A stretch of 64,000 nt of DNA from Fimbriiglobus ruber (GTDB taxonomy: Bacteria; Planctomycetota; Planctomycetia; Gemmatales; Gemmataceae): assembly GCF_002197845.1 (NCBI RefSeq), contig NZ_NIDE01000019.1, forward strand, positions 186,001 to 250,000, in the 5' to 3' direction. A model generated the notes under the pieces. That model ran no database searches. It saw only the letters and a program-made list of their open reading frames with translations, and was not told where the DNA came from. Below, piece after piece: positions 1-64,000 of this stretch (position 1 is the stretch's first letter; each line of letters opens with the position of its first letter). The position numbers and the translations under genes are program-made.

Positions 1-1892
1 AAGACCTTGGCCGGCGGCTCAGTCACTCGGCCGAGTTCGTCCATGTCGGCCCGGAGTTTCAACTCTCGCTCGATCGGGACGCGAAACTCTTCCCGAACCT
101 AGCACCCAGCGCCGGCCGCGAACCGTACCGCGGCAAATGCCGGTACATCGCGGCGAAATTGCAGCGGACGTTGGACTACCTGACGACTTTGACACCGCAC
201 TGGAGCGAGCAACCGGTCGCTCCGCCCGCAGGCGCTTACGAAAACAAAAGTGAACTGATCGCGGACCTGGCCGTGATCGCGAACGATCTGTCGGGGCACA
301 AGTCGGAGGCGGGACTCGGCCCGGTCCGCGAACTGATGCGGCTCGCCGACATGTTCGGCACCCACTTGATGACCCTCGACGTGCGACAACACGCCGACCG
401 GCACCGGCGGGCCATGTCCGAGGTGCTGGCCTACGCCGGGGTCGTGCCGGCTTACGACAAACTGTCTTCCGTCCAGTGCTTCGAGTGCCTGGCGAAAGAA
501 CTCCCGCAGACCCGGCCGCTCATCCCGGCCCATCTGCCGTACTCCGAGGAGACCTGCGAGGTCGTCCAGACGTTCCGCACGATCGCGGCCGTTCTGGAGC
601 AGCAGTGCCCGGACGCCATCGAGACGTACATCATCAGCGGCACCGGGGACGCCGCCCACTTGCTGGAAGTCTTGTTGTTCGCGCGGGAAGCCCGGCTGTT
701 CCGCCCCATCGACGGCGTGAGCCGGCTCAACATCGTCCCGCTGTTCGAGACCCACGACGCGCTCGTCCACGGCACGTCGATCGTCCAGGCGTTGCTGAAG
801 AACCCGGTCTACCGTCAGCACCTCGAACTGCGAGGGAACCGACAAGAGGTGATGATTGGCTACTCGGACAGCAACAAGGAAAGCGGCTTTGTCCAGTCCG
901 CGTGGTCCTTGTACGCGGTCCAGCGCGATCTTGCCGACCTGAGCCGCAAGACGGGCATTCAGGTCCAGATCTTCCACGGCCGTGGCGGCGCGGTCGGTCG
1001 CGGCGGCGGCCCCGCGAACAGCGCGATCCTGGCCCAACCGCGGGGGAGCATCAACGGCCGCTTGAAGATCACCGAGCAAGGGGAAATGATCGCCGACCGG
1101 TATGGCCACCCGGCCATCGCCGAACGGCACCTGGATCAAATCATCAACGCCGTACTGCGGGCGAGCCTGTCCACCGAGGAACAAAAAGTCGACCACGCGT
1201 GGGTCGGCGTGATGGACCTGATCGCGGAAAAGGCCCGGCGCCACTACCGCGCGCTCGTGTACGAGAACCCCGAATTCCTCTCGTACTTCATGCAGGCCAC
1301 GCCGATCAACGAAATCTCGCAATTGAAGTTGGGCTCCCGCCCGGCCCGGCGGACGACCTCGCCCAGCATCGAAACGCTCCGCGCGATTCCTTGGGTCTTT
1401 AGCTGGATGCAGAGCCGGCACACGCTCCCGGGCTGGTACGGTCTGGGGAGTGCGGTCACGGACGTACTGGCGGAAACCCCGGAAGCAGCCGCCACGCTGA
1501 AAGCCATGTACCAGGGTTGGCACTTCTGGCGGACCCTGATCGACAACGCGCAAATGATTCTGGCGAAGGCCGACCTGACCATCGCCCGCCTCTACGCCGA
1601 CCTGATCGACGACCAGGAAATCGCCGCCAAGATTTACGGCACCATCGCCACCGAATACCAGAAAACCGTCGACGCCATTTGTCTCACGACGGACCAGACG
1701 AACCTTTTGGAACGGGTGCCCATCCTTCAGGCGTCAATCGCGCGGCGAAACCCTTATGTCGACCCGCTCAGTTTCATACAACTTGTATTGTTGAAGCGAT
1801 TGCGCGCGGGAACCGGCTCACAGGACGAGCTATTGACCGGCGTCTTAGAAAGTATCAACGGGGTCGCGTCCGGTCTCAAGAACACCGGATGA
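1..1892 (+). CDS. ppc: Phosphoenolpyruvate carboxylase, C-terminal part (5' end outside window)
   Basis: Carboxylates PEP to oxaloacetate, the anaplerotic feed to the TCA cycle in the cytoplasm. The frame is open from base 3, so the N-terminal third lies upstream of the window. Visible signatures are the GYSDSNKESG motif near 858-887, the FHGRGG..GRGGGP catalytic loop near 972-1013, and the typical family C-terminus ending in KNTG. About 630 residues are present of a usual 880-950. It lies 65 bp before gltB on the same strand, so carbon supply for glutamate synthesis may be co-expressed, which is inference. Identity is very secure; the true start cannot be seen. Confidence 0.97.
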   Translation, partial: DLGRRLSHSAEFVHVGPEFQLSLDRDAKLFPNLAPSAGREPYRGKCRYIAAKLQRTLDYLTTLTPHWSEQPVAPPAGAYENKSELIADLAVIANDLSGHKSEAGLGPVRELMRLADMFGTHLMTLDVRQHADRHRRAMSEVLAYAGVVPAYDKLSSVQCFECLAKELPQTRPLIPAHLPYSEETCEVVQTFRTIAAVLEQQCPDAIETYIISGTGDAAHLLEVLLFAREARLFRPIDGVSRLNIVPLFETHDALVHGTSIVQALLKNPVYRQHLELRGNRQEVMIGYSDSNKESGFVQSAWSLYAVQRDLADLSRKTGIQVQIFHGRGGAVGRGGGPANSAILAQPRGSINGRLKITEQGEMIADRYGHPAIAERHLDQIINAVLRASLSTEEQKVDHAWVGVMDLIAEKARRHYRALVYENPEFLSYFMQATPINEISQLKLGSRPARRTTSPSIETLRAIPWVFSWMQSRHTLPGWYGLGSAVTDVLAETPEAAATLKAMYQGWHFWRTLIDNAQMILAKADLTIARLYADLIDDQEIAAKIYGTIATEYQKTVDAICLTTDQTNLLERVPILQASIARRNPYVDPLSFIQLVLLKRLRAGTGSQDELLTGVLESINGVASGLKNTG

Positions 1893-1957
1893 CGGATCCC
1901 AGTCTACCGACAAGGTTTACCCTCCCGCCCCGGCGGGAGATTTCACGAGAGCCATTG

Positions 1958-6526
<4,569 letters not shown>

Positions 6527-6699
6527 GCGGAGACGAACCGCAGCAAACGCCTTCGGAGCCTGCCCTCACGCGGGCTCCCGAAAGTGACCCTCGGTCCAAA
6601 CTGTCTGACCTCTACCACATAACTCAGCAGCTTTAGGGAGGAGCGGGCGCGGGACGACGGGCGGCGATCAAGTCGCTCCCACTCCCGCCCCCTGCCGAA

Positions 6700-8190
6700 A
6701 TGAGCGACCCGCGCGGATTCCTGAACATCGAACAACAGAAGCCGACCCCCCGACCTGTTTTCCAGCGGATCAAGGACTACGGCGATGTTTACCACCCCCT
6801 CCCGGACGAGGGCGTTCGCGCGCAGGCGACCCGGTGCATGGACTGCGGCATCCCGTTCTGCCACAAGGGCTGCCCGCTCGGCAACCTGATCCCGGATTGG
6901 AACGACCTCGTTTACCGCAACCGCTGGGACGACGCCCTGCACGCGCTGCACAGCACGAACAACTTCCCGGAGTTCACCGGCAAGACGTGCCCGGCCCCGT
7001 GCGAGGCGTCGTGCGTCCTCGCGCTCGCCGGTTCGCCGGTGACGATCAAGAACATCGAACAGGCGATCGTCGACAAGGGCTGGGAGACGGGCCGCATCAA
7101 GCCCCTGCCCCCGGACCGCGAGACGGGCAAGTCGGTCGGCATCATCGGCAGCGGTCCCGCCGGGCTGGCCGCCGCCCAACAGCTCCGCCGCGTCGGCCAC
7201 GCCGTCACCGTTTACGAGCGAGACGACCGCCTCGGCGGGTTGCTGATGTACGGCATCCCGGATTTCAAGATGGAGAAGAAGTACATCGATCGCCGGATCG
7301 AGCAGATGGCGTCCGAAGGGGTCAAGTTCGTCGTCCGCGCCGACGTCGGTCGGACCGTCGACGCGAAGACGTTGCGCGAGCGGCACGACGCCCTCCTTCT
7401 AACCGTGGGATCGACCATCCCTCGCGACCTGACGATTCCCGGTCGGAACTTTAAGGGAATCGAACGGGCGATGACGTACCTCACCCAGCAGAACCGCCGC
7501 TGCCTGGGCGAGACGCTGGGGCCGGACTCGTTGACGGCCGAGGGGAAGAACGTCCTCATCATCGGCGGCGGCGACACGGCCGCGGACTGCCTGGGCACCT
7601 GCCACCGCCAGAAGGCGAAATCGGTCCTCCAACTCGACTACAACCCGCGCCCGCCCGAAGCCCACAACCCCGACACGCCCTGGCCGAAGTGGCCCAAGAT
7701 CCTCCGCATTTCCCCGGCCCACGAGGAAGGCGGCAAACGGGACTGGCAGATCAAGACGAAGGCGTTTCTCGGCCACGACGACGGGCGGGTGAAGGAACTG
7801 CATGCCGTCCGCGTTAAACAATACTTCGACCAGGACGGCGAGCGGCAGTTCGAGGAACTCGTCGGGTCCGAGATCGTTTTCCCCTGCGACCTGGTTCTTC
7901 TTGCCATCGGCTTCTCTGGTCCCGAGAAGTCGCTGCCCGCCCAACTGGAGCTGGAACTGACCGAGGGGGGTAACATCGCCACGGACAAGAAGTACATGAC
8001 CAGTCAGCCGGGCATCTTCGCCGCGGGGGACTGTCGGCGCGGTCAGTCGATCGTCGTGTGGGCGATCGCCGAGGGCCGGGAAGCCGCCCGTACGATGGAC
8101 GAATACCTGACCGGCCAACCCAGCACCCTCAAGGGCCGCGACCACTCGCTCGTTCAGATTGGCCTCCCGGTCCCCGCCGTCACCAAGTAA
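6700..8190 (+). CDS. gltD: Glutamate synthase small subunit (NADPH-dependent, FAD)
   Basis: Electron-input subunit that passes NADPH electrons through FAD and Fe-S centres to GltB. It has 496 residues, the usual length. The N-terminal cysteine cluster is visible: C46, C49, C54 and C58, then C97, C101 and C105 (CPAPCEASC). The FAD-binding Rossmann motif GSGPAGLAAAQQL and the NAD(P) motif GGGDTAADCLGTC follow. It is downstream of gltB on the same strand, with a 173-bp spacer that holds no convincing gene. A clear intrinsic terminator follows the stop codon. Confidence 0.96.
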   Translation: MSDPRGFLNIEQQKPTPRPVFQRIKDYGDVYHPLPDEGVRAQATRCMDCGIPFCHKGCPLGNLIPDWNDLVYRNRWDDALHALHSTNNFPEFTGKTCPAPCEASCVLALAGSPVTIKNIEQAIVDKGWETGRIKPLPPDRETGKSVGIIGSGPAGLAAAQQLRRVGHAVTVYERDDRLGGLLMYGIPDFKMEKKYIDRRIEQMASEGVKFVVRADVGRTVDAKTLRERHDALLLTVGSTIPRDLTIPGRNFKGIERAMTYLTQQNRRCLGETLGPDSLTAEGKNVLIIGGGDTAADCLGTCHRQKAKSVLQLDYNPRPPEAHNPDTPWPKWPKILRISPAHEEGGKRDWQIKTKAFLGHDDGRVKELHAVRVKQYFDQDGERQFEELVGSEIVFPCDLVLLAIGFSGPEKSLPAQLELELTEGGNIATDKKYMTSQPGIFAAGDCRRGQSIVVWAIAEGREAARTMDEYLTGQPSTLKGRDHSLVQIGLPVPAVTK

Positions 8191-8214
8191 AAGTGACGCA
8201 GCCTTCTGACAGTC

Positions 8215-8248
8215 GGTCCGCCGGGGCTTAGGACCCGGCGGACCTTTT
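8215..8248 (+). terminator. Intrinsic terminator after gltD
   Basis: A perfect 11-bp stem (GGTCCGCCGGG and its complement) with an 8-base loop is followed directly by TTTT. It lies 25 bp after the gltD stop and closes the ppc/gltB/gltD block. Confidence 0.8.
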
Positions 8249-8281
8249 GATCCGGCGTTCCCGCTTCCCTATCATGGCCGT

Positions 8282-10495
8282 ATGGCTCGGCCGACCGACC
8301 CCTCAGACTACCGCCACACGCGGGCGCCGATCGCCACGGTGGAACAACTCATCGACCGCGTGACGGCGGCGGGCGACCGCGTGGCCCAGCACCGCGCGCT
8401 CGCGGAGTTGTACCGGGCGGTGGCGGGCGGGACGCAGGTCGCCCCCGTCTTTCACCGCCTCCGCGTCAGCGAACCGGACGGCCCGCGGTATGCCCTCGAA
8501 TACCTCGTCCGCATCGACGACCCCGTTCCAGTTACGCTCGCCCAGGCCGCCCTCCCGCTGCTGGCGACCAAGACGTTGGCCGTGGGTCTTCGCCTGGAAG
8601 CCGCTGGCAAACTGCTCGCCGCCCTGCCCGACGACCCGCGGAGCGTCTCGCCGGTCGTGGCGGCGGTCACGGCCGGCTTGTCCCGCTCGCGGACGCTCGA
8701 ACGCCTCCTTCAACTCCAGAGCCGCGTCGCGGTCTGCACGACGCTCGACGCGATGGTGGAAGCGGCCGAGGCCCGCGTCCGGCTCAAGTGCCCGAAGTGT
8801 TCGGCTCGCCGGACGCGGGCGGGCCTCATCAAACACCTCTGGGCCAAACACCGCATCGTCTTCGAGGACGGGGAGGCCCGCGACCCGCGCCCGCTCATGG
8901 ACGAAGCGGTGACTGCCGCGGCAACAGCGGACGACCCGACCGCGATCGATGAGACTTATTTACTCTCGACGGTTTACTACCCCGACGTCGCGACGCGGCA
9001 GGTTTTCCAGGCCCTGGCCGCACGTGGTGACCCGGACCCGACCCAGACCGACCGCCTCTTGGCCCGGGCGAAAGAAGACGGCGACGGGCTATGCCCCGTC
9101 TGCCTCTCACCGGTCCCCGACCCCGTGGGCAAACTCCCGCCCCCGGCCGAGGTTTCGGACGGGCAGGTTCACGCGGACGGGTACGGGATCGAGGTGATCG
9201 ACGGCGCGCTCGGCCGCGACGTCGTCATCCTCGACCCGCTCGGGCCGCCGACGACCCGACCGGAGTCCGGCTCCCGCCGCCCGCCGCGCCTGTTGGCGGT
9301 GGCGGTCGCGCTCCCGGTGTTCGCCCTGGCGATCGTCTCCGTGACGGTTCACCTGCGGTTCGCGGGGCCGTTCTGGTTCGCACTGTGGCTGGTGCTACTC
9401 GGCTGGTGCGTGTACTTCGCCAACTTGATTTTCCGCCGCCCCCTACCGGACCGAACCGATCGGGCGATCGACCTGGCCTGGCGGCGACTCGTTCCCGGTA
9501 TCGGGCGGTCGGCGGCGGCGGTCCGCTTTCTGGTCCGCCTCTGTCGGGCGAGCGTCGGCCGCGGCAAACCGGCGGACCGAGCACAGACCGTGTTCGAACT
9601 CGTCGAACACGCGACCGTATTGACGAAGGGCCATCCCGAGTTCGCCCCGTTCCTGGCCGCCGCGCGGTTCCTCGAAGTCGACGACCTCGCCCGGATGGGG
9701 CGCGAACGGACGCCCGCCTTGATCGGCCTGTTCGAACCGTTCATGGCCGGCGAGTTTCCGCCCGGGTACGCCGAATCCGTGTCCGAGATCTTGCTCACGA
9801 CCGAGGACATGACCCCCGGCGACGTGCAGCGACTCGGCGTGCTGATCGTCGGGTCGGCGTTTGAAACGGGTGTGCAGCCGGCCGATTTGACCGCCGTGGC
9901 CCGGTACTGCCCGTGGTTCTGGCGGCTCGCCCTCGACACGCGGGCGAACTGCCTACCTCTCCTGCACTACGTCTGGCGAAACCGGGCCGCGCAGCCGTGG
10001 GCGGCCGTCGGGTCCGCGACGACGGTGTTCGATTTCGCGAGCGAGTTCCCGTCCGCGAGCCGGCGAACGTTGGTCGACCACCCGGACACGTTGTTGCGGA
10101 TCGACTTCGAGCCGGCCGTCACCGAGGCACTCGGTCCGGTGTTGTTGACCGCCCGGGGGCTCATGGTCGGCGGGCACACGCTTGACGACCCGAACGCTTC
10201 CATCGAGGTGGTCCGCACGACACTCGGCAACTGGCTCCTCGACTACGGCCCGCACCGCATCGCCCTCTCCGGGCGGCCGGACGGGTATATTCCGGACGTG
10301 TTGAAGAAGTGGCTCAGGTATCGGGCGGCCAAACTCCTCCCGGCGGCCCGCGCCGACCGCCGCGGGCCGGGTCCGTGGACCACCCGGCTCCTCGCCCCGC
10401 TCGCCGTCCCCTGCCCACTTTGTGGGACGGTGTGCGTCCACCGGGTCGGGATGCTCGGCACACCCTGGCAGGCGTTCGCGGGCCGGAGCGGGTGA
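8282..10495 (+). CDS. Hypothetical membrane protein with zinc-finger-like cysteine motifs
   Basis: I do not recognise this 737-residue protein. Visible features are an alpha-helical N-terminal part (HEAT-like look) and a C2H2-like motif near residue 170 (CPKCSARRTRAG then H..AKH). A CPVC motif lies near 275. Two adjacent hydrophobic segments of about 20 residues (LAVAVALPVFALAIVSVTVHL and FWFALWLVLLGWCVYFANLIF) follow near 340-385. The C-terminus carries a CPLC..C pair. It is probably an inner-membrane protein with metal-binding soluble ends. The start ATG at 8282 lies just after the gltD terminator, so it is probably a separate transcript. No function is assigned. Confidence 0.8.
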   Translation: MARPTDPSDYRHTRAPIATVEQLIDRVTAAGDRVAQHRALAELYRAVAGGTQVAPVFHRLRVSEPDGPRYALEYLVRIDDPVPVTLAQAALPLLATKTLAVGLRLEAAGKLLAALPDDPRSVSPVVAAVTAGLSRSRTLERLLQLQSRVAVCTTLDAMVEAAEARVRLKCPKCSARRTRAGLIKHLWAKHRIVFEDGEARDPRPLMDEAVTAAATADDPTAIDETYLLSTVYYPDVATRQVFQALAARGDPDPTQTDRLLARAKEDGDGLCPVCLSPVPDPVGKLPPPAEVSDGQVHADGYGIEVIDGALGRDVVILDPLGPPTTRPESGSRRPPRLLAVAVALPVFALAIVSVTVHLRFAGPFWFALWLVLLGWCVYFANLIFRRPLPDRTDRAIDLAWRRLVPGIGRSAAAVRFLVRLCRASVGRGKPADRAQTVFELVEHATVLTKGHPEFAPFLAAARFLEVDDLARMGRERTPALIGLFEPFMAGEFPPGYAESVSEILLTTEDMTPGDVQRLGVLIVGSAFETGVQPADLTAVARYCPWFWRLALDTRANCLPLLHYVWRNRAAQPWAAVGSATTVFDFASEFPSASRRTLVDHPDTLLRIDFEPAVTEALGPVLLTARGLMVGGHTLDDPNASIEVVRTTLGNWLLDYGPHRIALSGRPDGYIPDVLKKWLRYRAAKLLPAARADRRGPGPWTTRLLAPLAVPCPLCGTVCVHRVGMLGTPWQAFAGRSG

Positions 10496-10510
10496 CGTTG
10501 TTCCATACGC

Positions 10511-11638
10511 ATGGGTTACGATGCGTGCTGGCCGCCATTTCGGAGTCAATGCGCCGTGAACGAGCCCAGCGAACCGCAAGATGAGTCTGGCACGGAACCG
10601 TCGCAACCCGACCCGGTGCTGCTGCAACCGCTGCCTCGCGCGGTTCGCGTGCCGCGCAAAGTCCGACTGCCTGGGCCGGGCTTTCTTATGGCCGTGGTAT
10701 GGATGGTTCTTCTTACGATCGCCCAGGCCGTGTTTGGCGTCGTCAGGTTCTTCATCGATGGCCAAAAATCGGGACCATTTACTTTCGCGTTTGGCACCGT
10801 CGGTTTGTTTCTGGCAGCCGTTCTGTACGTGATCGCCATGTACGGGCTGACCGTCCGAGAGAAGCTCGCCATTCGCCTCCCCAAACTGAAACAGCTCACG
10901 TTCGTGGTTCTGTTGACTACCCCCCTGGTCGTAGTCGTCAGCGAAATCGGTGCATGTCTGCTAGAAATCTGCCGACGAGTCGGAATCCCGGACTGGATAA
11001 TGGCACCCCAGGACTTGATTAACGTCATAGACGCGGTCAGGCAGTACAACCCGTGGTTGGCCGCGGCGGGATTTGTGGTTTTTGGCGGCATCATGCCGGG
11101 GCTCGGTGAGGAACTCTTCTTCCGCGGTTTCGTCGGTCGCGGACTTCTCGCCCGATGGGGAATAGTTGGAGGAATACTGCTCACGTCACTCTTGTTCGCG
11201 GCGATGCATGTTTTCCTGGTACAAGCAGCAGCGGCTTTTCTTCTCGGCCTCCTCCTCCACGCCGTCTACCTGTGGACACGTTCGTTGATCGCCCCCATCG
11301 TCTTGCACGCCGTCTACAACAGCCAGGTGTTCCTCGCGTCCGAGATGACCCGAAATACCGCGCACGACCTGGCAGCGGACGATCACGTCCCACCTGTCCT
11401 GGCATTACTGTCTGTAATTGCAGCCATTGGTCTAGTGTACCTGCTTTACCGATCCCGGGTGCGATGGGTACGTACCGACGGGGCAGACTGGTCGCCCGGG
11501 TTCCCGACGGCCGAAACACCTCTGGCACAAGCCGAGACGCAACTTGTGGGCAGCCGGTTGGGAGCCGGGCCGGTAGCCGTTGTGGCCGTGGTTTACCTGC
11601 TATTCATCGCCGATCTGGTGTGGGAAATCGTTAGGTAA
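10511..11638 (+). CDS. CPBP family intramembrane metalloprotease (CAAX protease-like)
   Basis: Polytopic membrane protein of up to 375 residues with about seven to eight hydrophobic segments. It carries the CPBP/Abi signature: E200, E201 and R205 in GEELFFRGF, H233 in FAAMH, and H266 with N270 in HAVYN. These are the predicted metal and catalytic residues of the family. Such proteins cleave prenylated or other membrane substrates in some systems; the substrate here is unknown. The start is uncertain: ATG at 10511, or GTG at 10556, which gives a 15-residue shorter and more plausible polar N-terminus. It starts 15 bp after the previous gene. Confidence 0.9.
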   Translation: MGYDACWPPFRSQCAVNEPSEPQDESGTEPSQPDPVLLQPLPRAVRVPRKVRLPGPGFLMAVVWMVLLTIAQAVFGVVRFFIDGQKSGPFTFAFGTVGLFLAAVLYVIAMYGLTVREKLAIRLPKLKQLTFVVLLTTPLVVVVSEIGACLLEICRRVGIPDWIMAPQDLINVIDAVRQYNPWLAAAGFVVFGGIMPGLGEELFFRGFVGRGLLARWGIVGGILLTSLLFAAMHVFLVQAAAAFLLGLLLHAVYLWTRSLIAPIVLHAVYNSQVFLASEMTRNTAHDLAADDHVPPVLALLSVIAAIGLVYLLYRSRVRWVRTDGADWSPGFPTAETPLAQAETQLVGSRLGAGPVAVVAVVYLLFIADLVWEIVR

Positions 11639-11955
11639 GCAGCAGCGGAACTCGCTTTTCCTGGCACCGACTATCTCCCCTCTTCCCTCACCTCGGCGTC
11701 TGAATGTTCCCAAGTAGCCAACTGTAAACGTGGTGGAACCGATACGATCGGCATCCGACTCGGGGGTCTGGATCGACGTACCGACTTTCGCCTGAATTGC
11801 CGGAAATGCCGAGAAGTCGCGAAAGAAAAAATGACGCGCGGCCCCGGACGCCATCGCTGCAAAAACCAAGGTGTGTTACCGGGACCGCACGCCGATGTAT
11901 TCTACGCGGGGCATCCCCGATTCGATCACACTTCGGACACATCGGGAGGGCAATT
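11639..11955. other. Intergenic region, no gene recognised
   Basis: 317 bp between the CPBP protease and the EVE-domain gene. Open frames cross it, but none has a start, ribosome site or family similarity I trust. A GGGAGGG ribosome site for the downstream gene lies at its end, 5 bp before the ATG at 11956. Confidence 0.5.
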
Positions 11956-12501
11956 ATGGCTCGCTGGTTGTTCAAGCAGGAACCGGATTGCTACAGTTTT
12001 GGCAATCTGGAGAAGGACGGCGAAACGATCTGGGACGGCGTGGCGAACCCACTCGCCCGAAAACATCTCCGGGCGGCCCAGGTGGGCGATCAGGTTCTCT
12101 TTTATCACACGGGCAAAGAGAAGTCCGTCATCGGCGTGATGGAGATCGTCGGGGCTGCCGACGGAGATTCGACGGACGCGCTGAAGGTCCGCTTCGTCAA
12201 GCGTCTGCCCCACCCGGTCACGCTGGCCGCGATCAAGGCCGATCCGGCGTTCGCCGACTGGGAACTCGTCCGCCAGTCGCGGCTCTCGGTCATGCCCGTG
12301 TCGGACGCCCTCTGGAACCGCGTCGTGGCGATGGCTGGCGGGGAATCGAAAGCCAGCGAGCCGGCGGCGGCCGAGAAGCCGGCGAAGGAAGTCGCGACCA
12401 AGACGGCGGTGGCGAAGGCGGGGGGAAAAAGAAAGGGGCCGCCGGGGCGTAAGGTACGTCCCGGCGGCCGATCGTCGCAAACAATCAACCTTAAAACTTA
12501 A
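11956..12501 (+). CDS. EVE domain-containing protein
   Basis: 181 residues. The first ~135 match the EVE (PUA-like/YTH-related) fold: MARWLFKQEPDCYSF at the start, then the WDGV.N..A..HLR.. region, GDQVLFYHTG and a following GVMEIV strand. EVE proteins are thought to bind modified bases in DNA or RNA. The rest is a lysine- and alanine-rich basic tail, probably disordered and nucleic-acid-contacting (inference). The start at ATG 11956 is chosen because the family always begins with this motif and a GGGAGGG ribosome site precedes it; the frame is open further upstream. It appears to stand alone as a transcription unit. Confidence 0.93.
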   Translation: MARWLFKQEPDCYSFGNLEKDGETIWDGVANPLARKHLRAAQVGDQVLFYHTGKEKSVIGVMEIVGAADGDSTDALKVRFVKRLPHPVTLAAIKADPAFADWELVRQSRLSVMPVSDALWNRVVAMAGGESKASEPAAAEKPAKEVATKTAVAKAGGKRKGPPGRKVRPGGRSSQTINLKT

Positions 12502-12917
12502 CCAATCGGAATGGTGGGCGGCCGTCGCAAACAGTCGCCCGTTTGCGGCTGTTAGAACAGCCGCCCCACCTGATTACCATCTATGTTCAACGGATCACGC
12601 TCCTTTCGCAAGGTTTTGCCGCCGGAGATCCGGAATCAGTCAGACCCCGTTGGCCTCTTGCCCGTCGCGCCACGGTCGCACGACTTACGCTCAACATATG
12701 ATACCCCACGACCCCCTCCGAAGTCAAGTCTGAGGGAAAAATATGGACGCCCGAACCGGGCTGCGGCCCTGCGTCCGCTGCGAATGGTAAGGCGGATAAG
12801 TCCGGCACTCGTCGCCGGTGGTTCCCCGCAAACGGAGCCGTTCCGCCGGCGTTTTCTACCATAAACTTGTGGCCGCGGTCCGTCGCGGCCCACCTTAACC
12901 CCGAGGCCCATCCCGCC
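12502..12917. other. Intergenic region with hairpin-forming sequence, no gene recognised
   Basis: 416 bp. At 12514-12570 nested complementary segments can form either one long imperfect hairpin (GTGGGCGGC...GCCGCCCCAC with CGCAAAC/GTTTGCG inside) or a smaller GGCTGTT/AACAGCC one. This probably serves as a terminator for the EVE gene, though no strong T run follows. The rest, to 12917, shows nothing I can support. Confidence 0.45.
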
Positions 12918-13727
12918 ATGTGGACATCGCTCCCGCTCCTCGCGGCGCTCGCCCTGGCCCCCGCCCAGGCGGCAGGCACGATCGATCTCACGAACGTCCG
13001 GAACACTTATGGAGAGTACGGCGGCCCCCGCCCCGACGCTCCAGTGATCCCGGGCGACGTGATTTACGTCGGTTTCGACATCGAAGGCATCGTCATCAGC
13101 CCCGAGGGACGGGTGTCGTATACCATGGCGATGGAGGTGGTCGACAAAACCGGCAAGACGTTCTTCAAACAGGATCCGGCCCAGAAAGAAGACTTCGTTC
13201 CCCTCGGCGGCAACAAGTTGCCGGCCCGCGCGTACGTGTTTGTGGCCCCGGAACACCCGGCGGGAAGCTACACGATGAAAGTGACTGTGACCGACAACGC
13301 CACCAAGGCGACGAAAACGCTGGAGCGCAAGTTCGAGGTGCTGCCAAAGACGTTCGGCGTCGTCGGCGTGCGGACCAGCGTCGATGACGTGGGCCAGATC
13401 GCCGCCCCGACCGCGGGGGTCGTCGGGCAGAGCATGTTCGTCCAATTTTTCGTGACCGGGTTCGGTCGCACCGGCGAGAAAAAGCAGCCGAACATCTCGG
13501 TCGAAATGATCCCTCTCGACGAGCAGGGCAAGCCGACGCTCCAGAAGCCGCAACCGCTGAACATCGTCAGCGGGGTGGACGAAGGGATGCCGCTGGTCAA
13601 CGTCCGGTTCCTCCTGCCGCTGTCCCGGCAGGGCAAGTTTTCCATCCAGTTGAAGGCCACCGACAACGTGACGAACAAGACGAACACGTTCACCCTGCCG
13701 ATCACGGTTTACCCGTCGACGCCGTGA
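12918..13727 (+). CDS. Secreted hypothetical protein
   Basis: 269 residues from ATG 12918, beginning with a short signal peptide (MWTSLPLLAALALAPAQAAG). The frame is open to 12867, but the internal ATG places the signal peptide at the N-terminus. The mature part is beta-rich and probably made of immunoglobulin-like or C2-like repeats: stretches such as GDVIYVGFDIEGI and SYTMKVTVTD recur in two halves. I know no named family for it. A strong terminator-like hairpin follows 40 bp after the stop. It is probably periplasmic. Confidence 0.78.
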   Translation: MWTSLPLLAALALAPAQAAGTIDLTNVRNTYGEYGGPRPDAPVIPGDVIYVGFDIEGIVISPEGRVSYTMAMEVVDKTGKTFFKQDPAQKEDFVPLGGNKLPARAYVFVAPEHPAGSYTMKVTVTDNATKATKTLERKFEVLPKTFGVVGVRTSVDDVGQIAAPTAGVVGQSMFVQFFVTGFGRTGEKKQPNISVEMIPLDEQGKPTLQKPQPLNIVSGVDEGMPLVNVRFLLPLSRQGKFSIQLKATDNVTNKTNTFTLPITVYPSTP

Positions 13728-13767
13728 ACCCGGGCGGGTGGCGGCGTTCGCGCCTATGATGATGACA

Positions 13768-13805
13768 GCGGGCCGGCGGCCGGTCGCCGGCCCGCGGCAT
13801 TTTTC
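13768..13805 (+). terminator. Intrinsic terminator
   Basis: A perfect 11-bp G/C stem (GCGGGCCGGCG and its complement) with a 6-base loop, followed within 4 bases by TTTTT. It lies downstream of the secreted protein gene and upstream of the TPR-YggX gene. Confidence 0.75.
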
Positions 13806-13832
13806 CCTCCCGAGATTCGAGACCCGACCGCC

Positions 13833-14461
13833 ATGAGTTCGCTCCACGACCGGATCGCCCAATTCCGCAAGATGGCCACCGACGACCCGGACAACGAACT
13901 CGGGCACTTCCGGCTCGGCCAGTTGTTGATGGAAGACAACCAGCACGCCGCGGCGGTGGAAGCGTTCGAGAAAACGGTCGAACTCTCCCCCAATTCTCGA
14001 AGGTCTACCAGTACCTCGGGGAATGTCACAGCAAACTCGGTGCGAAGGACAAGGCGATCGAAGTGCTGACCCGCGGGTATAAGGTCGCCGACGAGCGGGG
14101 CGACAAGATGCCCCGCGATGCGATGGGCAAGATGCTCACGGATCTCGGCGCGGCGGTCCCGAAGGCCGAGGCGGTGGCGGAAGAAGCGACGGGCCCGGAG
14201 ACCGGCTTCCGCTGTGCCCGCCCGGGGTGCCCGGCCGGCCGGCACGCCCACCAACTCCCGGCCCCGCCCATCGAGGACGCCATCGGCCAGCGCATTTACG
14301 AAGAAATTTGCGCGAGCTGTTGGGAGTCCTGGAAGAAGGATTACTCGGTCAAGGTCATCAACGAACTGCGGCTCGACCTGAGCGCGGAGTTCGGCGCGGC
14401 CGAGTACGACAAGTACATGAAAGAGTACTTCGGTTTCGAAGAACCGGCTGCCCAAGTTTAG
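13833..14461 (+). pseudogene. TPR plus YggX (Fe(II)-trafficking-like) protein, broken by a -1 frameshift
   Basis: Two halves lie in different frames. Residues from 13833 (MSSLHDRIAQF...) form a TPR unit ending in ELSPN. At 13992-13996 the sequence needs one extra base (AAY-TTC) to continue as FSKVYQYLGECHSKLG, which completes the TPR. It then leads into a YggX domain: RIYEEICASCWESWKKDYSVK, NELRLDLS and EYDKYMKEYFGF match the family closely. YggX proteins protect Fe-S clusters and bind iron. The break follows a C5 run. It may be a true mutation or a sequencing deletion; both halves are otherwise intact. The PSP1 gene follows after 8 bp. Confidence 0.82.
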
Positions 14462-14469
14462 AGTCACCG

Positions 14470-15144
14470 ATGCCCGCCACGGACTACCTGGTGCAATACG
14501 GCCGCCTCGCCCACGTCGGGCAGTTCGCCTCTAGCGGCGACGATCTGGCGCGGGGCGAGCGCGTCGTCGTTCGTACACCGCGGGGCGTCGAGATCGGCGA
14601 CGTTCTGTGCCCCGTTGCGGACAAGTATGCCGGACTACTCGCGCCATCTGCGGGGGGCGAGATTCTTCGGTCCGCAGCCGGCGAAGACGAACAGCGCTCG
14701 GCCGGGTGGGATAACACCGGTCAGGCGGTGATCGCGACCGCTGAGGAATGGGCGGCCGAATCCGGTCTCCCGCTCACGTTTCTCGACGCGGAGATCATGC
14801 TCGACGGCTCGGCCGCCGTGCTTCACGTTGTTCCCTGGGACGAGTGCGACGCCGATCCACTGTTCACCGACCTCTCCGTACGGTTCGGCATGGCCGTCCG
14901 GGCTCTCGACGTGTCGCGGACGCCCCTCGCGAAAGACCCGCCCGCGCCAACTGGCAGTTGCGGTAAGCCGGGTTGTGGGACCACGGGTGGTGGCTGTTCG
15001 TCGTGCGGGACCAAGTCGGGCGGCGGTTGCTCGACCGGGAGTTGTTCGAGCGGCGCGGTCAAGTCCGCCGACGAACTGAGCGTGTATTTCGCGGGTTTGA
15101 GGAAACAGATGGAAGCCCGCACCGAGCGAACGCCGCTGAATTGA
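14470..15144 (+). CDS. PSP1 domain protein with cysteine-rich tail
   Basis: 224 residues from ATG 14470. The frame is open upstream but similarity starts here. It matches the PSP1 C-terminal domain family (B. subtilis YaaT/RicT relatives): FASSGDDLARGERVVVRTPRG with GDVL, and PLTFLDAEIMLDG...H. It ends in a Gly/Ser tail with six cysteines (CX4C, CX2C and CX4C), suggestive of metal or Fe-S binding, followed by an ADELSVYFAGLRKQ helix. RicT belongs to an Fe-S complex affecting RNase Y in Bacillus; whether that role holds here is unknown. The gene is 8 bp after the YggX domain gene, probably the same operon, which fits an Fe-S or iron theme. Confidence 0.85.
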   Translation: MPATDYLVQYGRLAHVGQFASSGDDLARGERVVVRTPRGVEIGDVLCPVADKYAGLLAPSAGGEILRSAAGEDEQRSAGWDNTGQAVIATAEEWAAESGLPLTFLDAEIMLDGSAAVLHVVPWDECDADPLFTDLSVRFGMAVRALDVSRTPLAKDPPAPTGSCGKPGCGTTGGGCSSCGTKSGGGCSTGSCSSGAVKSADELSVYFAGLRKQMEARTERTPLN

Positions 15145-15278
15145 ACCCGCCTAGTCCGCAAGACTGGGTTTTCGGGGCGTTGACTTCGATCGCCTCTTCT
15201 CACCGAAAACCCATCGACATCCTTTCCCAACTCCGCGACACTGTCACGGATATCTTTTCGCCCCTTGCGAGGATCGCG

Positions 15279-16471
15279 ATGAGAAGTTTGCACGTTCTGT
15301 TCTTATGCGCTTTAGGAGTGGCATGGGGCGGGCTTTTTGCCACTCCGGCGATCTCCGCCGAAGTGCCGGGCGACACGGCTGCGGCGCTCAAGTCGATCAA
15401 AGCGGTTTCCCGCGAAGGGGCCGGGAACGAGGCCGCGGCCGCGGCCTGGAAAACACTCGTGGCAGGCGGGACGGTCGCTCTGTTCCAAACGCTGACGGCT
15501 TTCGACGGCGCCGATCCAAAGGCGGCCAACTGGCTCCGGGCGGCGGTTGACGCGATCGCCGAGGGTGAACACCGCGCGAAGCGGAAACTGCCGGTCGATA
15601 AGCTCGAATCGTTCGTAAATGACACGGCCCGCGCGCCCGCGGCCCGGCGGATCGCGTTCGAGTTGTTGACCGAGGAGGCTCCGGCCGCGGCCACGAAATT
15701 GCTGCCGACGCTCATCAACGACCCGAGTCGCGATCTCCGCCGAGACGCGATCGCAGTCCGACTCAAGGCCGCGAAAGAAAGCGATACTGCGGAACTCAAG
15801 GCGTTGTTTGAAGCGGCCCGCGAAAAAGACCAGGCGGAGGAACTGGCTGCCCTGCTGGAAAAATTGGGGATAAGCCGAACATCACCAAACACTTCGGGTA
15901 CGTGACCGAGTGGAACGTCGTCGGCCCCTTCGACAGCACCGACGGGACTGGGTTCGCCAAGAGTTACGAGCCGGAGAAATCGCCCGGCGCGGCCAGGTAC
16001 GAAGGGAAAACCGAACCCGTCTCCTGGAAACCCGCCCAAAGTGACGCGATTTACGGCTCGCTCGAGTTAAACACTGCCATCGGCAAACACAAGGACGCGG
16101 CCGCTTATGCCGCCGCCACGATCGTCAGCGAGAAGGAAACCCCGGCCGAAATCCGCATCGCGAGCCAGTGCGCCGTGCAGGTCTTCTTGAACGGCAAGAA
16201 GATCTTTGAACACGATGAATACCACCACGGCAGCGCGATGGACCAGTACACCGCGACCGGTGTGCTGAAGCCGGGTGCGAACGAACTTCTCGTCAAAGTC
16301 TGCCAGAACAACCAGACCGAGGCGTGGGCGCAAACGTGGTCGTTCGCCGCCCGAGTGTGCGACGCGACCGGCGGCGCCTTGCCGCTCAAGCAGCAGATGA
16401 AGACCAAGGACGGGGCCATCGAAACCGTCGAACTCGGCCGCCTGAAACCCGCCGCCAAGGAGACCAAGTGA
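15279..16471 (+). pseudogene. Secreted HEAT-like/beta-domain protein, broken by a -1 frameshift
   Basis: From ATG 15279 there is a signal peptide (MRSLHVLFLCALGVAWGG...AISA) and an alanine-rich helical region. The frame then fails at the G4 run 15866-15869. One extra G restores LEKLG-DKPNITKHFGYVTEWNVVGPFD into the second half, which runs to 16471. That half looks like a galactose-binding or jelly-roll module: IASQCAVQVFLNGKKIF and LKPGANELLVKVCQ. The restored protein would have about 397 residues. An alternative is a separate GTG start at 15902, but that protein would lack a signal peptide. The stop overlaps the next start (TGATG), so the two are translationally coupled. Confidence 0.78.
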
Positions 16472-17676
16472 TGCGTATCGCCGTTGCCATCCTGACGACT
16501 ATCGCACTTGTTGCTCCCGCCGTGCGGGCCGCCGACTGGCCCCAGTTCCGGGGCGCGAACGGGGCCGCCGTCTCGACCGAGACGGGTCTTCCGACCGGCT
16601 TTACCGAGAAGGAAGGGCTCCGCTGGAAGGTGACGCTGCCGGGCCGCGGGATCGGCTCGCCGGTCGTCGTCGGCGGGCGGGTGTATGCGACCGCGAGCAG
16701 CGGGGCTCGCGACGACCGCCTGCACGTATTTGCCTTCGACGCGGGCACCGGGGCCAAACTCTGGCACCGCCAGCTTCAGGCGACCGGCAGCACCGCCGCC
16801 CACCCGACCACCTGCATGGCCGCCCCCACGCCGGTCGCCGACGAAACCGGCGTCTACACGCTGTTCGCCACCGGCGACCTCGCCGCGTTCGACGCGGACG
16901 GCAACCTGCGCTGGTATCGCTCACTGGTCAGTGACTACCCGACCGTGTCCAATCAGGTGGGCATGGCGTCGTCGCCCGTCCTGGTCCGCGACAAGCTCAT
17001 CGTGCCGATGGACAACGCGGGCGAATCGTTCCTCGCGGCCATCGACACCAAGACCGGCAAAAACGTCTGGAAGACGCCCCGCTCGCGCGACATCAACTGG
17101 GTCACGCCGGTCGTGCGGACGGTGAACGGGAAAACCGAAGTGCTTTACCCCGGGGCGAAAGAACTCGCCGCTTACAACGTCGAAACCGGGGCCAAGACGT
17201 GGGCCGCGAAGACCGGCGGATCGATCCCGTCGCCGACGCTGGTCGAGGACGAAATTCTCGTCCCGGGGGGCGGTGTTTCGCTGGCGAAGCTCGGGACGGG
17301 CGGCCTGAAAGAGCAGTGGAAATCGAACCGGCTCCAGACGGGAATGTCGTCGCCGCTGTACTACGAAGGGCACGTGTACGCCGCGGCACCGGCCGGAGTC
17401 GTGGTCTGTGCGGACGCGAAGACGGGCAAGCAGGTCTGGGACGTGCGCCTGAAAGGGCCGTTCTCCGGCTCGCCCGTGGCCGGCGACGGCAAGATCTATC
17501 TGGTGAATGAAGCAGGCGTACTGTACGTGTTGAAAGCCGGCGGCGACTCTGCCGAAATCCTCGCCGAGAGCCAGACCAAGGACAAAGGTCAGGCCACCCC
17601 GGCGATATCGGGCGGGGCGATCTTCATTCGCGGGGAGAAGACGCTGTTTTGCGTGGGGCCGAAGTACGGCAGCTAA
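16471..17676 (+). CDS. Secreted PQQ-like beta-propeller repeat protein
   Basis: 401 residues from ATG 16471, with a signal peptide (MRIAVAILTTIALVAPAVRA) and then ADWPQFRGANG, the usual start of planctomycete outer-membrane or periplasmic PQQ-like propellers. Repeats of the form DAGTGAKLWHR, DTKTGKNVWKT, NVETGAKTWAAK and DAKTGKQVWDV mark propeller blades. It is related in fold to BamB and to PQQ dehydrogenases. The ligands expected of a true quinoprotein dehydrogenase are not seen, so it is probably a binding or scaffold protein. The start overlaps the previous stop by one base. Confidence 0.9.
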   Translation: MRIAVAILTTIALVAPAVRAADWPQFRGANGAAVSTETGLPTGFTEKEGLRWKVTLPGRGIGSPVVVGGRVYATASSGARDDRLHVFAFDAGTGAKLWHRQLQATGSTAAHPTTCMAAPTPVADETGVYTLFATGDLAAFDADGNLRWYRSLVSDYPTVSNQVGMASSPVLVRDKLIVPMDNAGESFLAAIDTKTGKNVWKTPRSRDINWVTPVVRTVNGKTEVLYPGAKELAAYNVETGAKTWAAKTGGSIPSPTLVEDEILVPGGGVSLAKLGTGGLKEQWKSNRLQTGMSSPLYYEGHVYAAAPAGVVVCADAKTGKQVWDVRLKGPFSGSPVAGDGKIYLVNEAGVLYVLKAGGDSAEILAESQTKDKGQATPAISGGAIFIRGEKTLFCVGPKYGS

Positions 17677-17717
17677 TTTTCGCTATCCCTTCGCAATTTT
17701 TTTTTGATGTGAACCAC

Positions 17718-17756
17718 CGAAACCGCGAGGGCAATCTGCCCTCGTGGTTTCGTTTA
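17718..17756 (+). terminator. Terminator-like hairpin after the PQQ propeller gene
   Basis: A 16-bp stem with one mismatch (CGAAACCGCGAGGGCA against its complement), a 3-base loop, followed by TTT. It lies 42 bp after the stop. A T7 run precedes it, so it could also act on the opposite strand. Confidence 0.6.
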
Positions 17757-17815
17757 CGGATCTTGAGGCGGTAGAGGTGGAAAAGCATAACCATCCGGTC
17801 GCAATCGCCCCCCCC

Positions 17816-17966
17816 ACAGGCGCTCGGCGCGGGTCTCCGACCCCGCCGCTCTTCGGACCGCAGGTCTCCACGCCAGCTTGGTGCAGGCGCGGTATCCGAG
17901 GGGCGAGTGTCGGGAGACCTGCGGTCCGAAGAGCGGCGGGGTCGGAGACCCGCGCCGAGCGCCTGT
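17816..17966. repeat. Perfect 54-bp inverted repeat
   Basis: Arms 17816-17869 and 17913-17966 are exact reverse complements over 54 bp, separated by a 43-bp spacer. It is highly GC-rich and noncoding. The length and perfection far exceed a terminator. It looks like a palindromic intergenic repeat unit or small nonautonomous element, but copy number cannot be judged from this window. Confidence 0.85.
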
Positions 17967-18208
17967 CGTTTCGCTTACTTTGCCGTGGCTAACTGATCCG
18001 GTATGACGAGGTATTGAGGCCTCGACCGCAGTCTCGTCCCTTGGCACGTTCGAACCGGCCGGTATGTTTGCTGTATCCTTCGGTGTGGGGCAACGGCGAC
18101 GCGGACCGATTCGCCGATCCACGAAAAATGGGCGAATCGCCTAAACCGACTCCATCCGGCAGAACCTACGCGGGCGTCCTGACGCCAGAACGAGTTGAGG
18201 TTGATGCA
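17967..18208. other. Region upstream of purD, no gene recognised
   Basis: The purD reading frame is open back to 18014, but the translated stretch before 18209 has no family similarity. It is treated as leader or promoter DNA. No riboswitch or clear promoter was identified. Confidence 0.4.
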
Positions 18209-19513
18209 ATGGCGGAAGGCGAGAAGTGTAACGTGATGGTCGTCGGCAAGGGCGGGCGGGAGCACGCGCTGGTCTGGAAGATCGCCCAGTCCCCCCGGGC
18301 CGGCCGCGTTTACTGCGCGCCGGGCAACGCCGGCACCGCGCGGGACGGCACCAACGTCCCGATCGACGGGACCGACTTCGACAAGATGGCCCGCTTCTGC
18401 AAGAAGGAGAAGGTCGGCCTCGTCGTGATCGGCCCCGAAGACCCGCTCGCACTCGGCCTCTCCGACTACCTCCGCGCCCGCGGCATCAAGGTGTTTGGGC
18501 CGTCGAAGGAGGCGGCCCGGGTCGAATCAAGCAAGGTTTTCGCGAAGACGCTCATGCGGCACGCAGACGTGCCGACGGCCGAGTTCCGCATCTTCGACCA
18601 CCCCGACCCCGCGCGGACCTACATTGAGTCGCGGGATTATCCTGTGGTTGTGAAGGCCGACGGGTTGGCGGCGGGGAAAGGCGTGATCGTCTGCAAGGAC
18701 GTGACCGAGGCCAAGAAGGCGATCGAGCGGATCATGATCCGCGAAGAGTTCGGCGACAAGGCCGGCCGCCAGGTCGTCGTCGAGAAGCGGTTGGACGGCG
18801 AAGAGCTATCGATCCTGGCCCTGGTGAGCGGGCGGGCGATCCTGATGCTGCCGCCGTGCCAGGATCACAAGGCCGTCAACGACGGCGATAAGGGTCCGAA
18901 CACCGGCGGTATGGGCACTTACTGCCCGGCCCCGGTCGGCACCTTCGATCTGATGAAGGACGCCGAGTTGAACGTCTTCGTTCCGACGGTCCACGCGATG
19001 AAGCGGGGGCGATACCCGTTTAGTGGTGTCCTCTTCGCCGGCCTGATGTTGACCAACCAGGGGCCGCGGGTGCTGGAGTTCAACGCGCGGTTCGGCGACC
19101 CGGAGACGGAAGTAATTTTGATGCGGCTCAAGGGCGACCTCCTGACCCTACTCGAAGCCGTCGCGGACGAAACGCTCGGGGACGTGGCCGACGAACAGCT
19201 CGTGTGGGATCCGCGGCCGGCCGTGTGCGTCGTGATGTGTTCCGGCGGTTACCCCGGGAAGTATGACATCGGGAAAATGATCACGGGCTTGGACGCGGCC
19301 GCGGAATTGAAAGACGTGAAAGTGTTCCACGCGGGTACGAAGCTGAACGGCGATCGCACCGTCACGGACGGCGGCCGCGTGCTGGCTGTGACCGCGTTGG
19401 GGAACGACCTGGCTGCCGCGAAAGCCCGAGCGTATGAGGCGGTAAAACTGATCCAGTTCCCGGGCGCCCACTACCGGACCGACATCGCGGACAAGGCGTT
19501 GAAGCGGAAATAG
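18209..19513 (+). CDS. purD: Phosphoribosylamine-glycine ligase (GAR synthetase)
   Basis: Second step of de novo purine synthesis: ATP-dependent joining of glycine to phosphoribosylamine. From ATG 18209 it has 434 residues, the usual size. It starts NVMVVGKGGREHALVWK, the conserved N-domain motif, then LVVIGPEDPLALGLSDYL. The ATP-grasp part follows with VVVKADGLAAGKGVIVC, GPNTGGMGTYCPAP and LEFNARFGDPETEV. The upstream in-frame extension to 18014 has no similarity. A GAGG ribosome site lies 8 bases before 18209. It is convergent with a small secreted protein gene, and no strong terminator lies between them. Confidence 0.96.
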   Translation: MAEGEKCNVMVVGKGGREHALVWKIAQSPRAGRVYCAPGNAGTARDGTNVPIDGTDFDKMARFCKKEKVGLVVIGPEDPLALGLSDYLRARGIKVFGPSKEAARVESSKVFAKTLMRHADVPTAEFRIFDHPDPARTYIESRDYPVVVKADGLAAGKGVIVCKDVTEAKKAIERIMIREEFGDKAGRQVVVEKRLDGEELSILALVSGRAILMLPPCQDHKAVNDGDKGPNTGGMGTYCPAPVGTFDLMKDAELNVFVPTVHAMKRGRYPFSGVLFAGLMLTNQGPRVLEFNARFGDPETEVILMRLKGDLLTLLEAVADETLGDVADEQLVWDPRPAVCVVMCSGGYPGKYDIGKMITGLDAAAELKDVKVFHAGTKLNGDRTVTDGGRVLAVTALGNDLAAAKARAYEAVKLIQFPGAHYRTDIADKALKRK

Positions 19514-19596
19514 ATCGAGGTAAATTCCCTGACTGAACAGCGACTGTAAGACGTAACGCCAGGCTGTTCCGCAATAGCGAGAATGATGCGTAAGAA

Positions 19597-20103
19597 TTAT
19601 TTCGCATTTGTCTTTGGTCGAACTGTTAGGACGACCGGGGAGCCTGAGACAGTGACTTTCTCTTTCCCCCATACTCCCCAGCAAGAAGTGATTAGATAAA
19701 TTCCCGGCTTGGTGGGTCGAATTTTGATCTCGGTTCCCTTCATCCCGGGTTGTATGACTTCGTAGTACAGCCCGTGGTAAGTGGCAGTAATGCGGTGAAG
19801 CCCTTCCAGGCAATCGTAATTGAGATCGAGTAACGGCTCTCTGTAGTGTTGTGGGGACAAATTAACCATCTTGTTTGCGCCGCGATCGTATTGGCCGATT
19901 AGTAAAACATGATGGTATATTCCGGATACTCTTAAATTACTCGACATCGGAATCATTTCTCGCAGTTTGACGGTGTCGCCTACCACCGCATTGGCTTTGT
20001 CGAGCTCGACGCGTAGTTCGAGTTCCAGGCCGGTTGCACAGGACGACGGGCCTGATACGGCGAACCAAAAAACGACATTGACGAATTGGGGGCATGCGAT
20101 CAT
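19597..20103 (-). CDS. Small secreted hypothetical protein
   Basis: 168 residues from ATG 20103, preceded by an AGGAG ribosome site 8 bases away. The N-terminus (MIACPQFVNVVFWFAVSG) is a plausible signal peptide or anchor. The rest is beta-rich: ELELRVELDKANAVVGDTVK opens like an Ig-like or CARDB-type domain, and it closes with PTKPGIYLITSCWGVWGKEK. I know no named family. Base composition is lower in GC than in neighbouring genes, and it abuts a block of repeats and an IS, so recent acquisition is possible (inference). Confidence 0.65.
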   Translation of the reverse strand: MIACPQFVNVVFWFAVSGPSSCATGLELELRVELDKANAVVGDTVKLREMIPMSSNLRVSGIYHHVLLIGQYDRGANKMVNLSPQHYREPLLDLNYDCLEGLHRITATYHGLYYEVIQPGMKGTEIKIRPTKPGIYLITSCWGVWGKEKVTVSGSPVVLTVRPKTNAK

Positions 20104-20135
20104 GTCCGTTCTCCTGCAAGCACTTTGGCACCGCC

Positions 20136-20440
20136 GTATACTTCGCGCGGTTCGGAATGAGGTGTTTTTCCGTCCCGGCGAGTGGCGACGGGTGGGAGGT
20201 GCGGCCTCACCCCCGGCCCCCTCTCCTCCGAGAGGAGAGGGGAGTACGAGCGGACGGCGGGCGGATTGGGGGGTGGCGGTTAGGGCACCGGCGTTCGCCC
20301 GTGTCGGTGACGGTCGCCCACTTGCTCCCCTCTCCTCTCGGAGGAGAGGGGCCGGGGGGTGAGGTCGCGCCTGCCGGGGACGCCGACCTCGCCCACACCC
20401 GGGCGCCGAAAGACCTCATTCCGGACCGCGTAAAGTATAA
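20136..20440. repeat. MITE-like palindromic element (~305 bp)
   Basis: The two ends are imperfect reverse complements over roughly 100 bp. The outer part GCGGTTCGGAATGAGGTG at the left matches GCGGTCCGGAATGAGGTC read inwards from the right. Further in, both arms carry GCCTCACCC/GGGTGAGGTC and a CCCCTCTCCT-AGGAGAGGGG hairpin (20217-20243 and 20326-20352). No coding frame is credible. It is probably a nonautonomous or folded intergenic repeat and lies 50 bp from the IS. Confidence 0.75.
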
Positions 20441-20480
20441 CTGAAAGACGACCGGCTGGAACCATTTTGCCGCATCTTTA

Positions 20481-20489
20481 GATACGTAT
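20481..20489. repeat. Left target-site duplication of the IS
   Basis: GATACGTAT lies immediately before the left terminal inverted repeat and is identical to 22015-22023. Confidence 0.85.
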
Positions 20490-20585
20490 GGGTGGGCAGC
20501 TCAAAAGGGGGCGGATTTTTTGATACTCTAATGGTGGCATTTTGGTAAGGTTAAAAATCCCCGTCCGAACCCCCCGAGCCCCGTC

Positions 20586-20828
20586 ATGGACACACTCACT
20601 CTGACCCCGGAACAAGAGCAACGGGCCGACGAACTCTACCAGCGGTTCCAGGATCTGTTCTGCGAGGAAGCCAAGCGGGTCGCCCGCCTGTTCGCCAGTA
20701 AGTCCGACGATCAACTCCTCGGGAAGACCGAGTTCGAACTCCGGGATCGGGTCCACGAACTGGCCGCCCGGAGTCTTCAGACCGCTCTCGACGAGCGGAA
20801 AAAAGGGGGTACCAGGGGTCGACCATGA
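20586..20828 (+). CDS. ISKra4-type transposase, N-terminal segment
   Basis: 80 residues: LTPEQEQRADELYQRFQDLF, then LFASKSDDQLLGKTEFELRD and ALDERKKGG, as at the N-terminus of ISKra4-type transposases. The stop (TGA) overlaps the next frame's ATG by 4 bp. Just upstream is AAAAAAGGGGG, where a -1 shift would fuse the two segments in frame (KKGGYQGSTMTCPHC). The segment could therefore be a separate coupled ORF, a frameshift product, or one half of a disrupted gene. Confidence 0.75.
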   Translation: MDTLTLTPEQEQRADELYQRFQDLFCEEAKRVARLFASKSDDQLLGKTEFELRDRVHELAARSLQTALDERKKGGTRGRP

Positions 20829-21981
20829 CGTGCCCGCACTGCCGGGAATCGGCCCGGTGCAAGGGATTCAAGTCCCGTCAATTGGTCAGCCTGTTCGGTC
20901 CGCTCGAGTACTCCCGGCACTACTACTTGTGCCGGCACTGCCACCACGGGATATCGCCCCTGGACGGGGTGCTCGGGTTACGGGCTCACGACCTGACCCC
21001 GGCCGCCGACGAGGTCGTCTGCCTGTCCGGGTTGGAGGATAGTTTCGCCACGGCCGCCGACACGGTGTTGCCGCGGTTGGCCGGTCTGCGAGTGAGTGAG
21101 TCGACGGTCCAGCGGGCGACCGAGGCCGCCGGCGAGCGGTTGGCCGAAGCCCAACATGCGGGCCAGACGTTCGGCCCGTCGACCCCGTGGGCGTGGCACA
21201 AGGATGCCGACGGGAAAACGGTCGGTTACGTGTCGGTCGACGCCACCGGCGTCGGGCAACAAGGTTCCCGCGGTGCCAAGGCCGAGGGGCGGATGGCGTA
21301 CATCGGGATGATTGACAACCCGGTCCCCGAGGAACGCCCACGGTGGGCGAATCCGACGGCGGCCAAGCGACCGGAGTGGAAGGCCCGGTACGTGTCCCAG
21401 GTGCGGTCGCTCGCGGAGTTGGCCGAGCCGTTGCGGCGACAAGCCTCCAGGTGAATCTGGGCGGTGCCGATCGATGGGTCGCGTTGTCCGACGGGGGCAT
21501 TGGGTTGGAGGACTTCCTGCGGGCGAATTTCCCCCGTGTGGAAGCCGTCATCTTGGACTTCTACCACGTGGCCGAATACGTCGCCAAACTGTCCCGCGTC
21601 CTGCATCCGGGGGACGCGGACGCGGACCGGCGATGGCGGGAGACGACGTGCGAGGAACTCAAGACCTCCGGCGGATCCGCCGTGCTAGAGAAGGTCCGGT
21701 CGTTGGATCTCGCCGACCGGGCCGGGGCGGCGAGTGTTCGTGCGGAGGTCGTGACGTACTTCACGAATCAGACCCATCGGATGGATTACCCGCACTACTT
21801 GGCCCAGGGCTGGCAGATCGGCAGTGGTCCGGTGGAGAGTGCCTGCAAGACGGTCATCGGGGAACGCATGAAGGGCGGGGGAATGCGTTGGGGCGAGGAC
21901 GGCGCCGATGCGATGAGCCACTTGCGCGCGCTGTTTTGTAGCTCGGATAACCAGTGGGCGGCGTTTTGGTCTAAGAATTAG
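20825..21981 (+). pseudogene. ISKra4-type transposase, central and C-terminal segments (frameshifted)
   Basis: From 20825 there is a zinc-ribbon-like TCPHC...C/YLCRHCHHG region. The catalytic-core start follows with VGYVSVDATGVGQQG (first Asp) and GRMAYIGMI. The frame ends at 21454 just after RRQAS. One missing base near 21444-21449 separates it from the rest, which continues as QVNLGGADRWVALSDGG, FPRVEAVILDFYHVAEY (second Asp) and GWQIGSGPVESACKTVIGERMKGGGMRWG (third acidic residue and conserved tail). All family motifs are present but in two frames, so the gene is probably inactive. It ends 33 bp inside the right end of the IS. Confidence 0.85.
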
Positions 21982-22014
21982 ACCAGCTTCTGCCCCCTTA
22001 CGTGACGCTCACCC

Positions 22015-22023
22015 GATACGTAT
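22015..22023. repeat. Right target-site duplication of the IS
   Basis: GATACGTAT directly follows the right terminal inverted repeat and is identical to 20481-20489. Confidence 0.85.
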
Positions 22024-22139
22024 CCAGTGTCCAGTCAGTAGCTCTTTTCGACTAGCTGCTTGACGCCATCGTCGGAAATGTCCACGATATCATCGTTTGA
22101 TCCCGCCCGCACGACCTCTTCCCCAAGGACCGATCGGAC

Positions 22140-22844
22140 ATGTTCTCGAAAAAAGTGCTGCTACTCTCGGCGATGACCCTCCTCGGCATGTGCGCGTCGA
22201 CCCCGGCCGCCGAAACGGACGGCCCCGCCCTCAAGAAAGACGAGCGTATCGTGTTTCTGGGCGACTCGATCACCCAGGGCGGCGTCGGCCCGCACGGGTA
22301 CGTCACCATCATCAAGAACGCCCTCGCCGTGAAGCACAAAGACCTTGGCATTGAGGTGATCGGAGCCGGCATCAGTGGGAACAAGGTGCCCGATCTTCAA
22401 CGGCGGCTCGAGAAAGACGTCCTGGCGAAGAAGCCCACGCTCGTTGTAATCTACATCGGGATCAACGACGTGTGGCATTGGGAGCATACGCCGCCTAACG
22501 GAACTACGAAAGAGAAGTTCGAGGCCGGGCTGACGGAGATCATTGGCAAGATCAAAGCCGCCGGCGCGCGAGTCGTGCTTTGTACGCCGAGCGTGATCGG
22601 CGAGAAGAAGGCGGGCGCCAACAAACTCGACGCCCAACTCGACGAATACTCCGAGATCTCTCGCCGGGTGGCCAAGGACACCGGCTCGCAACTTTGCGAC
22701 CTCCGCAAAGCATTCCTCGATCACCTTGCGAAGCACAACGAAAAAGATGTGGAGAGCAAAATCCTGACCACCGACCGCGTCCACCTGAACGACGCCGGGA
22801 ACCGGTTTGTCGCGGAAACGATTCTCTCGACTATCGACAAATAA
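22140..22844 (+). CDS. Secreted SGNH/GDSL-family hydrolase
   Basis: 234 residues with a signal peptide ([20 protein letters not shown]...A). The SGNH catalytic blocks are all present: block I GDSITQGG with nucleophile S43, a G-containing block II (GAGISGNKV), block III GIND with N109, and block V DRVHLND with D212 and H215. It is probably an exported esterase or deacetylase acting on polysaccharide side chains, as is common in planctomycetes (inference). The next gene, also exported, follows on the same strand after a strong hairpin. Confidence 0.92.
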
Positions 22845-22872
22845 TCGGGACCGACCGCAAGTGTTGCAGCGG

Positions 22873-22899
22873 ACGCCCGGGACAGTTTGTCCCGGGCGT
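22873..22899 (+). terminator. Perfect hairpin between the SGNH hydrolase and oxidoreductase genes
   Basis: A 12-bp perfect stem (ACGCCCGGGACA) with a 3-base loop, followed by T, C and T only. It lies 28 bp after the hydrolase stop and is a probable terminator or attenuator with a weak T tract. Confidence 0.6.
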
Positions 22900-22947
22900 T
22901 CTGGACCTTGGGAACTATCCACCCCCGGCTTTTTACCGGAGACGACG

Positions 22948-24294
22948 ATGCCGCGTGTGACCCGACGGGATTTTACCAAGACCGCGACCGCCGTCGGCGT
23001 CACCGCCGCGCTGTCAGCCGGTCGCGTTCTCGGGGCGAACGACCGGATCCGAATCGGGTTCATCGGCGTCGGTAACCGCGGCGACCAGGTACTCGACGCC
23101 TTCCTCGAACACAAGGATGCCGAGGTCGTGGCGTTTAGCGATCTGAACCAGTCCTACCTCGAATTCGCGGCCAAGAAAGCGGGCGGAACGCCCGAATTCT
23201 TCCACGATTACCGAAAACTGCTCGACCGCAAGGATCTCGACGCCGTGGTGATTGCCACCCCGGACCACTGGCACGCGCTACAAATGATCAGCGCCTGCCG
23301 GGCGGGGAAAGACGTGTACTGCGAGAAGCCGTTGTCGCTATGCGTGGCCGAGGGCCGGGCGATGGTGACGGCCGCCCGCGAGACTAAGCGAGTCGTCCAG
23401 GTGGGCATCCAGAGGATGTCGAGTGACTACTGCCGGGAGGCGGCCGACATCATCAAGAGCGGCGGCATCGGCAAGGTGACGGCCGTCCGGGCCTTCCACG
23501 TCCAGAACGAATGGCCGGCCGGCATCGGTAACCCGCCCGACGAGGAACCGCCCGCCGGCTTCGACTGGGACGCCTGGCAGGGACCGGCCCCCAAGCGGCC
23601 GTACAACAAGAACCGGACCTTCTACCGCTTCCGCTGGTTCTACGACTACTCCGGTGGTCAGGTGACGAACTTCGGCGTCCACTACCTCGCACAAATCCAC
23701 CGGTCGCTCGGCGTCGACGCCCCGCTGACCGTGGCCGCCATCGGCGGGAAGTTCGCCAACTACGACAACCGCGAAGTCCCCGACACGCTCGAAGTGGTCT
23801 GGCACTACCCCGGCGACACGCTGGTGACGCTCTCTCAGTTCAACGCGACTGGTTCCCCCGGCGCGGCTCGGCCGTGCGAGGTCGAGTTCCGCGGCACTCT
23901 GGGCACACTTTACTTCCGGGCGAACGGGTACGAAGTCGTGCCGGACATCATTACGCCGAACGAGTTCGTGGCGCGGACGCCCGTCGACCGGGCGAAGGAA
24001 CGCGGCTACCGCACGGGAGCCAAAACTCGAATCGTTGGCAAGTCGGTCGAGGGGAAGATCCGTGACGCGGACCACGCCCGCAACTTCCTCGATTGCGTGA
24101 AGAGCCGCAAGACGCCGTCGTGTGATGTCGAGTACGGCCACCACTGCACCACGGCGGCTCTCGTCGCCAACATCGCGCTGAAGACCAAGGCTGTTTTGGA
24201 GTGGGACGCGAAAGCCGAACGGTTCACGAACAACAACGCCGCCAACAAACTACTCAGCTACGAATACCGGGCACCGTACCGCCTGCCGGTGTGA
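22948..24294 (+). CDS. Tat-exported Gfo/Idh/MocA family oxidoreductase
   Basis: 448 residues from ATG 22948, chosen because it places a twin-arginine signal ([20 protein letters not shown]) at the N-terminus; the frame is open further upstream. The Rossmann motif GFIGVGNRG follows, then [10 protein letters not shown] and the catalytic CEKP motif with K127. The C-terminal part has the usual planctomycete pattern ([32 protein letters not shown]). The substrate is probably a sugar or inositol derivative, acting outside the cytoplasm with a pre-bound cofactor (family knowledge). It may work with the SGNH hydrolase upstream. Confidence 0.93.
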
Positions 24295-24317
24295 TTCGTT
24301 CCGCGGCGAAGAGGATC

Positions 24318-24336
24318 GCCACGAAAAGGCACAAAA
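24318..24336. repeat. Dispersed 19-bp repeat, copy 1
   Basis: GCCACGAAAAGGCACAAAA occurs here and, inverted, at 35882-35900. Both copies are in AT-richer intergenic DNA just after a gene end. The flanks (a second CGCCACAAAAAA here) suggest an internally repetitive family. Confidence 0.6.
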
Positions 24337-24449
24337 CGCCACAAAAAATAAGAATAACAGATAGGATGTGGCACTGTTTCACCACATCGTAGTCAGTCAA
24401 TCTTCGGCAGGTGGGACCGCCGTCCCGACGGTCTCTCGGATCTCGTTCC

Positions 24450-25268
24450 TCAGCCCTGGGCACCGTGGCAGCGCTTGAATTTCTTTCCACTTCCGCAAGG
24501 GCACGGGTCGTTGCGCCCGGCGTCTGAGCCCGGTAGGAGTGCCGCCGGCGCGCGGCCTGCGAGAGGTTCGCCATACCCGCGGCCCCTGGGCAGTCCGTGT
24601 CCCGGTTCGACGTAAGCCACTCGTTCTGCCGCGCCGTTCCGCAGGCATTCGCGGATGATGCTGGTGCTTAACCTGCTCATCTTGTCCGGAGATAGCTGAT
24701 CGAAGGCGGTGTTCCCGGCGAAGGCTTTGGCGCCGTTCAAGAGTTTGACACAGGCGGGCGAGGACAGGACTCCCACCGGCAGGCTCGCCCCGGTCGTTAT
24801 CGCGATGACCTCCGGGGCGATGATCCGGGTGGCCATAACAAAGCCGGTAATCGCGGTGCTGCTCAACCCGATGTCCACAACGAACAACAAGTCGCCGCGC
24901 AGCAGATCCCGGGCGTGGACCCCGACGCCGCGTTCGATCGCTTCAATGGCGAAGAGCGAATACCGGGCGTGCCGGAGCGATTCGGCGATGATCGACTCGT
25001 CGGAGCCCGGGACGGGTGGAGACGCTTCCAGATACCGCGCGATCGTGTTGACCCCGTTGTGTCGAACATCGAAAAGGCAATAGTCCATGAGAACCGAAGA
25101 CTCGTCCTCGGTGTCCAGAACGAGAACTTTCTTTTTGAGGAGCCCCAGCGCCCGACCGCCTTCGTCGAAGACGTTTGGGGGCAGATTTTCCACCAACTTG
25201 TTGTTCAGCGCCATCCCCGCGCGACGCAGAACCTTGTAACGGGTCACCAACTCGCCATGTTGTGTCAT
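24450..25268 (-). CDS. SEC-C motif protein
   Basis: 272 residues from ATG 25268 (MTQHGELVTRYKVL). The frame is open further upstream but without support. The C-terminus ends in the SEC-C zinc-binding motif GRNDPCPCGSGKKFKRCHG, also found at the end of SecA. The N-terminal ~250 residues are mixed alpha/beta with no family I recognise; stretches include VLVLDTEDESSVLMDYCLFD. SEC-C domains bind zinc and often contact ribosomes or other partners. It is divergent from the upstream oxidoreductase's direction and separated from the carboxylase gene by an AT-rich 181-bp gap. Confidence 0.8.
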   Translation of the reverse strand: MTQHGELVTRYKVLRRAGMALNNKLVENLPPNVFDEGGRALGLLKKKVLVLDTEDESSVLMDYCLFDVRHNGVNTIARYLEASPPVPGSDESIIAESLRHARYSLFAIEAIERGVGVHARDLLRGDLLFVVDIGLSSTAITGFVMATRIIAPEVIAITTGASLPVGVLSSPACVKLLNGAKAFAGNTAFDQLSPDKMSRLSTSIIRECLRNGAAERVAYVEPGHGLPRGRGYGEPLAGRAPAALLPGSDAGRNDPCPCGSGKKFKRCHGAQG

Positions 25269-25449
25269 TTTTCGAACCTGAATCGTTCGTTTCTCGCCGT
25301 CCCGGCGAAGTTGCGGACTCGTCGTGTATTCATCGACTGCGACGCCCAATCTCTGATGGGATGTCTCGTCGCTCGGATGAAAACGTTGATTTCCGCCGGG
25401 CCGTCAGTCTGGACCACTTCGTGCTTTTTATATAGTTTTTTACTTAAAT

Positions 25450-27024
25450 TTAGACTTGAAATACGCCTGTTTTGAACGCCCGGCCGTCGTCGTATCGCGT
25501 TACGACGGCTAGTGCCGCGAGTAGCGTTACGCGCGTCTCTTCGGGGCGGATGATCGCGTCCACCCAGAGCCGGGCGGCGGCGTAGCGGACGTCGGTTTGT
25601 TCCTCGTAGGACGCCTTCACCTTGTCCCGCAGGGCAGCAAGGTCGGCAGCGTCGGGCTTGCGGCCGGCGCGTTCGAGGGACTGCACCTGGATGTCGAGCA
25701 GTGTTTCCGCGGCCTGGGAGCCGCCCATTACGGCGTACCTGGCCGTCGGCCACGCGAAGATGAATCGCGGGTCGAACGCCTTCCCGCAAAGTGCGTAATT
25801 CCCCGCGCCGAACGACCCGCCGGTGATGACCGTGATTTTAGGCACCACGCTGTTCGAGATCGCGTTGACGAGTTTCGCACCGGCTTTGATGATCCCCGCT
25901 TGCTCCGAATCTCGACCCACCATGAACCCGTTCACGTTCTGAAAGAACAGGATCGGGACGCGGCTCTGGTTGCAGTCCATTATGAATCGCGCGGCCTTCT
26001 CGGCCGAGTCGACGTAAATCACGCCGCCGAACTGGAGTGGCCCGTCGGCCGCTTTGACCCGCTTTTTCTGACTCGCTACGACGCCGACAGGGACGCCACC
26101 GACGCGACCGTACCCACAGACCAACGTCTGCCCGTATTCGGCCTTGTATTCGTCGAACGATCCCGCGTCGAGTACGAGGGCGAGCAGGTCGCGGGCGTCG
26201 TATTCACTTGAACCGATGAACGGATCGAATGCCGAGGGCGAAGGCAGGGCAGGGGAGTCGGTCGCGACTCTGACGGGGTCGGACGGGAGGACTTCGATCA
26301 GCCGCCGGAGCCGCGCGAGACACGCTTCGTCATTCGGTTCGCGGAAGTCGATCGTGCCGCTGACGGCGGCGTGCATGTGAGCGCCGCCCAGGCTCTCGTG
26401 ATCGACCGTTTGCCCGATGGCTGCCTTCACGAGTGCCGGCCCGGCGAGGTAGAGCCCGCTCCCTTCGGTCATGAGCAACTTGTCGCAGAGAACCGGCAGA
26501 TACCCGCCGCCGGCCACGCAGTTACCCATGATCGCGGCGAACTGGGGCAGCCCCGCGGCCGAGATGACAGCGTTGTTGCGGAAGATGCGGCCGAAATCGT
26601 CCTCGTCCGGAAAGACTTCGTCCTGGAGTGGCAGGAACACACCCGCGGAATCGACGAGGTAGACGAGCGGGAGGCGGTTTTCGAGGGCAATTCGCTGGGC
26701 GCGAAGAACCTTCTTGCACGTCATCGGGAAGAACGCGCCCGCCTTCACCGTGGCGTCGTTGGCGACCACCATCACCCGTCGCCCGGCGACGGACCCGACG
26801 CCCGTCACCACCCCCGCGCTCGGCACCGTGCCCCATTCCGAGTACATGCCCCACGCGGCCCACAGGCAGAGTTCCAGGAAGTGGCCGTCGGGATCGAGTA
26901 GTTTGGCGACCCGCTCGCGCGCGGTCCACCGCCCTTTCTCGTGCTGGCGCGTGACCGCCTTCGTACCACCGCCGAGGCGGATGACGGCTTCTTGCTGAAT
27001 CAGTTCGTCGGGAGAGGGAGCCAT
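25450..27024 (-). CDS. Acyl-CoA carboxylase, carboxyltransferase (beta) subunit
   Basis: 524 residues from ATG 27024. It resembles methylcrotonyl-/propionyl-CoA carboxylase beta chains: ARERVAKLLDPD near the start, then VVANDATVKAGAFFPMTCKK, the first oxyanion region MGNCVAGGGYLPVLCD, and the second GGSFGAGNYALCGKAFDPRF. It transfers carboxyl from biotin to an acyl-CoA. MCC-type enzymes are favoured by FFPMTCKK and length, but substrate cannot be fixed from sequence. No biotin-carboxylase/BCCP gene is beside it, so its partner must be elsewhere. Confidence 0.92.
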   Translation of the reverse strand: MAPSPDELIQQEAVIRLGGGTKAVTRQHEKGRWTARERVAKLLDPDGHFLELCLWAAWGMYSEWGTVPSAGVVTGVGSVAGRRVMVVANDATVKAGAFFPMTCKKVLRAQRIALENRLPLVYLVDSAGVFLPLQDEVFPDEDDFGRIFRNNAVISAAGLPQFAAIMGNCVAGGGYLPVLCDKLLMTEGSGLYLAGPALVKAAIGQTVDHESLGGAHMHAAVSGTIDFREPNDEACLARLRRLIEVLPSDPVRVATDSPALPSPSAFDPFIGSSEYDARDLLALVLDAGSFDEYKAEYGQTLVCGYGRVGGVPVGVVASQKKRVKAADGPLQFGGVIYVDSAEKAARFIMDCNQSRVPILFFQNVNGFMVGRDSEQAGIIKAGAKLVNAISNSVVPKITVITGGSFGAGNYALCGKAFDPRFIFAWPTARYAVMGGSQAAETLLDIQVQSLERAGRKPDAADLAALRDKVKASYEEQTDVRYAAARLWVDAIIRPEETRVTLLAALAVVTRYDDGRAFKTGVFQV

Positions 27025-27043
27025 GAATGAGAAGTCAGAAGAA

Positions 27044-27150
27044 TTTGCCGCAGATGCACGCAGATAAACGCGGATCAGAAAGAGATCCAAGCAAGATCGA
27101 TTTTTCGATCTCTTTCTGATCCGCGTTTATCTGCGTGCATCTGCGGCAAA
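27044..27150. repeat. Perfect 44-bp inverted repeat between rpoN and the carboxylase gene
   Basis: Arms 27044-27087 and 27107-27150 are exact reverse complements over 44 bp, with a 19-bp loop. The core CGCAGATAAACGCGGATCAG resembles dispersed intergenic repeats seen in many bacteria (recalled, not checked). It starts 3 bp after the rpoN stop and ends 19 bp before the carboxylase start, so it could act as a transcription barrier, though no U tract follows. Confidence 0.85.
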
Positions 27151-27153
27151 AAA

Positions 27154-28662
27154 TCATGTTTGCAGGGTCCAGTCCTTACGTTGCCGGGACGACGGGATGT
27201 TCAGTGCCTCGCGGTACTTGGTCACGGTCCGCCGGGCGACGGTCAGGCCGGCGATCTTGAACTTGTCCATGATCTCTTCGTCGGAATACGGATGGGCCTT
27301 GTCTTCCTCGGCGATGATCTCAAGCAGCTTTTGCTTGATCGTCTCCCAGGCGACGTTTTCCCCGGTCTGCTGGTTTTTGGTCCCGCCGCCGAAGAACCGC
27401 TTGAGCGAGAACACGCCCCGCGGCGTCTCGACCCACTTGTCATCGACCGCCCGGCTCACCGTGGTGACGTGGACGCCGACCTGATCGGCGATCTGCTCCA
27501 TCTTCAAGGGCAGGATGAATTCCGGTCCCTTGTCCAGGAATGCCCGTTGGTGGGTGATAATCGCGCGGGTGACCTTGATCAGCGTGTTGCGGCGCTGCTC
27601 GATCGCGTCGATCAGCCAGTGGGCGGACCGGAATTTCTTTTGGAGTTCTTCCCGCGTTTTGGGGTCGTAAGACTTGTCCTTGAGCAGTTCCACGTACCGC
27701 TTGCTAACGCGGACCCGCGGCGTCCACTCGTCGGTCAACTTAATGACGAAGTCGTCGTCGTCGGTCCGGGTGACGATGATGTCCGGCACCACGTACTTGG
27801 CGGACTCGGCCGCGAACCGCGCCCCCGGCTTGGGGTCGAGGCACTTCAAGTGTTCGATGGCGTCCTTGATGGTCGCCAGGTCCGCGCCACACTTCTTCTG
27901 AATCACCGGCAGGCGGTTGTGGGCGACATCTTCCAAGTGGTGCAGGATCAACCCGCGGACGAGATCCGCGTGCGGCGTTTCGGGCGTCACCTGGAGGAGC
28001 AGGCATTCCTTGGTGTCACGAGCCCCGACGCCGGCCGGGTCGAGTTTCTGCACGAACGACAGGGCGTCTTCGACATCGGCGAGCGTGACGGGCTTGCCGA
28101 AATTCCGCGCGAGGTCTTCGAACGAAACCGGGACCGGCTTGCCCGAATCCGCATCGTGGCTGAGCAGATAGCCGTTGTCGTCCAGGTGGCTGATGACGAA
28201 CTCGGCAAGTTCGAACTGGTCGGGCGTCAGGTCCAGGAACGCCAGCTGGTTGGTCAAGTGGTCCTGGAGCGATTCGGGGGCGGACGCGATGTTCATCATC
28301 GCTTCCAGCTTTTTGTCCGACTGTTCTTCGAGGCTCGCCCGGCTCGGGCGGTGTTCTTCGTTGAAGTGGTCGCCCCAATCCTTATTGATCTCGTCCATGC
28401 GGGCGAATTCGAGGTCGCCGGTCTCGTCGTGTTTGAGCGGGGCGTCCGGGTTGAAGTCGGGCTCGGCGACCGTTTCGGGTTCGGTGGCGCGGCCTTCCTT
28501 CTCTTCCAGGAACGGGTTCTCCTGCAACTCCGTCTGGATCTTCTCTTGAAGTGCCATGACCGGCAGCTGGAGGATTTCCATCGACTGGATCATCCGAGGC
28601 GCGATGATCTGCGACAGCTTCATTTGCGGGCTGAGATCGAACCGCATGTGCATCCCGCTCAT
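27154..28662 (-). CDS. rpoN: RNA polymerase sigma-54 factor
   Basis: 502 residues. Region I is visible at the N-terminus (MRFDLSPQMKLSQIIAPRM, LQLPVMALQEKI, ELQENPFLE), with an acidic region II. The core-binding and DNA-binding region III contains the HTH and, at residues 476-487, the RpoN box ARRTVTKYREAL that reads the -24 element. It directs transcription that depends on ATP-driven enhancer-binding proteins. The start could be M1, M4 or M6 (MSGMHM). No activator gene is adjacent. A 244-bp AT-richer gap separates it from recR. Confidence 0.96.
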   Translation of the reverse strand: MSGMHMRFDLSPQMKLSQIIAPRMIQSMEILQLPVMALQEKIQTELQENPFLEEKEGRATEPETVAEPDFNPDAPLKHDETGDLEFARMDEINKDWGDHFNEEHRPSRASLEEQSDKKLEAMMNIASAPESLQDHLTNQLAFLDLTPDQFELAEFVISHLDDNGYLLSHDADSGKPVPVSFEDLARNFGKPVTLADVEDALSFVQKLDPAGVGARDTKECLLLQVTPETPHADLVRGLILHHLEDVAHNRLPVIQKKCGADLATIKDAIEHLKCLDPKPGARFAAESAKYVVPDIIVTRTDDDDFVIKLTDEWTPRVRVSKRYVELLKDKSYDPKTREELQKKFRSAHWLIDAIEQRRNTLIKVTRAIITHQRAFLDKGPEFILPLKMEQIADQVGVHVTTVSRAVDDKWVETPRGVFSLKRFFGGGTKNQQTGENVAWETIKQKLLEIIAEEDKAHPYSDEEIMDKFKIAGLTVARRTVTKYREALNIPSSRQRKDWTLQT

Positions 28663-28906
28663 CCGTCCCTCTCTATCGCCCTTCGGCGAACAGCGCCGGT
28701 CGGGCGCCGAATCCTGGTGTCAAAAGCCGTGCGAAGCTGTAGAACCGCGACCGAAACAGCCCGCAAAATCATAACTGTTTAAACCCAATCGCTCCAACCG
28801 TCTCGGGCATCGGGTGTATGCAGTCGCGGAACGCCCTACCGCCTTATAGCACCCGGCCTACACAAACCGTTCGCGATTCCATCACACGTCCCTGTTTTGG
28901 AAGAGA

Positions 28907-29506
28907 CTACAAGGTCCGCCGCCCGTCCATGGCGTCCACCAACATCTGCGGGTTTGCCAGCTCCAGTGACGACCCGGACGGCAGTCCGCGGGCGAGTTTC
29001 GTGATCGTGACCCCGGTCCCGTCCAGAAGATTACTCGCGTACAAGGCCGTCCCGTCGCCTTCCAGGGTGGGGCTGGTCGCGAGAATCACCTCGCGAACAC
29101 CACCCCGCCGCACGCGCTGGGCGAGGGCGGCAAGGGTCAACTGATCCGGGCCGACGCCGTCGAGCGGGGCGAGTCGGCCGCCGAGTACGTGGTAGAGTCC
29201 CCGGAACGACCCGGCTCGCTCGAACAGCGCGATGTCGCGGGGCGTTTCCACCACACAGATCGAGCCCGCGTCCCGCCGTGAGTCGCTGCAAATCGGGCAC
29301 AGCTCGCCCTCGGTCAGGTTGAAACACTCGCGGCACGGACGAACCCGAGCGACCACGTCGCGGAGAGCGTCTGCGAGGGCGACGGCCGTCTTTCGGTCGC
29401 CGGAGAGCAAGAAGTGCGCGATTCGTTCCGCGCTCTTCGGGCCGACTCCCGGGAGTCGCGTCAGTTCCTGCTGCAACCGCGCTACAGCGCCGACCGGATC
29501 GGGCAC
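28907..29506 (-). CDS. recR: Recombination protein RecR
   Basis: Recombinational repair mediator that acts with RecF/RecO to load RecA. The GTG at 29506 is chosen: it has a GGGAG ribosome site 8 bases upstream and gives 199 residues, the normal RecR length, starting MPDPVGAVARLQQELTRLPG. The longer frame back to 29635 would overlap ybaB. The HhH motif LPGVGPKSAERIAHFLL is present, as is the zinc finger C58, C61, C70 and C73. The Toprim domain follows with ICVVETPRDIALFE and ATSPTLEGDGTALY. Last gene of the dnaX-ybaB-recR set. Confidence 0.95.
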   Translation of the reverse strand: MPDPVGAVARLQQELTRLPGVGPKSAERIAHFLLSGDRKTAVALADALRDVVARVRPCRECFNLTEGELCPICSDSRRDAGSICVVETPRDIALFERAGSFRGLYHVLGGRLAPLDGVGPDQLTLAALAQRVRRGGVREVILATSPTLEGDGTALYASNLLDGTGVTITKLARGLPSGSSLELANPQMLVDAMDGRRTL

Positions 29507-29597
29507 AACATCGTCTCCCGCTGTGAGTCGAGGTCCAACCCCGTCTCCTCGCACGCTCGGTCTTCTCGACGGAACACATCGACATCCGTTCTCGGCG

Positions 29598-29965
29598 TTA
29601 GCCGAGCCCGGGGAACAATCCCCCTCCGAGCCCACTGAGCATGTCCGGCGGGAGCCCGAAGTTCGCGGCGATTTTGGCCGTTTCCGCGGCCAATTGTTCG
29701 CGCACCTTGGTCAGCGCCTGATTCGTCGCGGCGGTGATAAGGTCTTCGAGCATTTCGCGGTCTGCCAGCTTGGCCGCGTCGTCGCTCAGCCGGCAGGAGA
29801 TGATTTCCATCCGCCCGCTCGCCTTGACCGTTACCATCCCCCGCCCGCCACACCTTCGGCAGAGATCTGCGCGACGGTCTGCTGGAACTTGGCCATTTCC
29901 TCCTGGAGCTTGGCCTTGTTCCCGAGCAAACCCATCAACGCGCCGAAACCTTTGAGCATGTTCAT
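29598..29965 (-). pseudogene. ybaB: YbaB/EbfC nucleoid-associated protein, frameshifted
   Basis: Starts at ATG 29965, overlapping the dnaX-extension stop by 4 bp (ATGA). The first part reads MNMLKGFGALMGLLGNKAKL and EEMAKFQQTVAQISAEG, then reaches a stop (TGG TAA) after the G5 run at 29838-29842. One added G gives GGGMVTVKASGRMEIISCRL and continues to 29598 with the full family C-terminus. YbaB is a small DNA-binding dimer encoded beside recR. Because the downstream frame has an ATG (29837), a truncated protein could still be made. A sequencing deletion is a simple alternative. Confidence 0.85.
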
Positions 29966-30525
29966 ACCTCGTCGGTGTCGATTGCGTCAGACGCTAGCTG
30001 TTCGAGGTCCGCCTTGGGGGCGGTCGTGATCGCCGCCGGGGCGGTCGGGTTGAACCCGTCGTCGACCCGCATCAACTGGGCTCCGAGTACGTCGCTCGCA
30101 CGTCGGAACAACGGCAGTTGCAGCAGATCCTTTTTCCGTTCCTGTCGTGCCGGCGGAACCGGCCCGTCGTTGGTGGTCGGTATCGCAGGCGCGGCAGTTT
30201 GTTCGACACGAATCGACCAGTCCGCTTCGGTGACGCGGCGGAGGGCGAGGCGGATGATCTCCTGACTTTGCTCCGCCGCACACGCCTCATATGCCGCACT
30301 ATACCCGACCGGAAAGCGTATAGCTAGAGTGTTCGGCCCAATAATTGCAGGTAATCCGGTAAGACGAAGTTGCTGGCTCCGCATTGGCCCTACGGCAAGC
30401 AAGACTTGTTCCCAAATCCGTGGAAAATTTAGTGCCGATTCTTTTTCGGGACTAACATTTAATCGCTGTACCCCTTCCTGAGAACGTTCACCACTAAGAG
30501 TTTGGGTCGGGGGAGCTAGGATATT
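29962..30525 (-). CDS. dnaX: DnaX C-terminal extension (tau-like), reached by -1 shift
   Basis: This frame is open from the A8 run to 29962. It reads KNILAPPTQTLSGERSQEG..., then VLLAVGPMRSQQLRLTGL and ends in DTDEV. It continues the DnaX frame if one -1 shift occurs at the A8 run. Joined, the protein has about 634 residues, compared with 449 for the form that stops at 30516. In E. coli the corresponding part of tau binds the polymerase alpha subunit and DnaB helicase. No good independent start lies near its beginning. Its stop overlaps the ybaB start (ATGA). Confidence 0.75.
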   Translation of the reverse strand, partial: NILAPPTQTLSGERSQEGVQRLNVSPEKESALNFPRIWEQVLLAVGPMRSQQLRLTGLPAIIGPNTLAIRFPVGYSAAYEACAAEQSQEIIRLALRRVTEADWSIRVEQTAAPAIPTTNDGPVPPARQERKKDLLQLPLFRRASDVLGAQLMRVDDGFNPTAPAAITTAPKADLEQLASDAIDTDEV

Positions 30526-31865
30526 TTTTTTGACGGACTCACTGCTCCGTTTGGGCCTGAGCTTGATAATGAGGTCGAGCTGAGTCCTGGTGTAGCGATC
30601 CCGGACCCGTTCGTAAGATTGGCGGGCCGAGAATTTGAAGCGGGAGCTGATTGCAATTGCCCGCCGCTCAAAACTTGCTGGGTGAGTTGTGCAATCGAAA
30701 GCATTTCTTCCAAACGGCTCAGACGAATTACAGCCACTTCGAGTAACACCTGGATGTGCGATCCGCTGCGCAATTTTGTTTTGGTAGCAGTTAGAATGTC
30801 CAGACCGCTGAGGACCGTGTCCAGGCTGATGGAGGAGGTGTGTCGGCGGATGCGTTCGTGTGAGGACGGCGTACCAGGGAGGTCTCGGGCGTCGGGGCCG
30901 GCGACGTGAACTAACATGAGACCCCGCCAGTAGTCCACCAGCTGATCGAGAAGTTCACCCAGTTGCGCCCCTGCGTCGGCGACCTCGGCGACGTATTCGA
31001 TCGCCCGCTTGGCATCTTTCGTAATGATCGCGTCGGCCAGGTCGGCGACCCGGTCTTCGCCTGCTGTCCCGAGCAGCGAGTGGACCTTCTCGGTGGTCAG
31101 GACGCCGTCGCAGAAGCCGAGGAGTTGGTCGAGCAAGGTCTGTGCGTCCCGCATCGAGCCGGCGGCCCGCCGGGCGATCACGTGCAGGGCGTCGTCGTCG
31201 GCCCGTAGCCCTTCTTTGCCGACGATGTGCTTGAGCGTCTGGAATACCCTTGTCGGGTTGATGGCCGCGAAATCGAACCGCTGACAACGAGACAGGATTG
31301 TGACCGGGATCTTCTGAACTTCGGTCGTGGCGAAGATGAATTTGACGTGAGCGGGGGGCTCCTCCAGCGTTTTGAGGAGCGCGTTGAAGGCCGAGTTCGA
31401 CAGCATGTGGACTTCGTCGATGATGTAGATCTTGTAGCGGGCTCGCTGAGGGCGGAAGCCGACGTTGCTCCGCAGGTCTCGGATCTCATCGACCTTGTTG
31501 TTGCTCGCCCCGTCGATCTCGATGACGTCCGTGTCGTCCCCGCCGGCGATCGATTTGCAGATCTCACACACGTCACACGGCGTCGCGGTCGGACCGTTGA
31601 CGCAGTTCAGGGCTTTCGCCAGGATGCGCGCGGTGGACGTTTTCCCGACCCCGCGAGCCCCAGTGAAGAGGTATGCGTGGGCGACCCGGCCCGATGTCAG
31701 TGCGTTGGTCAGCGCCTTGGCGACGTGCTCCTGCCCGACCAGGTCCGAGAATTGCTGGGGGCGGTAGCGCCGGGCGACGACCGTGTACTCGGCCGACTCC
31801 GCTTGAGGGGCGTCCTTGGCGGGTGGCGCGGGGGAGTTCGGCGGCAGGCTTTTCGATTTGGCCAT
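30516..31865 (-). CDS. dnaX: DNA polymerase III subunit gamma/tau, zero-frame product
   Basis: Clamp-loader ATPase. The start ATG at 31865 (MAKSKSLPPN) is chosen because the upstream in-frame stretch has no similarity. Visible features are VVARRYRPQQFSDLVGQEHV, Walker A GARGVGKT (residues 69-76) and the zinc-module cysteines 88, 97, 100 and 103. Walker B follows as IYIIDEVHML, then the SRC motif (ILSRCQRFDF). Domain III precedes a Ser/Asn-rich linker, and the zero frame stops at 30516 two codons after the A8 run. The 449-residue product is the size of an E. coli-like gamma subunit. First gene of dnaX-ybaB-recR. Confidence 0.95.
   Translation of the reverse strand: MAKSKSLPPNSPAPPAKDAPQAESAEYTVVARRYRPQQFSDLVGQEHVAKALTNALTSGRVAHAYLFTGARGVGKTSTARILAKALNCVNGPTATPCDVCEICKSIAGGDDTDVIEIDGASNNKVDEIRDLRSNVGFRPQRARYKIYIIDEVHMLSNSAFNALLKTLEEPPAHVKFIFATTEVQKIPVTILSRCQRFDFAAINPTRVFQTLKHIVGKEGLRADDDALHVIARRAAGSMRDAQTLLDQLLGFCDGVLTTEKVHSLLGTAGEDRVADLADAIITKDAKRAIEYVAEVADAGAQLGELLDQLVDYWRGLMLVHVAGPDARDLPGTPSSHERIRRHTSSISLDTVLSGLDILTATKTKLRSGSHIQVLLEVAVIRLSRLEEMLSIAQLTQQVLSGGQLQSAPASNSRPANLTNGSGIATPGLSSTSLSSSGPNGAVSPSKKIS
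30524..30531 (-). other. Candidate programmed -1 frameshift (slippery A8) site in dnaX
   Basis: Read on the minus strand, the run gives codons TCA AAA AAA ATA TCC TAG. This contains the canonical heptamer A-AAA-AAA in the zero frame, with a stop two codons later. GGAG lies 13 bases upstream, the position of the stimulatory Shine-Dalgarno-like element in E. coli dnaX. A -1 slip continues into the long extension. Transcriptional slippage as in Thermus dnaX, or a sequencing deletion, are alternatives. Confidence 0.6.
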
Positions 31866-32161
31866 CGGTCCATCACCCCGGAGTCGGCGGTCCTGTGGTC
31901 GTGATGGTAACTCACGGAGGGCCAAGTCGACAACCGCGGAAGGCGAGAAGCGGGCCGCCATCGGGATAACGTGACTGGTCTTCCTCAACACCGACGGCAA
32001 GTGCGGTACAATTTTTGTAAGCCTTGAGGCGCGCGGCCGGGGCTACACATTTCTTCGCCCATGTGTCATGCGTCAACGCTAAGTTCTTTACGAGTCTGTT
32101 TCGGTTCCTGGCGGCCTGTGACACGGTTTGTGTCAACACTTCACAGCACAAGGAGACGGTC

Positions 32162-33607
32162 ATGGAAAACCGCGAGCGGTCGAAGTTTTGGCGGGTCGGG
32201 CCGTGGGTGGTGGGGGTCGTGGTACTGGGCTATCTCGCCAGCCCGTCGCTGACGAAGAGTGACCCGCCGGCGACGAAACCGGCGGCGGGCGATCCCCCAC
32301 CCGCGAGTAGCTACGACCAGGTAAGCCCGGTCCTGCTGGGCAAGGAGTCTTTCGCGGCCATGATGGCGAAGGACAAGACCGGCAAAGCGGACGTCGCGGC
32401 CCGGCAGCAGAAGCTGCTCGAAGAGCGGTACAACCTGAGCCGCAAGGTCGACGAGAAAATCAAGATGTCGCGCGGGAAGCCGATCCCCGTCGGTCCGACC
32501 GCGCGGCTAACGAACGGGTCGACGTGGGACTCGCTGGCCGCACTGTCGCCGGACGAGGTCCGCGAAAAGGGCCTATTCCCGAAAGGGTTTTACCCTTTGC
32601 CCCACCCGCACCACGAGGTGGGCGGCATGGTCTTCCCCCAGGCGGAGGTGAAACTGCTCCCGCGCCTGACGCGGTTCGACCTCGACTTCGACCTGCCCGA
32701 ACATTTCCTGCCCGAGTTCCCGCCGGCCATCTTCCTGACCACCCGGCCCGACCTGGGCGACGTTTCGCAGGGCAAGGTCGTCACGGTCGAGAACTACAAC
32801 GAGATTTTCAACGGCATCCTGAACTCCAAGGACCTGGAGGGCGTCCGCCTGCTCGTGACGCAGTTCCCGCAGCAACAGTTCAACGCGACCTTCGACCGCA
32901 AGGCCGAGGCGCCGAGTCTCGGCGTGGCGTGCTTCGACTGCCACGTCAACGGCCACACGTCCGGCGCGACGCACCTGGTCGGCGACATCCGGCCCCAGTC
33001 CCACCGCCGGCGGATCGAAACGCCATCGTTGCGGGGCGTGAACATCCAGCGCCTCTTCGGTTCGCAACGGGCGCTCAAATCGATCGAGGACTTCACCGAG
33101 TTCGAACAGCGGGCCGCGTACTTCGACGGCGACATCCTGTCCGCGTCCGCGAAGGGGATCAACCCGCTCGAACGCGGCAGCCAGGTCCACTTCATGTCTG
33201 AATTTCAGGAATTGTTGGCGTTCCCGCCCGCGCCGTTAGGAGTGGACGGCAAATTGGACCCGCGTAAGTTTGCCGAGTCGTCGCCCGAGGTGCGCGGCCA
33301 GGCGCTGTTCTTCGGCAAGGCGAAGTGTTCCACCTGCCACCCGGCCCCGTATTACACGGACAACACGATGCACGACTTGCAGGTCGAGCGATTCTACAAG
33401 CCGATGACGGTCAACGGCCTGACGGCAACGACCCAAGGGCCGATCAAAACGTTCCCGCTCCGCGGCATCAAGGACTCGCCGCCGTACCTCCACGACGGCC
33501 GGCTGCTGACGCTGGAAGACACGGTCGAGTTCTTTAACCTGATCCTGGAAACCAAGCTCACGGGTGAGGAGAAGATCGAACTGGTGGCCTTCATGCGGCA
33601 GTTATAG
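32162..33607 (+). CDS. Di-haem cytochrome c (peroxidase/MauG-like), membrane-anchored
   Basis: 481 residues from ATG 32162, with an AAGGAGA ribosome site. One N-terminal hydrophobic segment (VGPWVVGVVVLGYLASPSL) anchors or exports it. Two haem c motifs are present: CFDCH at 257-261 and CSTCH at 389-393, with the second followed by the typical PPYLHDGRLLTLEDTVEFFN tail of the CCP/MauG family. It probably reduces peroxide or oxidises another substrate in the periplasm. In planctomycetes such proteins are sometimes labelled cytochrome B6, which is misleading. It converges on the next gene with a terminator between. Confidence 0.88.
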   Translation: MENRERSKFWRVGPWVVGVVVLGYLASPSLTKSDPPATKPAAGDPPPASSYDQVSPVLLGKESFAAMMAKDKTGKADVAARQQKLLEERYNLSRKVDEKIKMSRGKPIPVGPTARLTNGSTWDSLAALSPDEVREKGLFPKGFYPLPHPHHEVGGMVFPQAEVKLLPRLTRFDLDFDLPEHFLPEFPPAIFLTTRPDLGDVSQGKVVTVENYNEIFNGILNSKDLEGVRLLVTQFPQQQFNATFDRKAEAPSLGVACFDCHVNGHTSGATHLVGDIRPQSHRRRIETPSLRGVNIQRLFGSQRALKSIEDFTEFEQRAAYFDGDILSASAKGINPLERGSQVHFMSEFQELLAFPPAPLGVDGKLDPRKFAESSPEVRGQALFFGKAKCSTCHPAPYYTDNTMHDLQVERFYKPMTVNGLTATTQGPIKTFPLRGIKDSPPYLHDGRLLTLEDTVEFFNLILETKLTGEEKIELVAFMRQL

Positions 33608-33614
33608 TTGGACT

Positions 33615-33646
33615 GGCGAGCGGCGGACTCATGTCCGCTGCTCGCC
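33615..33646. terminator. Bidirectional terminator between convergent genes
   Basis: A 14-bp stem with one mismatch (GGCGAGCGGCGGAC) and a TCAT loop fills the 39-bp gap between the cytochrome stop and the opposite-strand stop. TTAAA follows on the plus strand. Confidence 0.65.
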
Positions 33647-34996
33647 TTAAACCGCGCCCAGACCCGGTCCGTTCAGGATCGCCGTGTTCATCGTCCCGTC
33701 GCGGATGGTGAACACGCCCGGAAATCGCGCGTCCCACGGTGCGTTGGCCGCGGGGCAATATTGCCGGGAGTTGCACTCGATGGCCGCCACGCCTGGTACG
33801 TGGGCCGCGATCCCGGCCGAGTGGATGAGCGACGCGCCGGGGCAGCTCAGGTCTTGCACGCACCGGAACAGGCCGTACTTCTGGGCCGCCGCCGCGAGCA
33901 GTAGCGTTTGCGTCTGCCCTTTGCACGCCTTGAACGCGACGCCGGTGTAACCCATTTCACGGGCCAGTTGCAGGCTCTCCAGGTCGATCAGTGATTCGTC
34001 GATGACCACCGGCTTCAGTTTCGCGGCCTCGTGCATGACGTTCTGCCGATTCGCCTTCAGGTCGCGGGCGGTGGGCTGTTCGACGTATTGCACGCGGTCA
34101 TATCCGGCCGGGGCCAGTTCCCTCAACCGCTTCAAGAACTCGACGAGATACGCGACGTTCTGGCAGCGTTCGTTGAAGTCGAGCGAGTAAAACCATGTGG
34201 CCACGCCCCGTTGTGCCTGGGCTTCTTCGGCGACGCGGTTCACGCCGATGACACGGCTGACATCCCATCCGAGGTCGTCGCCATTGAGCTTGATTTTGAG
34301 GTGCGTCAGCCCGTTCGCCGCGATCCACTCGCCGAGCGTGTTCGGGAGACCGTCGGTCAGCCGTGTAGTGACGTCTGCGTCCGTTAACGGGTCGAGAGCC
34401 CCGACGAGGTGGTACAGCGGCATCCGCGGCTTCGGCTCGGGCGACACGTAACGATCGAGGTATTCGCCCGCGAATTCGGCCCCAAGGTAATGGGCGAGGT
34501 CATGTGAAACGAACGCGGGGCCGTAGGTCTTGTAACAGTTCAACCCGTGGGCTTTGCCGTAGGCGTCGTGCAGGGCGGCGTCGAACGGGCTCGCGGAAAC
34601 CATCGTGGCGAGCAGTGGCATCGCGTCGGCGAGCTGGTGACCCTTCGAGAAATCAGTCCCGATTGAGGTGAACTGGGGCTCCAGTTCGTGGGTGATGTCG
34701 ATCGGGTGCCCGGGGCCTGTGGCACTGTAAGAATTCAGAAGTCTCGATGCGGCGTATTTCATGCCGCCCAAAGTCTGTTCGTAGGTCAATGCCCGAGTGG
34801 GCCACGCCCAGACGTTCCCGAGCGGCATCGACCCGAAGCCGCGGGCGACCTTGCCGCCCGTCGTCTCGACTGTCATCTCGACGTTCAGAATCGTCACGCG
34901 GTCGAGGGCGACGCCGCCGAACTTGATCGGGGAACGGTACAGGTGGTCTTCGTAGTTCTGGGCGATGTCCTTGATTCGCACGTCGGTCGATTTCAT
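33647..34996 (-). CDS. Mandelate racemase/muconate lactonizing enzyme family (enolase superfamily)
   Basis: 449 residues from ATG 34996. The barrel motifs are visible: LKIKLNG (general-base lysine region), metal ligands in SLDFNE, YVEQPTA and VIDESLI, and a later FKACKGQ lysine. An N-terminal capping domain (MKSTDVRIKDIAQNYEDHLY...) precedes. These enzymes abstract a proton alpha to a carboxylate, giving dehydration, racemisation or cycloisomerisation. The residues do not by themselves fix the substrate. Sugar-acid metabolism is plausible, since an Ldh-type dehydrogenase and an aldose epimerase lie nearby (inference). Confidence 0.88.
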   Translation of the reverse strand: MKSTDVRIKDIAQNYEDHLYRSPIKFGGVALDRVTILNVEMTVETTGGKVARGFGSMPLGNVWAWPTRALTYEQTLGGMKYAASRLLNSYSATGPGHPIDITHELEPQFTSIGTDFSKGHQLADAMPLLATMVSASPFDAALHDAYGKAHGLNCYKTYGPAFVSHDLAHYLGAEFAGEYLDRYVSPEPKPRMPLYHLVGALDPLTDADVTTRLTDGLPNTLGEWIAANGLTHLKIKLNGDDLGWDVSRVIGVNRVAEEAQAQRGVATWFYSLDFNERCQNVAYLVEFLKRLRELAPAGYDRVQYVEQPTARDLKANRQNVMHEAAKLKPVVIDESLIDLESLQLAREMGYTGVAFKACKGQTQTLLLAAAAQKYGLFRCVQDLSCPGASLIHSAGIAAHVPGVAAIECNSRQYCPAANAPWDARFPGVFTIRDGTMNTAILNGPGLGAV

Positions 34997-35070
34997 CGGC
35001 GGCCCCGCGGCAGGTGTGTACAACGTCTCCGGTGGCAATATCGAATGAACGCGAGCGGCCGGCAACAGAA

Positions 35071-35835
35071 ATGATTCCCGATTGGCAACTCCCGCCCGGT
35101 GTCGACCGCGGGCTCTGGGACTATTTGCACAGTTCCGACATGGTCCGCGGGTACGACGCTCAGATGGCCGCCTCGGCACTCGCGAGCGCGGACACCGCGT
35201 TCTGCGAGACCGCGTTCCCCCGCCCCGGCCGCCTCATCGATCTCGGCTGCGGCACCGGCCGCTTGTGTATTCACTTCGCCCGGCGGGGTTACGATTGCAC
35301 CGGCGTTGACCTGTCGCCCGAGATGCTGGCGCAGGCTCGGGAAAATGCCGCCAAGGAACTGGGTGAACCGCGAAGCCCCAACTGGGCTGAAGCGAATCTC
35401 GTCGATTTGGCCGGCGTTGCCGACGAGTCGTTCCACTACGCGGCCTGTCTTTTCAGCACTCTTGGTATGGTCCGCGGGTCGGAGAACCGGGCGGCGGTAC
35501 TCCGATCGGCACACCGAGTGTTGAAGCCGGGCGGACGGTTCGTGTTGCACGTTCACAACCGTTGGTTTCGCGAACTCGGTTGGTCGCGGGTGATAAGCGG
35601 GGCATTCAAATCTCTCGTCGGCAATACGACCGCGGGCGATATGACCATGCCGCAGGCGTATGGCGGTGCCGCGCTCACATTGCACCATTTCTCGCAGAGC
35701 GAAACCGTAGATTTGCTGACTCGAACCGGCTTCAGTATCGCGGAAATGCGTCCCGTTGACCTTATCGGCGGTCGGGCAAAAACGCGGTTTGGAACTTACG
35801 GCTATCTGATTGCGGCTGAGAAGCCCGCGAGGTAG
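35071..35835 (+). CDS. Class I SAM-dependent methyltransferase
   Basis: 254 residues from ATG 35071. An in-frame GTG at 35014 would add 19 residues without similarity. Motif I is LIDLGCGTGRLCIHFARRG, with the acidic end of strand 2 in CTGVDLSPEML. The post-motif region VLKPGGRFVLHVHNRW is typical of small-molecule methyltransferases (Methyltransf_11/25). The substrate is unknown. It is divergent from the enolase-family gene (75 bp apart), so the two may share a control region. Confidence 0.9.
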   Translation: MIPDWQLPPGVDRGLWDYLHSSDMVRGYDAQMAASALASADTAFCETAFPRPGRLIDLGCGTGRLCIHFARRGYDCTGVDLSPEMLAQARENAAKELGEPRSPNWAEANLVDLAGVADESFHYAACLFSTLGMVRGSENRAAVLRSAHRVLKPGGRFVLHVHNRWFRELGWSRVISGAFKSLVGNTTAGDMTMPQAYGGAALTLHHFSQSETVDLLTRTGFSIAEMRPVDLIGGRAKTRFGTYGYLIAAEKPAR

Positions 35836-35881
35836 ATCTCGTCGTTGTACTCCGACCTCGTTTGTTCTTACTGTTTGTACC

Positions 35882-35900
35882 TTTTGTGCCTTTTCGTGGC
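35882..35900. repeat. Dispersed 19-bp repeat, copy 2 (inverted)
   Basis: TTTTGTGCCTTTTCGTGGC, the reverse complement of 24318-24336. It lies in the 82-bp gap between the methyltransferase end and the Ldh-family gene end. Confidence 0.6.
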
Positions 35901-35917
35901 CATTTTCTGCTACTTGG

Positions 35918-36970
35918 TCAGACCGGCAGCGCGACGCCGAGTTCGCCGGCCGTCTTCGCAATCAGACTCCAGGTGCCGTCCGCGATCGGGATTCCTGTCT
36001 TTGTCCTGGCGGCGCGAGACATTCGTTCTGGGTCGCCGGGCAGCAGCACGGGGCGAGACGGGTCCGCCGGCGGGCACCCGCGGACGTACTCGGCCAGAGC
36101 GGAAGCCTCGCGCAGGAAGTGGTCGCTGCCGCCGAATGCGGCGGGGTCGAACAGAGCGAAGACGAGCGCGTTCCCGACCCCGGGCATCGGCACGTCCGGT
36201 GTACTGCACTGGCCGCCCGATAGGCCGCCGCAGAGCAGGTCGATGACCAGGCCCAGCCCGAAGCCCTTGTACGCCTGCGACCCGCCGAAGGGAAGTAGTC
36301 CGCCTCGCGGTTCGCTGTAAAGCACCGCCGGGTTTGTCGTCGGCTGGCCGGCGTGGTCGACGAGCCATCCGTCGGGCGTCGGTTCGTTCTTCTGATGCTG
36401 CACGCGGACTTTGCCCTCCGCGGCTACACTCGTGCCGAAGTCGAGGACGATCGGGTCGGTCGGGGTCGGGACGCCGAAACAGATTGGGTTGGTGCTGATC
36501 CGGCCCTCCGTGCCGCCCGGGGGTACTACGCGACGGCCGGCGCCGTGCGAATTGACCACGCCGAAAAACGCTAATCCCTCCCGCGCGGCAGTCTCGGCGT
36601 ATTCGCCCAGCCGCCCCGAGTGCCCGCACCGCCGCAGCGTTCCGGTCGCGACACCCAGAGCCTTCGCCTTGGGCATCAGACGGCTGAGCAGGCGGTGAGC
36701 CTGGACCTGACCCAGACCCCAGCCGCCGTCCGCCGCGAGGACGGCGGGCGTTTCGTTCAACACCTCGAACGCCGCGCCCGGCCGATAGGTTCCGTCGCGG
36801 ACGAAGCCGACGTATTGTGGGACGCGCATGATCCCGTGCGAATCGTGCCCGCACAGGTTCGCGTCCACTAAACTAAAGGCGACGGTGGCGGCCTCGGCCG
36901 CGGGTACGCCCGCGGCCTCGAAGAGCCGGCTCGCGAACGCGGTGAGCTTGTCTGGCGGGATTGAAGGCAT
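35918..36970 (-). CDS. Ldh family (YbiC/malate-L-sulfolactate type) oxidoreductase
   Basis: 350 residues from ATG 36970. The family's conserved catalytic segment CGHDSHGIMRVPQYV is near residue 40. RRCGHSGRLGEYAETAAREG and the NPICFGVPTPTDPIVLDF block follow, then YKGFGLGLVIDLLCGGLSGG. These enzymes use NAD(P) with 2-hydroxyacids (malate, ureidoglycolate, sulfolactate, others), and the exact substrate is not readable. It runs toward the methyltransferase gene and is divergent from the aldose epimerase gene. Confidence 0.9.
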   Translation of the reverse strand: MPSIPPDKLTAFASRLFEAAGVPAAEAATVAFSLVDANLCGHDSHGIMRVPQYVGFVRDGTYRPGAAFEVLNETPAVLAADGGWGLGQVQAHRLLSRLMPKAKALGVATGTLRRCGHSGRLGEYAETAAREGLAFFGVVNSHGAGRRVVPPGGTEGRISTNPICFGVPTPTDPIVLDFGTSVAAEGKVRVQHQKNEPTPDGWLVDHAGQPTTNPAVLYSEPRGGLLPFGGSQAYKGFGLGLVIDLLCGGLSGGQCSTPDVPMPGVGNALVFALFDPAAFGGSDHFLREASALAEYVRGCPPADPSRPVLLPGDPERMSRAARTKTGIPIADGTWSLIAKTAGELGVALPV

Positions 36971-37101
36971 GAGGCGGCTCCCGGAATAAAACCTAATGTT
37001 CGCGACGGGTTCCCGTCGATGAGATCCATTTCGAGAGTTTATCAACCGGGCCGCGTCGGTCGGCCCGGGTCCACGGTAAAAACTCCTCGCGAGTGACGAG
37101 T

Positions 37102-38136
37102 ATGAGCTTTTCGATCACGCCCCACCCCGCCCGCGCCGGGGACCGATCCGGTACGGTCTACGAACTCGCCGACGCGAGTGGCGCGGTGCGGGCCGAAATC
37201 TGGCCGTTCATGGGCTTCAACTGCCTCAAGTGGCAGGTGCGCGGCGCGACCGGCGAGTGGGCCGACGTGCTGTACACGGCCCCCGACTGGGACACGAACC
37301 CGGTCCCGACGCGCAGCGGCCACCCGGTACTGTTTCCCTTCCCGAATCGAATGGCCGGTGGCCAGTTCACGTTCGAGGGGAAGGAATATCAGCTCCCGCG
37401 TAACGAAACGTCCGGCGTTCACGCCATCCACGGGTTTACGCCGCGGAACCCGTGGCGCGTGGTCGGCACGTCGACGGCGAACGCGACCTCCGCGTCCGTC
37501 ACGGGCCAGTTCTCGCTCGCGACCGACTTACCGGCCGCCCTCGATTACTGGCCGGGCGACATCGTGATTTCGCTGACGTATACGCTCTCGTTAACGAGTC
37601 TTCACGTCGGCGCGGTCGTGGAGAATCCTGGCCCCGGGCCGGTTCCGTTCGGCATCGGCTACCACCCCTATTTCTGCATCCCGACCGCCCCGGGAGCCGC
37701 GGCCGATGACATGGTGGTGTGGTGCCCCGTGAGCGAGGTGTGGGAATCGACTGCGGCGATCCCGACTGGCAAGCGCCTACCCATACCTGCGGAATACGAC
37801 TTCCGTACTGCTCGTGCGGTCGGGCCGTTGGTTCTCGACACACTTTTCACCGGACTCCCTCCCGCGAAGCCTGACGCAAGCGGGTTGACGCCGATCGCTC
37901 GACTCGGACACAAGACAGCACCGGGTTCCGTCGTCGTGGCTGCCGACGAGGCTTTTCGCGACGTTTTGCTGTTCACACCGACGCACCGCCATGCCGTGGC
38001 GATCGAGCCCTACACCTGTGCGACAGATGCCGCCAACCTGGACGCGAAAGGGATCGACGCCGGCTGGCGCGTCCTCCCGCCAGGAGGACGCTTCGCAGCG
38101 AACGTGGAATACCGGTGGGAAGCCGGGAAGAGTTGA
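37102..38136 (+). CDS. Aldose 1-epimerase-like protein
   Basis: 344 residues from ATG 37102 (a GTG three codons earlier is possible). Conserved points of the galactose-mutarotase fold are seen: HPVLFPFPNRM, GVHAIHGFTP (first catalytic His), FGIGYHPYF (second His) and VAIEPYTC (catalytic Glu). It interconverts alpha and beta aldose anomers. A strong terminator separates it from the convergent large gene downstream. Confidence 0.92.
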   Translation: MSFSITPHPARAGDRSGTVYELADASGAVRAEIWPFMGFNCLKWQVRGATGEWADVLYTAPDWDTNPVPTRSGHPVLFPFPNRMAGGQFTFEGKEYQLPRNETSGVHAIHGFTPRNPWRVVGTSTANATSASVTGQFSLATDLPAALDYWPGDIVISLTYTLSLTSLHVGAVVENPGPGPVPFGIGYHPYFCIPTAPGAAADDMVVWCPVSEVWESTAAIPTGKRLPIPAEYDFRTARAVGPLVLDTLFTGLPPAKPDASGLTPIARLGHKTAPGSVVVAADEAFRDVLLFTPTHRHAVAIEPYTCATDAANLDAKGIDAGWRVLPPGGRFAANVEYRWEAGKS

Positions 38137-38145
38137 CGACGGGCG

Positions 38146-38174
38146 AGCGTCCCTGGGTGAGTCCCAGGGACGCT
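38146..38174. terminator. Bidirectional terminator between convergent genes
   Basis: A perfect 12-bp stem (AGCGTCCCTGGG) with a 5-base loop lies in the 45-bp gap. TTT follows on the plus strand. Confidence 0.7.
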
Positions 38175-38181
38175 TTGCCGG

Positions 38182-40911
38182 TTACCGTTCTCGCCTTCCC
38201 TGGGCACGGGGGTTAACCGTGTTCAGCCATTCCATCGGAAGAACAAGCGGCTGACCCGGGGCTATGCCGACGGTTCTCGTCAGGTCGGCCACGCGGACCC
38301 CGGCGGACAGCAGGCTCGCGGCCGTCCCCCCGACGAAGCCCGCCCCGGTGGCGGTGCCCGTCAGAGTCGTGCCCGCCGTGGCGATCGTGCCCGGTACGAG
38401 CAGATCGGGCTTGATTCGCAGGGCGACGTTGGGGCCGACGCCGGTCAGGTTTTCGCCTTTCCCGGTCGTCCCGATCGTGATCGCGGCCGGCGAGTCGCCT
38501 GGAATCCCGACGCCCGCGTTCGGCGACGAGAAGGTCGCGAACCGCAGCCGCCCTTTCGATGCCGAGGGGTCGTCGGACGAATCGAGGGAGAGCCGCGGGT
38601 AAAGTTCCATCTTTTGCCGCATGTGCGGCAGTTGGTATTCGTACCCGGTCTTCCCTTCCACGCGGACCGCATAGACCCCGTCGGCCGGCAGCATGACTTC
38701 AAGCGACTGCTCGTATGTACACGACCCGAACGTGCGCATTAGCCGGACCGGTATTCCGGTCGACCGGCCGACCTCCGCGAACTCGTCCGACGCGACGACT
38801 TTGCCTTCCGGGTCGAGCTGGCGGAGCAACACGAGATCGAGTGGGAAGACCGGCTCGCGGGGCAGGTGCCCATCCGGGTCTTGCGGCTCGCGCCACTGGA
38901 CGGTGAGCCGGAATTTCGACCCCGCGGGGGCCGCCGTTGCGGGCGTCCCGTCGGCCGCGGTGAATGACAGGAAATTCAATTCACGGGTCCACCGCCCGGC
39001 GGGCAGGGGAGTCGTGGGTGGGGCGAAGGCCATCACCCCGTCGCCTTCCGGATCGAGGTAAGCCCCCGCCCAGACCTGGCCGACTGCGGTACTCGCCGCC
39101 TGGACCCAGACGGGGACCGGCGGTAGCTTGTACGCCCGTAGCGCGGATTGAACGGCTTTGCTCGTGAACTTGTCGTCCAAAAGCCGGCTCAGTTCGCTCA
39201 GGCCGTCTTGCGGGAAGCCGGCGTCCCAGACGAGCGTATTCACGACCACGCCCGCCCCGCGCAAACTCTCCAGGCCGTATTTGATGCGGGCGAAGCGCTC
39301 GACGGTGTTTTTGAACTGGGCTTCGTCCGCGTTCAGTTGGTTAAAAGCCGCGACGGCTGCGGCCCGCCGGGCCGTCTCCTTCTCCTCGTCGCGCAAGGTC
39401 GCGAAGGCCGCCCGGTACTCCTGCGTGACGACCGTCCGGCGGTTTTCCAGCACGTTCCCGCGGAGGATCAGTTCGAGGGACCGGGATTGCAGAGCTTCGG
39501 AGGAGTTCGGGTCGCCGGTGACCGCGCGGGCGACGGTCATCAGTTGGTGGAACGCCGTGGGCGACACCCGGATCAAGACAAGATCTGCCCGGGGGGCGGC
39601 TGCCACCGCCGCGAGCGCGGCGGCCGTCCCGGTGCCCACGCGGTCGGCCGCGACCGGCGCGGGAACGAGTTCGGGATTCAATTCGGCCGTCAGGTCGAGG
39701 AAGCGGGTTGTCGCCGGGAGTTGTTGCCCGACGAGTGCGTCGAGGCCGGGAAACTCCGTCGCCAGCACCACGACGCGGACACCTTCGCCGGTGTAATTCA
39801 TGCCATGAAGGTTCGCCACGCGGCTCGTCTTGACGAGGTCCGCGGGATTCACGGCCGTCGCGCCGGCCGCGGCCGGGCGAGCCGTTTCGATCCCCGCGCG
39901 GGTGAGCCGGATCGTGCGAACCTCGGCGAGGGTCGCCAGTCGTTCGAGTTCCGACGCCTTGGCGACCCGGACCGTGACCACCGCGCCGACGAGTCCCTCG
40001 ACCGTCAAGCCATCGGCGCCCTGGCGAATGTTGTTCCTGACGGTCTGCCAGGTCAGCGCCGAAGTCGGATTGTTTTCCAGGATCACGTCTGCCCGAAGTT
40101 CTTTCTCCCGGGCTGCCGGGTCGGCGAGAACGGACCGCAGGTCGGTGGTCAATTTGAATAGTGCGGGGCTCGCCGCGGCTGCATCGCCGGGAGGCGCGGC
40201 CGGGGGCGCCGCGGCCGCGGCGGCCGGCGCGGGGAGATCGGGCAAAACTTCCACGAATCGCACGGGAAGGACGTCGCGGAACGGCGACGGGAGATAATCC
40301 GTGGGCACGGCCGTCAGGAACCACCCGGCGGGCTGGAAGCGGAGGTCGCGCAGCAAGCGGAACAGGTTTCCCGTCGGCAGAGCGCCGCGAACGAGGGTGA
40401 ACCCGGCGGAGTCATACGCGATCGCTTCCCGGAACCCCAGGAAGCCCAGGTGTCGAACCACCTGTTCGTGCATGACGCGCTGTTCCTTCGGGTGAAAACC
40501 CGTCGCGATGCCGAGCCGGACCTGCACGGGCTTGTTCGCGTCTTCGCCCAGCATCATCCCGCCCGGGATGAGCAAGACGGTTTGCACCAGCGGGTCGCCG
40601 AGTATTTTGAGGCCGTTTGCCGCCGGGATGGTGCCGGACAGAAATTCGGCCGCCGGGTCGAATGCGTCGAGGTCCGAGTCCTCGCGTGGGGTGAGCGCGA
40701 ATCCGAGCTTATCCAGGTACGCGGATAACGCCCGGAACTGGCGGACACGTCCGTCTTGGTCGGCCCGGATGCGGTAGCGAATGTGGGCGTCGTATTTTTC
40801 CGGTTTGGGCGGGTAAATCACCTGGGCAGCCGCCGGGCGCGCGGCGGCGAGTGACAATACGACGGCAAACAACAGCCCGGCGCCGGACAGACCGGTTCGG
40901 GAGCGGGTCAT
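38182..40911 (-). CDS. Large secreted subtilase-fold protein lacking catalytic residues
   Basis: 909 residues with a signal peptide (GLLFAVVLSLAAARPAAAQ). After an N-terminal region and a Pro/Ala linker, the order of blocks looks like an S8 peptidase. TGEGVRVVVLATEFPG sits where the catalytic Asp block belongs, DRVGTGTAAALAAVA where the His block belongs, and TLTGTATGAGFVGG in the position of GTS-xxxP-HVxG. The expected Asp, His and Ser are replaced (A384, no His near 425-427, A854). A coiled insert around residues 470-560 and a beta-rich C-terminus (VYAVRVEGKTGYEYQLP) follow. It is probably a structural or binding relative of subtilases; the assignment is my reading of weak motifs. Confidence 0.72.
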   Translation of the reverse strand: MTRSRTGLSGAGLLFAVVLSLAAARPAAAQVIYPPKPEKYDAHIRYRIRADQDGRVRQFRALSAYLDKLGFALTPREDSDLDAFDPAAEFLSGTIPAANGLKILGDPLVQTVLLIPGGMMLGEDANKPVQVRLGIATGFHPKEQRVMHEQVVRHLGFLGFREAIAYDSAGFTLVRGALPTGNLFRLLRDLRFQPAGWFLTAVPTDYLPSPFRDVLPVRFVEVLPDLPAPAAAAAAPPAAPPGDAAAASPALFKLTTDLRSVLADPAAREKELRADVILENNPTSALTWQTVRNNIRQGADGLTVEGLVGAVVTVRVAKASELERLATLAEVRTIRLTRAGIETARPAAAGATAVNPADLVKTSRVANLHGMNYTGEGVRVVVLATEFPGLDALVGQQLPATTRFLDLTAELNPELVPAPVAADRVGTGTAAALAAVAAAPRADLVLIRVSPTAFHQLMTVARAVTGDPNSSEALQSRSLELILRGNVLENRRTVVTQEYRAAFATLRDEEKETARRAAAVAAFNQLNADEAQFKNTVERFARIKYGLESLRGAGVVVNTLVWDAGFPQDGLSELSRLLDDKFTSKAVQSALRAYKLPPVPVWVQAASTAVGQVWAGAYLDPEGDGVMAFAPPTTPLPAGRWTRELNFLSFTAADGTPATAAPAGSKFRLTVQWREPQDPDGHLPREPVFPLDLVLLRQLDPEGKVVASDEFAEVGRSTGIPVRLMRTFGSCTYEQSLEVMLPADGVYAVRVEGKTGYEYQLPHMRQKMELYPRLSLDSSDDPSASKGRLRFATFSSPNAGVGIPGDSPAAITIGTTGKGENLTGVGPNVALRIKPDLLVPGTIATAGTTLTGTATGAGFVGGTAASLLSAGVRVADLTRTVGIAPGQPLVLPMEWLNTVNPRAQGRRER

Positions 40912-41144
40912 GGCGCGTCTCGCTGCGGATCATGATGTGGGGCACATATGTCAGCATGTCCGGGGGAACCGGACTTGCCAAGTGCGGGTGAGGAAATATG
41001 CCTTCCGGACGGCCAACTTGAGCCGTCGCGACCGGCGCCGACCATTTTGCCGGGTCGAGAGAGTCGTGTCGGGCGGGTCGCGCGGAACCTGCCGCGGAAG
41101 TCGACCGGAGCGCCAATCGGAACTGAGTCAATAAGAGGGGCGGC

Positions 41145-41927
41145 ATGAGCTTCGCGGGAAAAACGGCCGTCGTGACTGGCGCCTCAAGCGGCATCGGCCG
41201 GGCGCTGGCTGTCGGCCTGGCGAAGCAGGGAGCCCGGGTCGGCGCGACCGCGCGGCGGGCCGACCTGCTCGCCGACCTCGTCCGCGAGGTGCGCGCGACT
41301 GGCGGAACGATCGAGGCCGCACCCGCGGACGCGACCGACCAGAAAGCCCTGACCGCCGCGATCCACGAACTGGCCGGCAAACTCGGCCCCGTCGATCTAC
41401 TCATCGCCAACGCGGGCGTCGCCCTACCAAGTGGGGCCGACCCGATGAACGTTCCCGGCGTCGAGGAGATGATGCGGGTGAACTTCCTCGGCGCGGTGTA
41501 CGCCTTCGAAGCGGTCATGGCCTCAATGCTCGCCCGGGGGAGCGGGCACCTGGTCGCGATCTCAAGCCTCGCCGCGTTCAAAGGGTTGCCCGGGTCCGCC
41601 GGCTATTGTGCGTCGAAGGCGGCGATCAAGACTTACTGCGAGGGGCTGCGAATCGAACTGAGTGCCCGAGGAGTGGCTGTGACTTGTGTCTGCCCGGGCT
41701 TTATCGACACCCCGATGACGAAGCAGAACAAGGATCCGATGCCGTTCCTGATGTCCGCCGACGCGGCCGCGGAGCGAATCCTCCGCGCCTTGCCCGGACG
41801 ACCGGGTGTTTACAGCTTCCCGAAGGCCATGCGCATCCTCATGGGGTTGGCGCGGGCGGCACCCGACCGATTCATTGCGAAGCGCGTGAAGGTTCGGGTG
41901 GCGTCCACGGACGGGTCGTCGAAATAG
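41145..41927 (+). CDS. Short-chain dehydrogenase/reductase
   Basis: 260 residues with an AGAGGGG ribosome site just before the ATG. The cofactor motif TGASSGIG is near residues 11-18, NAGVA follows, and the catalytic Ser lies in ISSLAA about 13 residues before Y154 and K158 (YCASK). A further CVCPGFIDTPM motif is standard. It is a classical SDR whose substrate cannot be told. The upstream 233-bp gap to the subtilase-like gene is noncoding; divergent promoters probably lie there. Confidence 0.94.
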   Translation: MSFAGKTAVVTGASSGIGRALAVGLAKQGARVGATARRADLLADLVREVRATGGTIEAAPADATDQKALTAAIHELAGKLGPVDLLIANAGVALPSGADPMNVPGVEEMMRVNFLGAVYAFEAVMASMLARGSGHLVAISSLAAFKGLPGSAGYCASKAAIKTYCEGLRIELSARGVAVTCVCPGFIDTPMTKQNKDPMPFLMSADAAAERILRALPGRPGVYSFPKAMRILMGLARAAPDRFIAKRVKVRVASTDGSSK

Positions 41928-42264
41928 TCCACGCAAACGGCACGACCGACTGACCACAGTCTAACCCGACTGACAGCTATGCGACTCGAACCCGGTTGCA
42001 GTGCGGTACTTTTCCCAAGCTGATCGCGAGAGGGAATTTCTGCGTTTTTTGCGCCATATATCGTGTTTCCGGACGGAGCATCGACAAAGATATACATGCT
42101 GGAGCGGGGTTCTCGTTGGCGCGTGAAAATGGCGATACAGAAGACCCCCATAAACAACAAAGGAAACGTGCGGCCCGCCGGTATGTGCTAACTTAGGTTT
42201 GAGAGGTCGAATCCGCATTCCTTCGTGACCGCTGACGAGACCGGATTCGAGCCGGAGAAGCCGC
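41928..42264. other. AT-richer intergenic region, no gene recognised
   Basis: 337 bp between the SDR and a membrane protein gene, lower in GC than its surroundings. No ORF with support, no strong hairpin and no RNA gene were identified. A GGAGAA ribosome site for the next gene lies at its end. Confidence 0.5.
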
Positions 42265-43134
42265 ATGGGTCATTTGTTCGTCTGGATTCTGGAAGCCATC
42301 GAGCAAGCGCTTCGCCCGCGGTTGAAAGACGCCATTCTCGACCTGAACGAACTTGAGGCGGACCCGGTCGGTTATCTATCTTCGCACGATGGCATTGCTA
42401 TCGGACCGCGGACCTACCCGGTGGTTGCCGTCGTGTCGGCGATACCTCTCGCCATTCTGTCCGGCCTGTTTGGCTGGTTGTTGAACGCCCTGTTTTTCTT
42501 GAACGCTGGCCCGTGGGTCGTGCCGGTCTTCGGACTCATCGGGCTCGTCCTGGGTCCGGTCACGGTTTGGCGTCTAAACCGCGGCGGGGAAGCCAACATT
42601 GTCTCTTCGGGTGTCGTGTTCTCGAAGGGGAAGTCGGCTGTCTTGTGCCCTTGGGATGTATTCGATCCCTGGGCCGAATTACAGTCGGATTCGACGTGGG
42701 TGTGGCTCCCGCTGGCAGTACCCGGGTCCGAGCAAATCACCGAGACAGTAGACGGTGCGGTACGTCGCACGGGGGCAGCAGTCGACACGCCGTTCGCCTC
42801 GGCGGTGCGCCCGGGAGTGTTTTCGCGGCTGTTTCGGAAGACCGACCCGTCCGCGCCTCCGGAGAAGTTGAAAGTGAAAGATGCGTATGCTGTCCGAGGA
42901 AGCGAATTCTTTCCCCTACTCATGCGGATCGCGGCGGCGGCCAAATTCGCATCTCTCCATCAGCGGATCGACGCGGTCAGCACTCTTCTCTCGGCAGCGT
43001 TCTTTAGAAACGCTACCGCCTGCTCCTCGAACTGCCATGTAATCGCGTCGGATTCAGCTGCCGAACCCGGGACGCCTCTTGCACCCCTCACTTCCGAGCC
43101 TTCATACACTACACTCACAAAGCCGATAAATTGA
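42265..43134 (+). CDS. Hypothetical membrane protein
   Basis: 289 residues, not recognised. Two hydrophobic segments lie near residues 52-75 (VVAVVSAIPLAILSGLFGWLL) and 85-110 (WVVPVFGLIGLVLGPVTV). A PH-like beta-rich stretch follows (ANIVSSGVVFSKGKSAVLCPW), which in similar bacterial proteins reports a bPH-type domain (inference). The last ~40 residues look poorly structured. It may be a small regulatory or stress membrane protein; no function is assigned. The PHP enzyme gene starts 48 bp later. Confidence 0.7.
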   Translation: MGHLFVWILEAIEQALRPRLKDAILDLNELEADPVGYLSSHDGIAIGPRTYPVVAVVSAIPLAILSGLFGWLLNALFFLNAGPWVVPVFGLIGLVLGPVTVWRLNRGGEANIVSSGVVFSKGKSAVLCPWDVFDPWAELQSDSTWVWLPLAVPGSEQITETVDGAVRRTGAAVDTPFASAVRPGVFSRLFRKTDPSAPPEKLKVKDAYAVRGSEFFPLLMRIAAAAKFASLHQRIDAVSTLLSAAFFRNATACSSNCHVIASDSAAEPGTPLAPLTSEPSYTTLTKPIN

Positions 43135-43182
43135 TCCGGTCAGTACCCGCCCCACACCCACTCTCGCGGACGAGGTTCGCTC

Positions 43183-44523
43183 GTGAGTCCCATTGCTCGG
43201 TCTGCGACCACGCTGTTGTTGTGCGTGGGCATTTTCTCCGTCGCCGTCGCGTATCAGAACGCCGACCGCCCGACCCCCAACGCCACTCCGGCGACGGAGC
43301 CGGCCCCCGCGATCGCGGACGGGCAGCCCCGCTGGTGGAAGGGGAACCTGCACACGCACTCACTTTGGAGTGACGGCGACGACTTCCCGGAAATGATCGC
43401 CGACTGGTACAAGCAGCACGGCTACCAGTTCCTTGCCTTGACCGATCACAACGTCATCGCCGAGGGCGAGAAGTGGGTGCCGGCGGACGCGAACGCGACC
43501 CGCAAAAAGGCGCTCGCGAAATACACTGCCCGGTACGGCGACCGCTGGGTCGAAACCCGCGAGAAGGACGGGAAGAATCAAGTCCGCCTCAAGCCGCTTC
43601 CCGAGTTCCGCAGCCTCCTCGAAGAACCCGGAAAGTATCTGCTCATCCCGGCAGAAGAGATCACTCACGCCTACGCCAAGCGGCCGATTCACATGAACGG
43701 CATCAACCTCCGCGATACGATCAAGCCGATCGACGGCCGCGACGCATTCGAGACCGTCAGCGTCAATCTACGCCAGGTGGCCGACCAGCGGGCGCGAACG
43801 GGCCGGATGATGATCGGCTTCCTGAACCACCCGAACTTCGGCTGGGGCGTGCGGGCGGAGGAGATGTTGCAGGTCGAAGAATTACGCTACTTCGAGGTGT
43901 TCAACGGCCACCCCGGCGTCCGCAACTACGGCGACGAACTCCACGCGAGCAGCGAACGGGTCTGGGACATCGCCCTCGCCCTGCGACTCGGCAAGCACCG
44001 CCTCCCGGTGGTCTACGGCCTCGCGACTGACGACGCCCACGGGTATCACGAGTACGGGCTCGGCAAGGTCAACCCGGGTCGTGGGTGGGTGATGGTGCGG
44101 GCGTCGCACCTGACCGCCGAGAGTATTGTGCGCGGTCTGGAAGCGGGCGACTTCTACGCGAGTTCGGGCGTCTTGTTGGACGACGTGTCACACGTCGGCA
44201 ACGAATACCGGCTCGCGATCCGGACCGAACCCGGCGTAACCTACAAGACGCAGTTCGTCGCCACGATGAAGGACGTCAAACTCGATTCCGTGCCGAAACG
44301 CGACAAGGACGGCAATCCGTTACCCGTCACCGAGGTCTATTCGGCCGATGTGGGCAAGGTCGTCGCTGAGTCGACCGAGGCGAAGCCGGTTTACAAGCTG
44401 ACCGGAAACGAACTCTACGTCCGGGCGAAGGTCATCTCCGCGAAGCCGCATCCGAATCCTTACGCGAAGGGCGATATGGAAACGGCGTGGACGCAGCCGG
44501 TCCGGCCGTCAAAAGCGGAGTAG
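43183..44523 (+). CDS. Exported CehA/McbA-like PHP-domain metallohydrolase
   Basis: 446 residues from GTG 43183; no ATG fits the signal peptide (ARSATTLLLCVGIFSVAVAYQ). PHP metal ligands are present: KGNLHTHSLWSDGDD with H57 and H59, LALTDHNV, EEITH, FLNHPNFGWG and TDDAHGY. The family contains carbamate and phosphodiester hydrolases such as CehA. The native substrate here is unknown. Export fits a role in degrading external organic esters or phosphoesters (inference). A convergent terminator follows. Confidence 0.88.
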   Translation: MSPIARSATTLLLCVGIFSVAVAYQNADRPTPNATPATEPAPAIADGQPRWWKGNLHTHSLWSDGDDFPEMIADWYKQHGYQFLALTDHNVIAEGEKWVPADANATRKKALAKYTARYGDRWVETREKDGKNQVRLKPLPEFRSLLEEPGKYLLIPAEEITHAYAKRPIHMNGINLRDTIKPIDGRDAFETVSVNLRQVADQRARTGRMMIGFLNHPNFGWGVRAEEMLQVEELRYFEVFNGHPGVRNYGDELHASSERVWDIALALRLGKHRLPVVYGLATDDAHGYHEYGLGKVNPGRGWVMVRASHLTAESIVRGLEAGDFYASSGVLLDDVSHVGNEYRLAIRTEPGVTYKTQFVATMKDVKLDSVPKRDKDGNPLPVTEVYSADVGKVVAESTEAKPVYKLTGNELYVRAKVISAKPHPNPYAKGDMETAWTQPVRPSKAE

Positions 44524-44555
44524 CCGGAAAACGGCACAGCGCGCATTCACAACGC

Positions 44556-44581
44556 CGCCCGGCAGCAACATCTGCCGGGCG
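44556..44581. terminator. Bidirectional terminator between convergent genes
   Basis: A perfect 10-bp stem (CGCCCGGCAG) with a 6-base loop between the PHP gene and the convergent desaturase gene. Confidence 0.65.
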
Positions 44582-44588
44582 ACGTTGT

Positions 44589-46157
44589 TCAAATCCCTGC
44601 GGTATTGGGAATTCGCATTTTGGGAACGGCAGCGTCCTGATCCAACGTGTCACCCGCGATCCAGCCGGACATCAGCACCATTGGCATCCCAGGTCCCGGG
44701 TGGGCGGCGCCGCCCGCGAGATAGAGCCCCTTCAAATCGGGCGAGCGGTTCGCGGGCTTGAACGCGCCGAGCCATTTGCCGTGGCTCGTGAGGCCGTAGA
44801 TCGCGCCGTTGAGGACGCGGTATCGGTCGTGAATGTCCTGCGGCGTGAGTACGGATTCGTACACGATCCGGCACTCGATGTCCGGCATCTGCCCCGTCGT
44901 TTTGAGCTTGTTCAGGATCACCTGGCGGTACGCCGGCAACATCGCTTTCCAGTCGTGGTGCGGTCGGAGGTACGGGGTGTGAACCAGGACGTAGAGCGCT
45001 TCACCGCCTGCGGGGGCGGTGTTCGGGTCGGTGCGGGCGGTGGCAGCGATGTAGCACGTCGGGTCCGCCGCGGGTTCGCCCTTGTGATAGATGGCGTCGA
45101 ACTCTTCCTCCGGGTCGCGCGAAAAGACGAAGCCGTGGTGCAGGAGGTGGTCGTAAGCCTTGTTTAATCCGAGGTAGAAGACGACGCCGGAACAGGCGGG
45201 CTCGTACTTGCGGCGGCGGTCGAACCGGCGGACCGCCCGCGGGGCCGCCCCGTTGACGAGTTCCCGGTGGGTGCGAACGGCGTCGGCGTTGGACACGACG
45301 GCGGACAGTTCAACGACTTCGCCGCTGTCGGTTTCCACACCGGTGACGGTGTCGCCGGTCGCGTTCGTGATGATCCGTTTGACGCCCACGCCCGGCCGCA
45401 GGTCAACGCCGAGTTCGACAGCCAGTTTGGTGAGGGCTTCCGGGACGGCGCGGGTTCCGCCCATCGGATACCAGACGCCATCGTTCGTCTGCATGTGGGC
45501 GATGCCGCAGAGTACCGCGGGCGACGCGGCGGGCGACGAGCCGACGTACTGGACGAAGTGGTCGAGCATCTGGGCGACGCGGGCGTCCGGGATGTATTTC
45601 CGCACCGTCCCGGCGACCGACCGACCCATGCGCATTTTCATCACGTCGGCCAGGATCGACGGCGAGAACCCCGCCTTGAGGTCGACCATGTCGCCGATCC
45701 CGCCGACCGACCGCCAGAAGAAGAATTTGTCCGAGATCTTGTGCAGCCGGTCAGACAGTGTCAAAAATGCACGATACCCATCGCCCGTTCCGGAACCCGG
45801 CGCGTAGCGGTCGAGCGAAGCGGCCATCGTGGTCTCGTCGGATACGAGGTCCAGCACGCTGCCGTCCGTGAAGAAGCACCGCCACTGGGGGTCGAGTCTG
45901 ACGAGGTCGAGGTAGTCTTCGAGCTTCCGACCGGCTTCGTCGAAGATGCGGCGCAGGACAGCGGGGATGGTCAGGATCGTCGGCCCCATGTCGAACCGGA
46001 AGCCGCCCTCGCGGAGTTCGGCCGCCTTCCCGCCGAGCCACTCGTTTTTCTCGAACAGAACGACGTCGTATCCCCGGGCCGCGAGCGTACACGCGGCGGC
46101 TAAACCACCCAATCCGCCACCGATCACGCCGACACGATTGCGTCCTTGCTCAGACAT
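44589..46157 (-). CDS. Phytoene desaturase/carotenoid oxidoreductase-like flavoprotein
   Basis: 522 residues when started at ATG 46157, which has a strong AAGGAG ribosome site 8 bases upstream. The FAD motif VGVIGGGLGGLAAACTLAARG is followed by LFEKNEWLGGKAAELREGGF and FDMGPTILTIP, as in CrtI-family enzymes. The C-terminal flavin motif GLYLAGGAAHPGPGMPM is diagnostic. It probably acts on carotenoid or other polyene intermediates; pink pigment is common in Gemmataceae (inference). The frame is open upstream into a DMP19 domain with no stop between. Confidence 0.9.
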   Translation of the reverse strand: MSEQGRNRVGVIGGGLGGLAAACTLAARGYDVVLFEKNEWLGGKAAELREGGFRFDMGPTILTIPAVLRRIFDEAGRKLEDYLDLVRLDPQWRCFFTDGSVLDLVSDETTMAASLDRYAPGSGTGDGYRAFLTLSDRLHKISDKFFFWRSVGGIGDMVDLKAGFSPSILADVMKMRMGRSVAGTVRKYIPDARVAQMLDHFVQYVGSSPAASPAVLCGIAHMQTNDGVWYPMGGTRAVPEALTKLAVELGVDLRPGVGVKRIITNATGDTVTGVETDSGEVVELSAVVSNADAVRTHRELVNGAAPRAVRRFDRRRKYEPACSGVVFYLGLNKAYDHLLHHGFVFSRDPEEEFDAIYHKGEPAADPTCYIAATARTDPNTAPAGGEALYVLVHTPYLRPHHDWKAMLPAYRQVILNKLKTTGQMPDIECRIVYESVLTPQDIHDRYRVLNGAIYGLTSHGKWLGAFKPANRSPDLKGLYLAGGAAHPGPGMPMVLMSGWIAGDTLDQDAAVPKMRIPNTAGI

Positions 46158-46697
46158 GAGTGAACTCCTTGGGAAAACCGACTCATCATGTGCTTTAGAT
46201 GTGTTGGCAGTTAAAAGACGGTCGTCCGCTATCAGCGGACCGTAGTGACACTGTGCCAAGTCCCCAACGTCGTCCGGGTATCCCATGAACTCGCATGAAA
46301 GTTCAAGGATTCGAGCCAGCAGTGCGTCTGGCAGTTTCGATCCGGCTTCTTTGACCATTAGCCCGTCTTTATCGATGATCGGGTTGGGCAGCAAATGAAC
46401 CGACTCGTTTGGCGACAGCATGTGGGTCGGACAGTGTTCATCCACGAGAGATTGACAGTTGTCAACTATCTCGGCCATCCGCTTAGCGCCGATTGCTTTC
46501 AGCGACCGACTGGCGTATTCGTAAACCTCCTTGCCGTGGTTGACAAAAAACTGAAGGTAAGCACCGTTGTTGACATCACGATTGATTAACATCAGGGCAA
46601 CCAACTCGCGTTGCCACTCTGCTGGGAGCGACGACAACCGCCCGCCCATCGAGAATGTTCGTTTGTGATATTCAACGGCGGCATCGTCCCAGTTCAT
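46158..46697 (-). CDS. DMP19-domain segment, in frame with the desaturase
   Basis: From ATG 46697 (MNWDDAAVEYHKRTF) the sequence reads LSSLPAEWQRELVALMLI, DVNNGAYLQFFVNHG and YEYASRSLKAIGA, which fits the DMP19 (DUF4375) family. That family ends after ~130-150 residues, but here no stop occurs and the frame runs on into the desaturase. The joining stretch crosses a small hairpin (46224-46240). Either a genuine fusion protein exists, or a base loss has removed the DMP19 stop. The desaturase's own ribosome site suggests two original genes. Confidence 0.65.
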
Positions 46698-46755
46698 GCC
46701 AATTGTCTCCAGGGATTCGGTAATCCCTATTGCGCAGCCCGCACCGCGGTTGCAA

Positions 46756-47835
46756 CTACAAGGGAAGCACAATGGGCGACCGCTCGCGCTGCGACTGGTA
46801 GATCGCGGTAAACAACTCGACCACCGCGCGTCCATCTTGACCCGTCACGAGCGGCGGTCTGGCTTCGCGGATGGCGCGCATAAAATCCTGAATCTGCAAG
46901 GCGTGATAATAGATCGTGCCGTCGACCCCAGTAAACGCGGAGCGGTCCGCGGCCTGGAATTCGGGTAGAAGATGTTCTTCACCCGCTATGGTCCACAAAT
47001 CGATGACGGGCGGGGCCGCGATGCCGGACACGCCAGCGATGAACGTCGCCCCGCTGTCCGTCTCGACGCCGACCGAGGCGCCGCTCGTGCCGTGGATGTG
47101 AACCTTGGTATAAATCCCGGGCTTCTGGGCCACACTCGTCACGATCGCCCCCAGGCCGCCGTTGCGGAATCGGATCGTCGCGACGGCCGTATCGTCCACC
47201 TCGACGCCGGGGTGGTTGACGTTCGCCCAGTACCCGCTCACTTCGGCCGCCGGACCCATCAGCCACAACAACAAGTCCAACTGGTGCGGCGACTGGTTGA
47301 CTAAAACGCCGCCGCCCTCGGAGTCCCATTTGCCGCGCCAGGGATCAGATTGGTAGTAGGCCGGGTCGCGCCAGCTATACATCTGGAACACGCCTAGGGC
47401 TGGCCGGCCGATCTTCCCCGCGTCGACCGCGGCCTTGACCCGGCGGACCGGCTCGTACCACCGACGCTGGCTGATGACGCCCAGGGATACACCCGTTTTG
47501 GCGGCCGCCGCGAGCATCGCGTCGCAGTCCGCTAGTGTGGCGGCCATCGGCTTTTCGACCAGGACGTGTACGCCCGCCTTGGCGGCCTGAACGGCGGCAC
47601 CCGCGTGAAGTGGGTGCGGGGTGCCGATCACGACCGCTTCCGCCCCGCTCTCGCGGAGCATCGCGCCGATGTCCGTGTACGCCTTCGCGCCGGTTCGCGC
47701 GGCGAACGCCCCGGCCCGCGCGGGGTCCGTGTCGCAGACGGCGACCAGCGCGGCTTCGGGCGTCGCGGCCAGGGCCGTCGCGTGAATCTGACCGACTTTG
47801 CCGCATCCGACGAGGGCGGTTCGCACGGGGGTCAC
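46756..47835 (-). CDS. Gfo/Idh/MocA family oxidoreductase (cytoplasmic)
   Basis: 359 residues from GTG 47835, one base after the upstream stop. The Rossmann motif ALVGCGKVGQIHATALA is followed by VIGTPHPLHA and the catalytic VEKPMA motif. A C-terminal SEGGGVLVNQSPHQLDLLLWLMG segment is typical of this family. It lacks a Tat signal, so it is intracellular. It forms a tight pair with the sugar isomerase gene, which points to a sugar or inositol catabolic step. It ends 58 bp before the DMP19 start. Confidence 0.94.
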   Translation of the reverse strand: MTPVRTALVGCGKVGQIHATALAATPEAALVAVCDTDPARAGAFAARTGAKAYTDIGAMLRESGAEAVVIGTPHPLHAGAAVQAAKAGVHVLVEKPMAATLADCDAMLAAAAKTGVSLGVISQRRWYEPVRRVKAAVDAGKIGRPALGVFQMYSWRDPAYYQSDPWRGKWDSEGGGVLVNQSPHQLDLLLWLMGPAAEVSGYWANVNHPGVEVDDTAVATIRFRNGGLGAIVTSVAQKPGIYTKVHIHGTSGASVGVETDSGATFIAGVSGIAAPPVIDLWTIAGEEHLLPEFQAADRSAFTGVDGTIYYHALQIQDFMRAIREARPPLVTGQDGRAVVELFTAIYQSQRERSPIVLPL

Positions 47836-47836
47836 G

Positions 47837-48739
47837 TCATGCCTCCGGGAAGTATTTCGCCACCATTCGCCGCAGGAACGCCAGCGACTCGGCCATTTCT
47901 TCCATGCCGTTCATGCCGTCTTCGATGCTCACCCAGCCGCGGTAGTTGTGGGCGGCCAGGGTGCTGAAGATCGCGTCGTAGTCGTTCAACCCGCGGCCGG
48001 TGACGCCGTGCTTGAGGTTGGGTGAGTAGCCGAGTGTGCCGTCGGTTTGCCGGAGGTCGTCGAGGGTCGCTCCGGGGGCGAGATACCGGTCGCTCGCGTG
48101 CATGCTCACGACCCGATCGGCCACGCACTTCAACAAGTCGACCGGGTCGTCCCCCGCGACCAGCGCGTTCGAGGGATCATACTGGACACCGAAGTGGGTA
48201 CGGTCCGAGATCGCGTTTACGAGGTCGAGGAACACGTCCTTCTTCTGGGCGAACTCGGGGTACTGCCAGAAGCCGTCCTTGTAGTGATTCTCCAGACCGA
48301 GGACGACGCCGCATTCGCGGGCGACCGGCAGCACGCGCTCGATGCCCTCGACCGCCCACACCAGCCCTTGCTCGCGGCTCACCTGCGGGTGTCGCTGGCC
48401 GCTCAAAACTCGACACACCGCGCCCGGTCCGCCGAGCCGACGGGTGACGCGGACCATATCGATCTCCCGGTCGACCGCTCGCGCCCGAGCGGACGCATCC
48501 GGGTGGGTGAAGTCTGGGGAGCAGCAGAGCATCGGCATGGCGAACCCGGCCGACCGGATCGCGTCGCCGACCTTGTCGAGATAGCCGGGGTCGAGAGTCT
48601 CGAAGAAGCCGTCGTACATCTCCAGGCCGTCGCAATCGAGCCCTTTGGCCATCTCGATCCACTCGAACACGGTCATCGACCGCTCGCCCGCGATCTTGTC
48701 GAGGTAGCACTTCGGGAATGCGGAGAGTTTTAATGGCAT
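47837..48739 (-). CDS. Sugar phosphate isomerase/epimerase (AP endonuclease 2-like TIM barrel)
   Basis: 300 residues. TIM-barrel motifs of the IolE/xylose-isomerase-like family are visible: GLENHYKDGFWQYPEF, GVQYDPSNALVAGDDPVDLL, VVSMHASDRYL and GWVSIEDGMNGMEEM, with the Glu, Asp, His and Glu metal ligands in their expected strands. The substrate is not determinable. It is immediately upstream of the Gfo/Idh gene (1 bp apart), as is usual for isomerase-dehydrogenase pairs. Confidence 0.92.
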   Translation of the reverse strand: MPLKLSAFPKCYLDKIAGERSMTVFEWIEMAKGLDCDGLEMYDGFFETLDPGYLDKVGDAIRSAGFAMPMLCCSPDFTHPDASARARAVDREIDMVRVTRRLGGPGAVCRVLSGQRHPQVSREQGLVWAVEGIERVLPVARECGVVLGLENHYKDGFWQYPEFAQKKDVFLDLVNAISDRTHFGVQYDPSNALVAGDDPVDLLKCVADRVVSMHASDRYLAPGATLDDLRQTDGTLGYSPNLKHGVTGRGLNDYDAIFSTLAAHNYRGWVSIEDGMNGMEEMAESLAFLRRMVAKYFPEA

Positions 48740-48818
48740 AGGTGTCTCGGGACGGACTTGAGAGTAACGATATTAACGGCGACCGAAAAATCCTTGCAGA
48801 ATGATTGGTTCCACGTGT

Positions 48819-49286
48819 TCAGACCGTCTCGAACGACATCGCTCCCATCACCGCGTCCGGCTGGGGGCGGCCGTCAAAGGTAACCCGAAACACGTCCAGT
48901 ACGTCATACAGGCCCAATAGAAGTGGCGAGGTCGGGGGAATGTTCTCGGAGAAGACGCAGTACAATCGAAAAACGTGGTCGGGCAGTTGTGGGAAGCGAA
49001 GTCGGAGTTCGCCGCTGCGAACGGTGGATGGAAGAAGGCCGGCCGCGGTGCGCATGGTAATCGAGAAGGTCGTCGTTCCGACCGCGATTTCGTGTGCCCG
49101 CGCCCAAGCTTCGCTGACAGTCGTTGTGCCCGCACCGGTGTCGACTATCAGGTTATCGGAGCGGACGTAGCCGCCTCGTCGATCCGCGATGTCGGCCGTG
49201 ACGGCCGCGCGGAGATACCGGCGAATCGGTCCGTTCGGGTCCGGGTCTCGAATCGCCCATGAAATGGGAATCCGGAAGGAGGGCAT
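48819..49286 (-). CDS. Retropepsin-like aspartic protease domain protein
   Basis: 155 residues from ATG 49286; an in-frame GTG at 49301 overlaps the upstream gene. It contains the clan AA active-site motif IVDTGAGTTTVSEAWA (residues ~46-61). Downstream is a hydrophobic-Gly flap-like region and LLLGLYDVLDVFRVTFDG, which matches the usual LLGxDxLxxF pattern except for Tyr and Asp spacing. A single domain would have to dimerise to be active. It runs as a pair with the unknown gene 8 bp upstream. Confidence 0.72.
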   Translation of the reverse strand: MPSFRIPISWAIRDPDPNGPIRRYLRAAVTADIADRRGGYVRSDNLIVDTGAGTTTVSEAWARAHEIAVGTTTFSITMRTAAGLLPSTVRSGELRLRFPQLPDHVFRLYCVFSENIPPTSPLLLGLYDVLDVFRVTFDGRPQPDAVMGAMSFETV

Positions 49287-49294
49287 GGGCGAAC

Positions 49295-49840
49295 TTACCA
49301 CCAGACGTCGGGGGCACCAAAGACGACAGATTTGCGCTTTGAATAGGGAATCTCGTTAATCAGACGGTTGATTTGGTCCAACCCCACTGCCAGCACAACG
49401 ACGCCGGTAGTGTCCGTAATGTAAGCGATGTTTTGCCCACCGTAGTGGGCGGCGAGCAATCGTTGGTGCAACTGGCGCGCATGGACTTCGGGTGATAAAT
49501 CCGGACTACCGACTCTCGATCGGGCGTACTCGAGATCATGGTCCACTTCGGTACGAACCGTGGCTTCGACGAGCAGATAATCGTTCGCGCCCGGTCCCTG
49601 GGTAAGGATCCGCTCCGCGCGAGCCAACATCGGCCCTATTTCCGTTTGAGATGTTTCATCGTTTTCTGCCGACGACTCGGGAGTTTTAAAAGTCAACGTC
49701 GTCGCGGAACGTCCAAAGTCGGTGTCAGTAGCCATCATTCCCGTCGTTTTCGCCGTTGACGGGTCAGGGCCTACCGTGGCTCGTTGCTGGTCGGTTGGCC
49801 AGTTCTCCGCCTTTTCTTCGATCTGCGTTTTTTCGGCCAT
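49295..49840 (-). CDS. Hypothetical protein, partner of the aspartic protease gene
   Basis: 181 residues, not recognised. The first ~65 residues are polar and probably disordered (MAEKTQIEEKAENWPTDQQ). The rest is a mixed alpha/beta domain: ANDYLLVEATVRTEVDHDLE and GVVVLAVGLDQINRLINEI. It has no signal peptide or membrane segment. The tight spacing to the protease-like gene suggests a two-gene unit, perhaps substrate/regulator and protease (inference). Confidence 0.68.
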   Translation of the reverse strand: MAEKTQIEEKAENWPTDQQRATVGPDPSTAKTTGMMATDTDFGRSATTLTFKTPESSAENDETSQTEIGPMLARAERILTQGPGANDYLLVEATVRTEVDHDLEYARSRVGSPDLSPEVHARQLHQRLLAAHYGGQNIAYITDTTGVVVLAVGLDQINRLINEIPYSKRKSVVFGAPDVWW

Positions 49841-50033
49841 ATGCTGTCCCTTCTCGCTTCATCACCGACCTTTTCATTTTAAGCGAGTGACACCTGACGA
49901 AAAAGCCGCGATCGCTCCGTGTTTGCTTTTCGGGCCGGATCGCGCTGCGGAAATCATGAAACATGTGAATTGACCGATTTTTACCTTTTTCCAACCGGCT
50001 CTGGCAATCTAATTATCGTTATTAAAAAACCAT

Positions 50034-51800
50034 CTATTCCGGCGGCCTGCCGCCGCGCCAGGCGATGAAATCCCAAACCGTCATGACGCCAATTCCCCGG
50101 GCGACGATCTGGCGCGACTCGCCCTCGGCGACGCCGTCGAGCATTTGCCACGCCTCATCGGTCAACGACACGACGCCGGCCCGCCCGGTGGCTTCCACGC
50201 GCTCGGCCGCGTTCACCGTGTGCCCCCAAATGTCGTATGAGAACTGCGTTTTCCCGAGTATGCCCGTAACCACCGGCCCGACGTGGATGCCGACCCGAAC
50301 CCGCCACCCGGCCGGGTGACAGGCGGTGTCCGCGATCAGGTCCAATGCACAGCGGAGGAGGGTGAGAGCGGGGTTGGCGACCGTGGGCTGCAGGCCGACG
50401 GCGCCCATGAACGCGTCGCCGATCGTCTTGATCTTCTGGACCCCGTGCCGGCGGGCGGTATCCTCGTACATTTCGACCTGAGTCTGGAGCGACCGGATCA
50501 CCTCTTCGGGTTCGTCCTGGTGCTTTTCACAGAGGGCGGTGAAGCCGACTACGTCGAGGAACAGGACGCCGACGCGCTCGTGCAGGCGGGTGCGGATGGT
50601 TCCGGTCTGTTCCCATTCGGTGACGGCCGCGGGCGGGAAGATCGCCCGGACCAGACCGGCGATCCGCGTCTGGTATTCGATTTCGCGGTCCCGGAGGCGC
50701 TTCTTTTCCAGGCAGCCCGCGATCCGGGCGCGGAGGAGCCCGGATTTGACCGGGCGGGTCAGGTAATCCTCGGCCCCGGCCGCGATGCACGCGAGAACGC
50801 TGTCGTCTTCCCCGAGGGCCGAAACCATGATAACGGGGACGTGCCAGAGTCGGTCGTCGGCCTTCAGCCACCGGAGGAGTTCCGGGCCGGTCAGCCCCGG
50901 CATCATTACGTCGAGCAGGATCAGGTCGGGGACCGGTCGATCCGTCAATGACAGCCGTTTTTGGGCTTCGTAGCCGTCGCACGCGACCTCGACGGTGTGC
51001 CCCTGGTGGCTGAGCGCTTTGACGATCAGGTCGCGGCCGTATTCGTTGTCGTCCACGACCAGGATGAGGCCGTGAGGCGTGGGGATGTCGCCCGCGATGA
51101 CCGCGGGCAACCGCGCGAGCATCGCGTGGGCGGGACCGTCCGGGGGGGCGGCCTCGGGAGTCCGGCCGTAGCGCACGACCGATTCGATCAGGTCGATCAC
51201 GTGTCGGGCGGTCGTCAGCGAGCGCGACAGAACGGGGACCAGAACCGTGGCGACGTCCGGCGGTGAGCCCTCGGCCATGTCCTCGCAGGCCGACACGACG
51301 AACGCGGCCGCCGCCCGGAGGTCGTGGCGGACCGTCCGCCGGTATTCGCGTTCGTCGGCGGCGTCGACCGGAGTCGGACCGGCCGCGCTGAGTTGGTGAA
51401 CGGTGGCGAGGAGTTGTTCGGCCCGCTCGCGGACGCGGGCGGCGGTCTGGGCCGTCTCCGCGTGTCCCGCCTCGGCACTACGGGCCGCCAAATCGCGAGT
51501 GTACTCCGCGAGCGCGACGACCGGGTCCGTCAGCTCGTGGCGAAAGTACGCCGCCCAGGCCCGGCGGGGGAGTTCGTCGGCGGGGGGGGCGGACTCGTGC
51601 GCTGGCGCGAGAGTGTTCAAATTCGAGGGCGTCCTGCTGCCAAGAGACAGTGGCCTCCACAAAAAGCGCGGGAGCCAACAGCTTTGGAATGATAGCGACC
51701 GGCGGTGTGGGTCAAAGGCTTTTGGGTCGATCAAGGGAATGGCGACGTTGCCGCTCCCGGGCAGAGCAGGCGGCGGTGGCCTGCTTCGGAATAATGTCAC
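50034..51800 (-). CDS. Receiver-domain class III adenylate cyclase
   Basis: Up to 588 residues from GTG 51800; the true start is unclear because residues 1-70 look noncoding-like and no ATG fits. Next come helical segments with H-box-like stretches (YFRHELTDPVVALAEY; RRTVRHDLRAAAAFV) but no HATPase domain. A receiver domain follows: LILVVDDNEYG, LILLDVMMPG, VSAL and the LTRPVKSG lysine. The cyclase domain carries metal-binding Asp in LFLDVVGFTAL and IGDAFMG, the adenine-selecting Lys in KIKTIGD, Asp in SYDIWG, and transition-state NAAER. It probably makes cAMP under phosphorelay or ligand control. It is divergent from serS. Confidence 0.88.
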   Translation of the reverse strand: MTLFRSRPPPPALPGSGNVAIPLIDPKAFDPHRRSLSFQSCWLPRFLWRPLSLGSRTPSNLNTLAPAHESAPPADELPRRAWAAYFRHELTDPVVALAEYTRDLAARSAEAGHAETAQTAARVRERAEQLLATVHQLSAAGPTPVDAADEREYRRTVRHDLRAAAAFVVSACEDMAEGSPPDVATVLVPVLSRSLTTARHVIDLIESVVRYGRTPEAAPPDGPAHAMLARLPAVIAGDIPTPHGLILVVDDNEYGRDLIVKALSHQGHTVEVACDGYEAQKRLSLTDRPVPDLILLDVMMPGLTGPELLRWLKADDRLWHVPVIMVSALGEDDSVLACIAAGAEDYLTRPVKSGLLRARIAGCLEKKRLRDREIEYQTRIAGLVRAIFPPAAVTEWEQTGTIRTRLHERVGVLFLDVVGFTALCEKHQDEPEEVIRSLQTQVEMYEDTARRHGVQKIKTIGDAFMGAVGLQPTVANPALTLLRCALDLIADTACHPAGWRVRVGIHVGPVVTGILGKTQFSYDIWGHTVNAAERVEATGRAGVVSLTDEAWQMLDGVAEGESRQIVARGIGVMTVWDFIAWRGGRPPE

Positions 51801-51883
51801 GGCGTTCGAGGTTGCTCGGATCTGACCGGGCGAATAGATCAGAACAGGTACAGACTAGCCCCCGACCGCCGTCGAGACCCGCC

Positions 51884-53188
51884 ATGCTGGACGCCGCGTT
51901 CATCCGCGACAATGTTGAGGCCGTCAAACAGAACTGCGTGAACCGCGCGGTTAAGAACGCCGAGGTGGACCGCGTCGTCCAACTCGATGCGGAGCGGAAG
52001 CAAATCCAGCGGCAATACGACTCGTTGAAGCAAGAACAAAATCAGATCTCCGACCAGATCAAAGGGGCCGGAAAAGACAAAGAACTTCGTGACTCACTCG
52101 TGGCGAAAAGTCGCGGGATGAAAGAGCAGCTCACGGGCCTGGAAGGTCAGGTCAAGAAGCTCGAAGACGACCTCCGCGCGGCCCTCCACACCATTCCGAA
52201 CATGACCCACCCGGCGGCCCCGGTGGGGACGACGGCCGAAGATAATAAGGTCGTTGCCGTTCACGGCACCCTACCCACGTTCGACTTCAAGCCCAAAGAC
52301 CACGTCGATCTTTTCACCGCACTCGATCTGGCCGACATGGAGGCCGGGGCGAAAGTGGCCGGTCAGAAGTTCTACTTCCTCAAGAACGAAGGCGCCCTGC
52401 TCGAACTGGCTCTCGTACAGTACGCGGTCAGCACACTCGTGAAAGAAGGATTCACGCCGGTCATCACTCCCGACCTGGCGAAAACGTCGGTCATGGAAGG
52501 GACCGGTTACATGCCGCGGGACTCGAACCCCGACACGCGGCAGTTCTACACCATCGCCGACACCGACCTCTGCCTGATCGCGACCGCCGAGATCACCATC
52601 GGCGGCATGCACATGGACGAGATCCTGGACGAAGAGAACCTGCCGCGGAAGTACGCCGGGCTTTCGCATTGCTTCCGCACCGAAGCCGGGGCGGCGGGCC
52701 GCGACACCCGCGGGCTTTATCGCGTCCACCAGTTCACGAAGGTGGAGATGTTCGCCTTCTGCACGCCCGAACAGAGCGACGCGATTCACGAAGAGATTCG
52801 TGCGATCGAGGAGAAAATCTTCCAGGGGCTCGGCCTGCCCTACCACGTCATCGACACCTGCACCGGCGACCTCGGCGGCCCGGCGTACCGCAAATACGAC
52901 CTGGAGGCGTGGATGCCGGGTCGCGGCACGAAGGGCGAATATGGCGAAGTGACCAGCACGTCAAACTGCACCGACTATCAAGCCCGGCGATTGAATATTC
53001 GCTACCGTCAGAAAGAGAAAAAGGGCACGCGGTTCGTTCACACTCTCAACGGCACCGCTGTCGCCTGTACCCGGGCGCTCGTCGCGATCCTGGAGAACTA
53101 CCAGCAGGCAGACGGGAGCGTCGTCGTTCCGGAAGCGCTCCGACCCTGGGTCGGCAAAGACGTGATTGTTCCGCGAGTAAAGAAGTAG
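51884..53188 (+). CDS. serS: Seryl-tRNA synthetase
   Basis: 434 residues from ATG 51884 (MLDAAFIRDNVEAVKQN), the family's normal start; the frame is open upstream without similarity. The N-terminal coiled-coil arm is visible (residues ~25-100, Lys/Gln/Glu-rich). The class II core has motif 2 near FRTEAGAAGRDTRGLYRVHQF and motif 3 with FVHTLNGTAVACTRALVAILENYQ. It charges tRNA-Ser and tRNA-Sec. A strong convergent terminator separates it from hemL. Confidence 0.97.
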   Translation: MLDAAFIRDNVEAVKQNCVNRAVKNAEVDRVVQLDAERKQIQRQYDSLKQEQNQISDQIKGAGKDKELRDSLVAKSRGMKEQLTGLEGQVKKLEDDLRAALHTIPNMTHPAAPVGTTAEDNKVVAVHGTLPTFDFKPKDHVDLFTALDLADMEAGAKVAGQKFYFLKNEGALLELALVQYAVSTLVKEGFTPVITPDLAKTSVMEGTGYMPRDSNPDTRQFYTIADTDLCLIATAEITIGGMHMDEILDEENLPRKYAGLSHCFRTEAGAAGRDTRGLYRVHQFTKVEMFAFCTPEQSDAIHEEIRAIEEKIFQGLGLPYHVIDTCTGDLGGPAYRKYDLEAWMPGRGTKGEYGEVTSTSNCTDYQARRLNIRYRQKEKKGTRFVHTLNGTAVACTRALVAILENYQQADGSVVVPEALRPWVGKDVIVPRVKK

Positions 53189-53207
53189 ATCGCCGAATAT
53201 GGAAACA

Positions 53208-53246
53208 GACCGGGGTTGGGGGCTGCATCGCGCCCCAACCCCGGTC
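53208..53246. terminator. Bidirectional terminator between serS and hemL
   Basis: A perfect 14-bp stem (GACCGGGGTTGGGG) with an 11-base loop in the 60-bp gap between the convergent stops. Confidence 0.75.
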
Positions 53247-53248
53247 GA

Positions 53249-54544
53249 TTACACAACTTCCTTCATCGCTTCTCGCGCCGCTGCCACGGTCTGATTCATA
53301 TGCTCGTCGGTCATCGCTGTACACAGGAATGCCGCTTCAAACTGGCTGCAGGGTAGATAGAAACCGCGGTCCATCATCGCCCAGAAGAACTTCGCGAAGC
53401 GGGCTTTGTCGCTCGTCATCGCACTGGCGAAGTCGGTGACGGGCTGGCCGGTAAAGAAGAACGTCCACATGCTGCCGACGCGGTTGACCTGATGCGGGAC
53501 GCCGGCCGCCGTGGCCGCTTGTTTAAGCCCGTTGACAAGGTCCGCGCCCATCTGTTCCAGTCGCGCGTACGGCGGGTTGCGTTTCAGTTCGGTGAGCGTG
53601 GCGACGCCCGCGGCCATCGCGACGGGGTTGCCCGAAAGTGTTCCGGCTTGAAATACCGGCCCGGCGGGCAGGATTTTCTTCATCACGTCCGCCCGGCCAC
53701 CATATGCCCCAACCGGATAGCCGCCGCCGATGATCTTGCCGAGGACGGTGATGTCCGGCGTGTCGCGGTACAACGCCTGAGCGCCGCCGAATGCGAGCCG
53801 GAAGCCGGTCATCACTTCGTCGTAAATGAGCAGCGCGCCGTGGTGCCGGGTGAGGCGGCGGAGTTCTTTGCGGAACTCCGCCGTCGGCTCGATGAGCCCC
53901 ATGTTCCCGACGACGGGTTCGAGGATCACACCCGCGATCTGGTCGCCCTTGGCCGCGAAGACTTCCGCAAGACCGGCCACGTCGTTGTACTGCAACACCA
54001 GGGTGTCCCGCGTACACCCGACCGGCACGCCGGGACTGTTCGGCACGCCGAGAGTCAACGCGCTCGATCCGGCGGCCACGAGCAGCGAGTCGACGTGGCC
54101 GTGGTAGCAACCGGCGAACTTGATGACGAGATCGCGGCCGGTATAGCCGCGGGCGAGGCGGATCGCGCTCATGGCAGCCTCGGTCCCACTCGACACGAAG
54201 CGGACCATCTCGACCGACGGAATGGCGGCGGTGACGAGTTCCGCCAGCTCCGTTTCCCGCTCACAGGGGGCACCGTAACTCGACCCGTCCCGCACGGCGG
54301 AGATGGCCGCCTCGACGACGGCCGGGTGGGCGTGGCCCAGGATCATCGGCCCCCACGACTGGATGAAATCGAGGTAGCGGTTGCCGTCGAGGTCGTAGAG
54401 GTAAGGGCCGCTCGCGCGGGCGACGAAGATCGGGTTGCCGCCGACGGCGCCGAACGCCCGCGCGGGGCTATTCACGCCGCCGGGGATCAACCCGCGGGCT
54501 TTCTCGAACGCCGCCGCCGACAAGGGACGAGACTGAGAGGACAT
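53249..54544 (-). CDS. hemL: Glutamate-1-semialdehyde 2,1-aminomutase
   Basis: PLP enzyme of tetrapyrrole synthesis, converting glutamate-1-semialdehyde to 5-aminolevulinate (C5 pathway). From ATG 54544 it has 431 residues, the family length. Motifs include LIPGGVNSPARAFGAVGG, RFVSSGTEAAMSAIRLARG, the YHGHVDSLLVAAGSSA loop, LIYDEVMTGFR, and the PLP lysine K270 in VLGKIIGGGYPVGAYGG. GTLSGNPVAMAAG follows. The upstream kinase gene is 83 bp away and runs in the same direction. Confidence 0.97.
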   Translation of the reverse strand: MSSQSRPLSAAAFEKARGLIPGGVNSPARAFGAVGGNPIFVARASGPYLYDLDGNRYLDFIQSWGPMILGHAHPAVVEAAISAVRDGSSYGAPCERETELAELVTAAIPSVEMVRFVSSGTEAAMSAIRLARGYTGRDLVIKFAGCYHGHVDSLLVAAGSSALTLGVPNSPGVPVGCTRDTLVLQYNDVAGLAEVFAAKGDQIAGVILEPVVGNMGLIEPTAEFRKELRRLTRHHGALLIYDEVMTGFRLAFGGAQALYRDTPDITVLGKIIGGGYPVGAYGGRADVMKKILPAGPVFQAGTLSGNPVAMAAGVATLTELKRNPPYARLEQMGADLVNGLKQAATAAGVPHQVNRVGSMWTFFFTGQPVTDFASAMTSDKARFAKFFWAMMDRGFYLPCSQFEAAFLCTAMTDEHMNQTVAAAREAMKEVV

Positions 54545-54627
54545 AGACCCACTCGCGGATGGAAAAGTGCCGGGAAGTCCCAAGGGTATGAGCCCGGGCT
54601 GGCCCCTGTCGCTCTATCACCACTCGG

Positions 54628-56667
54628 CTACTTGGGCAACGATTCCAGCAGTTTCTTCGCCCGATCGACGACGGCTTTAATCGCGTCGGTTTGTTCGTCG
54701 TCGTAGAGCGAAATGATGTCCCGGCACTGGTTGCGGAGGCTCCGGCGGACGACAGCCGCGTTCGCGTCGGCGCGGGCGGCCGTGCTATCTGCTTCCATCT
54801 TTGTGATCAGTGCTTCCAACCGCTTGACCCGGGCGGCTTTGACATCATCCTCTCCGCCTTTCGCGACGCCGAGTTGAGCGGCCTGACGGGTCGCAATCAG
54901 ATACCACATGCGTTGATCGGCCTCCCGCTCGGTTTTCGCGGCGAGCGAGTCCCAGACCGCCCGGGCTTTCGCCGGGTCGAGGTATTCTTCAAACAAGATC
55001 CCTCGGACGACATCTCCCTCGGGGTTTTTCGTGTCGTAGGTTCGCGGCGTCTCATAAATCCGCTCTTTGGCAATCTGGTCCGTTACCTTGCGGAATGCCG
55101 CCTCGACATCCGTGGTCAGCTCCTTGATGCGCTTCTCGGCGACCCAGCCCAGAACTGCCTTGTTGGTTTCGCCCTCGTCCGGGAGTTTCGACAAGTCCGC
55201 CCCGGCGCAGCCCTCGCGTGTGGCCGCCCATAGCTCGGCCGCCTTCTTCAGCGTCCCGGCTTTCTCCGCTTCCATTGCCTGCATCGCGAGCTTGTACGGC
55301 TCCTCCGGGAAGATCCCCGAGCCCTGGAATTTGCTGCCGAATTTGTTGGCCAGAACCCGCTCGGCTTTGCGGGTCTGCTCGTCGCGGTAAATGGTGCGTG
55401 CTTGCGCCAGCTGCTGGGCCACCTTGGGGTCGCTCTCCCGCTTTCCGAACGCGCCCATGAACGCGGCGGCCGCCTCGTATTTGCCTTCGGATGTGGCCGC
55501 GGATTCGACCTTTGCGAACGCCGCGTCCGAACTCTCGGGCCAGATCGCATAAGTGATCACCCCGGCGATCACAACGAGACCTAGCGCCAGCCCGAGACCT
55601 TTCAACCAGAGTCGCCGGGGCGGAGCCTGGTCCTTCTTTTTCTTTTTCCGGCGCTTACCGGAAGCACTCGCAGTCGCGTCGCGGAGGGAGCGGGCGGCGT
55701 CGAGGTCGTCTTCGTTCACGGACCCGATGCGGAGCGGGCGGTCCTTCCGCCGGGAGTTCGCCACCTCCGCCCCGACGCTCTGCTGGGACTGGACCTTTTC
55801 TTCGATTTCCTTCAAACTTTCTTCGACCTTCGTCGCGTCGAGCGGGCGGTTCTTCTTGTCCTTTTCCATCAAATGCATGACGAGGTTGTCCAACCAGATC
55901 GGCAGGTCGGGTACGATCGGGCGGCCGCGGTCGTCGAGCGCCTTGCTCGGCCGCACGGGCTCCTCGGCGACGTGTTTCATGAACATGTCGACGGTGGTTT
56001 CGGCCGTGAACGGTTTGATCCCAGTCAGTAGTTCGTAGAAAACGATGCCGAGCGAATACAGGTCCGACTTGTTGCTCAGATTGCGGTCACCCTTGCACTG
56101 CTCCGGGGACATGTAAGAAGCGGTCCCGATGGTGCTGTTCGCGTTGGTCAGCGCGGTCACGTCCGTGTCCTTGGCGATGCCGAAGTCGGTCAGTTTGAGG
56201 ACGCCGTCGCGGGTCACCATCAGGTTCGAGGGCTTCAGGTCGCGGTGGATGATCCCTTTATCGTGCGCGTGTTGCAGGGCCCGGCAGAGCTGCTTCCCGT
56301 ACTGGACGACTTCTTCCCACCCGAGCCGCCCGCCGGCGCGGTCGGACGATCCCCGTCGGGCGATGACGCGGTCGAGCGATTCCCCTTCGACGTATTCCAT
56401 CGCGATGAACGGCGTCTTCTTGTACCGCCCGGTCGCGAACAGCCGGACGATGTTCGGATGCTTGAGCTGTTTGAGGATGGTGGCTTCCCGATCGAACCGG
56501 GCCATCGCGCTTTCGTTGCCAAGCAACCCGTAGGACACGACTTTTAGGGCCACGGGGATGACGGTCGAATCTTCTTTATGAAATGACGCCCGGTAAACGG
56601 TGCCCATCGCCCCACTGCCGAGTTCCTTCTCGATTTCGAACGGGCCGATCTTGAGACCGATATCCAT
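54628..56667 (-). CDS. Hanks-type serine/threonine protein kinase, membrane-anchored
   Basis: 679 residues from ATG 56667 (MDIGLKIGPFEIEKELG). The kinase domain shows the Gly loop GSGAMGTVYRA, ALKVV lysine, HRDLKPSNL catalytic loop, DFGIAKD, and MSPEQCKGD activation segment. A basic juxtamembrane stretch and one TM segment (about residues 353-375, LGLALGLVVIAGVITYAIW) follow. The ~300-residue helical C-terminal part, rich in Ala/Glu/Lys, would be outside the cytoplasm. The divergent neighbour is the giant membrane repeat protein, so a functional link is plausible but unproven. Confidence 0.93.
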   Translation of the reverse strand: MDIGLKIGPFEIEKELGSGAMGTVYRASFHKEDSTVIPVALKVVSYGLLGNESAMARFDREATILKQLKHPNIVRLFATGRYKKTPFIAMEYVEGESLDRVIARRGSSDRAGGRLGWEEVVQYGKQLCRALQHAHDKGIIHRDLKPSNLMVTRDGVLKLTDFGIAKDTDVTALTNANSTIGTASYMSPEQCKGDRNLSNKSDLYSLGIVFYELLTGIKPFTAETTVDMFMKHVAEEPVRPSKALDDRGRPIVPDLPIWLDNLVMHLMEKDKKNRPLDATKVEESLKEIEEKVQSQQSVGAEVANSRRKDRPLRIGSVNEDDLDAARSLRDATASASGKRRKKKKKDQAPPRRLWLKGLGLALGLVVIAGVITYAIWPESSDAAFAKVESAATSEGKYEAAAAFMGAFGKRESDPKVAQQLAQARTIYRDEQTRKAERVLANKFGSKFQGSGIFPEEPYKLAMQAMEAEKAGTLKKAAELWAATREGCAGADLSKLPDEGETNKAVLGWVAEKRIKELTTDVEAAFRKVTDQIAKERIYETPRTYDTKNPEGDVVRGILFEEYLDPAKARAVWDSLAAKTEREADQRMWYLIATRQAAQLGVAKGGEDDVKAARVKRLEALITKMEADSTAARADANAAVVRRSLRNQCRDIISLYDDEQTDAIKAVVDRAKKLLESLPK

Positions 56668-56787
56668 GACGCCGCGCTCCGGAAAGGTGACGCGGTTATT
56701 GTAGCCTTTTCCAAGCCGAGGTGCGCATGTCACTGCCGAACGCGCCAACGCCGGCCGCGGTCCGGTGTATCGATTCGTAACATCAGG

Positions 56788-56816
56788 TTCGACCCCGACC
56801 GCGGGGCGGTTATAAT
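56788..56816 (+). promoter_or_regulatory. Candidate sigma-70 promoter for the giant repeat protein gene
   Basis: TTCGAC (-35-like), a 17-bp spacer and a perfect TATAAT at 56811-56816 lie 76 bp before the ATG at 56893, in the divergent gap shared with the kinase gene. Confidence 0.5.
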
Positions 56817-56892
56817 CCTGGTACGCAAACGGCTTCCGGCGCGACGGCCGGCGCTTGCGCCACGAGCCCTTTCAGCCCGGAGCCGCTTTATC

Positions 56893-59800
56893 ATGGCGAC
56901 GGTTCTCACAACTCCCGCGACCGCCAGGCCGAAATTCGATTCTCAGGTTGAACAGGAACTCGGCAAGGCGGCCTCCCGAATCCGGCTCAACGACGTGCTG
57001 ACCGGGGCCCTGTCCCTCGCCGTCCTGACGCTCGGGTACGTGACCCTCGCCGTCATCTTCGACAGGTGGCTCGACTTGCCCGGCTGGCTTCGTCAGACGG
57101 GGCTCTTTGCACTGCTGGCGACACTCTTTGCGGTCGGGTACGTCCTGATCGTCCGCCCGGTCCGGCGAACGGTCAACCCGCGGTTCGCGGCCCGGTTGGT
57201 CGAAGCGACGATCCCGGACGCGAAAAACGCCCTCATCAACTGGGTCGACCTGAAAGATACCTCGCTCTCGGACGGCGTCCGTGCAGCGGTCGGCGCGCGG
57301 GCCGCGCGGGGCGTGGGCGACGCCGACCTCCACAAGGCGACCGAAGCCCGCCGAATTCTGTGGCTCGGAGCGATGGTAGGGTTACTGTTGGCGACTTTGG
57401 CCGCACTGTTCGTCTTCTTCAAACCGGCCCCGTTCCTCTCGCTCGTCGGGCGGACGTTTAATCCTTTCAGCTCGACGCGCATCGCGACCCGGACCGAGAT
57501 CACGATCAAGGAGCCGGAAGGCGGCAACGCGATCGTGACCACCGGCGACCCGCTCACGATCGCCGTCTACATCGGCGGGAGCGTCCCGGACCCGACGAGT
57601 TCCGATCGCGTGCGACTCATCGTCCGCCACGACCCCGAGTCGGCCGACTTCGACGAGTTTCCCCTGGAACAAGCCGGCGCGGCCCGCGAGTGGGTCGCCC
57701 GCGTGCCGCAGAGCGTGATCCAAAACGGGTTCTGGTATAAGGTCGCGGCCAACGACGCGATGACGGCCGAATACCGCGTCGAAGTGCGGTCGCGGTCGCT
57801 GTTCAAGGAGTTTGAAGTCCGCTACGAATACCCCGAATATACGCGGATGAAGCCCGAGACGGGCCGCGAACCGCGGCTCGAAGGCTACCGCGGCACGCGG
57901 GTCACACTCATAACCAAAACCAACCGACAAGTGCGCCGTGGCTGGCTCCAGCTCGAAGGGCAGTCGACACCGATTCCGGGCGAAGTGGTCGGCGAAAGAA
58001 AAGACGCCCTTCAATTCCGGTTGGTGCTGGAAGAGAACACCTCGTACCGCCTCGGATTCACTTCACTCGACGGCGAAACGAGCGAGCCCACGCCTCCGTA
58101 CCCCGTTCGCGTACTCGTTGACCAGGCACCGACGGTTACGATCGCCGAGCCGACCCAGGACGAAATCGCACTGCCGACGAACAGCACTTTGAAGATCGAC
58201 GGGGCAGTCGGCGACGATTTCGGCATCGCGTCCGTGGTGCTGAAAATGGAAGTGATCGAGGGCACCACGCGGACAACCGTGGCCGCGAAACCGTACCGCG
58301 ACGGCAAGCCACTTCGCCGCGAGTCCGACGGGTCGTACCCGATGTCCTTGGAATACAAGGATTCGGTTTCGCTGGTCGGACTCAAGCAACCGGACGGCAA
58401 GCCGGTCGTCCTCGAACCGCGGGCCGCGATCGAATACTGGCTGGAAGCGACCGACAACTGCGCGCCGAAGGCGAACGTGGGCAAGTCGAAGGTCAAGCGC
58501 GTCGTTCTCCGCGAGCCAGTCGTGGAGAAGGAACAGCAGGCCCAGATTCAGAAGGACCAGCAGGAACGCAAGGCGAACGAAAAGCGCCACCAACAACAGC
58601 AGGACAAACAGCTTCAGAACGAGAAGCGTGATCCCAAGCAGCTCCACCCGGACCAAAAAGCCGACCAGCCCAAGGATGGACAACAGGGCGACGAACCGGG
58701 CGCGGCCGGAGAGAAAGGCACGCAGGGGGCAAGTTCCGGCCAGCAGCAGGGCGGAGGCCAAGAGAAGTCGCCGATGGGTGGGGGCCAGGAGAGACAACCC
58801 GGTGGACCGGACCAACCGCCGATGGGTGGAGGTCAGGAGAATCAACCCGGTGGGGCCGCGAAGCCGCCGATGGCTGGTGGGAGCCAGGAGAATCAACCCG
58901 GCGGGGCCGCGAAGCCGCCGATGACGGGCGGTCAAGAAAAGCCGCCGATGGCTGGGGGATCAGAGAAGCCGCCAATGGCCGGCGGACCGGATCAACCTCC
59001 GATGCCGAAACAGCCCAACCCGTCTAACGGCAACGACCCTGCCGCAAAACCGGATACGACACCGAAGCCGGAGACCGGGGCTGAAAATCCGGGCGCCGCG
59101 GGTTCGCCCATGAAAACCGATCCGGGCACGAAACAGAAGGACGAGCAGGAAGCGAAGAAGGTCAACGAGGCGATCAAAGAGCAACAACGAAAAGATCGCC
59201 AGCCCGGCGAAACGCGGGGCCAGAATACGGACGGTGACAAGAACCCCGACAACGTGCCCGCCCAGCCCAAGAAGGGCCCGCAGGAGTCGACCGCGCCCAA
59301 GGCGCCCGGCGAATCGCCCGACAGTGCGAAGCCCAAGCCGATGCCCGGTCAGGAAGGCGCCGATCCTACGAATCCCGACCAGACCCCGGGTGCGAGCAAG
59401 CCCGAAGGCAAGCCGATGCCGTCCGAGTCCGGCGGCACTGGCCAGCCGAAACCGGAAGCCGGCGGGTCAGGTAAGCCCAACGAGGGGCAACAGAACTCTG
59501 ACCAAAAGGGCCGTGAAAAGCCCGCGCCGGACGACCCCGACCGGCAACTTGCCCGCGAATTCGGCGACAAAAACAGTGGCGGTTCGGCTCCCACGAAAGC
59601 GGATATGGAAGTCCAGAGGTTGGCACGCAAGGCGGAGAACGAACTCGCGTCCGAAAATCCCGAAGTTCGGGAGAAAGCCGAGAAGGACTTCGAGGCCACT
59701 CTATCCAAGAAGGACCGCGAACAACTAAAACGGGCCGCCCAGGACGCTAAGTCCGGCGATGCCCAGAAGAAGCAACAGGCGAAAAAGGACATCGACGAAC

Positions 59801-62265
59801 TCGCCAAGAAGGCGTCGAAAAACGAGGAGTGGAACAAAAAGGCCCAGGATCTGAATTCACCCGACCAGGAAAAGGCGGACGCCGCCCGACGCGATTTCGA
59901 CAAGACGATCGGTCAGGACGAGCGCAAGGAACTGGAAAAAGACCAGAAGAATGCCCAGTCGGGCAACGGTGATCCGGACGCGAAGGAACGCGCGCAAGAA
60001 AAGGTGCAACGAGCCGCGAACAACGCGGGCAATCCTTCCGGCCAATCGGGCGGTGAGAAGAACCAGCCGACCAAGGAAGAAATCGACGAACTCGTCAAGA
60101 AGGCCAAGGATTTAAATTCCAACGACCCCGAAAAACGGGCCGCCGCGGAAAAGGCTTTAGACGAGAAAATCGGGAGCGACAACCGCAAGCAGTTGCAGAA
60201 AGACATGAAGTCCGGTGGCTCCGACGAGCAAGATTCCGCGAGCCAGCGGGCCGAGCAGACCACCAAGGATGCCGCGAAGCAACAGAAGGGCGGGGGTGGC
60301 GAGCCGACCAAGGAAGACATCGAGAAGGCCAAGCAACTAGCCCAAGATCTGAACTCGTCGGACAAGGACAAGCGAGCCGCTGCCGAGGAACAGCTCGACA
60401 AGGCAATCGGACAGGAGAAACGCAAAGAACTGCAGCAAGACATTAAGCAGGAGCAAGCCCGGCAGCGCATCGAGCAGGGTGCCAAGGACGCCGCGAAGCA
60501 GCAGAACGGCGGCGGGGGTGAGCCGAGCAAGGAAGACATGGAGAAGGCCAAGCAACTGGCCCAGGATTTGAATTCTTCCGACAAGGACAAGAAGGCCGCC
60601 GCGGAGGAGAAGTTCGACAAGGCGGTTGGGCAGGAGAAGCGCAAACAACTGCAACAGGACATGAAGGACGCCCAATCCGGCGACCCCGCGAAGCAAGAGC
60701 AGGCTCGGCAACGCATTGAGCAGGGCGCCAAGGACGCCGCGAAGCAGCAGAACGGCGGCGGGGGTGGCGAACCTTCGAAGGAAGACATCGAGAAGGCCAA
60801 GCAACTGGCCCAGGATTTGAACTCGTCGGATAAGGACAAGAAGGCTGCCGCAGAGGAGAAGATCGACAAGGCGATCGGGCAGGAGAAACGCAAACAGTTG
60901 CAACAAGACATGAAGGACGCCCAGTCCGGCGACCCCGCGAAGCAAGACGCCGCCCGCCAGCGGGCCGAGCAGGCCACCAAGGACGCGGCCAAGAATCAGC
61001 GCTCTTCCGGTGAGCCCTCGAAGGAGGACGTCGAGAAAGCCAAGCAAATGGCCGAAGACCTGGCGTCGCCCGACGAGAACAAGCGGAAAAACGCCGAGAA
61101 GGAGTTCGACAAGGCGATCGGGAAGGAAGGTCGCGAGCAAATGCGGAAGGACATCCAAGACAAAAAGTCGAGCGACGCGGCCAAAGAACAAGCGGCTCGC
61201 GAGCAGATCGAGAAAATGGCCAAGGACCAGCAGGCCAAGAACGAACAGGGCGGCGCTCGCCAACAGCAACCATCGCCTGATAAGACGCCCTCGAAGGAAG
61301 ACGTCGCCAAGCGGCTCCAACAGGCCCCTGATCTCGCGTCCGATGACAAGCAAACTCGCGAGAAAGCCGAGCAGGCGCTCGATCAGGATGTCGGCAAGGA
61401 TCGCCGCGAGCAGATGCAAAAGGCCGCCCAGGACAAGAAGAATGCCGGCCAATCCGGCGACATGGCCAAGGAAAAGCAGGCCCAAGACAAGATCGAGCAA
61501 ATGGCGAAGGACGCGCCCAAGGGGCAGGGCGGTGACAAAGGCAAGACGCCGTCCAAGGAAGAACTCGAAAAGCTGGTCCAGGCCGCCAAAGACTTGAACT
61601 CGCCCGATAAAGAGAAGAAGGCCGAGGCCGAGAAGAAGTTCGACGACCTCGTCGGAAAAGAGGCCCGGGAACAGGCTCAGCAGAAAGCCAAGAAGTTGAG
61701 CGAGGATTTGAAGTCGGGCGACCCGGCGAAGCAAAAGGCCGCACAGAAAGAACTGGAGGAACTGGCGAACAATTTGTCCAGCCAGTCCGGTTCCGGTCCC
61801 CAAACCAATAACGGGCGACCCGGTGGCGCGGGCAAGGAAGAAGAAGCGAAACTCCACCAGGACGACCCGAAGAACCGCCTCAAGACGGCCGAACTTCAGC
61901 TCACGGAGTTTGAAAAGAACCGGGAGAACAAGGAGCTACAGAACAAACTCGGCTACACGCCGGAGGATTACGAGCGGTTCCTGCAAGCCCAGCGAAAGCG
62001 AGTTGAGGAGATGCGGGCGGAAGCGGACCAAGCCGCCCTCAACCCCAACGCCAAACCCACCGGCCCGGCGGAGCTGAAGGTGGGGGACGCTTCGGGCGGT
62101 GTGAAAACGACCACGCGGTCCGACGGCACCGGGCTCACGACGGGTGGCTCGGGGCCTGGAATCGCCCCGCCCGGCTACTCGGACCCGCAGAAAAAATTCG
62201 CCGAGGCCGCGTCTCGGTCCGAGAGCCGCAAGGGGCACGACAAGGCGACTGAAGGAAACAAGTAA
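56893..62265 (+). CDS. Giant membrane-anchored DUF4175-like protein with charged helical repeats
   Basis: 1790 residues. Hydrophobic segments lie near 36-56, 68-87 and 155-176. A beta-rich region to ~540 includes EITIKEPEGGNAIVTTGDPL and EFEVRYEYPEYTRMKPETG, as in planctomycete DUF4175 proteins. From ~547 it is Gln/Lys-rich, with a Gly/Pro/Gln block (620-706, repeats of KPPMAGG and QENQPGG). Then come about nine charged helical repeats from 899 to ~1640, spaced 73-91 residues, with consensus (T/S)KEDIEKAKQLAQDLNSSDK. A final coiled stretch has GYTPEDYERFLQAQRKRVEE. It is probably an envelope structural or scaffold protein. The kinase is divergent from it. Confidence 0.85.
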   Translation: MATVLTTPATARPKFDSQVEQELGKAASRIRLNDVLTGALSLAVLTLGYVTLAVIFDRWLDLPGWLRQTGLFALLATLFAVGYVLIVRPVRRTVNPRFAARLVEATIPDAKNALINWVDLKDTSLSDGVRAAVGARAARGVGDADLHKATEARRILWLGAMVGLLLATLAALFVFFKPAPFLSLVGRTFNPFSSTRIATRTEITIKEPEGGNAIVTTGDPLTIAVYIGGSVPDPTSSDRVRLIVRHDPESADFDEFPLEQAGAAREWVARVPQSVIQNGFWYKVAANDAMTAEYRVEVRSRSLFKEFEVRYEYPEYTRMKPETGREPRLEGYRGTRVTLITKTNRQVRRGWLQLEGQSTPIPGEVVGERKDALQFRLVLEENTSYRLGFTSLDGETSEPTPPYPVRVLVDQAPTVTIAEPTQDEIALPTNSTLKIDGAVGDDFGIASVVLKMEVIEGTTRTTVAAKPYRDGKPLRRESDGSYPMSLEYKDSVSLVGLKQPDGKPVVLEPRAAIEYWLEATDNCAPKANVGKSKVKRVVLREPVVEKEQQAQIQKDQQERKANEKRHQQQQDKQLQNEKRDPKQLHPDQKADQPKDGQQGDEPGAAGEKGTQGASSGQQQGGGQEKSPMGGGQERQPGGPDQPPMGGGQENQPGGAAKPPMAGGSQENQPGGAAKPPMTGGQEKPPMAGGSEKPPMAGGPDQPPMPKQPNPSNGNDPAAKPDTTPKPETGAENPGAAGSPMKTDPGTKQKDEQEAKKVNEAIKEQQRKDRQPGETRGQNTDGDKNPDNVPAQPKKGPQESTAPKAPGESPDSAKPKPMPGQEGADPTNPDQTPGASKPEGKPMPSESGGTGQPKPEAGGSGKPNEGQQNSDQKGREKPAPDDPDRQLAREFGDKNSGGSAPTKADMEVQRLARKAENELASENPEVREKAEKDFEATLSKKDREQLKRAAQDAKSGDAQKKQQAKKDIDELAKKASKNEEWNKKAQDLNSPDQEKADAARRDFDKTIGQDERKELEKDQKNAQSGNGDPDAKERAQEKVQRAANNAGNPSGQSGGEKNQPTKEEIDELVKKAKDLNSNDPEKRAAAEKALDEKIGSDNRKQLQKDMKSGGSDEQDSASQRAEQTTKDAAKQQKGGGGEPTKEDIEKAKQLAQDLNSSDKDKRAAAEEQLDKAIGQEKRKELQQDIKQEQARQRIEQGAKDAAKQQNGGGGEPSKEDMEKAKQLAQDLNSSDKDKKAAAEEKFDKAVGQEKRKQLQQDMKDAQSGDPAKQEQARQRIEQGAKDAAKQQNGGGGGEPSKEDIEKAKQLAQDLNSSDKDKKAAAEEKIDKAIGQEKRKQLQQDMKDAQSGDPAKQDAARQRAEQATKDAAKNQRSSGEPSKEDVEKAKQMAEDLASPDENKRKNAEKEFDKAIGKEGREQMRKDIQDKKSSDAAKEQAAREQIEKMAKDQQAKNEQGGARQQQPSPDKTPSKEDVAKRLQQAPDLASDDKQTREKAEQALDQDVGKDRREQMQKAAQDKKNAGQSGDMAKEKQAQDKIEQMAKDAPKGQGGDKGKTPSKEELEKLVQAAKDLNSPDKEKKAEAEKKFDDLVGKEAREQAQQKAKKLSEDLKSGDPAKQKAAQKELEELANNLSSQSGSGPQTNNGRPGGAGKEEEAKLHQDDPKNRLKTAELQLTEFEKNRENKELQNKLGYTPEDYERFLQAQRKRVEEMRAEADQAALNPNAKPTGPAELKVGDASGGVKTTTRSDGTGLTTGGSGPGIAPPGYSDPQKKFAEAASRSESRKGHDKATEGNK
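59587..61800 (+). repeat. Tandem ~80-residue charged repeats inside the giant protein
   Basis: Unit starts fall near residues 899, 977, 1058, 1137, 1210, 1293, 1374, 1465 and 1552. The central units (1137-1373) are nearly identical at protein and DNA level, with AAGCAACTGGCCCAGGATTTGAA-type segments repeated almost exactly (shown here in shortened form AAGCAACTGGCCCAGGAT). The pattern suggests recent unit duplication. Confidence 0.85.
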
Positions 62266-62313
62266 CGAAGTGATGTGGCCGGCAGCTTATCGCTCGCCGG
62301 CCACGACCGAAAA

Positions 62314-62358
62314 GAGACGACCCCGGCGAAGGTCTTAGACCTTCGCCGGGGTCGTCTC
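62314..62358. terminator. Strong bidirectional terminator
   Basis: A perfect 22-bp stem (arms 62314-62335 and 62337-62358, core CCCCGGCGAAGGTCT) between the convergent repeat-protein and ArsR-type genes. Confidence 0.8.
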
Positions 62359-62379
62359 GCTTTGCGCAACCAAGTTTAT

Positions 62380-62691
62380 TTAGTTGTGCGGGATTTCGAT
62401 GCGGCACCAGCCCAGGTCGAGGAAGGTCGCCTTGGCGGTTTCGTTCGAGAAGTGTTTCGGGTGCAAGGAGTATTCGACGAACCGGCCGTGCTTCTCGTCC
62501 TGGACCAGGCCCGCCTGGCGCAGGACGCCCAGGTGATGAGAAACGTTGACGATTTCAACATTCAGGAGCTTGGCCAGCTCGGTCACATTCTTCTTGCCCG
62601 TTCGAAGCGCGTCGATGATGCGGATGCGGTTGGGTTCCGCGATCGCTTGGAGCAGTTCGGCACACTGTTTGGCTTGCTTGGGATCGGTCAT
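62380..62691 (-). CDS. ArsR-family winged-helix transcriptional regulator
   Basis: 103 residues. The winged helix is clear: LLQAIAEPNRIRIIDALRTG, then the HTH NVTELAKLLNVEIVNVSHHLGV and the wing DEKHGRFVEYSLHP. Classical ArsR metal-site cysteines (CVC) are absent from the recognition helix. The only Cys lie near the N-terminus (C10) and C-terminus (C96), so a metal sensor is doubtful. The upstream AT-rich region could hold its own operator. The target genes are unknown. Confidence 0.93.
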   Translation of the reverse strand: MTDPKQAKQCAELLQAIAEPNRIRIIDALRTGKKNVTELAKLLNVEIVNVSHHLGVLRQAGLVQDEKHGRFVEYSLHPKHFSNETAKATFLDLGWCRIEIPHN

Positions 62692-62821
62692 TTCTTGCGT
62701 GTCCTATGGCACTGAACAATGGTTCACGGACGGCCAACCTGGTCGGGGGGGCCGCAACCGGGGAAACAAATTCCGCGTCGCGGGCATTCGAGCGGAAACG
62801 ACATGCACTCCGACTAATATC

Positions 62822-62848
62822 ATTATATCAGCAGGCCGTATTTGGCAA
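62822..62848 (-). promoter_or_regulatory. Candidate promoter/operator of the ArsR-type gene
   Basis: On the minus strand TTGCCA, a 15-bp spacer and TATAAT. The -10 overlaps the partly palindromic TAATATCATTATATCA, a plausible autoregulatory site. It lies 130 bp before the start codon in AT-rich DNA unlike the flanks. Confidence 0.4.
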
Positions 62849-62935
62849 GACCATTTTATCGTTCTTGTTTCAGTTTAGGAAGAAAAGTAGGCAGGGGTGG
62901 GGACGAAACGGGCGGTAATGTCGGGGAAAAATGCG

Positions 62936-63178
62936 TCAATCGGCCGCGGGACCGCGCCCGCACCATGCGGCCCCGCACGGCGGGCCGTCGCCCCGGCAGT
63001 TGGTCCGAGGAAGTGGCGCGGACGTCTGTGCGGTCGTTTTCGCGGGCACACCAAACCCGCGGGTGACATTTTCACTCTGGCATTCGGGACATTCGGCTCG
63101 CGGGCTGGTCGTGGGGCGGGCGACGAGAGATTCAAAGGCCGTTCCGCAGGCGTTGCATGTAAAAGGATAGATAGGCAC
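62936..63178 (-). CDS. FmdB-type zinc-ribbon protein
   Basis: 80 residues from GTG 63178, giving VPIYPFTCNACGTAFESLV, the standard FmdB start (MP.Y.Y.C..CG). The second Cys pair is ECPECQSENVTRGFG, completing a four-cysteine zinc ribbon. The tail is Ala/Thr/Cys-rich and ends with CGAAWCGRG. FmdB-type proteins are presumed small regulators. The preceding rhomboid-fold gene ends 47 bp upstream on the same strand, so the two may be cotranscribed. Confidence 0.82.
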   Translation of the reverse strand: MPIYPFTCNACGTAFESLVARPTTSPRAECPECQSENVTRGFGVPAKTTAQTSAPLPRTNCRGDGPPCGAAWCGRGPAAD

Positions 63179-63225
63179 GGAGGGCGTCTCTGTACAACTG
63201 AGATTCAGAAAAAACACCGATATCA

Positions 63226-64000
63226 TTAACTACCGCGACGGCGCTTGTATATTTCACTCGCTTTTAGCAACAGCTCATGTTCGTCCGGGGAGAGGCTCTC
63301 GCGGCCGAATCGAGCGACCTTTTCCAAAACCTGGTCGACCTTGGCTTCGAGGTGTTCGTCTAGCGTGCTGCCGTCGCGCTCCGCGGCCGCCCCGCGGCCG
63401 CCCCGGTTCGGCGGGGTCGCGCGCACGGGATCGCGGTCGTCGTCGACCGGCGGCACGAACAGCCGGGGGGGCGGCGCGCGGCGCGCCCTGGCAGTGAAAG
63501 AAACAGCTAGCAACGAGGAGAGCCGCAGTGAAGACCGGAAGTAGAGGTACGCGAACAACCCGCCGATCAAATACGTGGTCAAACCAATTCCGGGTCGTCC
63601 CGACCCGAGCGCCCCCATGAAGCCAATGACGAGCGTGCCGAGGGCCAGAGCCCAAACGGGTACCGGCAGAATGAAAAAGAGCAAAATTTTCCGGTAAGGA
63701 TAGTGACATGCGTACAGGAGAAATGTCGTCGTGACCGGGCCGCCCGATCCGATCTGGTGGTGTTCCGGATCGATGAGTTCGGTCGCCGCAAGAACGAGCG
63801 AGCCGAGGGAAATGAGGAGGGCGGAAAACAGGTAAAAGCAAAGGAACTCGCGCGAGCCGTAAATCCCTTCGATCTCACGACCCGCCCAATACAAGATCAA
63901 CATGTTGAACGCGAGGCGGAGAAAATTGGACGTGTCGTCCAGGAAGTAAGCGGTCAGCAGTCGCCAGACCTGCCCGTGGAAAATAGCGGGGGGATAAAAA
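63226..64000 (-). CDS. Rhomboid-fold membrane protein, C-terminal part (5' end outside window)
   Basis: The frame is open to the window end. The visible part begins FYPPAIFHGQVWRLLTAYFL, the usual rhomboid loop-1 region, then AGREIEGIYGSREFLCFYLF and about five hydrophobic segments. The segment aligned to the catalytic GxSG reads IGSGGPVTTTF, and the place of the second catalytic His reads TTYLIGGLFAYLYF. Both active-site residues therefore seem changed, although the shifted Ser next to Gly leaves some doubt. The cytoplasmic tail is Arg/Pro-rich with a final helix. It may be an inactive rhomboid or a divergent protease. Confidence 0.82.
   Translation of the reverse strand, partial: FYPPAIFHGQVWRLLTAYFLDDTSNFLRLAFNMLILYWAGREIEGIYGSREFLCFYLFSALLISLGSLVLAATELIDPEHHQIGSGGPVTTTFLLYACHYPYRKILLFFILPVPVWALALGTLVIGFMGALGSGRPGIGLTTYLIGGLFAYLYFRSSLRLSSLLAVSFTARARRAPPPRLFVPPVDDDRDPVRATPPNRGGRGAAAERDGSTLDEHLEAKVDQVLEKVARFGRESLSPDEHELLLKASEIYKRRRGS

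Follow-up and report, generated by a model that had tools for sequence, protein, structure and literature searches.

The window (the whole 64-kb stretch of DNA analyzed here) carries on its minus strand a gene for a 909-aa protein whose descent from an S8 (subtilisin-type) protease is supported by profile comparisons, and in which the positions of the catalytic Asp and His, the oxyanion Asn and the catalytic Ser are all occupied by other residues. The protein is probably an old, constrained pseudoprotease doing a non-cutting job. We consider it fairly likely that it is an exported protein that has lost catalysis and now serves, stably folded, as a binding or scaffold protein in the periplasm or at the cell surface; binding is the usual guess for conserved proteins with lost catalysis. 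It would be an S8-descended pseudoprotease with an architecture of its own, in a family spread through nearly the whole order Gemmatales. No report of a planctomycete S8 pseudoprotease was found in the open-licence PMC literature, and the published bacterial S8 pseudoproteases in the literature searched were the clostridial Csp spore proteins (PMC6636752). The analysis also highlights a strongly conserved, apparently exported and apparently unstudied protein in Gemmatales.

The preliminary description had claimed an open reading frame of 909 residues, and this frame was found; it begins with ATG and lies on the minus strand (Table 1). The description had also read Ala at the Asp position (A384), no His near residues 425-427 and Ala at the Ser position (A854). 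These residues were confirmed, residue 427 being Thr, and a fourth altered site was found in the oxyanion Asn column, so that neither the Asp/His/Ser set nor the Asn155 of active S8 proteases is present. The domain borders were drawn by eye. Export is suggested by a signal peptide, which was likewise read by eye and not with a signal-peptide program. The strand-rich insert, which has conserved residues at W614, G616, D620, W673 and E675, may form a beta-sandwich, as the strands of the model suggest. No second copy of the protein was found in its own genome at E <= 0.001.

Table 1. Coordinates of the pseudoprotease gene, its parts and its divergent neighbor in the window.
Feature	Position	Strand	Basis or comment
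S8-fold pseudoprotease gene	38182..40911	-	909 aa, ATG start; corrected profile count places the family in 90/102 Gemmatales genomes
Putative Sec-type signal peptide, residues 1-29, ending AAA before Q30	40825..40911	-	By-eye reading of the sequence
Three predicted ferredoxin-like (prodomain-like) alpha/beta units, residues ~36-345	39877..40806	-	AlphaFold pLDDT 61.8, repeated strand-helix-strand
S8 N-terminal block, residues 355-455, formerly with Asp32 and His64	39547..39849	-	Aligns with subtilisin 9-86
Asp32 position, Ala384	39760..39762	-	Residue reading and profile alignment
His64 position, Thr427	39631..39633	-	Residue reading and profile alignment
Helical arm within the S8 core, residues 456-548	39268..39546	-	Low-confidence model showing two long helices
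S8 middle block with the oxyanion position, residues 549-612	39076..39267	-	Alignment
Oxyanion Asn155 position, Thr608	39088..39090	-	Alignment
Strand-rich insert, residues 613-790	38542..39075	-	Strands in a low-confidence model; conserved columns
S8 C-terminal block, residues 798-875	38287..38520	-	Aligns with subtilisin chain positions 152-228
Ser221 position, Ala854	38350..38352	-	Residue reading and profile alignment
Short-chain dehydrogenase, divergent, 234 bp from the pseudoprotease start codon	41145..41927	+	Pfam adh_short 6e-52

The S8 origin of the fold was examined using profile searches. A search against the S8 family had been proposed in the preliminary description as a check of the fold, and its outcome was divided: the lack of an S8 hit, named there as a refutation, formally applies to the single 909-aa sequence at the Pfam cut-off, but it does not apply to the family. 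Peptidase_S8 (PF00082) matched the sequence alone with an E of 0.14 and 11.8 bits (cut-off 21.8) over residues 798-866, NCBIfam gave nothing, and phmmer against the PDB returned no subtilisin. The profile of 54 family members matched 127 PDB sequences at E up to 1; the best 60 of these 127 were all subtilase-type chains aligned in two collinear blocks, and subtilisin BPN' was the top match (3.7e-8). The profile of the 14 triad-less members of the protein's own clade (the dead clade) also placed subtilisin BPN' first (E 5.8e-5, both blocks), and its alignment paired subtilisin residues 32, 64 and 221 with A384, T427 and A854, respectively. The aligned chain 1spb carries Asn at 32 and Ala at 221, and chain 1dui, with Asp and Ser at these two positions, matched the same profile at 8.7e-5. 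Three family profiles in all were compared with the PDB, and subtilisins were at the top of the matches of each. The block order claimed from the sequence was thus borne out, both core blocks being collinear with subtilisin in the family and dead-clade profiles. Likeness to subtilisin BPN' and other S8 proteases lies in these collinear N- and C-terminal blocks; unlike them, the 909-aa protein lacks the triad and the oxyanion Asn and has long inserts and an N-terminal extension.

The relatives were also searched. Peptidase_S8 was matched at E up to 1 by 19 of the 54 aligned members (best 1.2e-9). When nine members were scanned singly, six were above the Pfam cut-off, five with an intact triad together with L024, which has no Ser, and the intact-triad members L014, L029 and L030 were below it. 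A profile built from a sister family with all its catalytic residues in place matched the 909-aa protein at 2.3e-7 (27.7 bits) in a search of open reading frames from 68 loci and the window. When profiles were compared with those of S8 proteases from related genomes, the matches were weak: the family gave 72.8%, in the C-terminal block only, and the dead clade 17.8%, partly misaligned; a profile of the ordinary S8 proteases from related genomes matched no family frame at E <= 1e-3. The AlphaFold model of the core (residues 350-909, from two sequences, the 909-aa protein and L031) had a pLDDT of only 40.9, and the S8 ancestry therefore rests on profile homology. In the model of the N-terminal part, the units are repeated strand-helix-strand elements, which we take to be ferredoxin-like in fold. 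All Foldseek matches of these units were weak (best E 4.9e-3, none at E <= 0.001), among them one to the prodomain-sized CspB chain 4i0w_A (E 0.041, Foldseek probability 0.99), and no Pfam prodomain was found in the protein up to E 10.

The distribution of the family was determined with the family profile. It matched 91 of the 102 Gemmatales genomes, and 70 of the 71 of good quality, with E values of 1e-10 or lower; since the sole match in genome G040 is a sister-family gene, both counts were lowered by one, to 90 of 102 and 69 of 71. A single copy is usual, and G030 has two. The closest relative of the window gene is 51% identical. The same-genus genome G002 carries a protein identical to that of L031. 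In a search with the single protein, the family was not found in any of 31 genomes outside Gemmatales. A class-wide draw of 198 genomes, in which scoring was limited to each genome's 4 best candidates and 128 non-matching genomes were without individual listing, gave 50 genomes with a match, all of them the genome itself or genomes of the same family or the same order.

The count of catalytic residues covers 81 aligned members, which come from 80 genomes (54 members in the first set and 27 added); the fragments L010, L032, L040 and L050 and duplicate loci were dropped, and further partial profile matches lie outside this census. Asp was kept in 26 members, His in 19, Asn155 in 14 and Ser in 11. 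Asp, His and Ser were all kept in 11 members, Asp and His in 6, Asp only in 9 and His only in 2, and none of the three was kept in 53, so Ser was always accompanied by Asp and His. The family thus holds intact relatives, intermediates that have lost Ser alone or both Ser and His, and fully dead forms, a series on which the sequence and the number of steps between enzyme and pseudoenzyme can be tested directly. The Ser column was empty in 14 of the 81 members. Most of these 14 proteins stop after the strand-rich insert, which means that the remainder is kept without the Ser-bearing block. All six aligned sequences from the second family in Gemmatales are among the 14 with an empty Ser column. 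In that family, L041, L044, L046, L049, L052 and L057 have no C-terminal S8 block and end after the strand-rich insert. In L054, also one of the 14, an in-frame stop ends the first frame at about 586 aa.

For residue comparisons the dead clade was enlarged to 31 members, the 14 rows placed on the tree and 17 later rows assigned by genus and residue; the 17 come from genera already in the clade, and L137, from a further such genus, was not included. The Ser221 column holds only Gly, Ala, Met, Asp or Ile in these 31 members. The Ser nucleophile that sedolisins (S53) have at the GTS position is absent from this column. Neither Ser nor Cys is invariant anywhere in the 31 sequences, and no conserved Ser or Cys that might serve as a substitute nucleophile was therefore seen.

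Weaker matches of the family profile led to a compact sister family of nine genes (L103-L111) with open frames of 433-562 aa. Asp, His, Asn and Ser were complete in all eight members aligned (411-471 aa as aligned; L107 was omitted as very similar to L104), and the three members tested matched Pfam S8 at 2.1e-14 to 8.5e-27. The sister family (for example L105:1792-3024, plus strand) is patchy, being present in 32 of 102 Gemmatales genomes, and the genome of the window gave no match at E <= 1e-60. It shares with the family of the 909-aa protein the S8 blocks and, judged by eye, the placement of an insert after the oxyanion block and ahead of the Ser block; in contrast, it is shorter, its aligned members keep the Asp, His, Asn and Ser, and by eye no counterpart of the helical arm was seen.

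We used the sister family as root for a tree of 61 rows, from which L054 was omitted and in which 15 of 58 inner branches were drawn open. Intact members were scattered among decayed ones: L021; L026, L029, L030, L035 and L036; L034; and L014, which adjoins the 14-member dead clade with a support of 92. Parsimony, whose changes may be losses or regains, gave 9 changes for Asp, 8 for His and 5 for Ser on the rooted tree and 10, 7 and 4, respectively, on an unrooted tree of 53 rows. If residues never return, the losses on the rooted tree number 11 for Asp, 15 for His and 9 for Ser. With an intact root, a two-state model needed no gain for Asp and showed a difference of 0.3 log units for His, and for Ser the reversible model fitted 3.3 log units better than irreversible loss. 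These results firmly indicate that Asp was lost repeatedly, about 9-11 times on the rooted tree, and the number of Ser losses depends on whether Ser can return. A wider reading is tentative, and we would put it at somewhat less than an even chance: that a protease became a core non-catalytic envelope protein in Gemmatales, with parallel catalytic loss in the near-fixed order Ser, His, Asp and with strong selection throughout. If true, the family would amount to a replicated natural experiment on how enzymes turn into pseudoenzymes.

Selection was estimated from pairs with more than 68% identity, using simple Nei-Gojobori counts. The dN/dS ratio was 0.060-0.239 in 14 dead-clade pairs and 0.169 and 0.183 in two intact-triad pairs; no listed pair whose dS is finite reached 0.25, although dS exceeds 1 in some pairs and the window gene is in none of them. 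These values indicate that the relatives of the 909-aa protein are under purifying selection. Within the dead clade, the His and Asn columns were at the 5th and 18th conservation percentiles, and the Asp and Ser columns, mainly Gly or Ala, were at percentiles 67 and 63. Near-invariant columns numbered 22 of 177 in the strand-rich insert, 14 of 100 in the second N-terminal unit, 14 of 101 in the S8 N-terminal block and 9 of 77 in the S8 C-terminal block. The insert has the most such columns, but at a density below that of the second N-terminal unit and the S8 N-terminal block, and conservation does not mark it as the working surface.

The role that we propose joins these observations. Ancestral proteolysis would have been lost when all three triad residues and the oxyanion Asn were replaced, and the fold would have been kept for another job than cutting. 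A non-cleavage job is proposed because the gene is kept in nearly every Gemmatales genome and its relatives are under purifying selection, with the catalytic residues gone; conservation without catalysis points to a binding or structural role. The prodomain-like part should not be self-cleavable because there is no catalytic Ser. In CspC of Clostridioides difficile, the prodomain stays uncut owing to triad substitutions (PMC6636752). For both reasons, the N-terminal units of the 909-aa protein are proposed never to be self-cleaved and to stay docked on the dead cleft. The strand-rich insert and the face of the cleft may then provide the binding surface.

The nearest analogues are C. difficile CspC and CspA, S8 pseudoproteases that act in spore germination. 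They combine a subtilase fold with lost catalytic residues, an N-terminal prodomain and a beta-rich insert, and the 909-aa protein resembles them in its lost catalytic residues and in its putative subtilase fold, prodomain-like units and strand-rich insert. The insert in the subtilase domain of Csp proteins is a jelly roll of about 130 aa (PMC6636752); the similarity in insert placement to the 909-aa protein is suggested by numbering. CspC is stated there to keep Asp105 and to lose two catalytic residues, whereas the 909-aa protein has lost all three and the oxyanion Asn. It also differs from the Csp proteins in having about three putative N-terminal ferredoxin-like units and a putative helical arm, in coming from a different phylum, and in having no active S8 partner gene beside it in the window or the flanks searched. 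CspB and other germination-protease chains were among the PDB matches of the family profiles, but subtilisins outscored the Csp chains, and no special kinship with Csp is shown.

Given this likeness, the protein might be a regulatory pseudoprotease, an inhibitor, chaperone or activator of an active S8 protease, as CspC and CspA are with CspB in clostridial spores. In favor of this, the architecture resembles that of Csp proteins in its prodomain-like N-terminus and its strand-rich insert in the subtilase domain, and other S8 genes are present in the window's genome, which gave seven Pfam S8 matches, including two that belong to a single frame. However, two S8 profiles found no other S8 open reading frame at E <= 1e-3, either within the window or beside the 68 loci (flanks of none to about 6 kb, some loci being duplicates), and the intact sister is confined to less than a third of the Gemmatales genomes and unmatched in the window's own. 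A partner gene at a distance is conceivable. We regard a regulatory role of this kind as unlikely, though it is the rival to be taken most seriously. Alternatively, the protein could be an active enzyme with a relocated or substitute catalytic set, such as a sedolisin-like Ser-Glu-Asp set or a Thr nucleophile. Migrated catalytic residues and proteins mistaken for dead have been reported (PMC10211241, PMC12037411), and Asp406 and Thr408 are conserved between the old catalytic positions. Relocated catalysis is nevertheless improbable, given a Ser221 column without Ser in all 31 dead-clade members, the lack of any invariant Ser or Cys, and the members in which the Ser column is empty altogether.

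Two further explanations deny either the ancestry or the function. The motifs might resemble those of S8 proteases by chance, and the sub-threshold Pfam value of the single sequence, the phmmer result, the poor core model and the ordinary S8 profile that matches no member at 1e-3 are all compatible with this. Against it, subtilisins head the PDB matches of three profiles, one of them built from triad-less members only, six of nine singly scanned members pass Pfam S8, and the sister profile ties the protein to clear S8 proteases, which makes chance resemblance very improbable. That the gene is decaying and without function is hardly credible: the catalytic residues are lost and the His column is poorly conserved, but long open frames are kept across Gemmatales and the finite-dS pairs listed show low dN/dS. 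The preferred reading is still that of a stably folded protein with a binding or scaffold role.

We also analyzed the neighboring genes; neighbor families were named on one representative each, and the counts are lower bounds since the flanks are of unequal length. A similar short-chain dehydrogenase lies head-to-head with the family gene in 24 of 53 genomes, including that of the window, when loci with at least 700 bp upstream are considered (5 of 58 with less upstream sequence were dropped), and a promoter region shared between the two genes is possible. Downstream on the same strand, a metallophosphoesterase and a YidC-type (60KD_IMP) insertase were found in 10 of 58 loci (L045, L047, L048, L051, L053-L056, L058 and L059). 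Upstream, a diacylglycerol kinase was found in 4 of the 58 loci and an M20 peptidase in 11. This neighborhood hints at the envelope. An upstream neighbor in some genomes, at first taken for LptD, had no Pfam match and an NCBIfam outer-membrane match far below the cut-off, and that name was dropped. Elsewhere in the window, the frame at 56893-62265 on the plus strand (1790 aa) had no Pfam match at 0.001. The two S8 pieces of one frame in the own genome (L082 and L084) belong to a gene at C19:275614-276315 with a 315-aa frame, which carries AAHN at the oxyanion site, where AAGN is usual.
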